Below are positions 1 to 64,000 of a DNA stretch of 64,000 bases, in pieces (the stretch's first letter is position 1; each line of letters opens with the position of its first letter). The position numbers and the translations under genes are program-made. The stretch is taken from assembly GCF_003605475.1 (NCBI RefSeq), contig NZ_RAHX01000001.1, forward strand, positions 496,001-560,000, written 5' to 3'. The stretch is from Aurantiacibacter aquimixticola. Lineage in GTDB: Bacteria > Pseudomonadota > Alphaproteobacteria > Sphingomonadales > Sphingomonadaceae. The notes under the pieces are model-generated. The model saw only the letters and a list, made by a program, of their open reading frames with translations. It ran no database searches and had not been told where the DNA came from.

Positions 1-729
<729 letters not shown>

Positions 730-733
730 GAGC

Positions 734-2476
734 CTATACCAGCGCCTTGGCTTCGTCCGCCATGATGCCGCTGGTGCGATCGCCGTGGAGCAGCATGTCG
801 GTATGCGCCGCGCCCGAGGGGATCATCGGGTAGCAATTCGCCTCTTTCGACACGTGGCAATCCACCATCACCGGGCCGTCATGGGCGAGCATCGCCTCGA
901 TCCCGCTGTCGAGCTGGCCGTCATCCTCTATCCGAATGCCCTTCCAGCCATAGGCTTCGGCGAGCTGCACGAAATCGGGCAGGCTGTCCGAGTAGCTGTT
1001 CGAGTAGCGGCTTTCATAGGTCAGTTCCTGCCATTGGCGGACCATGCCCATATACTCGTTGTTCAGGATGAAGACCTTGACCGGCAGGCGAAACTGGCTG
1101 GCCGTGCCAAGCTCCTGGATATTCATCTGGATGCTCGCTTCGCCCGCAATGTCGATGACGAGGCTGTCCGGATTGCCGAGCTGCGCGCCGATGGCGGCGG
1201 GGAGGCCATAGCCCATCGTGCCGAGACCGCCGCTCGTCAGCCATTTGTTCGGGCCCATGAACCCGAAATATTGCGCCGCCCACATCTGGTGCTGGCCAAC
1301 TTCGGTGGTAATGATCGGATCGCGGTCCCTCGTCGCTTCGAACAGACTCTGTACCGCGCGCTGGGGCATGATCTCTCCGGAGCGGTCGGGATAGGCAAGG
1401 CTGTCGCGCGCGCGCCAACCGGCGATGCGCGCCTTCCATTCGCCGAGATCGCGGCCCCGGCGATCTCCCCAGCATTCGACAAGCTGATCGAGCACATGCG
1501 CACAATCGCCCACGATGCCGAGATCGACCGGCACGATCTTGTTGATGCTGGAGCGGTCGATGTCGATATGTATCTTCTTGGAATTCGGGGCAAAGGCGTC
1601 GAGTCGACCGGTCACCCGGTCATCGAAACGCGCGCCCACGCAGACCATGACGTCGCACTGGTTCATGGCCATGTTGGCTTCGAACGTGCCGTGCATGCCG
1701 AGCATGCCGAGCCAGTCGGGGTGATGCGCTGGAAATGCGCCTAGGCCCATCAGCGTCGAGGTTACGGGCGCGCCTGTCAGCTGCTGGAAGCGGCGCAGCA
1801 ATTCGCTGGCGCGTGGGCCTGCATTGATGACGCCGCCGCCAGTATAGAGGATCGGGCGCTCGGCATTCGCGATCATCTCCACCGCTTCGGCGATTTCCTC
1901 CGGCGCACCGACCATTCTCGGCTCGTAACGCTTGCGCCGCTTCGCCTTGCCATCGGGCAGCATGGCGGTGGCGATCTGAACGTTCTTCGGAATGTCGACC
2001 ACTACCGGGCCGGGCCTGCCGGTCGTGGCGATTTCGAAGGCTTCCTCGATAGTTGCGGCGAGGTTTTCGGGATCCTTCACAAGATAATTATGCTTCGAAC
2101 AGTGGCGCGTCAGCCCCACCGTGTCGGCTTCCTGGAAAGCATCCGTGCCAATCAGATTGGTCGGCACCTGCCCGGTGATGACCACGAGCGGGATGGAATC
2201 GAGGAAGGCGTCGGCGATTCCCGTGATCGCGTTCGTCGCGCCCGGACCGCTGGTGACGAGCACCACGCCCGGCTTGCCGGTGGAGCGGGCATAGCCTTCC
2301 GCTGCGTGGGCAGCGCCGGCTTCGTGGCGTACGAGGATATGGCGCAGGCGTTCATCGCCGAACAACTCATCATAGATCGGCAGGACTGCACCGCCGGGAT
2401 AGCCGAACACGAATTCGACACCTTGCCGCACCAGGCTCTCCACCAATATCGCTGCGCCGCTGCGCTCTTGAGACAC
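734..2476 (-). CDS. ilvB: Acetolactate synthase large (catalytic) subunit
   Basis: Thiamine-diphosphate enzyme that condenses two pyruvates, or pyruvate with 2-oxobutyrate, at the first common step of branched-chain amino acid synthesis. The order of domains is normal: N-terminal TPP-binding (VFGYPGGAVLPIYDELF, RHEAGAAHAAEGYARSTG), central domain, and C-terminal TPP domain with NNEYMGMVRQWQ. In the metal-binding GDG/GDA motif the usual Asp is Glu (AGEASIQMN, codon at 1139-1141). I start at the GTG at 2474-2476 because GGAGGA lies four bases upstream and because family members begin just before the ERSGAAILVE segment; in-frame ATGs at 2488 and 2524 would add 4 or 16 residues. Expected length 580 residues. 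Confidence 0.95.
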   Translation of the reverse strand: MSQERSGAAILVESLVRQGVEFVFGYPGGAVLPIYDELFGDERLRHILVRHEAGAAHAAEGYARSTGKPGVVLVTSGPGATNAITGIADAFLDSIPLVVITGQVPTNLIGTDAFQEADTVGLTRHCSKHNYLVKDPENLAATIEEAFEIATTGRPGPVVVDIPKNVQIATAMLPDGKAKRRKRYEPRMVGAPEEIAEAVEMIANAERPILYTGGGVINAGPRASELLRRFQQLTGAPVTSTLMGLGAFPAHHPDWLGMLGMHGTFEANMAMNQCDVMVCVGARFDDRVTGRLDAFAPNSKKIHIDIDRSSINKIVPVDLGIVGDCAHVLDQLVECWGDRRGRDLGEWKARIAGWRARDSLAYPDRSGEIMPQRAVQSLFEATRDRDPIITTEVGQHQMWAAQYFGFMGPNKWLTSGGLGTMGYGLPAAIGAQLGNPDSLVIDIAGEASIQMNIQELGTASQFRLPVKVFILNNEYMGMVRQWQELTYESRYSNSYSDSLPDFVQLAEAYGWKGIRIEDDGQLDSGIEAMLAHDGPVMVDCHVSKEANCYPMIPSGAAHTDMLLHGDRTSGIMADEAKALV

Positions 2477-2569
2477 GAATTCCTCCATCCCCCTAGAAAA
2501 ACGACCCGGCGCAATCGCTTGCACCGGGTCAGATTGGGGGTTCTGCGACGTCCGGAATATAGAAATAAA

Positions 2570-3523
2570 CTATCTTGTCAAGGGCAGATCACGAAATATA
2601 GTTGCAAACTGCGCCTGCTTGACAATATCTTTCGGGTCGCGTCGAGGCCACTCCAATGGAGGCTGGTGGCGCAGCCAGGTGTATTGCCGCTTCGCATAAT
2701 TGCGCGTCGCCTGCTGCCCTTTCGCGATTGCCTCCTCCCGCGACCATTTACCGCGCAGATGGCCTGCGATTTCCGGAACACCGATGGCGCGCATCACGGG
2801 CAGGTCCGGTGAGAGACCTCGCGCGAGGAGCGCCTCGACTTCCTCTACCGCGTCGTTCTGCATCATCTGTTCGAACCGCGCATCGCAGCGCGCGTAGAGC
2901 GTTTCGCGGTCCGGCAGCAGGACAAGCGGAGCCAGCGCCACGCTGTCCGCGATCCCGCCTTCCTTGCGCGCCTGCCAATCGCCGAGCGTCCGGCCCGTTG
3001 AGCGCACGACTTCGAGCGCGCGTGCAATGCGCTGACGGTCCCCCGGGGCCAGGCGCTCGGCGCGATCCGGATCCTCGACCTTCAATGCGGCAAAGGCGTC
3101 GGCCACGGGCAGCGCGCGCACCGCATCGCGCACAGCCGCGTCGATTTCGGGAATCGGCGCAATGCCATCCAGCAGTGTGCGAATGTAAAGACCGGTTCCG
3201 CCGACCAGGATCGGCAGCACACTCGCCAGATGAGCATTCGCGATCTCTCGCTTCGCTGCCGCCGCCCATTCCGCCGCAGAGCATGCCTCCGCCGCGTCCC
3301 AAGTGCCGAACAGGCGATGCGGCACACCCTGCATTTCATCCTCGGTCGGCCGGGCAGAGAGCACTTGCAGATCGCTATAGACCTGCGCGCTGTCGGCATT
3401 GATGACGACGGCCTTGCCATCAACCGCCAGCGCCAGTTGCACGGCGAGATCGCTCTTGCCGCTTGCGGTCGGCCCTGCAATGAGCGCAAGCCTCTTGTCC
3501 GAAAGGTTCTCCCCCGTGGTCAT
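2570..3523 (-). CDS. miaA: tRNA dimethylallyltransferase
   Basis: Transfers a dimethylallyl group to A37 of tRNAs reading codons that start with U, the first step to ms2i6A. The P-loop [15 protein letters not shown] sits close to the N-terminus, followed by the [18 protein letters not shown] segment, the [15 protein letters not shown] motif and the C-terminal [15 protein letters not shown] element, all diagnostic. With the ATG at 3521-3523 the protein has 317 residues, normal for the family. An open frame extends 24 codons further upstream, but that stretch is antisense to serB. The start codon overlaps the beginning of divergent serB. Confidence 0.95.
2576..2581 (-). promoter_or_regulatory. 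Possible -35 box of the ilvBNC promoter
   Basis: A perfect TTGACA hexamer on the minus strand within the last codons of miaA, about 100 bases before the chosen ilvB start. A TATATT hexamer follows after only 14 bases, and TATTCC after 16, so the -10 element is uncertain. The spacing to ilvB would fit a leader, but I found no leader peptide rich in branched-chain codons and no attenuator hairpin. Confidence 0.3.
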
Positions 3524-4400
3524 CGCCCGCCTGATAGCAGACCCGGCCACACTGGAAAGCGCGCTCGACGCGATGACCGCGCAGCTGCGCGACACTCCAG
3601 TGCCGGTGGCGCGTGCGGCGATGCTCGATTTCTGCGGCGACGTGCTTCAAGTGGAAATCGCTGGCGACGACATGGCCACCCTGCGCGCTGCGATGGACGC
3701 CCACTTCCCGCACAGTGACGCGATCATCGCGCGGGACGCGATCCGAGTGCCCGATGTGTTCGTTTCTGACATGGATTCGACCATGATCGGGCAGGAATGC
3801 ATCGACGAACTCGCCGACTTCGCTGGGCTGAAACCGCAGATCGCCGCCATCACCGAACGCGCCATGCAGGGCGAACTCGATTTCGAAAGCGCCTTGCGGG
3901 AGCGGGTGGGGCTGCTCGAGGGGCTGGAAGAGGACGCGATAGAACGCTGCCTCGCCGAGCGCATCCGACCGACCGAAGGCGCGCGGGCGCTGGTCGAGAC
4001 GCTGAAATCGCGCGGTTGTCGCACCGTGCTGGTGACGGGCGGTTTCCACCATTTCGCCGATCCTGTGGCAGACCAGCTCGGTTTCGAACGCGTGGTCGGC
4101 AACCGGCTCGAAGTGTCCGGCGGCAAGCTGACCGGCGGTCTCGTCGGCGGCATCACGGACAGCGGGACCAAGCGCGCTGTTCTCGAAGAAGAAATGGGGA
4201 AACGCGCCGACACCGCCGTCAGCATGGCGGCGGGCGACGGCGCGAATGACATTCCGATGCTGGAGGCCTCGACTTACGGCATTGCCTACCGCGCAAAGCT
4301 CAAGGCGCGCGCAGCGGCCAATGGATGGGTCGAGCGGGGCGATCTGACGAGCCTGCTCAAGTTGCTCGAGATACCGGAAAAGGATTGGGTTACCGGGTAA
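3516..4400 (+). CDS. serB: Phosphoserine phosphatase
   Basis: Last step of serine synthesis, hydrolysis of O-phosphoserine. The C-terminal HAD hydrolase carries the nucleophile motif DMDSTMIG, motif II LVTGGF and motif [12 protein letters not shown]; the N-terminal ~80 residues form the ACT-like region usual in this SerB type. The GTG at 3516 gives [13 protein letters not shown], which matches where family members begin; AAGG lies about ten bases upstream. An ATG at 3480 would add 12 residues but reaches deep into miaA. Length 294 residues from the GTG. Confidence 0.94.
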
Positions 4401-4407
4401 TTCTCCC

Positions 4408-4426
4408 CCTCCCCGTTCCGGGGAGG
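4408..4426. terminator. Hairpin between convergent serB and nitroreductase genes
   Basis: A perfect 8-bp stem, CCTCCCCG paired with CGGGGAGG around a three-base loop, fills the 28-base gap between two convergent genes. There is no T-tract on either side, so it may act as a simple 3-prime-end stabiliser or a two-way terminator; related GC-rich hairpins are common between genes in this group. Confidence 0.4.
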
Positions 4427-4428
4427 AA

Positions 4429-5115
4429 CTATAGCCAGCTGGAAATCTGCTCCAGTGGCTTTTTCCTTATGGCATGTTCGGGCACCGTCGCGCCTTCTCC
4501 GGGCAGCCCGGCCACCACTATCATCAGCGGTTTTTCGTTCTTCGGCCTGCCACACAGAGCGCGCAAAAAGCCCATGGGTGAGGGCGTATGCGTCAGCGTA
4601 GCCAGCCCCGCCTCGTGCAGCGTAGAAATGAGCATGCCGCAGGCGATGCCGACGCTTTCATTGACGTAGTAATTCTGCGTTTCGCCATCCTCCGCAATCC
4701 CGCCGGTGCGCTGGGCGAAGCAGGCGATCAGCCACGGCGCGGTTTCGAGATAGGGCTTGCTGGCGTCGGTTCCGATCGGGGCGAGGGCATCGAGCCATTC
4801 CTCGCTCGCCTTGGGCTTGTCGCCCTCCTCGCCGTAGAAACGCCGCTCCTCGGCCTCTGCTGCCTCGCGCACGGCCCGCTTCTTTTCCGGCGACCCGATG
4901 ACGGCAAAATGCCAGGGCTGGTGGTTCGCGCCATTGGGCGCGGTTCCGGCGGCGCGAATGGCGTATTCGATCACTTCGCGTGGCACCGGCGTATCGGCGA
5001 AATCGCGGCAGGAGTGGCGTGTCCTGAGCTGTTCGAACGCGGCGTGGGCGCGGGCCACGCGCTCCTCGTCTGTGAAGTCGGGCAAAGCGGGGAAGGGGTG
5101 GTGCTTCTCGCTCAT
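4429..5115 (-). CDS. Nitroreductase-family flavoprotein
   Basis: Member of the FMN-dependent nitroreductase superfamily, which reduces nitroaromatics, quinones or flavins with NAD(P)H. Visible signatures are RTRHSCRDFADTPV near residue 33 (FMN-binding Arg-Ser pattern) and the APNGANHQPWHFAVIG motif, then a C-terminal GMLISTLHEAGLATLTHTPSP segment. At 228 residues it is of ordinary length. It follows purL by 9 bases in the same direction, so it is probably co-transcribed, though no functional link to purine synthesis is evident. The exact substrate cannot be told from sequence; iodotyrosine-deiodinase-like relatives have a similar N-terminus. Confidence 0.88.
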   Translation of the reverse strand: MSEKHHPFPALPDFTDEERVARAHAAFEQLRTRHSCRDFADTPVPREVIEYAIRAAGTAPNGANHQPWHFAVIGSPEKKRAVREAAEAEERRFYGEEGDKPKASEEWLDALAPIGTDASKPYLETAPWLIACFAQRTGGIAEDGETQNYYVNESVGIACGMLISTLHEAGLATLTHTPSPMGFLRALCGRPKNEKPLMIVVAGLPGEGATVPEHAIRKKPLEQISSWL

Positions 5116-5124
5116 CTGGGGAGA

Positions 5125-7362
5125 CTAGCGCTCCATCCACTCTACGAAGAAGCTGCGATGCGCGTCCCGCATCTCGGCAACGCTTTTGCCGAACAGAATA
5201 TCGCCGCCGGTCTTGCCGATGCGGGTGAAGCCCACCGCGGCCGTCTCGTCATTCTCGGTGCCCTTGGACAGCGCTTCGTTCAACGCTTCGGTATCGGGCA
5301 CGGTGACGACATAGCGGCCCTGGTCCTCGCCGAACCACCACTGCGCGTCGGTGTAATTGGAATGGCCTTCTTCCAATTCCGCGCCAATTCCGCCCGCCAT
5401 CGCCATTTCGGCCAGGGCGACGGCCATGCCGCCGTCGGAAATGTCGTGCACCGCGCTCACCAGCCCGTCTGCGATTAGTTCGCGGATGATGCCGCCGGCG
5501 GCTTTTTCGAGGATGAGATCGGTCGGCGGGGTGCGCCCCTCGTCGCGGCCATGCACGACTTGCAGCCAGAGCGATTTGCCCAGATGCGAGCGTTCGGGAT
5601 CGGCGGTCGCCCAGGCCTCGGGGGCGATCAGGTAGATCGTCTCGCCCGCCGCCTTGAACGGCATGGTCATCATGCGATCGTAGTCGTCGATCAGGCCGAC
5701 CCCGCCGATGGCGGGCGTGGGCAGGATGGCGGAGCCGCCGCCTGTCGCTTTACTCTCATTGTAGAGGCTGACATTGCCCGACACGATCGGGAAATCGAGC
5801 ACTTTGCACGCGCGGCCCATGCCCTCGAGCGCGTGGACGAATTGCGCCATGATCTCGGGCCGCTGCGGGTTCGCGAAGTTGAGGCAATTGGTGACGGCGA
5901 GTGGCCGCGCGCCGACGGCGCAGAGGTTGCGATACGCCTCGGCAATTGCCTGCTTGCCGCCTTCATAGGGGTTCGCATGGACGTAGCGCGGCGTGCAGTC
6001 CGTGCTGATGGCGAGAGCCTTTTTCGTGCCATGTACGCGCACGACGCCCGCATCGCCGCCGGTCTGCAGCGTATCCGCACCGACCTGGCTGTCATATTGC
6101 TCGCTGATCCAGTTGCGGGAGGCGAGATTGGGGCTGGCGAGCAGCTTCAGAAGGTCGCCGCCGATATCGTCGGTATCGGGTCGCTCGGTCATGGGGGCGA
6201 TGCCCGCCCAGTCGAGATAGTCGTCCATCGAAAGGTAAGGGCGATCATATTCCGGCGCGTCGGCGGCGAGCGGACCGAGCGGGATATCGCACACCACCTC
6301 GCCGTGGAATTCGAGCACCATGTGCCGCGTATCGGTGACTTCACCGATGACCGCGAAATCGAGCTCCCATTTCTCGAAGATGGCCTGCGCCATGGCTTCC
6401 TTGCCGGGCTTCAACACCATGAGCATGCGCTCCTGGCTTTCGCTCAGCATCATTTCGTATGGCGTCATGCCGTCTTCGCGGCAGGGCACCTTGTTCATGT
6501 CGAGCCGGATGCCCGCCTTGCCATTGGTCGCCATCTCGACGCTGGAGGAGGTCAGGCCCGCCGCGCCCATGTCTTGTATGGCGACGATGGCATCGGTCGC
6601 CATCAGTTCGAGACAGGCTTCGATCAGCAGCTTCTCGGTGAACGGATCGCCAACCTGCACCGTGGGGCGCTTCGCGTCGGCGTCTTCCTCGAAATCGGCA
6701 CTGGCCATGGTCGCGCCGTGGATACCGTCGCGTCCGGTCTTGGAGCCGACATAGACGATGGGGTTTCCGACACCGGTCGCTGCGCTGTAGAAGATCTTGT
6801 CCGCATCGGCCACGCCCACCGTCATCGCGTTGACGAGGATGTTACCGTCATAGGCCGGGTGGAAATTGGTCTCGCCGCACACTGTCGGCACGCCCACGCA
6901 ATTGCCGTATCCTCCAATGCCCGCAACCACGCCCTGCACGAGGTGTTTCATCTTCGGATGATCGGGCCGCCCGAAGCGCAGCGCATTGGCATTCGCCACC
7001 GGCCGCGCGCCCATGGTGAACACGTCGCGCAATATGCCGCCAACGCCCGTCGCCGCGCCCTGATAGGGTTCGATATAGGAGGGGTGGTTGTGGCTCTCCA
7101 TCTTGAAAATGGCCGCCTGGCCGTCGCCGATATCGATGACGCCAGCATTTTCGCCCGGGCCGCAGATCACCCATGGTGCCTCGGTCGGCAGCTTCTTGAG
7201 GTGCAGGCGGCTCGACTTGTAGGAGCAATGCTCGCTCCACATGACCGAGAATATGCCGAGCTCGACAAGGTTCGGTTCCCGGCCCAGCGCGTGAAGCACG
7301 CGCTCATATTCGTCCTCGGAAAGCCCGTGCTGGGCGACCACTTCGGGGGTGATATCTGACAT
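5125..7362 (-). CDS. purL: Phosphoribosylformylglycinamidine synthase subunit II
   Basis: ATP-dependent fourth step of purine synthesis, converting FGAR to FGAM; this is the small PurL type that works with separate PurS and PurQ subunits. The 745 residues show the two AIRS-like halves: [17 protein letters not shown] and [20 protein letters not shown] near the N-terminus, [14 protein letters not shown] in the middle, and the second half with GNVSLYNES and [20 protein letters not shown]. No gaps or odd residues were noticed. purS and purQ are not in the window. It leads a probable two-gene unit with the nitroreductase. Confidence 0.97.
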
Positions 7363-7424
7363 GCGCCGCGCTTTAGCGAGCAGGGTGGTGAGGCGCTAGC
7401 CCTGCGGGCGGCGATTTTCCCCGC

Positions 7425-7826
7425 TCAGGCGAGTCTGAGCGCGGCCCCGCATGCGATTGTGCTTGCGATGCTGGTGGCGAACGTGCCCCAGGCGATATCG
7501 GCAATGCTAATATGCCACGCCCACACCTTCATCACCGCCTGGCTGGTGAAGTCGAAGGTCGCGTAACACACGAACCCAAGGATCGCGCCGTTCAGCGCCG
7601 CGGTAAACACGTTGCCGGTTTCCAGCCCGGGGCGGATCGCGAACCACGTCATCCCGCCGATATAGATCAGATAGAAGGCGATTGCCGGACCCATGCGGAA
7701 GCTTTCCGCCATGATTTCCCCGATCACGGGGCGATAGAGATTGTCCGACGCCCAGCGCAGCCACACCGAATCCAGCGCGCCGAAGGCCACCGCAGCGGCG
7801 ATATAGGCGATAATCCACTTCAACAT
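7425..7826 (-). CDS. DUF2177 family membrane protein
   Basis: A 133-residue integral membrane protein with four predicted hydrophobic segments (roughly residues 3-20, 45-65, 72-95, 105-130). The pattern AFGALDSVWLRW near the start and the central LNGAILGFVCYATFDFTSQA are hallmarks of DUF2177, whose function is unknown. I chose the ATG at 7824-7826 because the hydrophobic helix starts right after it; a longer frame upstream would run opposite to xseB. It lies 62 bases upstream of purL on the same strand. Confidence 0.85.
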   Translation of the reverse strand: MLKWIIAYIAAAVAFGALDSVWLRWASDNLYRPVIGEIMAESFRMGPAIAFYLIYIGGMTWFAIRPGLETGNVFTAALNGAILGFVCYATFDFTSQAVMKVWAWHISIADIAWGTFATSIASTIACGAALRLA

Positions 7827-7884
7827 GCGCAGGCTCCTTCGCGCCTGCTTGACCCTGCGGCCCGCCAGCGTCAATGGTCGCCAT

Positions 7885-8133
7885 ATGGGAGAACACGCTC
7901 CGAATATCGCCGACATGAGTTTCGAGCAGGCCTTGAAAGCTCTCGAAGACACTGTGCGCCGCCTCGAAGGCGGTGAAGTGCCGCTCGATGAAAGTATCGC
8001 GCTTTACGAACGTGGCGAGGCCCTGCGGCGGCATTGCCAGGCGCGGCTCGACGCGGCCCAGGCGCGGATCGAGAGGATCGTCGCCGGGCCGGATGGCAAG
8101 CCGACCGGCACACAACCCTTCGATGCCGAATAG
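7885..8133 (+). CDS. xseB: Exodeoxyribonuclease VII small subunit
   Basis: Small subunit of exonuclease VII, which degrades single-stranded DNA together with XseA. The segment SFEQALKALEDTVRRLEGGE followed by PLDESIALYERGEALRRHC is the family signature, forming a short helical hairpin. Start at ATG 7885 gives 82 residues; ATG 7915 is a possible shorter start, and 7825 would overlap the divergent DUF2177 gene. It sits 12 bases before ispA, a very common pairing in bacteria. Confidence 0.93.
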   Translation: MGEHAPNIADMSFEQALKALEDTVRRLEGGEVPLDESIALYERGEALRRHCQARLDAAQARIERIVAGPDGKPTGTQPFDAE

Positions 8134-8145
8134 GGCTGCGGGCTG

Positions 8146-9057
8146 ATGGGGCTAGTGATCGCGGACGACGTGCTCGGCAGGGGACTTCAGCGCATCCAGC
8201 GCGAGGTGGACGACGCCTTCGATGGGCTGCTGCCCGTGCCAGAAGACAGCAGCGCGACACTTGTCGAGGCCATGCGCTATGCCGCCATCGGCGGCGGCAA
8301 GCGGGTGCGACCGCTGTTGCTGGTGTCCGTGGCGGAGATGTACGGGGCGAGCCGCGCGGCGGCGGTCTATGCAGGATGCGCGATTGAAGCGATCCACGTC
8401 TATTCGCTGATCCACGACGACTTGCCCTGCATGGACGATGACGATCTGCGCCACGGCAAGCCGACCCTGCACAGGAAATATGACGAGGCCATCGCAGTGC
8501 TGGCGGGCGATTCCCTCCACGCGCTGGCCTTCGAGATTTTAGGCGGAATGAAGGTCAGCGAAGATCCATTTATTCGCGCCGAGCTGGTCCACGCGCTCGC
8601 TTCCGCCAGCGGCCACAAGGGCATGGCGGGCGGCCAGGTGATGGACATCGCTGCTGAGAGCGCGAAGGGCGAGCTCGATCTGCACACCATCACACGGCTG
8701 CAGCAGCTGAAGACCGGCGCGCTGCTCGGCGCGGCAGTCGAAATGGGCGCGGTGCTCGGCAAGGTGCCCGAAGAGGGCAGAGCGCATCTGCGCGCCTATG
8801 CCCGCGATATCGGCCTCGCCTTCCAGATCGCCGACGATTTGCTGGATGAGGAAGGTGACGAAGAAGTGGCGGGCAAGGCGCTTCGCAAGGATGCCGATGC
8901 GGGCAAGGCGACTTTCGTTTCGCTGATGGGGATCGATGATGCCCGCGCACAGGCAAAAGCTCTGTCCGAGCAAGCCATCGGACATCTGTCCCAGCATGGC
9001 GAGGAAGCGGACCTGCTGCGCGCGCTCGCTCGCTTCATCGTGGAGCGGGATCGGTGA
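8146..9057 (+). CDS. ispA: Farnesyl diphosphate synthase (polyprenyl synthetase)
   Basis: Condenses dimethylallyl and isopentenyl diphosphates to geranyl and farnesyl diphosphate, feeding quinones, undecaprenol and carotenoids. The first aspartate-rich motif is DDLPCMDDDD near residue 90, preceded by HVYSLIH, the pattern of short-chain (C15) IspA enzymes; the second is DDLLDEEGD. The GGGKRVRP motif is present near residue 48. The stop overlaps the coaD start (GTGA), so the two are translationally coupled. Length 303 residues is normal. Confidence 0.94.
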   Translation: MGLVIADDVLGRGLQRIQREVDDAFDGLLPVPEDSSATLVEAMRYAAIGGGKRVRPLLLVSVAEMYGASRAAAVYAGCAIEAIHVYSLIHDDLPCMDDDDLRHGKPTLHRKYDEAIAVLAGDSLHALAFEILGGMKVSEDPFIRAELVHALASASGHKGMAGGQVMDIAAESAKGELDLHTITRLQQLKTGALLGAAVEMGAVLGKVPEEGRAHLRAYARDIGLAFQIADDLLDEEGDEEVAGKALRKDADAGKATFVSLMGIDDARAQAKALSEQAIGHLSQHGEEADLLRALARFIVERDR

Positions 9058-9581
9058 GCGCGAAGACGACACAGGGGCGCATCGGCATTTATCCCGGCAC
9101 GTTCGATCCCGTCACGCTTGGCCATGCGGACATCATCCGGCGGGGCAGCAAGCTGGTCGACACGCTGATCGTCGGCGTCACGACCAATCCGAGCAAGAAC
9201 CCGATGTTCACGCCCGACGAGCGGATCGCAATGATGCGCGCGGAGGTCGAGCGGCTCGCCCTCGACAATGTCGAGATACAAGGCTTCGACGCGCTGCTGA
9301 TGAAATTCGCCGACCATGTGGGTGCGGGCGTCATCATTCGCGGCCTGCGCGCGGTCGCTGATTTCGAATACGAATATCAGATGGCCGGCATGAACCAGCA
9401 GATCGACGATTCGATCGAGACGGTCTTCCTGATGGCCGATATCTCGCTTCAACCCATTGCCAGCAAGCTGGTGAAGGAAATCGCGCTGTACGGCGGTGAC
9501 ATCACACCTTTCGTCGCGCCGCCGGTGAAAGCCCGCGTGGAAGAGCGTGTTGCCGAGATCGGCCGGAAGGGTGAATACTGA
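9054..9581 (+). CDS. coaD: Phosphopantetheine adenylyltransferase
   Basis: Penultimate step of coenzyme A synthesis: transfers AMP from ATP to 4-phosphopantetheine. The nucleotidyltransferase motif GTFDPVTLGHADIIRR is at the N-terminus, with the conserved RGLRAVADFEYEYQMAGMN segment and the ISLQPIASKLVKEIA segment near the end. The GTG at 9054 overlaps the ispA stop by four bases; it puts the GIYPGTFDP strand at residue 11. Length 175 residues. Confidence 0.96.
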   Translation: MSAKTTQGRIGIYPGTFDPVTLGHADIIRRGSKLVDTLIVGVTTNPSKNPMFTPDERIAMMRAEVERLALDNVEIQGFDALLMKFADHVGAGVIIRGLRAVADFEYEYQMAGMNQQIDDSIETVFLMADISLQPIASKLVKEIALYGGDITPFVAPPVKARVEERVAEIGRKGEY

Positions 9582-9675
9582 TCCCCGGCGCTGCCCCGCA
9601 TGTTCATTGAACTGTCAGCCCACCGCTCCTAGAGCATCGCGCAATCGTTAACGCCATTTTTGGACGGATTTTCTC

Positions 9676-10374
9676 ATGTTTCGCACCCTCGCGCTTTCCG
9701 CCGCTGCGGCCATCGCCTTTTCGACGCCTGCCGCCGCACAGGACACGGCACTGACGCCGGCCGTAGACACGGTGGCCGAAACAAACACCACGGCGCGGCG
9801 CCTGCCTGTTACCGTCAACTTCGACATGGCGCAGGAGCAGGAGAATATTCTGCTTCTCGACCTATCGACAGGCGAGCGTGTGGCAATCCGCCTCGTCCCC
9901 GAATGGGCGCCCAACCATGTCGAGCGGATCAAGACGCTCACGCGTCAGGGTTTCTACAACGGCGTGATCTTCCACCGTGTGATCGACGGCTTCATGGCGC
10001 AAACCGGCGATCCGACCGGCACGGGCGGCGGCAATAGCGAGCTGCCCGACCTGGAGGAGGAGTTCAATTACCTGCCGCACGTGCGCGGCAGTGTTTCGAT
10101 GGCGCGCGCCGATGATGAAGACAGCGCGAACAGCCAGTTCTTCATCGTGTTCTACCCGACCTTCGCGCTGGACCGGAATTACACCAATTTCGGCCGCGTG
10201 ATCTCGAACATGCCCGCCGTGGATGCCATTGCGCGGGGTGAGCCGCCCATCAATCCCACGCGGGTCTTGCAGGCGAGCATCGCGGCAGACGGACTCCCGC
10301 AGGCGATGCCGCAAGCAGTGCAGGTGGAAGAGGAAATCACGCTCGACATGCTGAACGCGCCGGTCGGGGAGTAA
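9676..10374 (+). CDS. Periplasmic peptidyl-prolyl cis-trans isomerase (cyclophilin type)
   Basis: Exported cyclophilin that should speed proline isomerisation during folding in the periplasm. The first 22 residues form a clear signal peptide ending in PAAAQ. The cyclophilin core has FYNGVIFHRVIDGFMAQTGD and GSVSMARADDEDSANSQFFI, including the FHRV and SQFF elements of the active site. Compared with minimal cyclophilins it has a C-terminal extension of about 40 residues (EEEITLDMLNAPVGE) of unknown role. The 94-base gap from coaD suggests its own promoter. Confidence 0.93.
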   Translation: MFRTLALSAAAAIAFSTPAAAQDTALTPAVDTVAETNTTARRLPVTVNFDMAQEQENILLLDLSTGERVAIRLVPEWAPNHVERIKTLTRQGFYNGVIFHRVIDGFMAQTGDPTGTGGGNSELPDLEEEFNYLPHVRGSVSMARADDEDSANSQFFIVFYPTFALDRNYTNFGRVISNMPAVDAIARGEPPINPTRVLQASIAADGLPQAMPQAVQVEEEITLDMLNAPVGE

Positions 10375-10413
10375 TCCTCGCCATCCGCGTTGCGCTGCGC
10401 TAGCGGCGCTTTC

Positions 10414-11442
10414 GTGAAAGTCGACCTTTTCGATTTCGAGCTACCGCAAGAGCTGATTGCGCTGCGCCCGGTGCGGCCGCGCGATGCGGCGCGCTTGCTG
10501 GTTGCGCGTGGCGATGCTTCGCTGGAAGATCGCGGCGTCCTGGACCTCCCCGGCCTGCTCGAACCAGGCGATCTGCTCGTTTTCAACGATACTCGGGTGA
10601 TCCCCGCGCAGCTGGAAGGCAGGCGGGGAGAAGCGAAGATCGGTGCCACGCTGCACAAGCGGATCGATCTGAGGCGCTGGCAGGCGTTCATCCGCAATGC
10701 AAAGCGTTTGCGCGAAGGTGACACGATTGCATTCGGCGGCGATGTCGAGGCCGTGGCGGAGCAGCGGCATGCCGATGGCTCCTTCACGCTTGGCTTCGCG
10801 GGCGATGAGCCGGTCGAGGTGATGCTTGAGCGGGCGGGGCGCATGCCGCTGCCGCCCTATATCGCCGGCAAGCGCACCACGGACGAGCGGGACCGCGAGG
10901 ATTATCAGACGATGTTCGCGCGGGAGGATGGTGCCGTTGCCGCGCCCACCGCTGCACTGCATTTCACGCCGCGGCTGATCGAGGCATTGGAAGCGCGAGG
11001 GGTGAAGCGCGAAACGCTCACGCTGCATGTCGGCGCGGGCACATTCCTGCCGGTAAAGGCCGAGGATACGGACGATCACGCCATGCACGCCGAGTTCGGG
11101 CGGATAGAGGCGGACACGGCGAAACGCCTGAACGCCGCGCGGGAGGCCGGTGGCAGGCTGATCGCGGTCGGCACGACGAGCCTGCGTCTGCTCGAAAGCG
11201 CCGCCGATGCAGATGGCGTGATCCAGCCGTTCGCGGCGGACACTGACATCTTCATCACGCCCGGTTACCGATTCCGTGCGGCGGATGGCCTCATGACCAA
11301 CTTCCACCTGCCGAAATCGACGCTGATGATGCTGGTGAGCGCGCTGATGGGCCGCGAGCGAATGATGACGGTCTACGCCCACGCCATCGCCGAGCGATAC
11401 CGGTTCTACAGCTATGGCGATTCCAGCCTGCTGATCCCCTGA
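10414..11442 (+). CDS. queA: S-adenosylmethionine:tRNA ribosyltransferase-isomerase
   Basis: Builds epoxyqueuosine by moving the ribosyl part of SAM onto preQ1 in tRNA. Diagnostic segments are [16 protein letters not shown] at the N-terminus, [44 protein letters not shown] and [19 protein letters not shown] 10414 puts the VDLFDFELP strand right after the start as in relatives; a TTG 24 bases earlier also keeps frame. Length 342 residues. tgt, the enzyme that inserts preQ1, is 3.5 kb downstream on the same strand. Confidence 0.95.
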
Positions 11443-11482
11443 TCGCTTGCCAAGCGCGGCGTTCATGGCCACCTGTTCGCGC

Positions 11483-12430
11483 ATGGACGAACCCATCCTC
11501 GACATTCGCGGCCTCGAAAAGACGTATCGCGGCGGCGTAAAGGCGCTCGACGGGGTCGATCTGGAAATCCGGCGCGGGGAGATCTTCGCGCTTCTGGGCC
11601 CCAATGGCGCAGGCAAGACGACGCTGATCGGCGCCGTCTGCGGCATGGTGCGACCCACCGGCGGCATGATCCGGGCGTTTGGCATGGACATGGAGCGTCA
11701 CTGGAAGACGGCGCGCCGCAAGATCGGACTGGTGCCGCAGGAACTCAGCTTCGACATGTTTGACAAGGTGCAGCGCCAAGTGCGCTTTTCGCGCGGCATG
11801 TTCGGCTGCCCGCCGGACGAAGCGCGGATCGAGGAAGTGCTGCGCAGCCTGAGCCTGTGGGACAAGCGTGACGTGCAGATCCGTGAGCTTTCGGGCGGCA
11901 TGAAGCGGCGGGTGATGATCGCCAAGGCGCTGTCACACGACCCCGAGCTTCTTTTCCTCGACGAGCCGACCGCCGGTGTTGATGTCGAGCTGCGGCGCGA
12001 TATGTGGCGGCAGATCGACGCGCTGCGCGATCGCGGCGTCACCATCATCCTTACCACGCATTATATCGAGGAGGCCGAGGAGATGGCCGATCGCGTGGGC
12101 GTCATCAATAAGGGCAAGGTGCTGCTGGTGGACGACAAGAGCGCAATCATGTCCAAGCTCGGCCGCACGGAAGCGCATTTCACGCTGGCCGAGCCGATGG
12201 TCAATATTCCGGCGGCGCTCTCCGACTACCCGCTGACGCTGGAAGGCGAGGGCACATGCCTGATCTATCGCGGCGGCGACGGGACGGGGAAGGGTAAGCG
12301 CGAGGTCGCCGATCTCGCCCAGCGCCTTACGCGAGAAGGTGTGGCTTTCATCGGGCTCGACACGCGCGAGAGCACGCTGGAAGATATTTTCGTCGACCTG
12401 GTGGAAGACAAAGAGGAGCAGGCGGCGTGA
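11483..12430 (+). CDS. ABC transporter ATP-binding protein (YadG-like exporter)
   Basis: ATPase of an ABC-2 type export system. Walker [13 protein letters not shown], signature [19 protein letters not shown], Walker [13 protein letters not shown] and the switch histidine in [17 protein letters not shown] are intact. The C-terminal ~90 residues form the extra domain seen in DrrA/YadG-type proteins. ATG 11483 fits the beginning of the family ([14 protein letters not shown] follows); an ATG at 11465 is possible. The stop overlaps the start of the permease gene, which supports a two-component complex. Substrate unknown; YadGH-like systems are poorly characterised. Confidence 0.92.
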
Positions 12431-13194
12431 CTCTCAACCTTCGCGGCGCGTTCGCCATCTTCAAGAACGAGCTGATGCGGATGTTCCGCACCGCCTTCGG
12501 TTCGATCCTGTCGCCCGTGATCACGACGTCGCTTTATTTCATCGTCTTCGGCGCGGCGATCGGCGGGCGGATGCAGGAAGTGGACGGCATCCCCTACGGC
12601 GCATTCATTGTGCCGGGCCTCTTGATGCTCACCCTGCTGACCGAAAGCACCAGCAATGCGAGCTTCGGCATCTACATGCCCAAATTCACAGGTGCGATTT
12701 ACGAGTTGCTCTCCGCGCCAGTAGGCGTGGTCGAGACGCTGATCGGCTTCGTCGGAGCGGCGGCGGTGAAGTCGCTGATCCTGGCGACGATAATCCTGAC
12801 GACCGCGCTGCTTTTCGTCGATTACACGATTGCGCACCCATTCTTCGCTTTCGTCTTCATCCTACTGGTTTCCGCCAGTTTTTCCCTGTTCGGCTTCATC
12901 CTCGGACTTTGGGCGACGAGCTTCGAGAAGCTGCAGATCGTGCCGTTGCTGCTGCTGACGCCGCTCACCTTCCTTGGCGGCACCTTCTACTCGATCGACA
13001 TGCTGGCGGAGCCGTGGCGCACCGTCGCGCTGTTCAATCCCATCGTCTACCTGGTGAACGGGCTGCGCTGGACGTTCTTCGGCCGCGCGGAAGTCGATAT
13101 CGGTTTCAGCTTCGGCATGACGCTGCTCTTTCTCTTCATCTGCATCGCCATCATCGCATGGGTGTTCAAAACGGGCTGGCGCCTGCGCGAATAG
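12427..13194 (+). CDS. ABC-2 type transporter permease (YadH-like)
   Basis: Membrane partner of the preceding ATPase. The 255-residue protein has six predicted transmembrane segments and the ABC-2 pattern, including the [20 protein letters not shown] segment near the N-terminus and [20 protein letters not shown] near residue 180, which is the conserved central motif of these permeases. The GTG start at 12427 overlaps the upstream stop by four bases (GTGA), indicating translational coupling. Confidence 0.92.
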
Positions 13195-13338
13195 CCCCGA
13201 ACCTCGTCGTTGGTCGGATGCCAAATATCTTTCGTGGAAGTGTAATATTCGTTCAGAATCGAGAAAGCGGTGCGAGCGCAGATCGCTCACCGCCCGACTG
13301 TCTCGGGAACGAGAGAACATTTGCAGGATGAAAACATC

Positions 13339-13899
13339 ATGAGGAAACTTTTTTTCGCGGCCACCGCTTCGGTCGCCGCTCTCGCCATTCCCTCGGTCGC
13401 GCACGCGCAGGCCGAAGTCTTCGGTGGCATTTCCGGTGGTTATCACGACTTGGGTGTAGAGAATGAAGTCGAGGACATCTTCGACGGCGTCACCATCGAA
13501 GATGGCAGCTTCATTTTCGGCGGCTTCGTCGGCGCGGACGTAATGGCCGGTGAAAGCCTGTTCGTCGGCGCGGAAGCGAACTTCCACCTCGGCACCGAAG
13601 CGCTCGATAGCGAATATGGCGCATCGGCGCGTATCGGTTTCGTCGATGCGGGCGGAGCGAAGTACTACCTGCGCGGCGGCTACCAGGAACTGAACCTCGA
13701 CTATTCCAACATCATCTTCATCGATGGGGAAGAACTGACCGACGCCGATTTCGTCGGTCTCGACGACACTGCGGGCGACTACCTCGTCGGTGCGGGCGTC
13801 GAGTTTCCGCTCGGCGAAAGCAGCATGCTGCGCGTCAATGTCGACACCATCGGCTTCGACACCGCGCGTGCGACTGCGGGCGTCGGCTTCCGCTTCTAA
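13339..13899 (+). CDS. Small outer-membrane beta-barrel protein
   Basis: A 186-residue exported protein with signal peptide ending VAHAQ (residues 1-23). The remainder alternates short amphipathic strands with acidic turns (GGISGGYHDLGV, FIFGGFVGADVMAGE, ARIGFVDAGGAKYYLRGGYQ) and ends in GVGFRF, the terminal aromatic residue typical of proteins inserted by the BAM complex. This is the OmpA-like/opacity-type 8-strand fold, without a peptidoglycan domain. ATG 13339 was chosen because it opens the signal peptide; an upstream GTG frame has no such meaning. Function unknown. Confidence 0.85.
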   Translation: MRKLFFAATASVAALAIPSVAHAQAEVFGGISGGYHDLGVENEVEDIFDGVTIEDGSFIFGGFVGADVMAGESLFVGAEANFHLGTEALDSEYGASARIGFVDAGGAKYYLRGGYQELNLDYSNIIFIDGEELTDADFVGLDDTAGDYLVGAGVEFPLGESSMLRVNVDTIGFDTARATAGVGFRF

Positions 13900-13918
13900 G
13901 TACATTATTTGCAAATCG

Positions 13919-13953
13919 AAGAGCCGGTGTCGCAATCGCGGTGTCGGCTCTTT
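13919..13953 (+). terminator. Hairpin after the barrel-protein gene
   Basis: An 8-bp stem AAGAGCCG/CGGCTCTT encloses an 18-base loop and ends in TTT, 20 bases after the stop codon. The long loop and short T-run make it a weak candidate for an intrinsic terminator. Confidence 0.45.
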
Positions 13954-14000
13954 GCATGTGGGGCTGGCGAATGGCGCGGCGAGACGCTAGCGAGCGCGGC

Positions 14001-16077
<2,077 letters not shown>

Positions 16078-16081
16078 TCCG

Positions 16082-16384
16082 ATGCCGAAAATGCCCGACG
16101 ATTGCACCAGCATGACCGAGGTGCGCGAAGGCGTCGACGCGACGGACCGTGAGCTTGTCTCACTGCTGGCGCGGCGGTTCGGCTACATGCGCGCCGCTGC
16201 TCGCATAAAGCCGAACCGTGACACTGTCCGGGACGAAAAACGCAAGGCTTCCGTGATCGCCGCGGCCAAGGCCGAAGCGGAGCGTGTCGGCATTCCGGCA
16301 GATGTTATCGGCGATGTCTGGGAACGCTTGGTCGAAGGCTCCATCGCCTACGAATTCGACGTTTGGGACGAGACGCGCGCTTAG
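16082..16384 (+). CDS. Chorismate mutase type II domain protein (PchB-like)
   Basis: A 100-residue all-helical AroQ-fold protein. The segment REGVDATDRELVSLLARRF matches the first long helix with its Arg and Asp residues, followed by AARIKP and a C-terminal helix IPADVIGDVWERLVEGSIAYE. Such single-domain proteins are chorismate mutases or isochorismate pyruvate lyases; sequence alone does not decide. ATG 16082 was used (16091 also possible). It overlaps the convergent small gene by four bases. Confidence 0.85.
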   Translation: MPKMPDDCTSMTEVREGVDATDRELVSLLARRFGYMRAAARIKPNRDTVRDEKRKASVIAAAKAEAERVGIPADVIGDVWERLVEGSIAYEFDVWDETRA

Positions 16385-16554
16385 GCTGTGCGCGGCTTCT
16401 CGCGCATTTCCATGACCGTGCCGCGATAGGCAACGAAGCGACCGCGTGCATCGAGAAAGCCGGCGCCTATGCGCTGCGCGAAAGCCTGCGCATCGGCAAG
16501 CCTGTCGTACCACTTGCCCTTACGGGTTCTCGTGATGAAGCGATACTGTGTCAT
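16381..16554 (-). CDS. Conserved small protein of unknown function
   Basis: A 57-residue basic protein beginning MTQYRFITRTRKGKWY and containing LADAQAFAQRIGAGFLDA, a compact alpha/beta-looking sequence rich in Arg and Tyr. I do not recognise a named family. The coding evidence is the sensible position downstream of rpsD on the same strand, a compact convergent overlap with the chorismate-mutase-like gene, and a clean start; a longer frame would start at 16596. Confidence is moderate because it is short. Confidence 0.55.
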   Translation of the reverse strand: MTQYRFITRTRKGKWYDRLADAQAFAQRIGAGFLDARGRFVAYRGTVMEMREKPRTA

Positions 16555-16615
16555 GATGAGCGCTAAACACCCGCAATCCTTGCAGAGTTCCAGCAAAAAT
16601 CGACCAGTCGAAACG

Positions 16616-16644
16616 AAAAAGGGCGGCCCCGAAGGACCGCCCCG
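16616..16644 (-). terminator. Rho-independent terminator of rpsD
   Basis: Read on the minus strand, a 9-bp GC-rich stem (GGGCGGTCC with GGGCCGCCC, one G-U pair) closes a UUCG tetraloop and is followed directly by TTTTT. It lies 22 bases after the rpsD stop. Confidence 0.88.
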
Positions 16645-16665
16645 TTTTCGTTTCTGATCGCCGGA

Positions 16666-17280
16666 TCAGCGCGAGTAGAACTCGACCACGAGGTTCGGTT
16701 CCATCTGTACCGGATAGGGCACTTCATCGAGAGAGGGCACCCGGCTGAAGGTCACCTTTTCGTTGCCATCGGTGGCTACGTAGTCGGGGATTTCACGCTC
16801 CGGCAGGCTCTGCGCCTCGATCACCAGCGCCATTTCCTTGGCCTTTTCGCCCAGCGAAATCACATCGCCCACATCGCAACGGCGCGAGGGGATGTTGCAC
16901 TTCACGCCATTGACCTTGATGTGGCCGTGATTGACGATCTGGCGCGCGGCGAAGATCGTCGGTGCGAACTTGGCGCGATAGACGATCATGTCGAGACGAC
17001 GCTCGAGCAGGCCGATCAGGTTCATACCCGTGTCGCCCTTCATGCGGCTCGCGTCCTTGTAGGTCGCCTTGAATTGCTTTTCGGTGACGTCGCCGTAATA
17101 GCCTTTAAGCTTCTGCTTGGCGCGCAGCTGCAGGCCGAAGTCGGACATCTTGCCCTTGCGACGCTGGCCGTGCTGGCCCGGGCCGTAGGAACGCTTGTTA
17201 ACCGGAGAATTTGGACGACCCCAGATGTTTTCGCCCATCCGGCGGTCGAGTTTGTGCTTCGCACGCGTACGCTTCGACAT
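16666..17280 (-). CDS. rpsD: 30S ribosomal protein S4
   Basis: Primary 16S rRNA-binding protein that starts assembly of the 30S subunit body. The protein begins [20 protein letters not shown], has the [19 protein letters not shown] stretch, the S4 RNA-binding domain ([36 protein letters not shown]) and ends [10 protein letters not shown]. Length 204 residues is normal for alphaproteobacteria. As is usual in this class, rpsD stands alone, away from the alpha operon. A leader of over 100 bases lies between the likely promoter and the start. Confidence 0.98.
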
Positions 17281-17410
17281 AAGTCGAGTCCTTTCATCTG
17301 CTGGACTGCCCATACGGCAGCCATTCAACCCGGCATCGCACCGCCGCGGCGAAATCCACGACGCGGCCACCGCTTCACCGGGATGCGGGGCCAATTTCAG
17401 CGAAGGCGCG

Positions 17411-17438
17411 CATGTAGCTGCGCACGTGATGAAGTCAA
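17411..17438 (-). promoter_or_regulatory. Candidate sigma-70 promoter of rpsD
   Basis: TTGACT (17433-17438) and TACATG (17411-17416) on the minus strand, separated by 16 bases. It would give a leader of about 120 bases before rpsD, long enough for the autoregulation known for S4 in other bacteria, though no specific structure was recognised. The rest of the 238-base gap (17281-17518) shows nothing else. Confidence 0.4.
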
Positions 17439-17518
17439 GACTCAAGGCGCGTAGAATGAGCTCGTCATTCGCGGGTCTGGCGCATCAGCGCTGTCTCGGG
17501 CTTAGCGCGCGAAGGCGA

Positions 17519-17845
17519 TCAAGGGGGCGCGGCATCCGGGCCAGGCTGATTGTCATTGTCCTCGACATAGGGTGCCCCGGCATAGCGGTGATCGTTGACG
17601 GTATCACGATGGTTCGTGCGCTGTTCGTCGAGCTCTCGCTGCGACATGCAGACTTCTTCGCGAAACCGTGTCCCGGTTATGCGGATCACGCGGCATCGGG
17701 TCCGATCCTCCTCAGCGATTTCGCCCGTCACGACGATCTCTTCTTGAGATTCCTGCGTTTCGGCGGCTTCTTCGGGCGCATCTTGCGCCATGGCGGACGT
17801 CGGTATCATGACCACCAGCGCCGCGCACGATAGGATCTTTCGCAT
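17519..17845 (-). CDS. Small exported protein of unknown function
   Basis: A 108-residue protein with a signal peptide (MRKILSCAALVVMIPTSAMA, residues 1-20), an acidic stretch of Glu and Gln, then EEIVVTGEIAEED, which resembles the TonB-box/plug entry of sphingomonad TonB-dependent receptors, followed by RCRVIRITGTRFREEVCMSQ with two cysteines that could form a disulfide. The C-terminus is Asn/Asp/Pro rich. No barrel follows, so it is not a receptor. Function unknown. Confidence 0.7.
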   Translation of the reverse strand: MRKILSCAALVVMIPTSAMAQDAPEEAAETQESQEEIVVTGEIAEEDRTRCRVIRITGTRFREEVCMSQRELDEQRTNHRDTVNDHRYAGAPYVEDNDNQPGPDAAPP

Positions 17846-17902
17846 AGGTCCTCCCTGTGTTTCTCAGAATAATATCACACCGCGACGGAGGACTCAAAGA
17901 AG

Positions 17903-18631
17903 TCAGTCGGCAGGGCGGTCCGGCCGTTGTAACGATGACAGCACTCCGCGCAGCGTGCGGACCTCCAGGTGGTTCCATCCCGGCTTCGTCAGCAACCCAC
18001 GCAGATTGCGGCGGGTGGCCTCTGCACGGCTTTCGGGAAAGAAGTAGCCCCTCGGTTCCAGCATGCCCTCGAGCTGTTCGACGAGCCCTTCCAGCTCCTT
18101 CTGCGGAGCGGGCGGGAGGAGCTCCTCCTGTGTCGGCATGGCGAGATCGGCGTGTTTGGAAAGCTCGTAAGCGATCAGGATTACCGCCTGCGCGAGGTTA
18201 AGGGAGCCGAATTGCGGGTTGATCGGCGCGGTGACGATAGTGCGGGCGAGGGCGACATCGTCGGTTTCCAGGCCAGAGCGTTCTGGTCCGAACAGAAACG
18301 CGCTTCTCCCCGGCTGCGTTGGCACTTCCCGCGCCGCCGCTTCTGGCGTCATCACTGGCTTCGTCACCCCGCGCTTGCGCACTGTGGTCGCATAGACATG
18401 CGCGCAATCCGCAACCGCATCCGCCGTACTTTCAAACACTTGTGCCCGCTCCAATACGATGTCAGCGCCCGAAGCGGCAGGACCGGCGGAGGGATTGGGC
18501 CAACCGTCGCGCGGGGCGACCAGGCGCATCTCGGTCAGGCCGAAATTGAGCATGGCGCGCGCCGCCTTGCCGATGTTCTCTCCAAGCTGCGGACACACCA
18601 GCACGATGACGGGTTGCTGCGCTTCAGTCAT
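17903..18631 (-). CDS. trmJ: TrmJ-like tRNA/rRNA 2'-O-methyltransferase (SpoU family)
   Basis: SPOUT-class RNA methyltransferase. The N-terminus [20 protein letters not shown] is motif 1 of the TrmJ/TrmH group, and the SAM-binding knot is formed by [19 protein letters not shown] and [17 protein letters not shown]. TrmJ modifies position 32 of some tRNAs; the 242-residue size with a C-terminal helical extension fits TrmJ, but related paralogues exist, so the symbol is tentative. It overlaps nrdR by eight bases. Confidence 0.82.
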
Positions 18632-19094
18632 CGCTGTCCGACGCGGCAGCCTGCACGGTGCTCGCGAATTCCTCGAAATCGCGCGCCTCGCTGAAATCGC
18701 GATAGACCGATGCGAAGCGAATATAGGCGACGGAATCGAGCTGGCGCAGGCCGTCCATCACCATCTCACCGATGCGGCTCGCGGGGATTTCGCTTTCGCC
18801 CGCGGTTTCGACCTGTCGCTGAATGCCCGAAACGAGCTGGTCAATCCGCTCCTGCTCGATCCCGCGCTTTCGGCAGGCGAGCGCGACCGACTGCTCGATC
18901 TTCGCGCGATCGAAGCTCTCCCGCCGATCGCCGGTCTTCACGATGCTGACATCGCGCAGCTGCACGCGCTCGAACGTGGTGAAGCGGGCGCCGCAGCCTT
19001 CGCACTGGCGGCGACGGCGGATTGCGGTGTTGTCTTCGGTGGGGCGCGAATCCTTTACCTGGCTGTCTTCATTCGCGCAGAAGGGGCATCTCAT
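18624..19094 (-). CDS. nrdR: Transcriptional repressor NrdR
   Basis: ATP/dATP-sensing repressor of ribonucleotide reductase genes. The zinc ribbon is at the N-terminus ([18 protein letters not shown], then [18 protein letters not shown]), followed by the ATP-cone domain with [20 protein letters not shown]. Length 156 residues is normal. It forms a tight leftward group glyA - small membrane protein - nrdR - trmJ-like gene; nrdR beside glyA and rpiB is common in alphaproteobacteria. Confidence 0.96.
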
Positions 19095-19097
19095 CGG

Positions 19098-19340
19098 TCA
19101 GGGGCGAATGCGCTTGTAGAGCATATAGCCCGCACCGGCGACGAGGCCGATCGGCAAGGTGACGACCGGCAGCACGCCGCCCACCAGCGCGCCTACCGCC
19201 GCACCTGTCAGCACCGGCTTGGTCGAGGGATGTTTCATGCCCTCGCGTCCGATCGCTTTCGCTTCATCGACGGCGTCCTTCAGGATGAAGCGGTCGATAT
19301 CGTCATGGTCGCGGCGATCATTTCTGCGGTGTTCGGTCAT
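19098..19340 (-). CDS. Small membrane protein of unknown function
   Basis: An 80-residue protein with a charged N-terminal half (MTEHRRNDRRDHDDIDRFI) and one glycine- and valine-rich hydrophobic hairpin (about residues 45-72), ending YMLYKRIRP. It starts 3 bases after glyA and ends 3 bases before nrdR, so it is part of the same operon. I recognise no named domain; small glycine-rich hairpin proteins of this sort are often annotated as hypothetical in sphingomonads. Confidence 0.7.
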   Translation of the reverse strand: MTEHRRNDRRDHDDIDRFILKDAVDEAKAIGREGMKHPSTKPVLTGAAVGALVGGVLPVVTLPIGLVAGAGYMLYKRIRP

Positions 19341-19343
19341 GTC

Positions 19344-20651
19344 TTATCGTCCGGGATATACGGGAAAGGCATCGCACAGCTCGCCGACCTGGCGGCGAAC
19401 ACGCTCTTCGATAGCGGCATCGCCCTCGTCCCCCTTATCGCTCAAGCCCTGCACAACCTCGACGATCATCGCGCCGACCTTGCGGAATTCCGCCGGGCCG
19501 AAGCCGCGCGTGGTACCAGCGGGGGTGCCGAGACGGATGCCGCTGGTGACGAAGGGGCTGCGCATGTCGAAGGGAATACCGTTCTTGTTGCACGTGAGGT
19601 AGGCGCGATCGAGGCCCTTTTCCGCTGCCTTGCCGGTGACGTCCATCGGCGTCAGATCTACCAACATGGAATGATTGTCCGTCCCGCCGGAAACGACGCG
19701 CAGGCCGTTCTGTTCGATGCTGGCAGCAAGCGCGCGGGCGTTCTCGACCACGGCGCGGGCATAGGTCTTGAAATCGGGCCGCAGTGCTTCTGCAAAGGCG
19801 ACGGCCTTGGCGGCGACGATGTGCATCAGCGGGCCGCCCTGCATGCCGGGGAATACCGCCATGTTGATAGGTTTGGTGTATTTTTCGTCATTCCACAGGA
19901 TCACGCCGGAACGCGGTCCACGCAGAGACTTGTGCGTGGTGGAGGTGACGACATCGGCGTGCGGGAAGGGCGAGGGGTGCGCCCCGCCCGCCACAAGGCC
20001 TGAAATATGGCTCATATCGACCATCAGGATCGCCCCCACCTCGTCCGCGACGCGGCGGAACGCTTCCCAATCCCAGACGCGGCTGTATGCGGTGCCGCCC
20101 GCGATGATGAGCTTGGGCTTGTGTTCCTTGGCGGTCGCCATGACGGCGTCCATGTCGATCAGTTCGTCATCCTTGCGGACGCCGTAAGCGACCGGATTGA
20201 ACCACTTCCCGGACATGTTGACCGGTGAGCCGTGAGTCAGGTGACCACCTGAATTCAGGTCGAGCCCCATGAAAGTGTCGCCCGGTTCCAGCAGCGCGAG
20301 GAAGACCGCCTGGTTCATCTGGCTGCCGCTATTGGGCTGCACGTTTGCGAATTCGCAACCGAACAGCTTTTTCGCCCGCTCGATCGCGAGATTTTCAACC
20401 ACGTCGGCATAGTCGCAGCCGCCGTAGTAGCGCTTGCCCGGATAGCCCTCTGCATATTTGTTCGTGAACACGCTGCCCGCGGCTTCGAGTACGGCCGTCG
20501 AAGCAATGTTCTCGCTCGCAATCAATTCGATCTTGTCACGCTGGCGAGCCAGCTCCTTATCAACCGCTGCGGCGATTTCGGGATCGGCCTCGGCGAGCGT
20601 GTCGCTCCAGAAGCGGGACATGTCGGGAGTATAGTCGTGCTGGGTGGCCAT
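19344..20651 (-). CDS. glyA: Serine hydroxymethyltransferase
   Basis: PLP enzyme that interconverts serine and glycine and charges tetrahydrofolate with one-carbon units. The PLP lysine is in [14 protein letters not shown]; other signatures are [33 protein letters not shown] and the C-terminal TRGFGPAEF segment. Length 435 residues is slightly longer than the E. coli enzyme, as usual in alphaproteobacteria. It follows rpiB with a single base between them. Confidence 0.98.
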
Positions 20652-20652
20652 A

Positions 20653-21090
<438 letters not shown>

Positions 21091-21170
21091 GGCCCATCAC
21101 ATAAAGCCGCAAACGCGCGATTGCGAGTCAGGCTTGGATGAAATTCACCGCTGTTGCGCCGCCGCCGGTG

Positions 21171-22265
21171 TCAGCTCGCCGTGGCAAGCGGGATGGTGAT
21201 GGTCGCATTGAGGCCATCGTCCTTGAAACTCATCGAAATCGTCCCGCCAATTTGCGCAAGAACCCCTTTGACGATCCTCGAGCCGGTCCCCGACGCATCC
21301 CGCAAGAGCTTGTCTTCCGGCACAGGACCGCCTTTTTCGATCCAGCAGATGGTGAGCTCTTGGTCTTCCAGATCCCAATCGACGCACACCGTTCCTTCTG
21401 GCTTGCTGAGCGAGCCGTATTTGACAGCATTCGTCGCAAGCTCGTGCAGTGAAATGCCGAGTGGCGTGATGGCGCTGAGCGGGAGGATCACATCTCCGCC
21501 GGCCAGCGCAATGCGGTTTTGCCTATCTGTGCGATATGGTGCGAGCACCTGGTCGACCATTGCAGAGAGATCCCGGACCTGGGCATCGTCGGCGATGGAC
21601 GTGCTGTGCGCGTGCTGCAGAGCCTTCAGTCGCCCGGTAATCTTGTCGGCCAAGGCCTGGGCGTCATCCGCGCCGCGCGCACTTAGCGCCACGATCGCAT
21701 TGATGATCGCGAACAGATTGCCGGTGCGATGCCGCAATTCCTCGTTCACGGCTTCCTGCAGGCGCGATTCCTCACGATGATCGAGGATTTCCGTGATATC
21801 CCATTGGGAGCCGTAATAATATTGCAGCTTGCCATGCTCGTCGTGGATCGGGCCGATATGCAGCGCGTTCCAGAATGCCGTGCCGTCCTTGCGGTAGTTC
21901 AGGATGTCGACGACCACGACGGCCTCATCGGCGAGGCACTGACGTATTTTCTCCACCGAAGCAGGATCAGTATCCTCTCCCTGCAGGAACCGGCAATTGC
22001 GGCCGAGCACTTCCTCGCGGCTATACCCCGTGAGCCGAACGAAGGCCTCGTTGACATAGACGATTGGAGCATCCGGTGCATGCGGGTCGGACATGCACAG
22101 CGCCATGCGCGTCTGCTCGGTCGCCTGTGTGAAGAGCGCAGCGGTATCCAGACGGAACTCGCTCGGCGACATGTTGCCGCCATTGTCAAATGTCCGTGGA
22201 TCGATCTCGCGATCTTCCTGCTCGGTGCTGGGATTCCTGTTCGGAATATCGCTGTCGTCGTTCAC
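21171..22265 (-). CDS. LOV-domain (blue-light) histidine kinase, HWE/HisKA_2 type
   Basis: Predicted blue-light sensor kinase. A PAS/LOV domain (about residues 50-155) carries the flavin-adduct motif GRNCRFLQG with its Cys, then NYRKDGTAFWNALHIGPI and a J-helix. The kinase part has the phospho-acceptor motif RHRTGNLFAIINAI (HRxxN type), an N-box SLHELATNAVKYGSL and a G-box TGSRIVKGVL. This architecture is that of the Erythrobacter LOV kinases. I chose GTG 22265, preceded by AAGGGACGGGG; frames also start at 22340 and 22172. No response regulator is adjacent, so the output partner is elsewhere. Confidence 0.88.
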   Translation of the reverse strand: MNDDSDIPNRNPSTEQEDREIDPRTFDNGGNMSPSEFRLDTAALFTQATEQTRMALCMSDPHAPDAPIVYVNEAFVRLTGYSREEVLGRNCRFLQGEDTDPASVEKIRQCLADEAVVVVDILNYRKDGTAFWNALHIGPIHDEHGKLQYYYGSQWDITEILDHREESRLQEAVNEELRHRTGNLFAIINAIVALSARGADDAQALADKITGRLKALQHAHSTSIADDAQVRDLSAMVDQVLAPYRTDRQNRIALAGGDVILPLSAITPLGISLHELATNAVKYGSLSKPEGTVCVDWDLEDQELTICWIEKGGPVPEDKLLRDASGTGSRIVKGVLAQIGGTISMSFKDDGLNATITIPLATAS

Positions 22266-22350
22266 CGCCCCGTCCCTTTTCGTCTGGAAGCGAAGTGGTG
22301 AGCCACGCAACCTATCAATGGTGCGCCCGGAACGGGCCACACCGAACTCC

Positions 22351-24366
22351 TTATTGATCCAGGAATGAACGCATCTTTCGGCTGCGGCTCGGATGCTTGA
22401 GCTTCCTCAGGGCCTTGGCCTCGATCTGCCGGATGCGTTCGCGCGTCACGCTGAACTGCTGGCCCACTTCCTCGAGCGTGTGATCGGTGTTCATGCCGAT
22501 GCCGAAACGCATGCGGAGCACACGCTCCTCACGCGGCGTCAGGCTCGCGAGTACGCGAGTGACCGTTTCCTTGAGGTTCGCCTGAATTGCGGCATCCACG
22601 GGGATGATCGCGTTCTTGTCCTCGATGAAGTCGCCGAGATGCGAATCTTCCTCGTCGCCGATGGGCGTTTCGAGGCTGATCGGTTCCTTGGCGATCTTCA
22701 TCACCTTGCGGACCTTCTCGAGCGGCATGGAGAGGCGCTCTGCCATTTCCTCGGGCGTCGGCTCTCGGCCCTGCTCGTGCAGGAACTGGCGGCTTGTGCG
22801 CACGAGCTTGTTGATCGTCTCGATCATGTGGACCGGGATACGGATGGTGCGCGCCTGGTCTGCGATGGAGCGGGTGATCGCCTGCCGGATCCACCACGTG
22901 GCGTAGGTGCTGAACTTGTAGCCGCGGCGGTACTCGAATTTGTCCACCGCCTTCATCAGGCCGATATTGCCTTCCTGGATCAGGTCCAGGAATTGCAGGC
23001 CGCGATTGGTGTATTTCTTGGCGATGGAAATCACGAGACGCAGGTTGGCCTCGACCATTTCCTTCTTGGCAATACGCGCCTCGCGCTCGCCCTTCTGCAC
23101 CATGTTCACGATGCGGCGAAATTCGACAAGGCTCATGCCGGTCTGGCTGGCGATGTCGGCGATTTCCGCGCGAATGCGCTCGACGGCGTCGGCTTCCTTG
23201 TCGGCGAAGGCAGCCCACTTCTTGTCCTTCTTCGCCTTGTCCTTCAGCCACGCATCGTCGAGTTCATTGCCGACATAGGACTGCAGGAAGTCGATGCGCT
23301 TGACCTTGTGACGCTCGGCAAGGCGCAGCATCTGGCCACCTAGCGCGGTCAGTCGGCGATTGAAGGCGTAGAGATTGTCGACCAGATATTCGATCTTGGT
23401 CGCATGGAACTGCACGCTCTCGACCTCGGCGGTAAGCTCTTCGCGCAGGTTCTCGTACTTGTTTTCCTTGGCCTTCGGGAAAGCCTCGCCATTGGCGAGC
23501 GTTTCGACGCGCTCGGCCTGCAGCTTTTCGAATTTCTTGAAGAGGCTGGTGATGCGCGCAAAGCGCTCCAGCGCGTCGGGCTTCAGCGCGGCTTCCATCT
23601 GCGCGAGGGACATGGTGTTGTCCTCGTCGTCATCGTCGTCGCTCTTCGAAGACGAACCTTCGCCGTCCTCATCGTCGCTATCGTCGTCCTCGTCCGAATC
23701 TTCGTCGTCGCGGATGGAAGGACCGGCGGTTTCCTCGGAAATTTCGCCGTCATCGTCGTCCTCGGCGCCTTCCTCCATCTTGTCGACGGGGGGCTCCTTG
23801 GAAAGCATGGCGTCGAGATCGAGAATCTCGCGCAGCTGCATCTCTTCGTTGTTGAGCGCTTCGGACCACATGATGATCGCGTGGAAGGTGATCGGGCTTT
23901 CGCAAAGCCCGATGATCATGGTGTCGCGCCCGGCTTCGATACGCTTGGCGATGGCGATTTCGCCCTCTCGACTGAGCAATTCCACCGCGCCCATTTCGCG
24001 CAGATACATCCGCACCGGATCGTCCGTGCGGCCTTCGCCAGCGGTCGACTTCTTCTTTTCGGGGACATTCTGCTTGGCTTCGCTGGCCTGCGATTCGGAG
24101 CCGGCCGGCGCGATTTCCTCGGGGCCGTCGTCATCCTCGGCCTCTTCCGCGCTTTCGACGATCTGCACGCCCATGTCACTGATCGCGGTCTGGATATCCT
24201 CGATCTGGTCGGCGGACATCTGGTCGCTGGGCAGAGCCTCGTTCAGCTCGTCATACGTGATGTAGCCCTTGCGCTTCGCCTTCGCGATCATCTTCTTGAT
24301 AGACGATTCGTTGAGGTCGATCAGCGGCGCATCTTCGGCAGGCTTGGTCTTCGATTTCGAGGCCAT
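22351..24366 (-). CDS. rpoD: RNA polymerase primary sigma factor (sigma-70)
   Basis: Housekeeping sigma factor, 671 residues. Region 1.1 is near the N-terminus, followed by a very acidic non-conserved region (about residues 195-250, runs of Asp, Glu and Ser). Region 2 has [20 protein letters not shown], region 3 the [15 protein letters not shown] segment, and region 4 ends with [23 protein letters not shown] 24364-24366 ([14 protein letters not shown]) is the family start; a longer frame runs back into dnaG. It lies 10 bases after dnaG, the core of the macromolecular synthesis operon. Confidence 0.98.
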
Positions 24367-24376
24367 GTTCAGCGTG

Positions 24377-26254
24377 TCAGTCCGTTTCCTGTTCGCACCC
24401 GGCGGCGGTCGCCAAGTCGAACGATGAATCCATCTCTGCCGCGGAGGCGGCGCGTTTTCTTGCCATTTGCCCGAGACGTTCGTCGATTTCCAGCTTTCGT
24501 TTGCGCAAGCGTTGCTGCTCGGCAAAAGCGCCTTCAGGATCGCTGTCGAAACGTGTCGTGGCCGTGGCAATAGCCGCCTCGAGAGCGGGTCTCTCGACCA
24601 GCAACGAAACGGCTTCGGCCAGATCCTCCCTCGCGGCGCCCGGATCATGGCCTTCCATCAGGAAGGAGAAACGGGATTTATCCGGCGCCGGCGGCAGGAC
24701 GTCTTCAGGCGATATGGGCGGATTTTCGCCCGCTTCAAGCATTGCTGCATGTTCAAGCAGATATTCCACCGGCGCTGCGGCGCGCGGATCACTGTCGGCC
24801 AGGCTGAGAAGGCTGTCCGCGTGGCGATGCACCTCGCCAGGATGGCGGAGCAGGCCGTGCAGCACGGATTGCGTAAACGCATCGCGCACGGAGCCGGCCG
24901 TCGCGCGCTTCAATCGCGCCACGGTTTCAGGCGACGCGCGAAGCGGTTGCGGGTTGCCGAAAGTCGCGCGGCCGCGCTGGAAATCACGTTTGGGAAAAGC
25001 AAAGGCACTATAGCGATCGAGCAGTTCACGGCGGTAGAGCGACTTGATGTCCGGATGCTCGATCGCGTCGACATGATCCATCAGTCGCGCTTTCAGCCCC
25101 GCCTTGTCCTCGGGCGAGGTGAGGGGGAGGGCGTCGCGTTCGTGCTCCCAGATCAGGTCGAGCAGCGATTTCGACTCGGCGAGCAGCTTCTCCATCGCGT
25201 TGGGACCGCTCTGCTTGACCAGATCGTCCGGGTCCATGCCCGCTGGTAATTGCACGATCTGAAGCGAGTGGCCCGGGCGCAGCAGCGGCAATGTCCGCTC
25301 CGCTGCGCGCATCGCGGCGCGCCTGCCTGCGGCGTCGCCATCGAAACACAGTACCGGCTTGTCGGCCATCCGCCACAACAATTCGACCTGCTGCTCGGTG
25401 AGCGCGGTGCCCATTGGCGCGACGGCATCCTCGTACCCAGCCTGGGCGAGAGCGACGACGTCCATATAGCCCTCGACGGCGATCACGCGGTCCGTCTTTC
25501 GGCTCGCTTCGCTGGCGCGGTGGATATTGTAGAGCGTGCGCCCCTTGTCGAAGAGCGGCGTGTCGGGCGAATTGAGATATTTCGCGACGCCGTCCCGGTC
25601 CTCCAGAATACGACCCCCGAACGCGATCACGCGCTTGCGGCTGTCCTGGATCGGCAGCATCAACCTTCCGCGAAAGCGAGAGTAGGGCAGCTTGTCCTCG
25701 ACGCAGATGAGCAGCCCTGCCTCGACCAGCATGGCTTCGTCGAACCGGCTGAGCGCCTGCTTGATCGCCATCTTGTCATCCGGCGCGTAGCCAAAACCGA
25801 ATTTGTCGATCACATGCTGTGAAAGGCCGCGCCGCTCCAGATATTCGCGCGCGCCCACACCCTCGTCTGATCGCAGTCGCTGGACGAACCATTCCTGCGC
25901 CGCCGCCATGACGTCATGCAGGCTGGCGCGCTTCTCGGCCCGCTCCGCCGCGCGGGGATCGGGCGCGGGCATGTCCATCCCGGCTTCGGCGGCAAGCTCC
26001 TTCACCGCGTCCATGAATTCCAGCCCGCGCTGCTCGATCATCCAGTCGATCGCGCTGCCATGGGCCTGACAGCCGAAGCAGTGGTAGAAACCCTTCTGAT
26101 CGTTGACGTAAAAGCTCGGCGTGGCTTCCTGGTGGAACGGGCAGCACGCCTTCCACTCTCGCCCGGCACGCTGCAGCTTGGTTGTGCGCATGATGAGCGC
26201 GGACAGCGTGGTCCGCGTCTTCAATTCGTCTAGCCATTGCGGGGAAAGCGCCAT
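24377..26254 (-). CDS. dnaG: DNA primase
   Basis: Makes RNA primers at the replication fork. The 625 residues show the N-terminal CHC2 zinc finger ([13 protein letters not shown], then [11 protein letters not shown]), the catalytic core with [20 protein letters not shown], the TOPRIM motif [20 protein letters not shown] and [17 protein letters not shown], and a C-terminal helicase-binding region. The C-terminal end overlaps the antisense extension of the rpoD frame only. Followed directly by rpoD. Confidence 0.97.
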
Positions 26255-26286
26255 CGGCGAACCCTACTCCGGGACGCGATTCGCGC

Positions 26287-27009
26287 CTAGTCCTGCGCCG
26301 CCTCGTCCCCCGATTCCTCCGGCATTTCGGCGGGCGGGAACGGGCCGGTCGCCTCGGCGCGGCCTGCCGTGGTTTCGATCTCGTAGGCTTCGGCAGGGCC
26401 CTCGGGCGGCAATTCGCTCTGCCAGAAGAAGGTGATCTCCTCGCCTGCGTCCCAGCCATCGCCCTTTTCAATGCGCCAGACCAGCATGCCGTTGTCGATC
26501 TGCGTGCCGATGGAGTAACCCTCGCCGAGCGCCGCCTCGGCCTGCTCGCGATCGAAACCGATCGTGTTGGCGAAACCGGTGGCGGGGCGCGCAGTGCGGA
26601 ACACGGTTACCGGGCTCTGCGCGGTCTGTGTCGGGGTGACGCGGTGGACATAGGTGTAGACCGTGCCCTCCGGCCACATGTCTGGGCGACATTCGGAAGC
26701 GAAGTCGGCGAGGTCTTCGCCCTCGGGCACGTCCTCTTCGGACAGGTCGAGCCCTTCGACAGGCGGGCACGCGACGTAGGAGATGATCTCAGCGATATCG
26801 CCCGCGTCCGAGGTGAAGATCGCCGACACTTCCGGCCCCTGCGGACCGACGATTTTCGGGCCGATCTCCTGATCATCGAAACCCGCTGCCACAAGCGTGC
26901 GAGGACCGACGGCGGTGGGCGTGGGTGTCGGCGTGGGTTCGGGCTCCGGTTCGGAGCCGCAGCCGCTCAGCACCAGCGCGAGGGGGAGGGCGAGCGCCAG
27001 CCGTTTCAT
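26287..27009 (-). CDS. Predicted lipoprotein of unknown function
   Basis: A 240-residue protein with a lipoprotein signal peptide: MKRLALALPLALVLSGCGSE, lipobox LSGC with Cys at residue 17. A Glu-Pro/Thr-Pro linker (residues 20-33) separates the lipid anchor from a globular domain with several acidic stretches. The C-terminus is again Pro/Glu rich. No domain was recognised. The start overlaps the stop of the YqeY-like gene upstream (ATGA), suggesting joint translation. Ends 32 bases before dnaG. Confidence 0.8.
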   Translation of the reverse strand: MKRLALALPLALVLSGCGSEPEPEPTPTPTPTAVGPRTLVAAGFDDQEIGPKIVGPQGPEVSAIFTSDAGDIAEIISYVACPPVEGLDLSEEDVPEGEDLADFASECRPDMWPEGTVYTYVHRVTPTQTAQSPVTVFRTARPATGFANTIGFDREQAEAALGEGYSIGTQIDNGMLVWRIEKGDGWDAGEEITFFWQSELPPEGPAEAYEIETTAGRAEATGPFPPAEMPEESGDEAAQD

Positions 27010-27458
27010 GCCAGCGACTCCTTCACCCAGCCGCTGGCCCGGCCCATGTCGAGCTGCTGGCCGTGACGCGCCTTCATCTCGCCCATGACGCGGCCCATGT
27101 CCTTCATGCCGTCGGCGCCAAGATCGCTCTTCACCTGCTCGATGGCGGCCTTCGTTTCGGCCTCGTCCATCTGCTGCGGCAGGAACTCCTCGATCACGAC
27201 GAGCTCGCCCTTTTCCTGCTCTGCCAGTTCGGTGCGCCCGCCATCCTCGTACATCTGGATCGATTCGCGGCGCTGTTTGGCCATTTTCTGCAAAACGTCG
27301 ACCACCATCGCATCGTCATCGTCCGGCGCGCCCTTGGTCCGCAACTCGATATCGCGATCCTTCACCTTGGCGGCGATCAGGCGCAGCGCGGCGACGCGCG
27401 GCTTGTCGCCTGCCTTCATCGCGGTGACGGTTTCGGTCTTGATGGTGTCTCTCAGCAT
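27006..27458 (-). CDS. GatB/YqeY domain protein
   Basis: A 150-residue helical protein of the YqeY family, related to the C-terminal domain of GatB that contacts tRNA. It starts MLRDTIKTETVTAMKAGDK and contains RLIAAKVKDRDIE, QMYEDGGRTELAEQEK and the family hallmark EEFLPQQMDEAE. The precise role of free-standing YqeY proteins is unknown; a role in tRNA-dependent amidation has been suggested for the family. Its frame continues upstream to 27578, but only ATG 27458 fits the family. It faces carA across a 149-base divergent promoter region. Confidence 0.92.
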   Translation of the reverse strand: MLRDTIKTETVTAMKAGDKPRVAALRLIAAKVKDRDIELRTKGAPDDDDAMVVDVLQKMAKQRRESIQMYEDGGRTELAEQEKGELVVIEEFLPQQMDEAETKAAIEQVKSDLGADGMKDMGRVMGEMKARHGQQLDMGRASGWVKESLA

Positions 27459-27531
27459 GGTGTCTCGCGCGCAATCTGTGGATGGTTCGGCCCTCATGTA
27501 GACCAGCGCGCCGATAAGCCAAGTGTTCCGC

Positions 27532-27560
27532 TTGACGGGAAGCCGCCGCGTCCTTAGCCG
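27532..27560 (+). promoter_or_regulatory. Weak candidate promoter for carA
   Basis: TTGACG (27532-27537) and TAGCCG (27555-27560) separated by 17 bases, about 50 bases before carA. The -10 box is poor, so this is only a suggestion. No PyrR-like or arginine operator was recognised. Confidence 0.3.
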
Positions 27561-27607
27561 CTGGGTCTTAGCACACATCGCCGATCCACTGATTCACGGG
27601 AGCCACC

Positions 27608-28876
27608 ATGGCCTTTCTCGCCTCTTCCTCTGCGCCCAAGGGAGCAACCGGCTGCATGGTCTTTGCCGACGGCACCGTAATCTGGGGCAAGGGCTTCGGC
27701 GCGAGCGGCGCGGCGGTGGGCGAAGTATGCTTCAACACCGCGATGACGGGCTATCAGGAGGTAATGACCGATCCCAGCTACGCGGCGCAGATCGTCACCT
27801 TCACCTTCCCCCATATCGGCAATGTCGGCACCAATGACGAGGACGTGGAAAGCGTCGTCGAAAGCGCGGTGGGCTGCGTGGTGCGCGAGGAAGTGACGAA
27901 GGAATCGAATTTCCGAAGCGAGCGCGATTTCGTCCAGTGGATGAAGGATTGCGGCAAGATCGGCCTGTCGGGCATAGACACACGCGCGCTCACTCGCCGC
28001 ATCCGCATGAACGGCGCGCCCAATGCCGTGATCGCGCACGATCCTTCGGGCAAGTTCGATCTGGAGGCGCTGGCCCAGCGCGCGAGGGAATGGGCCGGGC
28101 TGGAAGGCATGGACCTTGCTAGCCGCGTGAGCCGGGAAGATCAGGAGAATTGGGGCGGCGGTTACTGGCGGCTGGGGCAGGGTTATGGGAACGCGCAGGA
28201 TACTCCCCTCCCGCCTGCGGGAGGGGCCGGGGGTGGGCCCGAAACGGACGATCAGGCCTCGCCCACCCCTAACCCCTCCCGCAGGCGGGAGGGGAACAAG
28301 CCGCATGTCGTTGCCGTGGATTACGGGGCGAAGGACAACATCTTCCGCAATCTCGTGAAAGCGGGCGCGCGGGTGACGGTGGTCCCGGCGAGAACATCGC
28401 TGGAGGACATCCTCGCGCTCGAACCCGATGGCGTGTTCCTGTCGAACGGCCCCGGCGACCCGGCGGCGACGGGCGAATATGCGGTGCCGGTGATCAAGGC
28501 GCTGCTGGACAAGGACGTGCCGCTGTTCGGCATCTGCCTCGGCCACCAGATGCTGGCGCTGGCAGCGGGCGCGAAGACGGCCAAGATGCACCAGGGCCAC
28601 CGCGGCGCGAACCACCCGGTGCAGCGCGTCGGCGAGGGGTGGGGCGAGAGCACCGGCCTCGTCGAGATCACCAGCATGAACCACGGCTTCGCGGTCGACG
28701 CGGAGACCTTGCCCGAGGGCGTGGAGCAAACGCATGTGTCGCTCTTCGACGGCTCGAATTGCGGCATCGCGATTAAGGGCAAGAGGGCGTTCGGCGTGCA
28801 GTATCACCCGGAAGCATCGCCCGGGCCGCAGGACAGCTTCTATTTGTTCGAGAAGTTCGTGGGGATTTTGAAATGA
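27608..28876 (+). CDS. carA: Carbamoyl-phosphate synthase small (glutaminase) subunit
   Basis: Glutaminase subunit that delivers ammonia to CarB for arginine and pyrimidine synthesis. The N-terminal domain has GASGAAVGEVCFNTAMTGYQ and SGIDTRALTRRIR; the class I glutaminase domain has SNGPGDPAATGEY, the catalytic Cys in LFGICLGHQMLAL and the His/Glu pair in VQYHPEASPGP. At 422 residues it is about 30 longer than usual, because codons 200-229 come from an inserted palindromic element exactly in the linker between the two domains. Active-site residues are intact, so it is probably functional. Start ATG 27608 has GGGAG upstream. Confidence 0.96.
   Translation: MAFLASSSAPKGATGCMVFADGTVIWGKGFGASGAAVGEVCFNTAMTGYQEVMTDPSYAAQIVTFTFPHIGNVGTNDEDVESVVESAVGCVVREEVTKESNFRSERDFVQWMKDCGKIGLSGIDTRALTRRIRMNGAPNAVIAHDPSGKFDLEALAQRAREWAGLEGMDLASRVSREDQENWGGGYWRLGQGYGNAQDTPLPPAGGAGGGPETDDQASPTPNPSRRREGNKPHVVAVDYGAKDNIFRNLVKAGARVTVVPARTSLEDILALEPDGVFLSNGPGDPAATGEYAVPVIKALLDKDVPLFGICLGHQMLALAAGAKTAKMHQGHRGANHPVQRVGEGWGESTGLVEITSMNHGFAVDAETLPEGVEQTHVSLFDGSNCGIAIKGKRAFGVQYHPEASPGPQDSFYLFEKFVGILK
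28205..28294. repeat. 90-bp palindromic element inserted in frame within carA
   Basis: Two 34-bp arms in inverted orientation flank a 22-base centre. Each arm contains its own hairpin, CCCCTCCCGC paired with GCGGGAGGGG around a 2-base loop (28205-28226 and 28273-28294), and then a G- or C-rich block (GGGGGTGGGC against GCCCACCCCT). The arms differ at only a few bases. The element is exactly 30 codons long and reads through without a stop, encoding a Pro/Gly- then Ser/Pro/Arg-rich linker. It resembles REP or MITE-like palindromes that usually lie between genes. Confidence 0.9.
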
Positions 28877-29499
28877 CTCCTGCCCTTATTTCAATCGCCA
28901 TGACCCTGTTGTCGCTCGACGCTGAAGCCGTGGGTTCAGAGATAACCCAAGAGGAGGTCGGCGCATTTGTGGTTGAGACGGAGCATTGGACGCGTGATGG
29001 GCCTCCCATCATGCATTCGGCAAACGAGACAAAGCATGTTCGACTGCTGTGGACGTCTAGCGACGGAAACGTCGAAGCGAAGCTCGAAGACGACGGTTAC
29101 GGTGTAAGGATAAACTATATTCTCGAGTTCAGCGCGCAAGACGGGTGCGTCTCTCGAGGCGGGTTATTGGAAGTCATCGACGGTCCTTCGGACGGCATTT
29201 TCTGGGTCTATCAGATTGAGAGTTTCGACGAACTTGCAAAGAGGTGTAGCGAACTGAGTGACTCTGGAATCGCGAGATATCAAAGTGAGATGCTCGAAGC
29301 TCTGCCTGACGCACCTGCGGCGATTGAACTTTGGAAGGAGCGGTCTACCGAAATGTTTTCATCGCGGAGGCGCTGTCTGGCTGAAGAGATGACTGGAAAT
29401 AGTCCTCCCGCTCCATTTTGGCGATGCACCCACTGGTCAGCTAGTCCTCCCGCTCCATTTTGGCGATGCACCCACTGGTCAGCTCCTCTTGCCCGATAG
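28873..29499 (+). CDS. Unknown protein gene inserted between carA and carB
   Basis: A 208-residue predicted protein, start overlapping the carA stop (ATGA). A weak hydrophobic N-terminus (residues 1-19) could be a signal peptide. The body ([52 protein letters not shown]) matches no family I know. Base composition differs from the neighbours: about 47% GC over 29221-29280 and more AT-ending codons, which suggests horizontal acquisition. The last ~30 residues are the 14-residue unit [14 protein letters not shown] twice in tandem. Whether this tail belongs to the original protein is uncertain. Confidence 0.6.
29401..29484 (+). repeat. Perfect 42-bp tandem duplication
   Basis: Two identical 42-base units (29401-29442 and 29443-29484) beginning AGTCCTCCCGCTCC and ending CACTGGTCAGCT. 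The unit is a multiple of three, so it lengthens the upstream reading frame by 14 codons without disrupting it. It ends 23 bases before the carB start. Only two copies, no spacers. Confidence 0.97.
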
Positions 29500-29507
29500 A
29501 AAAAACA

Positions 29508-32500
29508 ATGCCCAAACGCACTGACATCTCCTCCATCCTCGTCATTGGCGCAGGCCCCATCATCATCGGGCAGGCGTGCGAGTTCGATTATTCGGGCACG
29601 CAGGCGATCAAGGCGCTAAGGGAGGACGGCTACCGGGTGGTGCTCGTCAATTCCAACCCCGCCACGATCATGACCGATCCGGACATGGCGGACGCGACCT
29701 ATGTCGAGCCGATCACGCCCGATATCGTCGCCAAGATCATCGCCAAGGAGCGGCCCGACGCGCTGCTGCCCACCATGGGCGGGCAAACGGCGCTCAATTG
29801 CGCGCTGAAGCTGGAAGAGCAGGGCGTGCTCGAAAACTACGGTGTCGAGATGATCGGGGCCAAGGCTGACGCCATCGACAAGGCGGAAAACCGCCAGCGT
29901 TTCCGTGAGGCGATGGACAAGATCGGCCTGGAGAGCGCGCGCAGCGGCGTGGCGCACACTCTGGACGAGGCTCTGGAAGTGCTCGAGCGCACGGGTCTGC
30001 CCAGCATCATCCGCCCCAGCTTCACGCTCGGCGGGACAGGCGGCGGCGTCGCCTACAACAAGGCCGAGTTCGAGCGCATCGTGAAGAACGGCCTCGACGC
30101 CAGCCCCACCACTGAAGTCCTGATCGAGGAATCGCTGCTCGGCTGGAAGGAATACGAGATGGAGGTCGTCCGCGACAAGGCGGACAATGCGATCATCATC
30201 TGCGCGATCGAGAATGTCGATCCGATGGGCGTGCATACGGGCGACTCCATCACCGTCGCTCCGGCGCTGACGCTGACCGACAAGGAATACCAGATCATGC
30301 GGACCGCCAGCATCAATGTGCTGCGGGAAATCGGTGTGGAAACAGGCGGTTCGAACGTGCAGTTCGCAGTCAATCCGAAGGATGGCCGCCTGATCGTGAT
30401 CGAGATGAATCCACGCGTCTCGCGCAGTTCCGCGCTCGCATCCAAGGCCACCGGCTTCCCCATCGCGCGCGTCGCGGCGAAGCTTGCGGTTGGTTACACG
30501 CTGGACGAGATCGAGAATGAGATCACCGGCGCGACCCCGGCATCGTTCGAGCCGACCATCGACTACGTAGTCACCAAGATCCCGCGCTTCGCGTTCGAGA
30601 AGTTCAAGGGGGCGGACAACCAGCTCTCCACCGCGATGAAGTCGGTCGGCGAAGTCATGGCTATCGGCCGGAACTTCAAGGAGTCGCTGCAAAAGGCGCT
30701 GCGCGGTCTCGAGACCGATCTGGACGGTTTTAACCGCATGCCGGAGCTGGAAAATGTCAGCCGGGACGTGGTGGTTGCCGCGCTGAGCAAGGCGACGCCA
30801 GATCGGCTGCTCAAGGTCGGCCAGGCCTTCCGCGAAGGTTTCACCGTCGATGAGATCCACGCGATCACGCATTACGACAAGTGGTTCCTGCGCCATATCG
30901 AGGAGATCATCTACGAAGAGCGGATGATCGGCGAGGATGGTTTGCCGAACGATGCCGATGGCCTGCGCCGCCTGAAGGCGATGGGTTTTTCCGACAAGCG
31001 TCTGGCGACGCTCGCCGTGCGGTCCGTCGGCGTGGCAGGCGGCATGGGCGAAACGCAGGCCAAGCGCTCCGGCCTGTTGCACGACGCGCTTCGGGCGATG
31101 GCGGGCGCAACCAGCGAGGACGAGGTTCGCAAGCTGCGCCAGAAGCTGGGCGTGCTGCCGGTCTACAAACGCATAGACAGCTGCGCCGCCGAGTTCGAGG
31201 CGATCACGCCTTACATGTACTCGACCTACGAGGCGCCGAGCTTCGGTGAGGCGGAGAACGAGGCGTGGCCTTCGGATCGCGAAAAGGTCGTGATCCTGGG
31301 TGGCGGGCCGAACCGGATCGGGCAGGGCATCGAGTTCGACTATTGCTGCGTCCACGCCTGCTTCGCACTGGCGGAGGCGGGCTACGAGACGATCATGGTC
31401 AACTGCAATCCCGAAACGGTTTCGACCGATTACGATACGTCCGACCGCCTCTATTTCGAGCCGCTGACGGCCGAGGACGTGCTCGAAATCCTGCGTGTCG
31501 AGCATCAGAAGGGCACGCTGAAAGGCGTGATCGTGCAATTCGGCGGGCAAACCCCGTTGAAACTTGCCGATGCGATCGAGAAGGCGGGCATCCCGATCCT
31601 CGGCACCAGTCCCGATGCGATCGATCTGGCGGAAGACCGGGAACGGTTCGCCAAGCTGGTCAACAAACTGAAATTGAAGCAGCCCGACAACGGCATCGCC
31701 TACAGCCGTGACGAGGCTTTGGCCCGGGCGCACTACATCGGTTACCCGGTGCTGCTGCGGCCCAGCTACGTGCTTGGCGGCCGGGCGATGGAGATCGTCG
31801 ATTCCGATGCCCAGCTCGACGATTACATCGCCACTGCGGTGCAAGTGTCCGGCGACAGCCCTGTGCTGGTCGATCAGTATCTGCGCGATGCCATCGAATG
31901 CGATGTGGATGTGCTCTGCGATGGAGACGATGTCGTGGTCGCGGGCGTCATGCAGCATATCGAGGAAGCCGGCGTGCACTCCGGAGACAGCGCCTGCTCG
32001 CTGCCGCCCTACAGCCTCTCCGACGAGATTGTCGCCGAGCTTGAACGCCAGGCGGAAGCCCTGGCGCGCGCGCTCAAGGTGCGCGGCCTGATGAATGTGC
32101 AGTTCGCGATCAAGGATGACGAGGTCTATCTGATCGAGGTCAATCCGCGTGCCAGCCGCACTGTGCCCTTCGTCGCGAAGGCCACCGGATCGCAAATCGC
32201 CAAGATCGCCGCGCGTGTGATGGCGGGTGAGAAGCTGGTGGACCTTCCAAAGGTGCGCCGCCAGCTCGATTACACGGCGGTGAAGGAAGCGGTGTTCCCC
32301 TTCGCGCGTTTCCCTGGCTCCGACCCGGTGCTGACGCCGGAGATGAAGAGCACCGGCGAAGTCATGGGCATCGATGCCGATTTCGCCACCGCCTATGCCA
32401 AGGCGCAGATCGCGGAAGGCACCAACCTGCCGAGCGAGGGCACGCTCTTCGTGTCGGTAAAGGACGGCGACAAGCAGCATATCGTCGAGCCGGTCCGCCA

Positions 32501-32837
32501 GCTGATCGAGCATGGCTTTAAGGTCATCGCGACCGGCGGCACGCAGCGCTACCTCGACGAACAGGGGCTGGATGTCGAGCGGATCAACAAGGTTGCCGAA
32601 GGCCGCCCGCATGTGGTCGACCGGATGAGCGATGGCGATGTTGCGCTGGTGTTCAACACCACCGAGGGCTGGCAGAGCCACAAGGACAGCCAGCCTATCC
32701 GCGCCACCTCGCTCGAAATGAAGATCCCCTACTACACCACCGCAGCGGCTTCGGCGGCGGCGGCGCAGGCGATCGTATCGGTTTCGGCGGATGATCTTGC
32801 AGTCAAGAGCCTGCAGGACTATTATAGCGGCGAATAA
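29508..32837 (+). CDS. carB: Carbamoyl-phosphate synthase large subunit
   Basis: Synthesises carbamoyl phosphate from bicarbonate, ammonia and two ATP. It has two homologous ATP-grasp halves: the first starts with [20 protein letters not shown] and the second with [31 protein letters not shown] and [13 protein letters not shown] are the corresponding phosphate loops. The C-terminal MGS-like allosteric domain has [15 protein letters not shown]. Length 1109 residues is normal. ATG 29508 ([10 protein letters not shown]) fits the family; the frame also runs back through the tandem repeat but that is not conserved. The ribosome-binding site is weak (only an A-rich stretch precedes). Confidence 0.97.
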
Positions 32838-32868
32838 CAACCTCGCCTCCCCTCCACATTCGGTCCTG

Positions 32869-32902
32869 ACGACCCGCGCAATGCGCGGGCAAGGGTCGTT
32901 TT
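32869..32902 (+). terminator. Intrinsic terminator after carB
   Basis: ACGACCCGCGC pairs with GCGCGGG plus GGTCGT (a 4-base bulge, 3-base loop AAT), followed by TTTT. It lies 31 bases after carB and before greA, which therefore probably has its own transcript or partial read-through. Confidence 0.7.
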
Positions 32903-32934
32903 GACGGGATGCCCAGACAGAGACGGGAAGACCA

Positions 32935-33402
32935 ATGCAGAAAGTGCCGATGCTGGCGGAGGGCTACGAAAAGCTGACCGCGGACCTCAAGGCATTGCGC
33001 GCGGAGCGCCCGAAGATCGTCGATGCGATCGAGGAAGCGCGTGCGCATGGCGATCTCTCCGAGAATGCAGAATATCACGCCGCGAAGGAACGGCAGGGCC
33101 AGGTCGAAGCGCAGATTGCCGAGCTGGAAGACAAGACCAGCCGCGCGCAGATCATCGATCCCAAGACGCTATCTGGAGATCGCGTTGTCTTCGGCGCGAC
33201 CGTCACCGTGCTGGACGAGGACGACAAGCCGTTGAAATACCAGATCGTCGGCCAGGCGGAGAGCGATGCCAAGCAGGGGCGTATTTCCTACGAAAGCCCG
33301 CTCGCACGAGCGCTGATCGGAAAGAGCGAAGGCGACGAGGTCGAAGTCACCGTGCCCAGCGGCGACAAGTTCTACCTTATCAAGAAGATCCAGTTCGTCT
33401 GA
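32935..33402 (+). CDS. greA: Transcription elongation factor GreA
   Basis: Rescues backtracked RNA polymerase by stimulating transcript cleavage. The N-terminal coiled coil carries [20 protein letters not shown], with the conserved Asp-Leu-Ser-Glu tip motif and [13 protein letters not shown]; the C-terminal FKBP-like domain has [18 protein letters not shown]. Length 155 residues is normal. GACGGGAAG precedes ATG 32935. Confidence 0.97.
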
Positions 33403-33424
33403 TCGCAGACGAATGTCGGATACG

Positions 33425-33452
33425 AAAAGCCCCGCAGAAGCGGGGCTTTTTT
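33425..33452. terminator. Bidirectional intrinsic terminator between greA and DUF4170 gene
   Basis: AAAAGCCCCGC and GCGGGGCTTTTTT form an 11-bp stem around AGAA; A-run on the left and T-run on the right make it work for greA (rightward) and for the convergent gene (leftward). Confidence 0.9.
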
Positions 33453-33466
33453 GTATCTTTGCTGCG

Positions 33467-33700
33467 TTATTTGCCGGGCAGGCTCGGTTCGAGCAGCTTG
33501 TGCAGGTGGACAATCACATATTTCATTTCCGCATCGTCCACGGTGCGCTGCGCCCAGCCGCGCCATGCCTCTTCGGCCTCGGCGAAGTTGGGGAAGAAGC
33601 CGACCACGTGGATGTCCTTCAGATCCTGAAATTCGACGCTGCGCGGATCGGTGACCCGGCCGCCCATCACGAGGTGCAGCAGCTGTTGATCGTCGGACAT
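33467..33700 (-). CDS. DUF4170 family protein
   Basis: A 77-residue soluble protein that fits DUF4170, a small family of unknown function in alphaproteobacteria. Visible features are LHLVMGGRVTDPRSVEFQDL near the start and VVGFFPNFAEAEEAWRGWAQ, with a C-terminal DAEMKYVIVHLHKLLEP. ATG 33700 is preceded by GAGGGA at good distance; a TTG two codons earlier is less likely. Probably monocistronic. Confidence 0.85.
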   Translation of the reverse strand: MSDDQQLLHLVMGGRVTDPRSVEFQDLKDIHVVGFFPNFAEAEEAWRGWAQRTVDDAEMKYVIVHLHKLLEPSLPGK

Positions 33701-33794
33701 CGGCAAATTCCCTCGGCGTGACTGGAAGCAATTGCGCGCCCTATCGGGAAAGCCGACAGGGCGCGCAAGTGGTTATCGGATCGAAAGGCGCCGC

Positions 33795-34340
33795 TTACTT
33801 GCGACCCAAGGCCCGTGCGATGGCCTTGCCCGTCTCGCGGCGCGCGATGCGGGCGGCATCCGCTGCATCTCCGCCAGTATGTTTCGCGCTGCGCTTGAGC
33901 GAGCGAGCACGATCTCCGGCGGTATCGGCGAGATCTTCAGCCTTGCGGGCACCCGAGCGCCCCAGATCCTGCGCGTCATCCATCAGTTGCGAGGCGAAAC
34001 CGCTAGCGATTTCGGCACCCACGGCGGCCAGGCCGACGGCTTTCGTTCCGCCACGCACTGCGGCTTGGCGCGGACCCTTGAACATGCCGGCGATCAGTAC
34101 GCCGAGAGCGACGCCGCCGACGGCCGATGCGATAGGGTGTTTCTTTACGAAATCGGTGAAAGCCTCGCCAGCATCGGAAGCGACCTCGGTCGCGCGCTCG
34201 GTGTAGGAGCGAGAGCGTGAAGCTTCGCGTTCCTGCGCCGCCGCGATGCGCGCCTTAATTTCCTCGCGCTTTTCCTCGGTGGTCGGTGTCGTCTTGGTGG
34301 TGGGGGTCAGATCTTCGGGTTTCGTTTTCGTATCGCTCAT
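33795..34340 (-). CDS. Small membrane-anchored stress-type protein (DUF883/YqjD-like), gene 4 of cluster
   Basis: A 181-residue protein: a charged, Thr/Glu-rich N-terminus (residues 1-60), one hydrophobic segment near residues 68-87 preceded by FVKKHP, and a helical, Arg/Lys/Ala-rich C-terminal half with repeats of AxDxAR type. The FVxxHP-hydrophobic pattern recalls the C-terminal anchor of ElaB/YqjD proteins, here placed centrally. It overlaps the next upstream gene by four bases (ATGA). Function unknown; last gene in the four-gene leftward cluster. Confidence 0.7.
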   Translation of the reverse strand: MSDTKTKPEDLTPTTKTTPTTEEKREEIKARIAAAQEREASRSRSYTERATEVASDAGEAFTDFVKKHPIASAVGGVALGVLIAGMFKGPRQAAVRGGTKAVGLAAVGAEIASGFASQLMDDAQDLGRSGARKAEDLADTAGDRARSLKRSAKHTGGDAADAARIARRETGKAIARALGRK

Positions 34341-34714
34341 AGCGTATCTCCGGAATGCAATGTGTCTTTGATCGAACGGGCTTTCGCCCTGACTTGTTCC
34401 GCCAGGCCCTGCGGCTCCTCGCCATGCAGCACTCGGTCCAGCGCAGCTTCGATGCGATCGCGGAAAATCCAGGCTGTAACGCCCGCGATCGCGAGCGCGA
34501 ATACGCTGCCTACCGCTCCCGAATTGTCGGAGACGAACTCGTTTGCTTCCTCCGCCAGTCCATCCGCGCCTTCGCGCATGCGAGACATGAGGCGGGAACC
34601 GACGCTCTCCTCTTCGACATCGCCCCGCAGATTGCGGACGTCATTCTCGACCAATCCCTTGGCAAGGTCGCGCATCGCACGATCCGCTTCCAGCTGCGCC
34701 TTCAAATCGGTCAT
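34337..34714 (-). CDS. Small membrane protein of unknown function, gene 3 of cluster
   Basis: A 125-residue protein with an acidic helical N-terminal region (ADRAMRDLAKGLVENDVRNL), one transmembrane segment at about residues 66-85 and a charged amphipathic C-terminal tail (EQVRAKARSIKDTLHS). No named domain recognised; the pattern of a helical cytoplasmic arm plus one membrane helix is shared with its neighbours. Its start and stop overlap the flanking genes by four bases on each side, so all are translated from one message. Confidence 0.7.
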   Translation of the reverse strand: MTDLKAQLEADRAMRDLAKGLVENDVRNLRGDVEEESVGSRLMSRMREGADGLAEEANEFVSDNSGAVGSVFALAIAGVTAWIFRDRIEAALDRVLHGEEPQGLAEQVRAKARSIKDTLHSGDTL

Positions 34715-35166
34715 GTCTCGTCGCTCTCATTCATGGCAGCCGATGCCTCACTGAAATTTCGTGCTGCGCGGCGCGCCAAAAGAAACGCAAAGAGCAGCCA
34801 CGCTAAAACGACAATCGCGGTCGCACCCCACGCAGTCACCAGAGGGGTGAGTGCTATAATCAGGCCGACCGTCAGCCCTATGGTCGCGAGCACACCGCAG
34901 AAAACGGCAACCGCTCCGAACGCGATGCCTTTCTTAACGCGATCGGTCACAAAGCCCGCGCGCGTTTTCTGGTATGTCAGCTCGGCGGAGACGTAAGTGC
35001 GCGCATCGTCGATCAGAGCTTCGATATCGTCGAACAGCGAATGCCTGACCTCTGGGGCTACATCGTCTTCCGCGATAGTCGACGAAGCGTCGTCCGGAGG
35101 ATCAGGCAAACTGACAGTGCCATCGTCCGGCGGCCTCACGGCTGCCGTGTCCTGTGGCGAAGCCAC
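34711..35166 (-). CDS. Phage-holin-superfamily-III/DUF1469-like membrane protein, gene 2 of cluster
   Basis: A 151-residue protein with a Pro/Asp-rich disordered N-terminus (1-40), an amphipathic helix (SLFDDIEALIDDARTYVSAE) followed by a basic stretch, two transmembrane segments (about 82-105 and 110-131), and a short tail. The ALIDDARTYVSAELTYQKTR pattern matches DUF1469 (putative Actinobacterial holin-X, holin superfamily III), a family found in ordinary chromosomes, so it does not indicate a prophage. Overlaps gene 3 by four bases. Confidence 0.75.
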   Translation of the reverse strand: MASPQDTAAVRPPDDGTVSLPDPPDDASSTIAEDDVAPEVRHSLFDDIEALIDDARTYVSAELTYQKTRAGFVTDRVKKGIAFGAVAVFCGVLATIGLTVGLIIALTPLVTAWGATAIVVLAWLLFAFLLARRAARNFSEASAAMNESDET

Positions 35167-35172
35167 CTCGAC

Positions 35173-35730
35173 TTAGCGAAAGAGGCGAGCGAAGAAGAAG
35201 CCGACAACCGCCGCCAGGCCGACAGCAGTCGCCGGGCTTTTACGGATAACTTCCCGGGAATCGTCGGCCAGTTCGTCCAGGCTCTTTTCATCGAGCTTGC
35301 GGGCGTTGTCCTGCAGGCTCTTCGAGGCGCTGCGGGCATAATCGCCATACTTTGCGCCCAACTTCTCATCGAGCGTCGGCGCGTTTTCGTCGATCACGCG
35401 CGACAGGCCGGAAAGCGCTTCGCTGGCCTTGTGCTTGCCTTCATCAGCGAGCTCACGGCCCTTGGTCTTGGCTTCTGCCGACCAGTCTTCGCCGCGATGC
35501 TTGGCTTCGTCGCGATACTGGCTCGCCCGCAGCTTGGCTTCATCACCCAGCGCAGCCGCGCCGGCCTTCGCTTCGTCCAGCGCGGCATTGAAGCGCGACT
35601 TGGCTTCCGCAGTGTTGGGGGAGGGGGGCGAAGCGTCTGTGGTGGCGACCGTCTCGGTCGCGCCGTCCGTCGCCGCGACTGTCGCGGTGGTCGGCTGTTT
35701 CGCTTTGGTGGTGGGCTTCTTGGCGGCCAT
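35173..35730 (-). CDS. DUF883/apolipoprotein-like membrane-anchored protein, gene 1 of cluster
   Basis: A 185-residue protein with a Thr/Ala-rich N-terminal tail, a long Lys/Glu/Ala helical region (residues 45-155) and one C-terminal membrane segment ending VVGFFFARLFR, the anchor pattern of DUF883 (ElaB/YqjD/YgaM) proteins, which in E. coli bind ribosomes at the inner membrane in stationary phase. A similar role is possible but unproven. ATG 35730 opens MAAKKPTTKAKQP; an upstream frame to 35808 would start inside the promoter. First gene of the cluster, 6 bases before gene 2. Confidence 0.75.
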   Translation of the reverse strand: MAAKKPTTKAKQPTTATVAATDGATETVATTDASPPSPNTAEAKSRFNAALDEAKAGAAALGDEAKLRASQYRDEAKHRGEDWSAEAKTKGRELADEGKHKASEALSGLSRVIDENAPTLDEKLGAKYGDYARSASKSLQDNARKLDEKSLDELADDSREVIRKSPATAVGLAAVVGFFFARLFR

Positions 35731-35790
35731 ATCGTTTTCCCTTCTTTGCGAGGGTCGTGTCCCCCGCCTCGTGTCTGTCCACGGTAATGT

Positions 35791-37189
<1,399 letters not shown>

Positions 37190-37200
37190 CGCAGCGGGCT

Positions 37201-37692
37201 TCAGAGCACGCGGCTGCGATATTCGGGAGGCGCCATCCAGCACATCTTCCGCTTGCCGAACCAGCGGTAGCGATTTCGCGCGACCAGCCGGTAGACCGGA
37301 TCGCGAATAGCCCGCGGCACAATGCGGGCAAGGCCGGCCATCTTCCACGGCCAGCCGAGGCCGTACCAGATCGCCAGCACCGCGTCACTGTTCTTCAGCA
37401 CGCGGTCGCCATCGACCAGCAGCAGGGTTTCCGGATCTTGCGGATCGATACCGTGACGCCGAAACAGCGCCGCGCCGACATCGCCCTGCATCGATGCGAG
37501 GTGGAACCGCTCGGCGCGGTCATGGGTCAGGATGAACTCGGCATTGGCGGAGCAGAGCACGCATTCGGCATCGAACAGAATGATCGGTCCGTCCGGCAGC
37601 GCGGACAGTCCGCTTGCGCCCACCGTTCTGCCTGCCGAATATGCGTCCTCGGCCCGTGCCTGTCCCTTACCTGTCCCTTGCCTACCCCTCAT
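37201..37692 (-). CDS. DCC-family (DUF393) thiol-disulfide-type protein
   Basis: A 163-residue protein whose core starts at about residue 35 with ILFDAECVLCSANAEFIL, the CxxC motif of the DUF393/DCC family, followed by FHLASMQGDVG and the ETLLLVDGDRVLKNSDAVL segment; the end FGKRKMCWMAPPEYRSRVL is typical. Function of the family is not settled; a thioredoxin-like redox role is assumed from fold and CxxC. The first ~30 residues are poorly conserved in look, and a GTG about 24 codons in may be the true start. Convergent with eno, 11 bases apart. Confidence 0.85.
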   Translation of the reverse strand: MRGRQGTGKGQARAEDAYSAGRTVGASGLSALPDGPIILFDAECVLCSANAEFILTHDRAERFHLASMQGDVGAALFRRHGIDPQDPETLLLVDGDRVLKNSDAVLAIWYGLGWPWKMAGLARIVPRAIRDPVYRLVARNRYRWFGKRKMCWMAPPEYRSRVL

Positions 37693-37744
37693 GGGACCAT
37701 TTTTCCGCAGTGGGATGGCTGTGCTTCTCTACGCCATGCCATTT

Positions 37745-37764
37745 CGATGTGATCCGATGTGATC
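37745..37764. repeat. Two adjacent copies of CGATGTGATC
   Basis: A 10-bp unit repeated head to tail with no gap, between the ribH stop and the DCC-family gene. Each unit contains the heptamer ATGTGAT, which also makes up the inverted repeat in front of the ribB-type gene. The 10-bp period would put both copies on the same face of the helix, as expected for an operator. Confidence 0.6.
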
Positions 37765-38182
37765 ATGCGAACTGTTCGCGCAGTTCCAGCATCCGGATCG
37801 CCGCCTGCGCCGCTTCGCCGCCCTTGTTCTTCTGCGCGGGATCGGCGCGAACGAGTGCTTGGTCTTCGTTCTCCGTGGTGAGGATGCCGTTGCCAATCGC
37901 GATTCCGTCCATCGTCAGCGCCATGATCGCCCGCGCGCTTTCGCCGGCGACGATCTCGAAATGATAGGTTTCGCCCCGGATCACCACGCCGATGGCGACG
38001 AAGCCGTCATATTGACCATTTTCGGCAGCGAGCGCGATCGCTCCCGGGATCTCCAACGCGCCGGGCACTGTGACGACCTCGGCACTGTGTCCCGCCTTTT
38101 CGAGCGCCGCCTTGGCACCGTCGATCAGCATATCGTTCAAATGCGCGTAGAAGCGCGCTTCCACGATCAGGAAATGGGCCAA
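37763..38182 (-). CDS. ribH: 6,7-dimethyl-8-ribityllumazine synthase
   Basis: Penultimate step of riboflavin synthesis, joining 3,4-dihydroxybutanone phosphate to the ribitylamino-pyrimidine. The core has [53 protein letters not shown] (with the catalytic His) and [15 protein letters not shown]. The best start is a TTG at 38180-38182: GGAG lies seven to eight bases upstream, and the protein then begins at the usual point before HFLIVEARF. No suitable ATG exists there. Length 139 residues. It follows the ribB-type gene by four bases, and GGAG overlaps that gene's stop. Confidence 0.93.
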
Positions 38183-38186
38183 GTTC

Positions 38187-39437
38187 TTACTCCGGAATGG
38201 GATGGTGGCCGACGATGTTGAGGCCATAGCCCTCGATCGCGACGACATTGGGTTGGGAATTGGTGAGCAGGATCATGTCGTGCACGCCGAGATCGGCAAG
38301 GATTTGCGAACCGATGCCGACATTGCGCAACTCGTCATCGGCAGACCAGTTGCGGCTCGCGCCGACGCGGCCCGTCAGGATGACGATCACGCCTGAGCCG
38401 TAATCGCCCACCGCCTGCATGGCGCGTTGCAACGTGCGCTTGCGCGGGCCCGGCTCACCCAACACATCGTCGAAGACGGAGATCGGATGGACGCGGGCGA
38501 GGGTGGCCTCGCCTTCGGTCACGCGGCCTTTCTGAAGGACATAGGCCTCGTTGTCGGAGACCTTGTTTCGATAAGTCGTCAGCCGCCATTGGCCACCGTA
38601 ATCGCTCTCGAAAGCGCGTTCCTCGCCGCGTTCGACCAGGTGATCGTGCCGCATGCGATAGGCGATCAGGTCGCGTATCGTGCCGATCTTCATGTCGTGC
38701 TTGCGCGCAAAAGCGATCAGATCGTCCAGGCGAGCCATCGACCCGTCATCGTTCATGATTTCGCAGATGACGCCGCTCGGATTGAGGCCAGCCAGCCGTG
38801 AGATATCGACCGCCGCCTCGGTATGCCCGGCGCGCACTAGCACGCCGCCCGGGCGCGCGGTCAGCGGGAAAACATGGCCGGGGGTCACGAGATCGTCCGA
38901 GCCTTTCGCGCTGTCGATGGCCACCGAGATGGTGCGCGCCCGGTCCGCGGCGGAAATACCGGTAGTCACGCCTTCCTTCGCCTCGATCGACGTGGTGAAA
39001 GCGGTCTGCATGCTTTCGCGATTGTTGCGGCTCATCGGCTGCAGGCCAAGCTGCTTCACGCGTTTCTGGTCGAGCGAGAGGCAGATCAGGCCGCGGCCAT
39101 GCGTTGCCATGAAATTGACGGCAGCCGGGGTAGCCATCTGGGCCGGAATGATAAGGTCGCCCTCATTCTCCCGGTCCTCATCGTCGACCAGGATATACAT
39201 GCGACCGTTGCGCGCTTCCTCGATGATCTCCTCGATCCCGACGAGGACGGGGGTATCGTCGTTCTCGGTCAGAAAGCGGTCGAGCTTGCTCAGCGTCTCG
39301 CTCGTCGGATTCCAGTTCGGCTCCGTGCAATCGCGTAGCGTGTTCGCATGAAGACCGGACGCGCGGGCGAGGCCGGCTTTGGTGAGCCTGCCCGAGTCAA
39401 TAATTTCGCGCACCTTGTTAATTGTTGTATCGCTCAT
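38187..39437 (-). CDS. ribB: 3,4-dihydroxy-2-butanone-4-phosphate synthase with N-terminal HTH and degenerate GTP cyclohydrolase II domain
   Basis: Makes the four-carbon riboflavin precursor from ribulose 5-phosphate. Three parts: residues 1-60, a Cro/XRE-like helix-turn-helix ([20 protein letters not shown], then [10 protein letters not shown]); 65-275, the catalytic DHBP synthase with [42 protein letters not shown] shortened here to its GHTEAAVD end, and [15 protein letters not shown]; 285-416, a GTP-cyclohydrolase-II-like domain without the zinc cysteines, hence inactive for that step (RibBX type). ATG 39437 was preferred to 39446. It is translated with ribH. Confidence 0.9.
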
Positions 39438-39448
39438 GCGGCTCACAT

Positions 39449-39466
39449 ATCACATCAAAATGTGAT
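39449..39466. promoter_or_regulatory. Perfect inverted repeat in front of the ribB-type gene
   Basis: ATCACAT-CAAA-ATGTGAT, 7-bp arms and 4-base spacer, 12 bases upstream of the chosen start. A further ATCACA occurs at 39481-39486. A repressor bound here would block transcription or translation start. The fused helix-turn-helix domain of the encoded enzyme is an obvious candidate ligand, but this is inference. Confidence 0.6.
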
Positions 39467-39544
39467 CGCAAGGCCATCATATCACACCAGTGTCGCAATA
39501 ATCTCCTTGCCCTCACACCAATCCGACCCCATTGAGGAGAGGCA

Positions 39545-39577
39545 AGGGGCACCTGAGGGACACCTAAGGGGCGCTGA
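39545..39577 (+). repeat. Three 11-bp tandem units upstream of the flavin reductase gene
   Basis: AGGGGCACCTG, AGGGACACCTA and AGGGGCGCTGA follow each other without gaps, ending 31 bases before the start at 39609. The units share AGGG(G/A)C(A/G)C; the period is close to one helical turn. It may be an iterated protein-binding site or a chance purine-rich run. Confidence 0.4.
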
Positions 39578-39608
39578 CGGCCATCTAGAGCATTCGAAAC
39601 ACGCGTTC

Positions 39609-40127
39609 ATGCACATGCCCCAATCCGCCAATCCTGCGCTCATCGAGGCCTTCCGCAATTCCATGCGCCACGTCGCGGCGACGGTCTATGCCGTCACCAC
39701 GAGCCATGAGGGGCATCATTGGGGCATCCTTGCCACTGCGGTCAGCTCCCTCAGTTTTTCCCCGCCGTCGCTACTGGCCTGCATCAATCGCGACGCTTCG
39801 CTGCATGAGCCGATGGCGCAGGCCGAGAAATTTTGCGTGAACGTGCTGGGACTTGGCAATCGCGACGTCGCCGATCATTTCATGGCGTCCGCTGCCGACA
39901 GGTTCGCCGTCGGCGAATGGGAGGAGCATCAGGGCGTGCCCGTCCTCGCCTCTGCGCAGTCCAGCCTGATTTGCGAAGTCGCTGACCGGCATACTTTCGG
40001 CACACACACGATTTTCATCGGCGCCGTACTGGAAGCGAACCATCGGCAGGATGCGACACCGCTGACGTATTTCGATCGCAACTACATCGATATCAGCGAA
40101 GCTCCGCAGCGGGATCGGCGGGGCTAG
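39609..40127 (+). CDS. Flavin reductase family protein (HpaC/DIM6-like)
   Basis: Short FMN/FAD reductase that supplies reduced flavin to a partner enzyme. The 172-residue protein has FRNSMRHVAATVYAVTTSHE, the FMN-binding ATAVSSLSFSPPSLLACINR stretch, KFCVNVLGLGNRDVADHF and the FGTHTIFIGAV strand, covering the whole flavin-reductase domain. ATG 39609 was chosen; 39615 is also possible, while the long upstream frame is antisense to the ribB-type gene. Divergent from the riboflavin genes, which fits flavin-linked control, and overlaps the convergent metallopeptidase by four bases. Confidence 0.9.
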   Translation: MHMPQSANPALIEAFRNSMRHVAATVYAVTTSHEGHHWGILATAVSSLSFSPPSLLACINRDASLHEPMAQAEKFCVNVLGLGNRDVADHFMASAADRFAVGEWEEHQGVPVLASAQSSLICEVADRHTFGTHTIFIGAVLEANHRQDATPLTYFDRNYIDISEAPQRDRRG

Positions 40128-41053
40128 TCCAGAGGGAGCTCGCGCAGCGCCAGCAAATGTCCGGGCCAGGTCGGGCCGGATGCCGTCGGCAGATATATTG
40201 CAATTTCGCGCTCGATAATTTCCGCGCGCCGCTCGCGGCGCGGATGATCGGACCGAAAGGGCAGGCCGCTGGCGAAAGGTTCGCTCGCTCCCGAACGCCA
40301 GAATTGCGCGGCTGCCATCGGATCGAGTCCTGCATTCGCCAGAAGATGGACGGACAGGCGGTCGGCCTCCACTTCCGCCGCGCGAGCAGCGGTTGTGGTT
40401 TCGCCTAACTCGGCTTTTCGCCTGCGGTGGTCGAGAATGGAATGCGCCAGTTCGTGCGCGAAAACGGCGGCGAGTTCTGCATTTGTAAGCGACCTCGCGA
40501 AATCCATGCGTATCTGGATGACCTGCCCATCCGATCGCGCGCGCGGCGTATCGGCGGCGGTGATCTCGACCAGGGCGCGGCATCCCACCGCGGTGTCGAG
40601 ACGATGATCCTGCATTTCCCCGTCGCGTCGTATCCTGAGAGCAAGTGCGGCATCGCCAGGTTGCCGCGCGATTAGATCGAAGGCGGTCTCCCTTAGGTGT
40701 TTACCCGATGCGGCGGTTTGCGGCACCGGCGTGTCGCCGATCGACACGATGGCATCGCCCGGTCGCAGATCGGCTTGGGCCGCTGGAGAGCCAGGTATCA
40801 CGACGAGAATTTCGATTGGTCCATTGGCAAAGCCATCCGACCGTCCCTCGCCGCGATATTGGTCAACGCTGTGCAGGATGATGCCAGGAAGCGGCATGGT
40901 TCTAGCGCAAAGACCCGCATTCGCTTCAAGCATGCGGTCCGCCAAGACGGCCAAGCGAAGATCCTGTGTCGCCAACGCATCCTGCATCGGCGCGGCCTGG
41001 GCGAGCGACACTAAAGGCATGATCGCTACCAGTGTGTTCAGCAAGAACCCCAT
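40124..41053 (-). CDS. Exported PDZ-domain M48-like metallopeptidase
   Basis: A 309-residue exported protein with a hydrophobic leader (residues 1-21). A PDZ domain spans about 75-150 (ILVVIPGSPAAQADLRPGDA). The zinc site is HELAH at 200-204, with EVEAD (227-231) as the third-ligand ExxxD motif of M48 peptidases. The C-terminal part holds FRSDHPRRERRAEII, typical of M48 proteins. PDZ plus M48 recalls BepA/YcaL-type quality-control proteases at the outer membrane, but the substrate is unknown. It lies 305 bases from the DUF11 locus, divergently. Confidence 0.85.
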   Translation of the reverse strand: MGFLLNTLVAIMPLVSLAQAAPMQDALATQDLRLAVLADRMLEANAGLCARTMPLPGIILHSVDQYRGEGRSDGFANGPIEILVVIPGSPAAQADLRPGDAIVSIGDTPVPQTAASGKHLRETAFDLIARQPGDAALALRIRRDGEMQDHRLDTAVGCRALVEITAADTPRARSDGQVIQIRMDFARSLTNAELAAVFAHELAHSILDHRRRKAELGETTTAARAAEVEADRLSVHLLANAGLDPMAAAQFWRSGASEPFASGLPFRSDHPRRERRAEIIEREIAIYLPTASGPTWPGHLLALRELPLD

Positions 41054-41358
41054 GCCAGAGGGATGCCGAGCATCAGCCCGCGGATCAAGCGAATGCAGCA
41101 GGTATGGTCTTGATCTGGACCTTGTCGGACAAGCCGACGCACCTCCTTGATCGTCGGGAGTGGAGCGGCTCTCGATCCCAAAAGCTTAACGGACGATCTC
41201 TGCCGCAGGCCGACACTATAATGAGCTCGCCTCGCGGCGCGCCCGCCTGTGGCTGGGGCAAAAGGTGGTAAACAGGACATATACGAGTGAGCCGTAAAGT
41301 GAGAAATCCGCGAAGCGTTGTTAACCTTTTTAAAAGTAGTTTTCCCTAATCCGCAGTT
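41054..41358. other. 305-base intergenic region upstream of the DUF11 locus
   Basis: Divergent region between the metallopeptidase and the first DUF11 gene. Short open frames on both strands lack start signals and look random. The last 60 bases become AT-rich (TTAACC, then TTTTTAAAAG), as expected for a promoter, but no clear -35/-10 pair was found. Confidence 0.6.
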
Positions 41359-42333
41359 ATGGAAAAACTATACAACCGCTTGGGTCTCGCCTCCGCTTCA
41401 GCGCTTGTGTCATTGATAGCGCTCCCCGCCGCCGCACAGAGCGTCGAGGCCGGGACGATCATCGAGAACACCGCGCGGGCGACTTATACTACCGATGACG
41501 GCGCAGCGACGGTAACTTCCAACACTGTCGAACTCGCCGTGGACGAGTTGCTCGATGTGACGTTGACGTCCCTCGACGGCGCTCCGATTGGAGCGACGCC
41601 GGGCAGCGCCACGCTGACATTCGATTTGACCAATACGGGCAATGGCCCGGAAGCCTTTCGTCTGACGGCAAACCCTTCGGTGGCAGGCAACGACTTCGAC
41701 ACCGTCGTGGATTTCATCGCGGTCGATCGGAACGGCAATGGCGTTTACGACGATGGCATCGATCAAATCCTGACGGGCCCGGAAACGACACAGATTCTGG
41801 CGCAGGATGAGTCTCTCACCGTCTTCGTCGTCGTCGATGTGCCGAATACGGTAACCGACGGCCAGCAAAGCGATGTCGAGCTTCGTGCGGATGCCGTGAC
41901 CGGCACCGGCACACCGGGCACTGTGTTTGCAGGCCAGGGAGTCGACGGAGTCGATGCGGTCACGGGCAATACCAGCGCCGCGGCAACGGCCTTGGGCTCG
42001 CTCATTGCGGGCATAACCACCGTCGAACTCGTGAAGAGCCAGTCCGTCGCCGATCCGTTCGGTGGATCCACCGTCGTTCCTGGATCGACGATCACATACA
42101 CGATTACGGCAACGGTATCGGGCAGCGGCACGGTCAGCGATCTGGCGATTACCGACGCGTTTCCCGCTGGCACGACCTACTCTCCCAGTACGATCACGCT
42201 CGAAGGCGCCCCGTTGACCGATACGGCGGGCGATGACGCGGGCGAAGTGACGGCGAGCGGGATTGTCGTTGAGCTCGGTACGCTTTCAGGCGGGACCACG
42301 CAGGTAACCACCTTCGATGTCGTGGTCGATTAA
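41359..42333 (+). CDS. Exported DUF11-domain protein (DUF11 locus gene 1)
   Basis: A 324-residue exported protein: signal peptide 1-26 ending AAAQ, then IIENTARATYTTDDG, the leader strand shared with genes 3 and 4. Residues ~60-215 form Ig-like beta-sandwich(es) with an EF-hand-like loop DRNGNGVYDDGID (about residue 123), probably a calcium site. Residues 219-324 are a DUF11 domain (VELVKSQSV, VPGSTITYTITATVSGSG, AFPAGTTYSPSTITL) and the protein ends right after the final strand (TTFDVVVD). No membrane anchor or sorting signal other than the signal peptide. Function unknown; likely a surface or periplasmic structural protein. Confidence 0.85.
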   Translation: MEKLYNRLGLASASALVSLIALPAAAQSVEAGTIIENTARATYTTDDGAATVTSNTVELAVDELLDVTLTSLDGAPIGATPGSATLTFDLTNTGNGPEAFRLTANPSVAGNDFDTVVDFIAVDRNGNGVYDDGIDQILTGPETTQILAQDESLTVFVVVDVPNTVTDGQQSDVELRADAVTGTGTPGTVFAGQGVDGVDAVTGNTSAAATALGSLIAGITTVELVKSQSVADPFGGSTVVPGSTITYTITATVSGSGTVSDLAITDAFPAGTTYSPSTITLEGAPLTDTAGDDAGEVTASGIVVELGTLSGGTTQVTTFDVVVD

Positions 42334-42352
42334 TTCTCAAATATTAAAAAAG

Positions 42353-42841
42353 ATGGGTCTGCAAGTCATGAACCTTTTTACGAAATTCGCATGTTGCGCT
42401 TTGCTCCTTTCCAGCGCTCCGGCAGCGATTGCACAGGATCAGCCAATCACATTGGAAGGCGACGTGAAGGCTGTCGTCGAAACAATCGACGATACCGGCG
42501 CCGTTCAGATCGAGCTGGTCGAGCCGGGCACGATTGTCCCCGGCGATCGCCTGGTCTTCGGCACCAATTATTCCAACACTGGCGGTGAGCCGGTGGAAAC
42601 CTTCGTGATGACCAATCCGCTGCCGGCACCTGTTCGTCTGGCGCCCGATGCCGATCCTGCGCTCATCGTCTCCGTGGACGGCGGCGAGAGCTTCGGTCGG
42701 CTTGCCGATCTGACGGTAGCGGCGGACGACGGCTCGTCCCGCGCTGCCGAGCATCGCGATGTAACGCATATTCGCTGGACCCTGTCCGTGGTCGAACCCG
42801 GCCAATCGGGTCGGCTCGAATATCCCGCAATCATCCGCTGA
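42353..42841 (+). CDS. Small exported DUF11-related protein (DUF11 locus gene 2)
   Basis: About 162 residues with a signal peptide ending AAIAQ. The mature part is one Ig-like domain: VQIELVEPGTIVPGDRLVFG, TNYSNTGGEPVETFVMTNPL, the VSVDGGESFGRLADLTV segment and a closing LSVVEPGQSGRLEYPAIIR. The pattern 'PGD-rlvf-NtG-p--f--tnplP' is the DUF11 core. It ends with the last strand as in genes 1, 3 and 5. ATG 42353 or 42368 are possible starts, both just before the signal peptide. Directly downstream of gene 1. Confidence 0.8.
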   Translation: MGLQVMNLFTKFACCALLLSSAPAAIAQDQPITLEGDVKAVVETIDDTGAVQIELVEPGTIVPGDRLVFGTNYSNTGGEPVETFVMTNPLPAPVRLAPDADPALIVSVDGGESFGRLADLTVAADDGSSRAAEHRDVTHIRWTLSVVEPGQSGRLEYPAIIR

Positions 42842-42909
42842 CCAGCGGCCGATAACCGCCGAGCCCTGCGGGCGGTCTGATTGCAGGGCACATTCCGAGG
42901 ACCAGAACA

Positions 42910-43959
42910 ATGAAAAGCAACAGGCAATTGCTTGGGGCGGCGAGTGCGATTGTGCTTGCTGGCCTCATAGCAACGCCGGCGATGGCTCAGGAGACCGCCG
43001 CCGGTTCCACGATTACCAACACAGTGACGGTCGACTTCCAGGTCGGCGGCGTCGCGCAGACGGCTGTCACCGATAGCGACACGTTTACGGTCGATCGCAA
43101 GATCGACGTGACCGTGGCGTCGGTCGGCGCATCACCGAACGTCTCCGCCGGGCAGACAGGCGTCGTTCGCCAGTTCACCGTTACGAACGACTCCAACGCC
43201 ACTGTCGGCTTCGCGCTTACGGCGCAGGGTGCAGCAGGCGGCGGCTACATACCGCAAAACGTCGTCATCTTTGACGATATCGATGGCGACGGCGAATATG
43301 ATGCCGGTGAAGAAATTACCTTCATCGACACGCTTGGCCAGGATGAGACCAGAAATGTCTGGGTCAAGTTCGACGTTCCGAACACGGCAACGAATGGGCA
43401 GGCGACCGACATCATCCTCGTAGCCAATGCACACGAGGCCGACACGGGTGCCATCGGCGCTGAGATCGAAGCGACCACCGGTCCGAACGATCCCGATGCG
43501 ATCGACACCGTGCTCGCCGACGGCATCGGCGTTGCCGGCGTCGACGCAGCGAATGCTGGCGATCATGCTGACAGTCACACAGTTGCGGTCAATGCGGCCG
43601 ATATGAGCGTGCAGAAATTCAGCACGGTCGTGTGGGACCCCGTCAATATGACGACCAATCCTAAAGCCATCCCGGGTGCCCGAGTGCAGTACTGCATCGC
43701 GGTCACCAACGCTTCGGGTGCGGCGACGGCCACGAACGTGGTCGTGGACGACGACCTGCCTGGTGAGGTGACGTTCTTCCCTGACGCCTACGGCACGACC
43801 GGCGATGTCATCGTCGACGGCACGCTCAGCGGTGGCCTTTGCACCGGTGGTAGCGAGGTCGACGGATACACCACGGCCGATACGAACGTGAACGAAAGCA
43901 TGTCGGATATCGCCGGCGGCCAGACACGCACGCTCTATTTCACGGTCACGATCGATTGA
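42910..43959 (+). CDS. Exported DUF11-domain protein (DUF11 locus gene 3)
   Basis: A 349-residue paralogue of gene 1. Signal peptide ends AMAQ; ITNTVTVDFQVGG follows as leader strand. A central beta region contains DIDGDGEYDAGEEI (about residue 124), an EF-hand-like Asp-rich loop at the same place as in gene 1, then DVPNTATNGQATDIILVA, which also matches gene 1 (DVPNTVTDGQQSDVELRA). The C-terminal DUF11 domain (230-349) begins DMSVQKFSTVVWDP and has two cysteines (YCIAV and GGLCTGG) absent from gene 1, perhaps a disulfide. Ends LYFTVTID. GAGG precedes the start. Confidence 0.85.
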   Translation: MKSNRQLLGAASAIVLAGLIATPAMAQETAAGSTITNTVTVDFQVGGVAQTAVTDSDTFTVDRKIDVTVASVGASPNVSAGQTGVVRQFTVTNDSNATVGFALTAQGAAGGGYIPQNVVIFDDIDGDGEYDAGEEITFIDTLGQDETRNVWVKFDVPNTATNGQATDIILVANAHEADTGAIGAEIEATTGPNDPDAIDTVLADGIGVAGVDAANAGDHADSHTVAVNAADMSVQKFSTVVWDPVNMTTNPKAIPGARVQYCIAVTNASGAATATNVVVDDDLPGEVTFFPDAYGTTGDVIVDGTLSGGLCTGGSEVDGYTTADTNVNESMSDIAGGQTRTLYFTVTID

Positions 43960-43991
43960 TCCGGGCTGGAACGGACTGACCGGATAACGAC

Positions 43992-46900
43992 ATGACCTTC
44001 ATACGGTCCTCGATGCTTCAGGCGGCAGCAGCGCTACTCATAGCGCTGCTGTCGTTTGTTGTGCTCGAAGGATCGGCCAGCGCGCAGACAATCACCAATG
44101 TGGCTGAAGCGCGCTGGGACCATGAAGGTCGTTCGTTCACCGGCCGGTCCAATCTGGTCGAATTGCGGACTGATCGCACGACATCGCGAGTCCGGACCTA
44201 TGTTCCGGGCACCGATACCCCTCTCACGTATTTCCCTTCTTTCTGCGCGGCGTCCGGCGGAACTGCCACGCCATCCGGCGGCGCCGCCGTCGGAGCAAAT
44301 GCCGTGGAAACCGGCCTCCTGGTTGCAGGACAGGATCTGCTGTTTGCGGTCGAACTGCCTGCGGCAAATCTCGATGCATCGGCCGTCGAAACTGTCGATG
44401 TCGTCCTCTCCAGTAACAGCGGGGACCGCGAGGAACTCACCGTCTACGAAACATCGGCGAATTCCGGCGTATTTATGGGCAGCATCTCGACGCGGCGGAT
44501 GCCGCCGGCCCCCGTTCGGGGCGACTGCCGTCTGAGCCTCGAAAACGGCAATGCGATCGTCATCGACGTGCTCGCGCGCGATGGAAGCTCTGTCATCCTC
44601 ACGACGACGATGGATGTGCTCGCCGATCCTTTCGGTGTCGTTTTCGATAGCGAAAGCGGACAGCCGGTAGACGGCGCGACCGTAACTCTCGTCGACGCAA
44701 TCACTGGTCAGCCAGCACGGGTTTTTGCGGCGGATGGCGTGACGCCATGGCCCTCCACCGTCATCTCCGGCGCACCAGTCACGGATGCTGCCGGAAACGT
44801 CACTCAAATGGACGCTGGCGAATTCTGGTTCCCCCTGACCAGCCTTGGCACATATCGCCTCGTGGTCACGCCTCCGGCGCCCTACACAGCGCCGTCCGCA
44901 GCGACGCCGGATCAGCTTTCACGCATAACTCGCCCGGACGGGCGCGCATTCGTGATCAGCGACGCCTCCTATGGCGACACGTTCAGGCTGGACAGCCCGA
45001 TTCCCGTTCAGGTCGATATCCCGCTCGACCGGCCGGGCGTTTCGGTTTCGCTGGTCAAGACGGCGTCGCGCGATCAGGCGCAGCCGGGCGACGTGATTTT
45101 TTATTCGCTTACCGTTCGTAATCCAGACAGCGCAGCGAAGAACGGCGTCGTCCTGACTGACGTTGCGTCCCCCTATCTGCGATTGCGCCGCGATACGATC
45201 CGCATCGATGGAGAAGAGGCAGGAGGAGACGTCATCGACATTTCCGATGACGGCCGGACGATCGCGCTTAACCTTGGCGACCTCGCCGCAGGTGCGCAGC
45301 GCCGCGTGACATATGCCATGACGGTACTACCCGATGCACCCGCAGGTCACGCCGAAAACTTTGCTTTTGCTATCGATTCCATCGGCCGCCGCGTCGAAAC
45401 CAGCGCATCGGTTGAAGTCTTGCGCGACACGATTGCGGGACGCATGACGATTATCGGCCGCGTAACAGCTGGTCCGTGCTCGCTGACCGACGATATGGAC
45501 CGCATCGGTATTCCCGGCGTGCGCGTGATGATGGAGGACGGCAGCTTCGCCATCACCGATATCGATGGTCGCTACCACTTTGACGGCGTGGTTCCGGGAA
45601 CACATGTCGTCCAGGCGTCGCGGATGACCTTGCCCGAAGGCGGCGAATTTACCGACTGCACGCGCTCGAGCCGTAGCCAGGGCAGCGCAATCACCCGGCT
45701 CGTGACCGGCCGGGGTGGCTCGCTGGCAGTCGTCGATTATCACGCAACCGTTCCGGCAGACACTCTTGGGACCCTTCGTGCCATCACGGCTCCGATTGTC
45801 ACGATAGAAGATGCCGGTTTCGAAATCATCGAAGGAGAACAAACGGATAGCACTGCAGACTTGGCCGGGACCGTTGAGGCAGTAGAGCTTCAGGATGCCG
45901 ATCGGTTCGATTGGCTCTCCTTCGGCGATGGCGAAATCGACTGGCTGGCTCCAGCCATCGATGCCAATCCCCGCGTTCCATCCATCAGGGTCGCCATCCG
46001 CCATCGCCGCGGACAGACGGTGACACTGTTCGTCGATGGTGAAGAAGTGAGCCCGCTTTCCTTCGAAGGCGTGATGCGCCCTGCCGAAGGACGCTGGGAA
46101 GTCAGCCACTGGCGCGGCATCTCCTTGGCGGGAGGACGAACCGAATTGACCGCTCACATCATGAGCGGAGCCGGCAAAGTCGTCGCGGAACTCGAACGCG
46201 AGGTATTCTTCACCACGATCCCGGCAAGAGTGGAGCTTGTGCCTGAGCAATCGGCCCTTGTCGCCGACGGGCGGACTGCACCGGTGGTCGCTGTTCGCGT
46301 GCTTGATGCCGCCGGGCGCCCCATTCGTGAAGGTGTTTCGGGGGAACTCAAAATCGGTGCACCGTACGAGAGTGCCGAGCAGGTCGCGCGCCAGCAGCTC
46401 GACCAGCTGACCCGTCGCGGACCGGCCTCGGCGCGCTGGACGGTTACCGGCGCAGACGGGATTGCCTTCATCGAGCTCGCCCCAACAATGGTAAGCGGTT
46501 CACTTAGTCTCGATTTCCGCTTCGACGACGGGGAAATCGTCCGCGAGCAGCAGCTCGAGGGTTGGATCGTGCCCGGCGATATCGAATGGACCGTAATCGG
46601 CCTTGCCGAAGGCACGATCGGTGCACGCTCGGTTGCCGACAACATGGAGCGAACCGGCAGTTTCGACAGCGACCTCGGTGACGATGCCCGCGTGGCCCTG
46701 TACGCCAAGGGCCGCATCCTCGGCCGCTACCTCGTCACCCTTGCTTACGATAGCGCTGCGCAGGAAGACGATGCTCGCCTGCTCGGCACGCTCGACCCGA
46801 ATGCATATTACACCGTTTTCGCCGATGGTTCGAGCCGGCGTTTCGATGCCGCTTCACGCGAAAAGCTCTACGTTCGCATCGAAACTGCCAGCTTCAACGC

Positions 46901-49112
46901 GCTGTATGGCGATTTTGAAACGGGCTTCGATGATACGCGCCTGCTTCGCTACCAGCGGGTTGCCACCGGTATTTCTGCAGAAGCGCGTCAGGGTCAGGTA
47001 AGCCTGCGCGCTTTCGGTGCAGAAATCGGCACGCGCTTCCGCCGTGATGAGATACAGGGGCAGGGTATCTCCGGTCCCTATACGCTTTCCAGCCGCGCGA
47101 TTATCCCGAATAGCGAGACCGTAACTCTCGAAGTCCGGGACCGCTTCCGCTCGGAAATCATCGTCGACAGCCGCACGCTGACGCGCTTTGCCGATTACGA
47201 CATCGACTTGCTTTCCGGTACGATCAGGTTTCGTGAGCCTATGTTAAGTCGCGACTTCAATCTCAATCCACAATTCATTGTAATTGCTTATGAAGTTGAT
47301 GAGCTGGGTGATGGTGAGATCAATGCAGGCATTCGTGCGGAATGGACAAGCCGGGACGGAGCCGTTCAGGTCGGCACTACGGCTGTCACCGACCGCGGGG
47401 ACGGTGCGCGGACGCTGATGGGCGGCGTCGATCTTCAAGCACAACTCGATCCAAATACCGAACTGCGCGCCGAGCTGGCAGCCAGCCAGACCGATGGCGA
47501 TACGGCAACGGGCTGGCTGATCGAGGCGCAGCATCAGACTGGCTCGCTCGACATCATCGCCTACGCTCGCGAAACAGAGGCCGATTATGGCGTCGGGCAA
47601 CAGAATGGCGTAGAACTTGGCCGCCGGAAGCTCGGCGTCGATAGCCGCGTCCGCTTCGGCGACGATCTGACGGTGCTTGCCAGCCTTTGGCAGGATGACA
47701 GCCTCGCCGACGCCGCACGTCGCCGCGCCGCGCAGGTCGAACTCGGCTACACCACGCAAGCGACGGATTTCCGTCTCGGTCTCGGCCATTTCAATGATCG
47801 CCTTCCGGACGGAACGACGAATACGTCGACCGTAATCGAGGGCGGCGTTACGCAGCGCGCCATGGATAATCGCCTCGAGCTAAGTGCCAGCACCAGCATC
47901 GCGCTGGACGATGCGGAATCAGTAGATTTGCCGGCCCGCCATCGCCTTGGCGCTCGCTATGCCATCACCGATGATGTGCGCATCGTCGGTCAATATGAAC
48001 TCGCCGATGGTGTGGATTTCACGAGTTCCTCGCTCCGCGGTGGGCTGGAATTCACACCATGGCTCGGCGGCCAATTCAATGCCAGCGTGGGCGAGCAGGA
48101 CATCTCCGAGCTCGGCACGCGCAGCTTTGCTGCCTTCGGCCTCGCGCAGACACTGCAGGTCAATGCGGAACTGAGCGTCGATGCGACCTTCGACAGCAAC
48201 TGGACGATCGACGGCGAACCGAGCGTCGCGGATGTGGTCAACACGCTCCAGCCGGTTGCCAGTGGTGGGCAGTTCGGTCCGGGCGGGAGCCTTTTTGAAG
48301 AATTCACCGCCGTTACCGCGGGCGCGGCATGGCGTCGCGAGCGCTGGAGCGCCACGGCTCGCGGCGAATATCGCGATGGCGAATTTGCCGATCGTACCGG
48401 CTTTACTGCCGGTCTTGTCCGACAATTGGGCGAAGGTCGCGTGCTTGGTTCCGGCCTGACGTGGACGCGCGCCAGCGGTGCCAATGGTACGGAAACCGAA
48501 ATTTTGGATGCGGCGCTGGCCTGGGCGCATCGCCCCGCTGACTCCGAATTCGCTTTCCTCAGCAAGGTCGAATACCGCAGCGACGAGGTGCGTAATGCCA
48601 GTGCGGGCGAAGCCGGCCCCGTCGGTCGCACTGCGCTGACGGTGGAAGGCGATGCCCGTGCCAGCCGACTTATCGGCAGCGTTTCTGCAAATTGGTCGCC
48701 GCGTGCCGAGAAAGATCGGGACAACGATGAACAGGCGATGTTCACACGTCGCAGCGAGTTCGGAGCCTTCCTGGCGGTGCGTCACAATTTCGATCGCTTC
48801 GAAGGTTTCGATCTTTCCAGCACGTCCCTCCTCACCGGCCTCGATGCGCGTATCGGCCTTGGCGAACGCTTTGAAGTGGGTGCCAGCGCGACTCTTCGCA
48901 CCGATCTCGAAGGTGGCTATACGAGCTACGCGTTTGGGCCGAATGTCGGCTTCGTGCCGGTCGAAGGCGTGCTGTTAACCGTGGGCTACAATGTTGCGGG
49001 CTTCGACGATCCGGACTTTTCTGCCATGCGCAATATCGATGAGGGTATTTTCGCTGCTGTGCGCATGAAGATCGATGCCGACACTTTCGGCTTCCTGGGG
49101 CTTGGCCGATGA
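43992..49112 (+). CDS. Giant multidomain outer-membrane protein: DUF11, SdrD B-like and Ig domains plus C-terminal barrel (DUF11 locus gene 4)
   Basis: 1706 residues. Signal peptide 1-32 ends SASAQ; ITNVAEARWDHEG repeats the leader strand of genes 1 and 3. Residues ~350-470: DUF11 (SLVKTASRDQAQPGDVIFYS). ~484-560: SdrD B-like/carboxypeptidase-regulatory domain (GIPGVRVMMEDGSFAITDID, GRYHFDGV). ~745-850: Big-type Ig domain (VLDAAGRPIREGVSG). From ~873 on, many amphipathic strands with aromatic girdles (ARVALYAKGRILGRYLVTLA) suggest a large outer-membrane barrel; ALYGDFETGF and VRDRFRS with DYDIDLLSGTIRF precede it. The end is FLGLGR rather than a terminal Phe. I infer an anchor or export channel for the other locus products; no experimental function is known to me. 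Confidence 0.85.
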   Translation: MTFIRSSMLQAAAALLIALLSFVVLEGSASAQTITNVAEARWDHEGRSFTGRSNLVELRTDRTTSRVRTYVPGTDTPLTYFPSFCAASGGTATPSGGAAVGANAVETGLLVAGQDLLFAVELPAANLDASAVETVDVVLSSNSGDREELTVYETSANSGVFMGSISTRRMPPAPVRGDCRLSLENGNAIVIDVLARDGSSVILTTTMDVLADPFGVVFDSESGQPVDGATVTLVDAITGQPARVFAADGVTPWPSTVISGAPVTDAAGNVTQMDAGEFWFPLTSLGTYRLVVTPPAPYTAPSAATPDQLSRITRPDGRAFVISDASYGDTFRLDSPIPVQVDIPLDRPGVSVSLVKTASRDQAQPGDVIFYSLTVRNPDSAAKNGVVLTDVASPYLRLRRDTIRIDGEEAGGDVIDISDDGRTIALNLGDLAAGAQRRVTYAMTVLPDAPAGHAENFAFAIDSIGRRVETSASVEVLRDTIAGRMTIIGRVTAGPCSLTDDMDRIGIPGVRVMMEDGSFAITDIDGRYHFDGVVPGTHVVQASRMTLPEGGEFTDCTRSSRSQGSAITRLVTGRGGSLAVVDYHATVPADTLGTLRAITAPIVTIEDAGFEIIEGEQTDSTADLAGTVEAVELQDADRFDWLSFGDGEIDWLAPAIDANPRVPSIRVAIRHRRGQTVTLFVDGEEVSPLSFEGVMRPAEGRWEVSHWRGISLAGGRTELTAHIMSGAGKVVAELEREVFFTTIPARVELVPEQSALVADGRTAPVVAVRVLDAAGRPIREGVSGELKIGAPYESAEQVARQQLDQLTRRGPASARWTVTGADGIAFIELAPTMVSGSLSLDFRFDDGEIVREQQLEGWIVPGDIEWTVIGLAEGTIGARSVADNMERTGSFDSDLGDDARVALYAKGRILGRYLVTLAYDSAAQEDDARLLGTLDPNAYYTVFADGSSRRFDAASREKLYVRIETASFNALYGDFETGFDDTRLLRYQRVATGISAEARQGQVSLRAFGAEIGTRFRRDEIQGQGISGPYTLSSRAIIPNSETVTLEVRDRFRSEIIVDSRTLTRFADYDIDLLSGTIRFREPMLSRDFNLNPQFIVIAYEVDELGDGEINAGIRAEWTSRDGAVQVGTTAVTDRGDGARTLMGGVDLQAQLDPNTELRAELAASQTDGDTATGWLIEAQHQTGSLDIIAYARETEADYGVGQQNGVELGRRKLGVDSRVRFGDDLTVLASLWQDDSLADAARRRAAQVELGYTTQATDFRLGLGHFNDRLPDGTTNTSTVIEGGVTQRAMDNRLELSASTSIALDDAESVDLPARHRLGARYAITDDVRIVGQYELADGVDFTSSSLRGGLEFTPWLGGQFNASVGEQDISELGTRSFAAFGLAQTLQVNAELSVDATFDSNWTIDGEPSVADVVNTLQPVASGGQFGPGGSLFEEFTAVTAGAAWRRERWSATARGEYRDGEFADRTGFTAGLVRQLGEGRVLGSGLTWTRASGANGTETEILDAALAWAHRPADSEFAFLSKVEYRSDEVRNASAGEAGPVGRTALTVEGDARASRLIGSVSANWSPRAEKDRDNDEQAMFTRRSEFGAFLAVRHNFDRFEGFDLSSTSLLTGLDARIGLGERFEVGASATLRTDLEGGYTSYAFGPNVGFVPVEGVLLTVGYNVAGFDDPDFSAMRNIDEGIFAAVRMKIDADTFGFLGLGR

Positions 49113-51193
49113 GAGCTCATCGCATCTTCGTCGCTCTGCTGGCAATCGTCGTGCTCGGACTCATGCGTCCGGATCTAGCGACCGCTCAGAGCACTGCCAC
49201 CGTTGACTGGACGACGCTTGGGGCTCCAAGCACTGGGGCGTTGCCCAACCCATCGACCGCCACCGCGAGCGATGGCACGACGACGGCAACCGTCCGCTAT
49301 TCGACCGTCGCCAACGGCACTCCGTTCGTTCCGCTGCTCGACACATTCGTCAGCTATTACGATCCCAGTTTCGGTGGCTTTGCCGGCACCCTGCTGATGA
49401 ATTTCGATAACTCCACCTACGATCCCGGTGATAAGCTGACCACTGAGATTACCCTGAATCGGTCCGTCACCGGACTGCAGTTCATCCTCACGGATATCGA
49501 CACGTCCAGTTGGGTGGATGCTGTCGAGGTATTCTACGACAATGGGGACGGCACCTGGCGCAACGTGGCCGAGACGGCTTCGTTCTATACCGCAGGAAGC
49601 GCCGCGACGCGCACCAACAACGCCACCGTGAATGGCTGGCGCGGCACTGCAAATGTGGCGGCCAGTCAGACGACGGGCAATATAGCTTTCAGTTTCGGCA
49701 CCACGCTCGTCAAGCGGGTGCGCATTGTCTATTTCAGCTACACAGGCACGGGCGATCCGGGGGGGCAGGTGTCCGGCATCAGCGACCTCACCTTCAACCG
49801 CGCTTTCGCCGATCTCTCTTTGACGAAGCTATTGCTCACGCCATCGCCGACGAACGGTAGCGCCGCGACGTTCCGCCTGACTTTGAACAATGCCGCAAGC
49901 TCCAGCCTGAGCGCGACAGGTGTCCGGGTGCGCGACACGCTTCCCGCAGGCTTTGCTTACACATCATCGACCGGCACGGGTACGTTCGATCCGGCCACCG
50001 GAATCTGGAACGTCGGCACATTGGCGCGAAACCAGAATGTGAGCATGGAGATCACGGGGACGGTGAATGCGACCTCGGGTGCAGTGCTGACCAACCGTGC
50101 GGAGGTTTCCGCCAGCGATCAGGCCGACCCAGATTCCACGCCGAACAATGGTGTCACCAGCGAAGACGATTTTGCCTCCGCAACGCTTGCAGTTGGCGGA
50201 ACGAGAGCGGCTGGCACGCCCCCAGCGCTGTTCTGTCCCAACCAGTCGATCGTGTTCGATTGGGATAACGTGAATTGGATTCGTGGTTCGCTCAACAACA
50301 CATACGCTCTGGGTAGCCTCGGCAACATTTCATTTTCGATCACCAATCAGGGCACGTTTGTGGCCAAAGCGGACTATGGCGGGGACATCCCCGGCCTATC
50401 CAGCACGATCAATGGCGGCTTGGCGGGAGGCGGTCGATCACTCGTGTACCACACCAATATGCCAGATCGCGCGAGTGAAGCCACCACTACAATCGCACTT
50501 CCGGACGTCATGCGGGGTGCACAGTTCCAAGTATTTGACATAGACTCTTCAGGTTCCTTTGCAGATCGCGTGCAAGTGGAAGGGAGATTGCAGGGCGCGA
50601 CCGTGCAGCCCGTACTTACCAACGGCTCGGCAAACTATATCGTCGGCAATGAGGCGCGGGGTGATGGCTCGTCGAGCGATACGCAGGCCAATGGCAACAT
50701 CACGGTGACGTTCTCGCAGCCTATCGATACGATTATCATTCGATATGGCAATCACGCGGCCGCTCCTGCCGATCCTGGCAATCAGGGCGTTGCACTGCAC
50801 GACATTACTTTCTGCCGACCCACAACGACCTTGACAGTCGACAAGACCAGTCGCTTGCTTAGCGATCCGGTCGATATCGGCGATACCGATTTCCATATTC
50901 CCGGTGCGATCGTGGAATACTGTCTCGTCACTTCTAACACCGGCCAATCGCGCGCGACCGATATCCGCATGAATGACGTCATCCCTCCGCAAATGACCTA
51001 CGTCCCCGGCTCTATCCGGTCTGGCGCCACTTGCTCCGGTGCGAAGACAGTTGAAGACGACGACGCGGCAGGTGCCGATGAAAGCGACCCGGTCGGCGCG
51101 CAGTTTCTTTCGAGCGGTGAAGTTCGCGCGAGTGCTGCTCAGCTATCACCCGGCGCAAGCATAGCGATCATTTTCCGGACGCAGATCAACTGA
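49109..51193 (+). CDS. Exported duplicated lectin-like/DUF11 protein (DUF11 locus gene 5)
   Basis: 694 residues, start overlapping the gene 4 stop by four bases. Signal peptide 1-27 ends ATAQ. The mature protein has two parallel halves: a jelly-roll-like sandwich (about 28-230), a DUF11 domain (232-350; LPAGFAYTSSTGTGTFDPAT), a second sandwich (365-570) and a second DUF11 domain (575-694; IPPQMTYVPGSIRSG). The halves match in LQFILTDIDTSSWVDAVEVF against AQFQVFDIDSSGSFADRVQV. Cysteines occur only in the second half. It ends IIFRTQIN, like the other locus proteins. Possibly a surface adhesin; unproven. Confidence 0.85.
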   Translation: MRAHRIFVALLAIVVLGLMRPDLATAQSTATVDWTTLGAPSTGALPNPSTATASDGTTTATVRYSTVANGTPFVPLLDTFVSYYDPSFGGFAGTLLMNFDNSTYDPGDKLTTEITLNRSVTGLQFILTDIDTSSWVDAVEVFYDNGDGTWRNVAETASFYTAGSAATRTNNATVNGWRGTANVAASQTTGNIAFSFGTTLVKRVRIVYFSYTGTGDPGGQVSGISDLTFNRAFADLSLTKLLLTPSPTNGSAATFRLTLNNAASSSLSATGVRVRDTLPAGFAYTSSTGTGTFDPATGIWNVGTLARNQNVSMEITGTVNATSGAVLTNRAEVSASDQADPDSTPNNGVTSEDDFASATLAVGGTRAAGTPPALFCPNQSIVFDWDNVNWIRGSLNNTYALGSLGNISFSITNQGTFVAKADYGGDIPGLSSTINGGLAGGGRSLVYHTNMPDRASEATTTIALPDVMRGAQFQVFDIDSSGSFADRVQVEGRLQGATVQPVLTNGSANYIVGNEARGDGSSSDTQANGNITVTFSQPIDTIIIRYGNHAAAPADPGNQGVALHDITFCRPTTTLTVDKTSRLLSDPVDIGDTDFHIPGAIVEYCLVTSNTGQSRATDIRMNDVIPPQMTYVPGSIRSGATCSGAKTVEDDDAAGADESDPVGAQFLSSGEVRASAAQLSPGASIAIIFRTQIN

Positions 51194-51405
51194 GGACATC
51201 GCATCTGCGAGATCGCTCAACAGCATAGATGTGGCAATGTCACAGGCATGCGCGTTCTTCCTCACGGATCGTAGCGATATCTTCTGCTAACTCCGCACCC
51301 CGCCAGTCGCGAGAAACGAACGATTAGCCCGACCTGGAGATTAAGTCAGTCCGCCATCGCTCTTCGCGCAGACAGTAAACCGCCTAGAGTAATCTTTAAA
51401 AGATA

Positions 51406-51481
<76 letters not shown>

Positions 51482-51555
51482 ATACCGGCGAATCGCGCGG
51501 AGGCGTCCATATAGCGAGTTCGGGCGCGGGTTAAAGAGCGCATGTGCGATGCGCG

Positions 51556-52674
51556 CTAAAAGTTGGCGCCGGCGGGCTGTCTATTCCACCGCTCCACCAT
51601 CATGAGTCCCCCGACACACAGCATGTTGGTCATCATGGAGGAGCCCCCGTGGCTCATGAAGGGTAGCGGGATGCCGACGACCGGCGCCAGGCCCATCACC
51701 ATCATCAGATTGATCGCGACGTAGAAGAAGATTGTCGCCGTCAGGCCACCCGCAAGAAGGCGGGAGAAGCGGTCCTGCGCATCGCGCGCGACTGTCAGCC
51801 CCCAGCGGAGCACAATGCCGAAGATCAGCAGAACGAGGATTCCGCCGATCAGGCCCCATTCCTCTGCCATAGTGGCGAAGACGAAGTCGGTTTCGGGCTC
51901 GGGAAGATAATCGAGCTGGCTCTGCGATCCTTCGCCGAAACCCTTGCCCGAAATTCCGCCCGAACCTATCGCGATCTTCGACTGCGTTATGTGATAGCCG
52001 GTGCCGAGTGGATCGCTCTCCGGGTCGAGGAAGGTGAGCACACGCTGCTGCTGGTAAGGCTTAAGGCCGAAGAAATAGGCGAGCGGCGCTGCGATGGCTG
52101 CGGCAACGCCGCCGGCGATGAACCATTTCTGCGGCAGACCGGCTAAGAACATCGTCACGATGCCGCCAAAGGCGATGGCAAGCGCAGTTCCAAGGTCAGG
52201 CTGAAGAAGAACCATGCCCATCGGCACTGCGATGAGGCCGAGCGGGACAAGAAGTGCTCGCCAGGTGTTGATCATTCCGACCGGGAGCACGTGGTAAAAA
52301 GCAGCGATGATGAGGACGATGCCGGGCTTCATGATCTCGGAGGGCTGCAGTCGCATGAAGCCGAGATCGAGCCAGCGCTGCGCGCCGCCGCCCAGCTGCC
52401 CCATCGCCTCGACCGCCATCAGCAACAGTAGAACCGCTATATAGCCCGGGATCGCTGCCAGGCGGGCCCATTCCTGTGGAAAGTAGGAGATGGCCAGCGC
52501 CATACCGAGAAAAACGGTATATCGGATCAAGTGCTTGTCCGCATAGGGACTCATGGACCCGCCTGCCGCGGAGTGCAGAACGGCCGCGCCAAATGCCACC
52601 AGCAGAGTGAGAGGAATAACCACTCGCCACGGAAACTGGGCGAGTGAGGCGGGCAGGGTGATCGCGCCTCTCAC
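51556..52674 (-). CDS. rodA: Rod-shape peptidoglycan glycosyltransferase RodA
   Basis: SEDS-family membrane enzyme that polymerises lipid II during cell elongation together with PBP2. The 372-residue protein has about ten transmembrane segments; conserved pieces are FLDPESDPLGTGYHITQSKI, IGSGGISGKGFGEGSQSQLD, LPEPETDFVFATMAEEWGL and the C-terminal VVGIPLPFMSHGGSSMM. GTG-type or ATG start at 52674 overlaps the mrdA stop by four bases. Last gene of the mre operon, 75 bases from the tRNA. Confidence 0.97.
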   Translation of the reverse strand: MRGAITLPASLAQFPWRVVIPLTLLVAFGAAVLHSAAGGSMSPYADKHLIRYTVFLGMALAISYFPQEWARLAAIPGYIAVLLLLMAVEAMGQLGGGAQRWLDLGFMRLQPSEIMKPGIVLIIAAFYHVLPVGMINTWRALLVPLGLIAVPMGMVLLQPDLGTALAIAFGGIVTMFLAGLPQKWFIAGGVAAAIAAPLAYFFGLKPYQQQRVLTFLDPESDPLGTGYHITQSKIAIGSGGISGKGFGEGSQSQLDYLPEPETDFVFATMAEEWGLIGGILVLLIFGIVLRWGLTVARDAQDRFSRLLAGGLTATIFFYVAINLMMVMGLAPVVGIPLPFMSHGGSSMMTNMLCVGGLMMVERWNRQPAGANF

Positions 52675-54698
52675 GTCAAGATCTCATCGGAGCGACCGGT
52701 AGGATCCTCACGCGGCGTAAATGCATCGGTGTCAGCCTCGTCCGGTTCGGCAAAGGCGGCGCGGGCTTCGGCATCGACTTGTCGCGCCAGGGTGATCGGT
52801 GGCGGCGCGGGCGGCAGATCGACACCGGCAGCGGTCGCATATGCCGTATACTGCTTATCAAGCCGTTCCTGCGCGGTGCCGCCCCATTGCTCTTCGAGCG
52901 GATAGAGCGCTTCCAGACCTTTGTTCGGATCGAGCAGATAGGTCATCACGTCCCGCGCGATCGGATAGGCCGCACCAGAACCGCCGCCGTGTTCGATGAC
53001 GACCGCGCCTGCATATCGCGGATTGTCGAATGGCGCGAAGAAGATGAAAAGCCCGTGGTCGCGATACTTCCAGGGGCCGGTCTTGCCGTCCGAGAGGTTC
53101 AATCCGACGACCTGCGCGGTGCCTGTCTTGCCCGCCATGAGGACATCTTCGACCGGCAAGCGGGCGCGTCCAGCCGTGCCGGGGCCATTCACTACGTCGC
53201 TCATCGCCTGGCGGATATACGTCTTGTATTCGTCGGTGACGCCCATCGCATCGAAACGCGGCGCGTCGTCGGTCAGGAGAAGCCGCGGCTTGACGACATT
53301 CGAGGTCGCCAGGCGCGCTGCCATGACGGCAAGCTGCAGCGGGCTTGCGAGCATGTAGCCTTGCCCGATGGTCGCATTCACCGTGTCGAATGCCTGCCAT
53401 TCGCGGCCGTATTTCTCCTGTTTCCACGCAGGGTCGGGCACCGTTCCGTAGAACTGGTTTTCTACCGGCAGCTTGAACTGTTCCTGCATGCCGTATCGGC
53501 GACAGGTTTCCGCGATGGGCCACATGCCGGTGCGCTGCGCCATGGCATAGAAGTAGACATCGCAGCTTTGGTAGATTGCCTTGCCGAGATCGGTGGAACC
53601 GTGCCCGCTGCGCTTCCAGCAACGGAACACCCGATTGCCAACGCGAAGGCCGCCACCGCAAAACACGGTCTCGTTCGGGTCGACGCCTTCGGCGAGGAGT
53701 GCCATTCCAACCGTCGGCTTGACGGTCGATCCGGGCGGGTAAAGGCCCTGGAGCACCTTGTTGCGGAGGGGAACACGCTCGTTTTCCCGCAACATCGAAT
53801 ATTCCAGTCGCCCGATACCGTCCGAAAAACTGTTCGGATCGAAGCTAGGCATGGAGGCCATGCACAGCAGGTCGCCAGTGATACAATCCATCACCACGAC
53901 GGAACCGGACTCGAGGCCGAGGCGACGCGCAGCATAGTCTTGCAGCGGCCCATCGATCGTCAGGCGAATGGGATTGCCCTGCACGTCCTCGCGGGTGTCG
54001 AGATCCCGCAGGATGCGGCCCGAGGCAGCAACTTCGACTCTTCGCGCGCCCGGTTCACCGCGCAGGATCTGCTCGAACTGTTGCTCGACCCCGTCCTTGC
54101 CCATCTTGAAGCCCGGCGTGAGTAGAAGCGGCTGCGGCTCTTTGTCGTATTCCTCGCGGCTGGGCGCACCGACATAGCCGATAAGGTGTCCGACCGCCGC
54201 GCCGGTGGGATAGAAGCGGGAGAAGCCGCGCTGAGGCACCACACCGGGAAGTTCCGGCAGGCGCACGCTGACGGCAGCGAACTTGTCGAAATCGAGGCCG
54301 CTGGCAACCGGCACGGCGGAGAAGCCGCGCGACGTTTCGATGCGGCCAAGCAGGTCGACTTTCTCGACTTCGTTGAGCGCCAGCAATTCACCGAGCAACT
54401 CCACGGTGCGTTCTGCATCGTGAAGCCGTTCCGGAATGATGTCGACACGGAAATCGGCGCGGTTGGAGGCGAGGGGAGAGCCGTTGCGATCGAGAATCCA
54501 GCCACGGCGCGGCGGGATCAGGGTGAGGTTCACCCGATTGCTTTCCGCCTCCATCTCGTATTTCTCGTTCTCGGCGACGGCGATGTAGCCCATTCGCGCC
54601 GCGAGGATGCACCCGATCCCGCCCTGGATCGCCCCCACGACGAAGCTGCGCCTGTCGAAGGTCTGCTTGAGCGAATTGGATGTGAGGTTGCGGTCCAT
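52671..54698 (-). CDS. mrdA: Penicillin-binding protein 2
   Basis: Class B transpeptidase of the elongasome. 675 residues: short cytoplasmic part and membrane anchor near residues 20-45, the pedestal region with RGWILDRNGSPLASNRADFR, and the transpeptidase domain with the SxxK motif in YPPGSTVKPTVGMALL, SCD in YQSCDVYFYAMAQR and KTGTAQ near residue 550. The C-terminal tail is Ala/Asp/Glu-rich. Standard order mreD-mrdA-rodA. Confidence 0.97.
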   Translation of the reverse strand: MDRNLTSNSLKQTFDRRSFVVGAIQGGIGCILAARMGYIAVAENEKYEMEAESNRVNLTLIPPRRGWILDRNGSPLASNRADFRVDIIPERLHDAERTVELLGELLALNEVEKVDLLGRIETSRGFSAVPVASGLDFDKFAAVSVRLPELPGVVPQRGFSRFYPTGAAVGHLIGYVGAPSREEYDKEPQPLLLTPGFKMGKDGVEQQFEQILRGEPGARRVEVAASGRILRDLDTREDVQGNPIRLTIDGPLQDYAARRLGLESGSVVVMDCITGDLLCMASMPSFDPNSFSDGIGRLEYSMLRENERVPLRNKVLQGLYPPGSTVKPTVGMALLAEGVDPNETVFCGGGLRVGNRVFRCWKRSGHGSTDLGKAIYQSCDVYFYAMAQRTGMWPIAETCRRYGMQEQFKLPVENQFYGTVPDPAWKQEKYGREWQAFDTVNATIGQGYMLASPLQLAVMAARLATSNVVKPRLLLTDDAPRFDAMGVTDEYKTYIRQAMSDVVNGPGTAGRARLPVEDVLMAGKTGTAQVVGLNLSDGKTGPWKYRDHGLFIFFAPFDNPRYAGAVVIEHGGGSGAAYPIARDVMTYLLDPNKGLEALYPLEEQWGGTAQERLDKQYTAYATAAGVDLPPAPPPITLARQVDAEARAAFAEPDEADTDAFTPREDPTGRSDEILT

Positions 54699-54701
54699 GA
54701 T

Positions 54702-55256
54702 TTAGCCAAGTTTGCGCACGCGAGTGAGCCTGAACCGATCGAGCAGGGAAACGAGCTGGGCGACGAGCGGAAACAGGAGCACAGACAGCCCTAGCTGCGG
54801 CAAGATGATCGGAAGCTGAATCGGCGTGATACCTGCGCCGGAGAAAAACGCGGCGAGCACGAGATACCCGCTCAGGAAAAGCGATGCGACGGCCCAGTCC
54901 TGCCAAAAACCACGCCACGGAAAGCGCGCCTCGATCAAGTCGAGCGCGATCATCGTGACCGAGAACAGCAGGATGCCCGAACCCAGCGGTTGGCCGGAGA
55001 AGAGATCGTCGAACAGGCCTAGCGGCAAGCCAGCCCAGATCGGCAAGAGTCCGGGACGAAGCACGCGCCATGCGAGAAGGAAGATATATCCCAGCGGTGG
55101 AAGGATCGGGGCCGATGCGATGATGGGCAGCATCGGCGACATGGAGGCAAACAGAATGGCCAGCCACGGAACGCCATAAGCGAGAATGGGCGAGTGATCG
55201 CGATTGATCTTGCTGCCGAACTGGTCGCGTCGGGCGGCGGGGTTGAGCTGCTCCAT
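54702..55256 (-). CDS. mreD: Rod shape-determining protein MreD
   Basis: Small membrane protein of the elongasome, 184 residues with about five transmembrane segments. ILPPLGYIFLLAWRVLRPGL and the LPIWAGLPLGLFDDLFSGQP stretch carry the typical MreD pattern of a Pro/Gly-rich loop followed by FDDL. Its start overlaps the mreC stop by one base and mrdA follows after three bases. Low sequence conservation is normal for MreD; the position clinches it. Confidence 0.93.
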   Translation of the reverse strand: MEQLNPAARRDQFGSKINRDHSPILAYGVPWLAILFASMSPMLPIIASAPILPPLGYIFLLAWRVLRPGLLPIWAGLPLGLFDDLFSGQPLGSGILLFSVTMIALDLIEARFPWRGFWQDWAVASLFLSGYLVLAAFFSGAGITPIQLPIILPQLGLSVLLFPLVAQLVSLLDRFRLTRVRKLG

Positions 55257-56179
55257 CAGCTCTCTTCATCCTCGCTCTCGTCCATGCCTGGCACGGGACG
55301 GTCGGTCAGCAATGGCTGGGTCGCGGCTTCGATCGCTTCAGGCTCGAAAATGGGCTCGATCACGACGAAATCGGTGGCCGCCGGATTGCTGAGCAACGAA
55401 GCGATAGCGCCGTCATCAGTGGTCTCCCGCACCATCGCCACGGCAACGCCAGGTCGGAAGAGACCGCCCGCGCCGGACGTGACGAAAATGTCACCTTCCT
55501 CGAGCGGGTTGATGCCGAGATTGATGAGGCGAATGCGAAGGCTGCCATCCGCGCGCCCTTCCGCGAAAGCGACGACATCGTCGGTCGCGCGGCGTACCGG
55601 CACGATGCTTTCCGGATCGGTCAGCAGGAGAACGCGCGACGTGGATCGGCCGGCCTCGAGCACGCGACCGACCAGGCCCATTGGCGACGTCACCGGCATG
55701 CCGACCTCGACGCCGTCGCTTCGACCTGCCGACAGATATCCGAAGCGCCTTGTGCTGGCTGAACTTGAACCGATCAGGCGTCCTGTCGCAATCGGCTCCA
55801 CATCGCCTTCTAGGAGACCCAGAACGCCCTTGAGCCGCGCATTTTCCTGTTCGAGCGCCCGCGCTTCGGCAAGCTTGACCCGAGCAATCTCGATTTCCTG
55901 TTCGAGCTCGGCATTCTTAGATCCGGCATTATAATAACCGGCAATGGCCTCGAAAAAACCGCGCGATCCACTGCGCCCGACCGCGCCGGCCTCTCCGACA
56001 GGTGATGCGGCATCGGTCGCCATTGAGCGCAGCCCGTAGAATGCCTCGGGACGCCACAGCGAAATGATAAGCAGCAGCGCGCCCAGGATCGCTCCGAGAC
56101 TCGCAAGGACATAGCCGGTGAAGCGGCTGAATTGCGCCCTCTTGTTGGAGCCCGATGTCTGTGCCGAAGGCGGTGCCAT
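55256..56179 (-). CDS. mreC: Rod shape-determining protein MreC
   Basis: Periplasmic scaffold that links MreB to PBP2. 307 residues: cytoplasmic N-terminus, membrane anchor about 22-42, a coiled coil (residues ~88-118, NAELEQEIEIARVKLAEARA) and two beta-domains with GRLIGSSSASTRRFGYLSAG, GLVGRVLEAGRSTSRVLLLT and LGINPLEEGDIFVTSG. The last ~45 residues form an acidic Pro-rich tail, common in alphaproteobacterial MreC. Stop overlaps the mreD start. Confidence 0.95.
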   Translation of the reverse strand: MAPPSAQTSGSNKRAQFSRFTGYVLASLGAILGALLLIISLWRPEAFYGLRSMATDAASPVGEAGAVGRSGSRGFFEAIAGYYNAGSKNAELEQEIEIARVKLAEARALEQENARLKGVLGLLEGDVEPIATGRLIGSSSASTRRFGYLSAGRSDGVEVGMPVTSPMGLVGRVLEAGRSTSRVLLLTDPESIVPVRRATDDVVAFAEGRADGSLRIRLINLGINPLEEGDIFVTSGAGGLFRPGVAVAMVRETTDDGAIASLLSNPAATDFVVIEPIFEPEAIEAATQPLLTDRPVPGMDESEDEES

Positions 56180-56211
56180 CGCGGCCCGTCCCCTCTATTG
56201 GTGTTGCGTCG

Positions 56212-57258
<1,047 letters not shown>

Positions 57259-57333
57259 TTATCCCGTATCTGGAATGGCCTCCGCCGCCGCGAAAATCCG
57301 CGTGGAGAGGCCTCTACGTTGCGGAAAGTCCCG

Positions 57334-57362
57334 CCCCTTAACGCGCAAGGGGCCGAAAGGCC
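57334..57362 (-). promoter_or_regulatory. Two adjacent hairpins in the mreB upstream region
   Basis: CCCCTT/AAGGGG around a 7-base loop (57334-57352) and GGCC-GAAA-GGCC (57351-57362) lie about 80-105 bases before the mreB start, in the 185-base gap towards divergent mutL. They could be part of an mreB leader; no T-run, so not an obvious terminator. Confidence 0.35.
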
Positions 57363-57440
57363 AAAATATTTGTCGAAAACGGCACACTTTTGCCCCGCTT
57401 CGGCTCGAAAACGGAGCAACTCGGCTTTAGGGTCCGACAA

Positions 57441-59258
57441 ATGCCACAAATTCGCCGACTTCCCGAAACGCTCGTGAACCGCATCGCCGCGGGCGAGGTG
57501 GTGGAACGCCCGGCGTCGGCGTTGAAAGAGCTGGTCGAGAATGCGATCGATTCGGGGGCACGGCGGGTTGTCGTGAAGATCGTCGAGGGCGGCCTCGCTT
57601 CGATCGAAGTGACCGATGACGGATGCGGCATGTCACCGGACCAGATGGAGCTTGCCCTGGAACGGCATGCGACGTCAAAGCTGCCGGACGAAGCGATCGA
57701 ACAGGTGGCGAGCCTTGGCTTTCGCGGAGAGGCGCTTCCATCCATCGGCAGCGTAGCGCGGCTCTCCATCGAGAGCAGGCCGGATGATGCCGACCAGGGA
57801 TGGCGGCGGGTCGTGGATCACGGTGCCGTTGTCGACGAGGGACCGGCAGCACTTCCGGGAGGGACGCGGGTCCGTGTAGAGGAATTGTTTGCAAAGATAC
57901 CCGCACGGCGCAAATTCCTGCGAACTGCGCGCAGTGAATACGCCGCGTGCCATGATGTTGTCCGCCGATTGGCGATGGCGCGCCCCGACATTGCCTTCAC
58001 GTTCGAACACGGCGACAGGCGAATCTTCGCGGTTCAGGGCGATCAGGCGCCAGCGCAGCGCGTCGCACAGATTGTCGCGCGAGAACTCGCGGATAACAGT
58101 GTCCTGATCGACATGGATCGGCCTTCGGCAGAGGGCACGATGCGCCTGACGGGCGTGGCCGGCCTGCCGACCTACAATCGCGGCATCGCCGATCATCAAT
58201 ATCTCTTCGTCAACGGCAGGCCGGTAAAGGATCGCCTGCTTTCGGGCGCTGTGCGGGGTGCGTATGCCGACATGCTGGCAAGAGATCGCCATGCAGTCCT
58301 TGCTCTCTTTCTCGATATCCCCTTCGCCGATGTCGACGTGAACGTGCATCCTGCCAAAACCGAGGTGCGTTTTCGCGATGCCGCGGCCGTGCGCGGTTTC
58401 ATCGTGTCGAGTTTGCGGCAGGCGCTTTCGACAGGCGACCGGCGCAGCGCCCAGGCGCCCGATAGCGGTGCAATGGGCCGCTGGCAGACCGAGCCGGTAC
58501 GGGACGAGGTCTCGCCCGCCTTGCGTTCGATATTTTCCGGTCGCGACTGGAGCCGGGCGTCTTCCCCTCGCCGGGTCGCGGAAACGCCGATCGGCTGGGA
58601 CGCTGGCGGCGAAACACTGGCAGCACCGCAGGGAAGGGCAGAAGCTGCCGAAGCGCTTCCTCAGGATGTCGAAGACTATCCACTCGGCATTGCGCGCGGA
58701 CAGGTCGCGAACACATATATCGTTGCCGAAGCGGCCGACGGGCTCGTGCTGGTCGACCAGCATGCTGCGCATGAGCGGATCGTGCTCGAGCGGCTTCGCG
58801 CGGCGGGTGCGGGCGAAAAGGTCGCGGCGAGCCAGGCCTTGCTGATCCCCGAAGTGGTAGAGCTGGAAGAAGCGGATTGCGATCGGCTCGAAGAGCAGAT
58901 CGAGCATTTTGCAAAGCTTGGCCTCAATATCGAACGCTTCGGTCCCGACGCCATGCTCGTTCGTGCCATCCCCGGCACGCTCAGAAAGGCGGATCCAGAT
59001 GCCCTGTTGCGCGATCTTGCCGACGATATCGCCAAGCACGGCGCATCGTTGCTCCTCACCGAGAAGATCGAGCACGTCCTCGCGACCATGGCCTGCCACG
59101 GATCGGTGCGGGCCGGGCGCGTCCTCAACGTTGCCGAGATGAACGCCTTGCTGCGCGAGATGGAGTCGACACCGCGCTCAGGACAATGCAATCACGGCCG
59201 GCCCACCTGGGTGAAACTGTCCATGGACGACGTCGAAAAGCTCTTTGGGAGGCATTAA
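57441..59258 (+). CDS. mutL: DNA mismatch repair protein MutL, endonuclease type
   Basis: 605 residues. GHKL ATPase at the N-terminus: RIAAGEVVERPASALKELVE, DDGCGMSPDQM, GFRGEALPSIGSVA, GTRVRVEELFAKIPARRKFL. The C-terminal part carries DQHAAHERIVLE, which fits the metal-binding endonuclease motif DQHA(x2)E(x4)E, followed by MACHGSVRAG, CNHGRP (usually CPHGRP) and a terminal FGR. So this MutL should nick DNA itself, as in bacteria without MutH. ATG 57441 opens MPQIRRLPETLVNRIAAG, the normal beginning. The stop shares one base with the lipoprotein start. Confidence 0.97.
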   Translation: MPQIRRLPETLVNRIAAGEVVERPASALKELVENAIDSGARRVVVKIVEGGLASIEVTDDGCGMSPDQMELALERHATSKLPDEAIEQVASLGFRGEALPSIGSVARLSIESRPDDADQGWRRVVDHGAVVDEGPAALPGGTRVRVEELFAKIPARRKFLRTARSEYAACHDVVRRLAMARPDIAFTFEHGDRRIFAVQGDQAPAQRVAQIVARELADNSVLIDMDRPSAEGTMRLTGVAGLPTYNRGIADHQYLFVNGRPVKDRLLSGAVRGAYADMLARDRHAVLALFLDIPFADVDVNVHPAKTEVRFRDAAAVRGFIVSSLRQALSTGDRRSAQAPDSGAMGRWQTEPVRDEVSPALRSIFSGRDWSRASSPRRVAETPIGWDAGGETLAAPQGRAEAAEALPQDVEDYPLGIARGQVANTYIVAEAADGLVLVDQHAAHERIVLERLRAAGAGEKVAASQALLIPEVVELEEADCDRLEEQIEHFAKLGLNIERFGPDAMLVRAIPGTLRKADPDALLRDLADDIAKHGASLLLTEKIEHVLATMACHGSVRAGRVLNVAEMNALLREMESTPRSGQCNHGRPTWVKLSMDDVEKLFGRH

Positions 59259-59749
59259 TGGTGCGCTGCATCTTTCTGCTTGCGGCTTGTGGATTGCTGA
59301 CATCGTGCGGCGAGGAGTTGTCGGAAGCCGAGCGGCTCGAGGAGAACGCTGCGGTCGCAGAGCGTGTGCGGCAAGCCAATGAGGCCGGGACGCCTCTGGT
59401 GGAGATCACGCCCGAAACGATCAGCGATGCCGATAGGGAGATCAACGATCTGCTCGGCGATGCGTGTTCCTACGCGCCGGGAACGAGCCGCGCCGTGCGC
59501 GCCATTGCGCGGGAAAGCGACGCTTATGTCAAGATCGACGGGCAAATGGTGCGCTTCGCAGCCGATCCGGGGTCGCGCGAACTGCCTGCCAATTCTCGCA
59601 CGCTCTATAACGGTCGCGAGTATGTGCTGCGCTTCGCAATCGAGGATGCCGCCGCTGCGGACACGGTGAAGGAGGGTACGATGTGGCTCTACGACCGTTT
59701 CCAGCGCACCGTGTATACAGGCACGGGCCCGGTCATGTGCGAGAGCTGA
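59258..59749 (+). CDS. Predicted lipoprotein of unknown function
   Basis: A 163-residue protein starting MVRCIFLLAACGLLTSCGEE; lipobox LTSC with Cys at residue 17 marks a lipoprotein. The body has an acidic helical region (EAERLEENAAVAERVRQANE) and a beta-rich C-terminal half with two cysteines (DACSYA and VMCES at the very end). No domain recognised. GGGAGG precedes ATG 59258, and the start overlaps mutL by one base, so it is co-expressed with mutL. The longer frame upstream is a shadow inside mutL. Confidence 0.85.
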   Translation: MVRCIFLLAACGLLTSCGEELSEAERLEENAAVAERVRQANEAGTPLVEITPETISDADREINDLLGDACSYAPGTSRAVRAIARESDAYVKIDGQMVRFAADPGSRELPANSRTLYNGREYVLRFAIEDAAAADTVKEGTMWLYDRFQRTVYTGTGPVMCES

Positions 59750-60529
59750 TCAGACCCCGGCGGGCTTTAAGAGCATCCAGACCGCCATCCCCATCATTGC
59801 CAGGTTTTCACTTAGCGAGATGAAGCCCAGCGGCACATTCCCGCTGCCACCGACGCAGGCGCATTTGATGTCCCGCTTCTGGATGTAGACCGCGTAGATG
59901 ACGCTGGCCGCGCCTACTGTTCCGATGAAGGCGGCGACCGGTATGGAAAGCCAGGGCAGCAGCCGTCCTGCCATGAGGATCGCCGCCAGAGCCTCAAGAT
60001 AGGGGTAAGTGTAAGCGTACGGCACCCAACGCTTCGCCAGCAGATCATAGCCGATGAACATCGAGCTGAATTGCTCGACATCCTGCAGTTTAAGCATGGC
60101 CAACATGCCCATCGAGAAAGCCACGAACCACTCCGCCGCGCGGACGGTCAACGGCGTGTCGAAGGCCCACCAGCTGAGCGATAATGCCAGCCCAAGTGCC
60201 ACGGCGAACACGGCGAGTACGGGCCGATAGCTCTTCCCCTCCTTCTCGACCGGATTGCCAAAATGTGCGCGAAGACCGGTGTATCCGCCGATCCGCTCTG
60301 CGCCGATGAAGGTCTGCGGCGTCGTCTTGACGTCGTGCTTCGCCTTGAAGGCGTCGGTTTCCTCGCGCGTGGTGAGGTGATGATCCTCGACCTCGAAACC
60401 CCTCTTTTCGAGCAGCCATTTCGACTTCACGCCGTAGGGGCAGACGTGCTTGTCCATCACCATGCGATAGAGGCGCGCGGTCTTGTCACCGCGCGCCTCC
60501 ATATCGCTTGTTTCGGACTGGTCGATCAT
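59750..60529 (-). CDS. Glutaredoxin-like domain fused to MauE-type membrane protein
   Basis: 259 residues in two parts. Residues 18-95: glutaredoxin fold with active site HVCPYGVKSKWLLEKRGFEV (Cys 30, CPYG) and the TTPQTFIGAERIGGYTGL substrate site; only the first Cys of CxxC is present, so it is monothiol. Residues ~103-259: four transmembrane segments of the MauE/DoxX-like family with KCACVGG near residue 219. MauE-type proteins help deliver or reduce disulfides for periplasmic enzymes; a cytoplasm-to-membrane redox relay is an inference. It overlaps the DUF1206 gene by four bases. Confidence 0.85.
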   Translation of the reverse strand: MIDQSETSDMEARGDKTARLYRMVMDKHVCPYGVKSKWLLEKRGFEVEDHHLTTREETDAFKAKHDVKTTPQTFIGAERIGGYTGLRAHFGNPVEKEGKSYRPVLAVFAVALGLALSLSWWAFDTPLTVRAAEWFVAFSMGMLAMLKLQDVEQFSSMFIGYDLLAKRWVPYAYTYPYLEALAAILMAGRLLPWLSIPVAAFIGTVGAASVIYAVYIQKRDIKCACVGGSGNVPLGFISLSENLAMMGMAVWMLLKPAGV

Positions 60530-61356
60530 GCCCGGAATTTGGGGATCCCTGCATCGGAATCCAATTCCGGAATGATGCGGTAGCGCGCAAGCACCAGACT
60601 GAAGAGACCGAAGAACAACAGACCCACGGCGGTCAGGGTGAATACGAAGCCCTCTCCAGCGAGCGAGGCAACGGCGTCACCAAGCGTCTTCACCTGCTCG
60701 GCGCCGCCCGACATGAAGCCCGCCTGGATAAGCGACCATGCGATCACGCCGTAAACAACCCCGCGCGCACAGAAGCCCGCTCCGCCGAGCCAGCGTGTCG
60801 CATCCGGCGCCTGGCCGGAGATGCGATGCATGAACTCGCCCGTCAGCCCCTTCTTGAACTGGAAGATCGACGCGACACCGAAAGCGATGCCGAGCAGGCC
60901 GAGGACGGTGCCGCCGAAGTCCACGGACAGCACGCCCGCAGCCGCTTCCTGCGCGCCGCCACCGCCGGAGCCACCACCGCCGGAGCCACCACTCGACCCG
61001 CTGCCGCTATTGTTGGCAAACTGAAAGGCCGACCACGCCAGCGCAAGGTGGCCGATGCCGCTGCCCGCATGGCCGAGGCGCTTGCCCCAGCCTTTGGCGT
61101 CGGAGCCGTTGTTCTCGATATCGAAGAAGGTCGAGCAGAAGCGGAAGAGCGCGTAGGCGGTCAGGCCGATCACCATGATCCAAAGGATTGCCGTACCTGC
61201 CGGATACTCTTCGATTGCCTTGAAGATACCGTTCGTGCCTTCGGCGATCTTGTCTGCGCTGGTCAGGGCGATGAGGCCCAGGACGGAATAGAGGATGGCG
61301 CGGCTGAAGTAGCCCACGCGCACCAGCCAGTTGAACTTCTCCGACTTGTCGACCAT
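60526..61356 (-). CDS. DUF1206 family membrane protein
   Basis: 276-residue membrane protein made of three similar ~80-residue modules, each two helices: LVRVGYFSRAILYSVLGLIA, LGHAGSGIGHLALAWSAFQF and LGGAGFCARGVVYGVIAWSL. This R/H-xGY/G-xxR-x-xxY pattern defines DUF1206, function unknown. A Gly/Ser-rich linker (about 132-150) lies before the second module's end. ATG 61356 opens MVDKSEKFNWLVRVGY; a longer frame reaches upstream but includes the repeat-rich promoter area. It is transcribed just before the glutaredoxin-MauE gene. Confidence 0.88.
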   Translation of the reverse strand: MVDKSEKFNWLVRVGYFSRAILYSVLGLIALTSADKIAEGTNGIFKAIEEYPAGTAILWIMVIGLTAYALFRFCSTFFDIENNGSDAKGWGKRLGHAGSGIGHLALAWSAFQFANNSGSGSSGGSGGGGSGGGGAQEAAAGVLSVDFGGTVLGLLGIAFGVASIFQFKKGLTGEFMHRISGQAPDATRWLGGAGFCARGVVYGVIAWSLIQAGFMSGGAEQVKTLGDAVASLAGEGFVFTLTAVGLLFFGLFSLVLARYRIIPELDSDAGIPKFRA

Positions 61357-61467
61357 CGCACTGTAACTCCCTGCATGTTTGCCCACCAACGGGCCAGCGC
61401 ACGATTGGTGCCGGGGAGGGGTGTGACAAGTGTGACAGTGTCCTGGAGCAAAAAGCCGATCTGTGAC

Positions 61468-61510
61468 CCTTGCCCCGAAAAGTGTCACCTTGTGCCCAAA
61501 AAGTGTGACC
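61468..61510. repeat. Imperfect direct repeat of about 22 bases upstream of the DUF1206 gene
   Basis: CCTTGCCCCGAAAAGTGTCA.. (61468-61489) is followed at once by CCTTGTGCCCAAAAAGTGTG.. (61488-61510). Both contain AAAAGTGT(C/G)ACC. Two further GTGTGACA-like words occur at 61424-61441. The clustering 110-160 bases before the gene suggests a binding region. Confidence 0.5.
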
Positions 61511-61591
61511 ATGGCAGGGAAGTTTGAGGCGACGGATGAAAGTCATGGGTCGTGCTTCACCATGCCGGCGATGCTGTAGGAAAGCGCGGCG

Positions 61592-62332
61592 TCAGCGCAC
61601 GCGTTTGACGTAAAGCCCGTTTCCATCCCGATTTTCGACCTCGAACTGGTCGATGGAGTAGAAAAGGTCTGATAGTCGCTTGAAGCCGTAGTTTCGCACG
61701 TCGAAACTCGACCTGTTGCCAGCGATCTTTCCGACTTCGCTCAGCGATGCAAATCCGTTTTGGTCGCGCTTCGAGGCTTTGACGGCGGTAGCAAGCAGAG
61801 CGACCAAATCATCGTCGATATCGCTGTTCGCGTCCGCAGTCGTCATCCCGGGTTTTTCGCCATCATTTTCCAACGGCGCTTCTGCTTCTTTTATAAGCGC
61901 ATCGATATCAATGAATCTCGTGCACGCACTCTTGAAGGCTGCTGGCGTTTTCTTCGTGCTGCCGAAACCGTAGACAACCAGCCCGTCCTGCCGCAGCCGT
62001 GTGACAAGCGGTGTGAAGTCACTGTCCGACGACATAATGCCAAATCCATCCACCTTTCCCTGATAGAGCAAGTCGATCGCATCGATGGTCATCGCCATGT
62101 CAGTGGCATTCTTGCCGGCTGTCAGATCGAACTGTTGTTGCGGACGGATGCCATATTGGTGGGTGATCTTATCCCAGTTGGCGAGGTTATTCTTTGCGAA
62201 ATTGCCATAGGCGCGCTTGATATTGACCTGCCCAAGCTCTGCCATGACGGTCAGCACCGGATCGATGCCCCGAGGACTTGTATTGTCCGCGTCGATCAGA
62301 AGGGCGATGTTCTTGAGTTCAGCTTCGGGCAT
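61592..62332 (-). CDS. NYN-domain protein with C-terminal OST-HTH/LOTUS domain
   Basis: 246 residues. The N-terminal PIN-like NYN domain begins IALLIDADNTSPRGIDPVLT and has the catalytic-type acids in DLTAGKNATDMAMTIDAIDL and GIMSSDSDFTPLVTRLRQDG, so a metal-dependent RNase activity is likely. A linker with Asp/Lys residues (about 155-180) leads to an OST-HTH/LOTUS RNA-binding domain (ASLSEVGKIAGNRSSFDVRN, then LSDLFYSIDQFEVEN). Similar to LabA-type proteins. Start ATG 62332 was preferred over a longer frame that runs opposite to the monooxygenase. RNA target unknown. Confidence 0.88.
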   Translation of the reverse strand: MPEAELKNIALLIDADNTSPRGIDPVLTVMAELGQVNIKRAYGNFAKNNLANWDKITHQYGIRPQQQFDLTAGKNATDMAMTIDAIDLLYQGKVDGFGIMSSDSDFTPLVTRLRQDGLVVYGFGSTKKTPAAFKSACTRFIDIDALIKEAEAPLENDGEKPGMTTADANSDIDDDLVALLATAVKASKRDQNGFASLSEVGKIAGNRSSFDVRNYGFKRLSDLFYSIDQFEVENRDGNGLYVKRVR

Positions 62333-62441
62333 GGGCGGTAGATGACCGGATGCCGCAAGGGATGCAAGGCGACAAAGCTTGGAACTTCGCGCTTCTGCAC
62401 ACCGTTCAGATACCATCCAGTCATCAAGATAGGTAGCAGGC

Positions 62442-63647
62442 ATGACGAAGAAGGTTCTTATTTCCGGCGCAAGCATATCTGGGCCGACCACCGCATACTG
62501 GCTCGCAAGGAATGGCTTCGATGTCACCGTGCTCGAAAGAGCTTCGGAGTTGCGTCTCGGCGGTCAGAACATCGATATTACGGACGCAGCGCGCGACATC
62601 GTGGAACTGATGGGCCTTCGAGACGCAATCGCTGACCGGCACACGGGCGAGAAGGGGCTGCGCTTCGTGGACGAGGACGGAGAAGTGCAAGGCTCATTCC
62701 CGGTCGATCAGGAAGTGACATGGACGCGCGAGGTGGAAATTCTGCGCGGCGACCTGGCCAAACTGATCGTCGATGCCTGCCCGGACAGCGTGGACTGGCG
62801 TTTCGGCGACCACATCACCGCCCTGGAAGAGGAGGGTGACAAGGTGCGCGTCGAATTCGCCGAAGGCGAAGCGGAAACTTTCGATATCGTCGTGGCCGCG
62901 GATGGGATGAATTCGGGCACGCGCGACCTTATCGTTGGTGACGATCAGACCGAGGATTATCTCGGCTGCTGGGCATCTTATTTCACGATCCCGCGATATG
63001 AGCGGGATAACGATTGGTGGAACTGGTACACCTCATCCAACGGAATCATCGTATTCCTGCGCCCGGACAATCAGGGCACGATCCGGGCGTCCGTCAATTT
63101 CCTGAGCGACGACAGCAACCCCGATCACATGTCGCTCGAGGACAAGAAGCGCATCCTGAAAGACAAGCTGCGTGGATCTGGCTGGGAAAGCGATCGTGTG
63201 GCACACGATCTTGACGGCGTCGACGATATCTTCCTTGGACCTTTGCACCAGGTGAAGGCGGATCGCTGGTCGAGCGGCCGCTGCGTCCTGACGGGCGATG
63301 CCGCCTATTGCCCGACGCCGTATACGGGTATGGGCACCACGCTGGCGATCATCGGATCGTATATCCTTGCGAACGAACTGGCTGCGCATGACGATCACAA
63401 GGCCGCATTCGATAAGTACGAGCGCAAGTTCAGGGACTTCGCCGAGAAATCCCAGAAGCTGTGGCCGGGCGTTCCCGATCTCGCTTACGCCGAAAGCGAA
63501 TGGAAGAAATATCTCATCAATCTGGGTGCCGGTCTTGCCGCATCCGCTCCGATGCAGAAGCTCGTCGCGCTGTTCGATGGCGGGGATGATGAGAACGACT
63601 TCGAATTGCCGAAATACGAAAACCGCGCGGCTCGCGAAACAGCTTAG
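62442..63647 (+). CDS. FAD-dependent monooxygenase
   Basis: Group A flavoprotein of the PHBH/TetX-like kind, 401 residues. The dinucleotide fold is at the start (VLISGASISGPTTAYWLARN, then VTVLERA), the DG motif in IVVAADGMNSGTRDLI, and the GD motif in CVLTGDAAYCPTPYTGMGTT. No C-terminal thioredoxin-like extension. Substrate cannot be told from the sequence; relatives hydroxylate aromatics or inactivate tetracycline-like molecules, and many are uncharacterised. Acidic protein. It is followed 71 bases later by the MsrQ-like gene. Confidence 0.9.
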   Translation: MTKKVLISGASISGPTTAYWLARNGFDVTVLERASELRLGGQNIDITDAARDIVELMGLRDAIADRHTGEKGLRFVDEDGEVQGSFPVDQEVTWTREVEILRGDLAKLIVDACPDSVDWRFGDHITALEEEGDKVRVEFAEGEAETFDIVVAADGMNSGTRDLIVGDDQTEDYLGCWASYFTIPRYERDNDWWNWYTSSNGIIVFLRPDNQGTIRASVNFLSDDSNPDHMSLEDKKRILKDKLRGSGWESDRVAHDLDGVDDIFLGPLHQVKADRWSSGRCVLTGDAAYCPTPYTGMGTTLAIIGSYILANELAAHDDHKAAFDKYERKFRDFAEKSQKLWPGVPDLAYAESEWKKYLINLGAGLAASAPMQKLVALFDGGDDENDFELPKYENRAARETA

Positions 63648-63718
63648 GCAGCGCGTCGGCCCCACTAGCGAAGGTGGATCGCTTCTGACAAAAGCCTGCC
63701 GGTGATGTGGACAATGGC

Positions 63719-64000
63719 ATGACGCGGCGAAGGGCTTCACGCGCGATATTGTGGGTCTTCCTTGTGCTGCCCGCGGCTGTCATCGCCGCGCGTTGGGGCC
63801 TTACGCCTGAAGCGTATGGCTACGGTCATGCAATCAAGAATAGCGGGGATTGGGCGGCCTGGCTGCTGCTGGTGACGCTGGCGGTGACGCCGGTGCGCCT
63901 TGCTTTCCGCAGGGCCGCGTTCGCACAATGGCTGATGCGGCATCGGCGCGATCTGGGCGTTGCGAGCTTCGTATACGCCGCCGCGCACACCATGATCTAT
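63719..64000 (+). CDS. Ferric-reductase-like transmembrane protein (MsrQ type), N-terminal part, cut by window edge
   Basis: The frame from ATG 63719 stays open to the window end, giving 94 residues: MTRRRASRAILWVFLVLPAA as first membrane segment, a second one around WAAWLLLVTLAVTPVRLA, then MRHRRDLGVASFVYAAAHTM, with the conserved RRxLG and haem-type His of the ferric-reductase-like domain. This matches MsrQ (YedZ), the haem b partner of periplasmic methionine sulfoxide reductase MsrP, although other ferric-reductase-like proteins share the motif. The C-terminal half is outside the window. Confidence 0.8.
   Translation, partial: MTRRRASRAILWVFLVLPAAVIAARWGLTPEAYGYGHAIKNSGDWAAWLLLVTLAVTPVRLAFRRAAFAQWLMRHRRDLGVASFVYAAAHTMIY

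Follow-up and report, generated by a model that had tools for sequence, protein, structure and literature searches.

Based on sequence comparisons and structural models, we consider it rather likely that five neighbouring genes of Aurantiacibacter aquimixticola encode a surface fibre (pilus) in which donor hairpins complement truncated DUF11 (CLIPPER) domains, probably with covalent joints. The genes lie on the + strand of a 64,000-nucleotide window (contig NZ_RAHX01000001.1, positions 496,001 to 560,000), to which the coordinates below refer. Gene 1 (41359..42333; 324 aa) is an ORF for an exported protein with a leader hairpin, a middle domain of Ig-like type and a truncated DUF11 (26 bits); gene 2 (42317..42841) is a 174-aa ORF that more likely starts at an internal ATG, near 42353 or 42368; gene 3 (42910..43959; 349 aa; DUF11 25.5 bits) is a paralogue of gene 1; gene 4 (43992..49112; 1706 aa) comprises a leader, prealbumin-like domains, a complete DUF11, a weak Big_1-like match and a giant barrel; and gene 5 (49109..51193; 694 aa; DUF11 96.7 bits) has a variable N-terminal part, a complete internal DUF11 and a C-terminal acceptor. 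The first-pass annotation had described five co-directional genes, the last two sharing four bases, and both statements were confirmed on the ORF coordinates (41359-51193). The common leader or DUF11 core that it reported is also real, with Pfam DUF11 above cut-off in genes 1, 3, 4 and 5 and the leader in genes 1, 3 and 4. Gene 2 had no Pfam DUF11 match, and TIGR01451 remained sub-threshold (14.5 bits against a cut-off of 24). Signal peptides on the locus proteins were judged by eye. A DUF11 search of the host genome returned five matches, every one inside the locus, and promoter and terminator scans gave fewer sites than in shuffled sequences.

Sequence alignment indicates that the products of genes 1, 2, 3 and 5 all break off at the same position in the DUF11 fold, without its last hairpin, and that the N-termini of genes 1, 3 and 4 form a hairpin resembling this missing end, a likeness that had been overlooked when the common leader was first noticed. 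The donor leader hairpin of gene 1 (41443..41550; aa 29-64) carries Asn37, present in 95% of 120 distinct orthologues, and its acceptor, a C-terminal DUF11 without the last hairpin (42001..42330), carries Lys226 (100%) and Asp266 (99%). AlphaFold2 modelled gene 1 with a mean pLDDT of 96, the leader strands spanning residues 9-20 and 23-35 of the model. Gene 3 contains a donor leader hairpin (42994..43104; aa 29-65) whose Asn37 is conserved at a rounded 100% among 123 distinct orthologues, and a truncated C-terminal DUF11 acceptor (43582..43956) with Lys236 (100%) and Asp281 (98%). For the truncated C-terminal DUF11 of gene 5 (50810..51190), Lys579 and Asp623 were both found in 55 of 56 orthologues, one being gapped there. 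End points coincide as well. Gene 1 orthologues end at the same residue in 94 of 120 cases, one residue later in 25 and five later in one; gene 2 does so in 123/123 and gene 3 in 118/123, with the other five 2-15 residues longer, and none of the 56 gene 5 orthologues has a residue past the end of the window protein. Once their C-termini were aligned, genes 1, 3 and 5 of the window end together.

DUF11 forms a Lys-Asp-Asn isopeptide bond, according to the available part of a published account (PMC12617251). In the locus this triad is split, with Lys and Asp in the truncated C-terminus of genes 1, 3 and 5 and Asn in the leaders. Four of 28 slot-5 variants have no Lys, and the same four have no Asp; leaders without the Asn, by eye, were those of the distant gene 4 relatives L227 and L228 and the distant gene 1 relative L226. 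At the sequence level, genes 1 and 3 appear to follow a chaperone-usher-type subunit plan, with an N-terminal donor and an incomplete C-terminal Ig domain.

Joining the two halves in silico lengthened the Pfam DUF11 match. The gene 1 C-terminus scored 25.5 bits alone, 29.0-31.7 with leaders and 24.5-25.6 with three controls. Corresponding values were 32.7, 37.0-38.8 and, for two controls, 32.8 and 34.3 in gene 3, and 25.6, 28.6-31.5 and, for two controls, 25.4 and 29.7 in gene 5. A reversed leader lifted the gene 5 score by 4.1 bits, and reversed leaders widened the matched range on gene 1 (to 93) and gene 3 (to 102) with the score unchanged. A local model was made from the complete DUF11 of gene 4 and applied to acceptors no shorter than 80 aa and Asn-bearing leaders no shorter than 28 aa, with the window protein counted twice (as query and as locus). 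Its final controls were taken from gene 4 past residue 640 (barrel segments); they replaced a first set drawn from all of gene 4, DUF11 included, which had inflated the control means. Gains above 3 bits were obtained in 103 of 115 joins of gene 1 with gene 1 leaders; barrel-segment controls gained as much in 45 of 726 cases and shuffled leaders in 10 of 121. The leader Asn fell on the isopeptide Asn column in 108/115 joins of gene 1 with its own leader and 113/121 with the gene 3 leader, and the acceptor Asp on the Asp column in all rows (121/121 for gene 1, 124/124 for gene 3 and 56/56 for gene 5). The acceptor Lys reached the model's Lys column in 30/121, 0/124 and 1/56 rows, respectively, and elsewhere lay outside the aligned part, so that the Lys register rests on the family alignments. 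The gene 4 leader fits less well, gaining more than 3 bits in 51/115 gene 1 and 52/118 gene 3 joins, with its Asn on the correct column in 49 and 38 of these families' joins, and gene 5 joins were weak in the local model (25/52, 11/54 and 12/53). Short-profile searches placed the gene 4 hairpin best in the gene 1 leader in 36/61 cases and in the gene 3 leader in 18/62, with only 5, 5 and 8 of 62 in the reverse direction; they were too weak alone, and the join tests were used instead.

Gene 4 itself carries a donor leader hairpin (44085..44180; aa 32-63), with Asn36 in 119 of 122 orthologues and Ser53 and Asn54 in 121 of 122. Its complete DUF11 (45030..45443) combines a Pfam match with the Lys-Asp-Asn triad of a DUF11/CLIPPER isopeptide domain, Lys356, Asp390 and Asn456 each being present in 121/122 orthologues. 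A CarboxypepD_reg/SdrD_B-like domain follows (45456..45761; about aa 489-590); in Pfam, CarboxypepD_reg had its best stretch at aa 500-544 (40.7 bits over the whole protein) and SdrD_B, below cut-off, at aa 500-562. The outer-membrane barrel (46590..49076; about aa 867-1695), suspected in the first-pass annotation, is backed by an AlphaFold2 model of aa 645-1706 (mean pLDDT 81.8, pTM 0.77), with 41 strands of at least 7 residues past model residue 220, and by Foldseek and VIA matches to outer-membrane barrels. SprA of the type 9 translocon appeared at Foldseek rows 18 and 21 (TM 0.10-0.16) and was absent among the VIA matches listed. Homology to FimD or PapC is not claimed, as porins and receptors score equally. 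Autotransporter and two-partner families were absent among the gene 4 Pfam matches at E<=1, and the earlier statement that no recognised secretion family is present holds for the matches of all locus proteins. In the three distant gene 4 relatives whose domain positions were checked, P0121 (kin to Ghiorsea), P0175 and P0177 (Geobacter-type), an OmpA domain lies between arm and barrel, so that the N-terminal arm might be periplasmic.

The gene set is conserved as a unit. Genes 1, 2 and 3 stand upstream of gene 4 in 119 of 123 loci fetched from the window's family with room 5' of gene 4, and since the gene order recurs in more than 100 distinct loci, the locus is far from a chance arrangement. 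Among 199 family genomes, the gene 1 profile matched 66 and the gene 4 profile 73, 64 of them strongly in each case, and the two strong sets are identical. These results agree with the proposal of one functional unit, and gene 4 homologues are not mostly found apart from genes 1-3. Relatives are present in other proteobacterial classes. Gene 5 is not the constant member that had been assumed: directly 3' of gene 4, the 116 loci with room have a gene 5 orthologue in only 53 cases, a different protein with a gene 5-like C-terminal part in 25, another ORF in 17 and none in 21. In several genomes gene 5 is encoded away from the locus. Gene 5 profile matches at E<=1e-10 occurred in the 64 system-bearing genomes and two others, where the listed matches cover only the internal DUF11; full-length gene 5, linked or unlinked, was found in 40 of the 64.

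Judging from their domain matches, the tip-type proteins bear swapped adhesin-like domains. A P-domain was found in 18 of 34 aligned gene 5 orthologues at E<=0.01 and is absent from the window's own copy. In locus L159 the acceptor belongs to a fusion with CshA_NR2 and SpaA_3, in the distant L225 to one with Ice_binding and in L253 to one with GEVED and a P-domain. A profile comparison (A4-A5) was convincing only over the common C-terminal acceptor. Gene 2, on the other hand, is a small exported protein with a single truncated DUF11-like domain. The earlier grouping of genes 1, 2, 3 and 5 as surface subunits probably fails for this one, because it has neither the conserved Lys and Asp nor a leader. 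Its TNP site has Asn in 93% of orthologues, by eye at the position of the catalytic Asp, and a D-V-T-H-x-R-W motif is conserved. We speculate that gene 2 might act as a chaperone or terminator by capping hairpins in a reversible manner.

In the proposed fibre, genes 1 and 3 would form the shaft, the hairpin of one subunit filling the DUF11 gap of the next to give a head-to-tail polymer. Since the hairpin holds the Asn and the truncated domain the Lys and catalytic Asp, each joint would probably become a covalent Lys-Asn bond between subunits, formed without an enzyme. The inferred polarity follows from the ends: gene 4, with a hairpin and no truncated C-terminus, would be the base, its barrel anchoring it in the outer membrane and plausibly serving as exit pore, and gene 5, with a truncated C-terminus and no hairpin, would be the tip, whose adhesive domains at the N-terminus are exchangeable. 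The same joints could instead be non-covalent, with Lys, Asp and Asn kept for reasons of fold. We consider this unlikely, although some DUF11 domains have no isopeptide bonds, as stated in the available part of the source (PMC12617251), and a few relatives lack the leader Asn; Lys and Asp are near-invariant in genes 1, 3 and 5 and disappear together in all four variants, and 121 of 122 complete gene 4 domains retain the triad.

An improbable explanation is that these are independent exported Ig monomers of a short DUF11 variant with a common cap hairpin, the leader folding back into its own protein or middle domain. A closed monomer is possible from the gene 1 model, which is confident throughout, including the leader (pLDDT about 97). 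However, single-chain prediction of donor-strand subunits tends toward closed monomers, and complementary halves across co-occurring genes would be unexpected for monomers: genes 2 and 5 carry the truncated domain without a leader, and gene 4 a leader without a truncated C-terminal domain. The OmpA domain of the distant relatives would suit a periplasmic or trans-envelope tether, in which chains of genes 1 and 3 link the gene 4 arm to another part of the envelope. This seems quite improbable to us, as the window's gene 4 had no OmpA match in Pfam and the adhesin-type domains of the tips, including CshA_NR2 and Ice_binding, make most sense outside the cell. That gene 4 is an autotransporter or two-partner-type exporter and the other genes its cargo is highly improbable: a giant C-terminal barrel behind N-terminal Ig-like domains fits such a role, but the family matches are lacking and the donor hairpin of gene 4 would be superfluous for cargo export.

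The proposed donor-hairpin fibre would have a functional likeness to chaperone-usher pili (type 1, P). No usher (PF00577) matched genes 1-5 at E<=1 and no PapD-like chaperone matched them in Pfam. A single usher match of 48.2 bits lies in another part of the genome, at C1:1482622-1483185. The donor of the locus is a hairpin, in contrast to a single strand in chaperone-usher pili; its joints are predicted to be covalent and its base would itself supply the first donor. Usher barrels have 24 strands, far fewer than predicted for the gene 4 barrel. Sortase-dependent pili are likewise covalent Ig-domain fibres with a tip adhesin, whereas the bond proposed here would be autocatalytic; sortase (PF04203) had 0 matches in the genome. 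In SpyTag/SpyCatcher, an isopeptide domain is split in two parts that react between molecules; that pair was engineered from other domains, while the split in the locus would be natural and used for fibre building. DUF11/CLIPPER stalks of fibrillar adhesins share the family and the Lys-Asp-Asn signature, but their bond, as the available part of the source describes it, is intramolecular within single long polypeptides, and the domain of the locus is split over two gene products (PMC12617251). Archaeal threads (Saci_0406) resemble the proposed fibre in combining donor-strand complementation with a proposed inter-subunit isopeptide bond, and the part of the report available calls them independent of chaperone-usher pili (PMC9715654). 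Unlike in the locus, their bond connects Asn57 with the amine of the N-terminal Asp24 two subunits further along, and within that part of the report the subunit has no Pfam domain and the threads no outer membrane or barrel (PMC9715654). Nothing in PHROGs matched at E<=0.1, and sequence searches of solved structures with genes 1, 4 and 5 and the complete DUF11 of genes 4 and 5 gave nothing convincing, 9IFR being absent among the matches listed. Foldseek and VIA matches of gene 1 (integrin, complement, alpha-2-macroglobulin, RbmA) were read as generic Ig. Among the open-access papers listed in our literature searches, we found neither this locus nor any split DUF11 joint described.

The gene set is widespread and apparently has so far gone without description. 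Tentatively, and with real doubt, we suggest a new class of Gram-negative pilus with a naturally split, self-cross-linking isopeptide domain, without sortase or a classical usher and chaperone, with an exit barrel of ~36-41 strands and plug-in tips including ice-binding and CshA-type ones. If true, this would explain many annotations as 'DUF11 domain-containing' or giant-barrel proteins and provide protein engineers with covalent joints that are split by nature. DUF11, a broad bacterial and archaeal surface domain known mainly as a stalk, would gain a role in fibre assembly, and a pilus system common to many sphingomonads and, seemingly, some Zetaproteobacteria would receive a name.

The locus lies on the forward strand and comprises two candidate shaft-type subunits, g1 (41359-42333) and g3 (42910-43959), the small protein g2 (42317-42841 in its longest-ORF version, which overlaps g1), the 1706-aa barrel protein g4 (43992-49112) and the tip-type protein g5 (49109-51193). 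Gaps of 68 and 32 bases separate g2 from g3 and g3 from g4, and g4 and g5 overlap by 4 bases. The true start of g2 is probably an internal ATG. By eye, all five proteins begin with a signal-peptide-like stretch. Pfam DUF11 scored above its cut-off in g1, g3, g4 and g5, as did CarboxypepD_reg in g4, and no Pfam family reached its cut-off in g2; NCBIfam TIGR01451 exceeded its cut-off in the same four DUF11 proteins and was weak in g2. A search of the window's genome revealed DUF11 matches confined to this locus. The neighbours, judged by eye, are a minus-strand PDZ/M48-like peptidase gene and rib genes upstream and rodA- and mrdA-like genes downstream, so the locus stands alone. The g2 family carries a striking D-V-T-H-x-R-W motif (window 42317-42841), and by eye several distant relatives have similar motifs.

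We collected 144 distinct g4-like ORFs, each of >500 bits and >1400 aa, from the fetched loci of relatives. Among loci that we labelled as the window's family and that left at least 2.9 kb of upstream room, 119 of 123 have the order g1-g2-g3-g4; this neighbourhood survey upheld the view of the first-pass annotation that g1-g3 accompany g4. Nine further family loci had too little upstream DNA and stand outside the 123. L100, L077 and L189 have extra or split pieces, and L109, a diverged 1520-aa g4 paralogue, is the sole locus among the 123 without any of g1-g3. At L189 (6990-9600, a Novosphingobium MAG), g1 and g3 are apparently split over several frames beside an intact g4, which may reflect sequencing error or decay. 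Twelve further g4 loci came from distant regions, hand-chosen from matches in the order, class and phylum samples; two were too short upstream to judge, and in each of the other 10 g4 is preceded by g2 and by one or more g1/g3-like genes. The fetched regions of four lower-scoring distant loci (L231, L234, L235, L236) lack g1-g3, as do the fetched flanks of a diverged g4-like group (L108, L110, L111; 1223-1646 aa), which was initially matched around g4 residues 868-1170. In one genome of the same genus (G008) the g1-g4 module is present twice, in complete and diverged form (L014 and L016).

At E<=0.001, a threshold at which several matches are partial or weak, 7 of the 61 relatives gave a g4 match, as did 73 of the 199 genomes in the family, 79 of 296 order-sample genomes (among the matches listed, all from the window's own family), 11 of 337 class-sample genomes (outside the family, near full length only in G497) and 58 of 349 phylum-sample genomes. 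Leaving out nine family genomes with weak or partial matches (G100, G111, G141, G157, G161, G165, G168, G206, G246) gives 64 of 199 with strong g4; strong g1 matches also number 64 (66 minus the weak G111 and G165), and the two genome sets are identical. Aurantiacibacter luteus (70% identity) is among the closest relatives that have a name. Most named loci come from Erythrobacter, Porphyrobacter, Qipengyuania, Novosphingobium, Blastomonas, Sphingomonas and similar genera, alongside a few metagenome bins under other labels. When the distant g4 of L227 served as query, it returned proteins named Ghiorsea and Mariprofundaceae, from which we infer that L227 is a putative zetaproteobacterium; Geobacter, Geomonas and Desulfuromonadales ranked lower. 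Its matches are often annotated 'OmpA family protein', and many contain an OmpA domain, which separates the N-terminal arm from the barrel in the three proteins whose positions were checked (P0121, P0175, P0177). This domain in distant relatives suggests that the g4 arm may be periplasmic rather than exposed.

The end points of g1, g2, g3 and g5 are conserved. Distinct orthologues share the last residue of the window protein in 94 of 120 cases for g1 (one residue longer in 25, five in one), 123 of 123 for g2, 118 of 123 for g3 (the others 2-15 residues longer) and 56 of 56 for g5. Both g1 and g3 end at position 82 of the 114 in Pfam DUF11; the internal domain of g5 reaches 109. The Pfam stretch in the C-terminal domain of g5 stops at 83, short of the C-terminus; the g5 end point was taken from alignment with g1 and g3, and that of g2 was judged by eye. 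In mature form, g1, g3 and g4 open with an 'I-x-N-x-A/V' hairpin of the type that closes complete DUF11 domains. With these leaders appended in silico behind the truncated domains, all 9 combinations gained 3.0 to 6.2 bits in Pfam DUF11 score, and their matches now ended at 95-105. Among seven controls, six changed the score by between -1.0 and +1.6 bits, and the seventh, a reversed leader on g5, added 4.1; on g1 and g3, reversed leaders also extended the match, as far as 93 and 102 respectively, without a higher score. In a test without control, g2 plus the g1 leader reached 18.5 bits, below the cut-off, versus no Pfam DUF11 match alone.

For a second join test, scored by gains of >3 bits, the complete g4 DUF11 domain supplied the model. 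The g1 and g3 leaders succeeded behind g1 in 103/115 and 98/121 joins and behind g3 in 95/115 and 88/124, against 45/726 and 34/744 for barrel segments and 10-21 of 116-124 for shuffled leaders. Results were weaker for the g4 leader (51/115 and 52/118) and weakest for joins to g5 (25/52, 11/54 and 12/53, versus 2/336 controls). By eye, the acceptors have a 'DPVNG..NPK.IPGA' signature in the g3 and g5 families (window 43582-43956 and 50810-51190) and a 'DPFGG...VPG' type in g1; these perhaps represent two pairing specificities.

The predicted isopeptide residues are divided in the same way. In structure 9IFR (PMC12617251), the DUF11 (CLIPPER) bond is Lys715-Asp748-Asn806. Their counterparts in the complete g4 domain are Lys356, Asp390 and Asn456, each kept in 121 of 122 orthologues. 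Truncated domains keep Lys and Asp (g1 100% and 99%, g3 100% and 98%, g5 98% and 98%), and the Asn is found in the leaders instead (g1 95%, g3 100%, g4 119/122 orthologues). Alignment of the joins places the leader Asn in the Asn456 column in 108/115 (g1 leader) and 113/121 (g3 leader) joins to g1, 98/115 and 103/124 joins to g3, 49/115 and 38/118 joins with the g4 leader, and 29/52, 24/54 and 12/53 joins to g5. The acceptor Asp lies on the Asp390 column in all join-alignment rows; the acceptor Lys is mostly beyond the aligned part, and its register therefore rests on family alignments. Across 96 acceptor proteins (56 g5 orthologues, 28 variants from the slot downstream of g4 and 12 unlinked), none has residues past the common end, where one orthologue is gapped. 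Among the slot variants, the four that miss Lys are also the four that miss Asp; one of them has Arg and Glu instead. In g2, Asn is present at the TNP site (93%), and no Lys column reaches 85%.

The first-pass annotation had proposed a five-gene unit, which held for g1-g3 with g4 but not for g5. Among 127 distinct g4 loci, 11 lacked downstream room; the tip slot of the other 116 holds a g5 orthologue in 53, another ORF in 17 (two of which, L202 and L212, end alike nonetheless) and nothing in 21. In the remaining 25 it holds a protein that resembles g5 in parts only, one of these parts being in every case a stretch at or close to the C-terminus. The ten non-orthologue slot proteins scanned for domains comprised L159 (CshA_NR2 and SpaA_3), L202 (beta-helix), two with DUF7933, three with DUF11-type matches only and three without any match. 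Nine further tip-type candidates included the distant L225 (Ice_binding), L226 (P-domain) and L253 (P-domain and GEVED), the rest giving beta-helix, DUF11-type matches or nothing; P-domain is also present in 18 of 34 g5 orthologues. The L225 protein, encoded directly after g4 in a distant genome (L225:609-1817, G830), joins Ice_binding PF11999 (E 2.1e-60) to an acceptor of DUF11 type and might be an ice-adhesive tip of the pilus. For nine genomes without a g5-type slot gene, picked for showing unlinked acceptor matches, eight have a g5 orthologue elsewhere (652-912 bits) and G109 has two other acceptor-ending proteins. An unbiased g5-profile search (E<=1e-10) matched 66 of 199 genomes, namely the 64 system-bearing ones, where many matches are g3, plus G010 and G206, where only internal DUF11 matched among the matches listed. 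Among those listed for the 64, at least 40 genomes have full-length g5, at least 19 more have an ORF of >=380 aa that is matched up to model position 690 or further, a short g5-type ORF is present in G172 and G088, and G084, G096 and G233 have none. In some genomes (G094:C3 231704-235900, G109, G236), three or more further ORFs have a C-terminus of g5 type, which would fit the use of several alternative tips.

In the arrangement that we propose, g4 would act as donor only, g1 and g3 as both donor and acceptor, and g5 as acceptor only, a pattern that would yield a polar fibre with g4 as base, g1 and g3 as shaft and g5 as tip. The barrel of g4 might give this fibre passage. Because g2 is without Lys, Asp and leader, our guess is that it serves as a reversible hairpin cap. 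The main rival keeps the same joint between leader and truncated domain and dispenses with the covalent bond; monomeric surface proteins rank next, followed by a periplasmic tether.

The likeness of the proposed fibre to the chaperone-usher pilus is one of logic and not of sequence. Elsewhere, the window's genome matches the usher family PF00577 (G000:C1:1482622-1483185, within an 851-aa ORF), and it may therefore also encode a chaperone-usher system. Archaeal threads (PMC9715654) pair donor strands with a proposed isopeptide bond between subunits, although that bond is of another kind and in another protein. We rate the locus as a probable member of the donor-strand filaments; searches of open-access full texts gave no earlier description of it. 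If an isopeptide bond is indeed split between subunits here, the system would constitute a new class.
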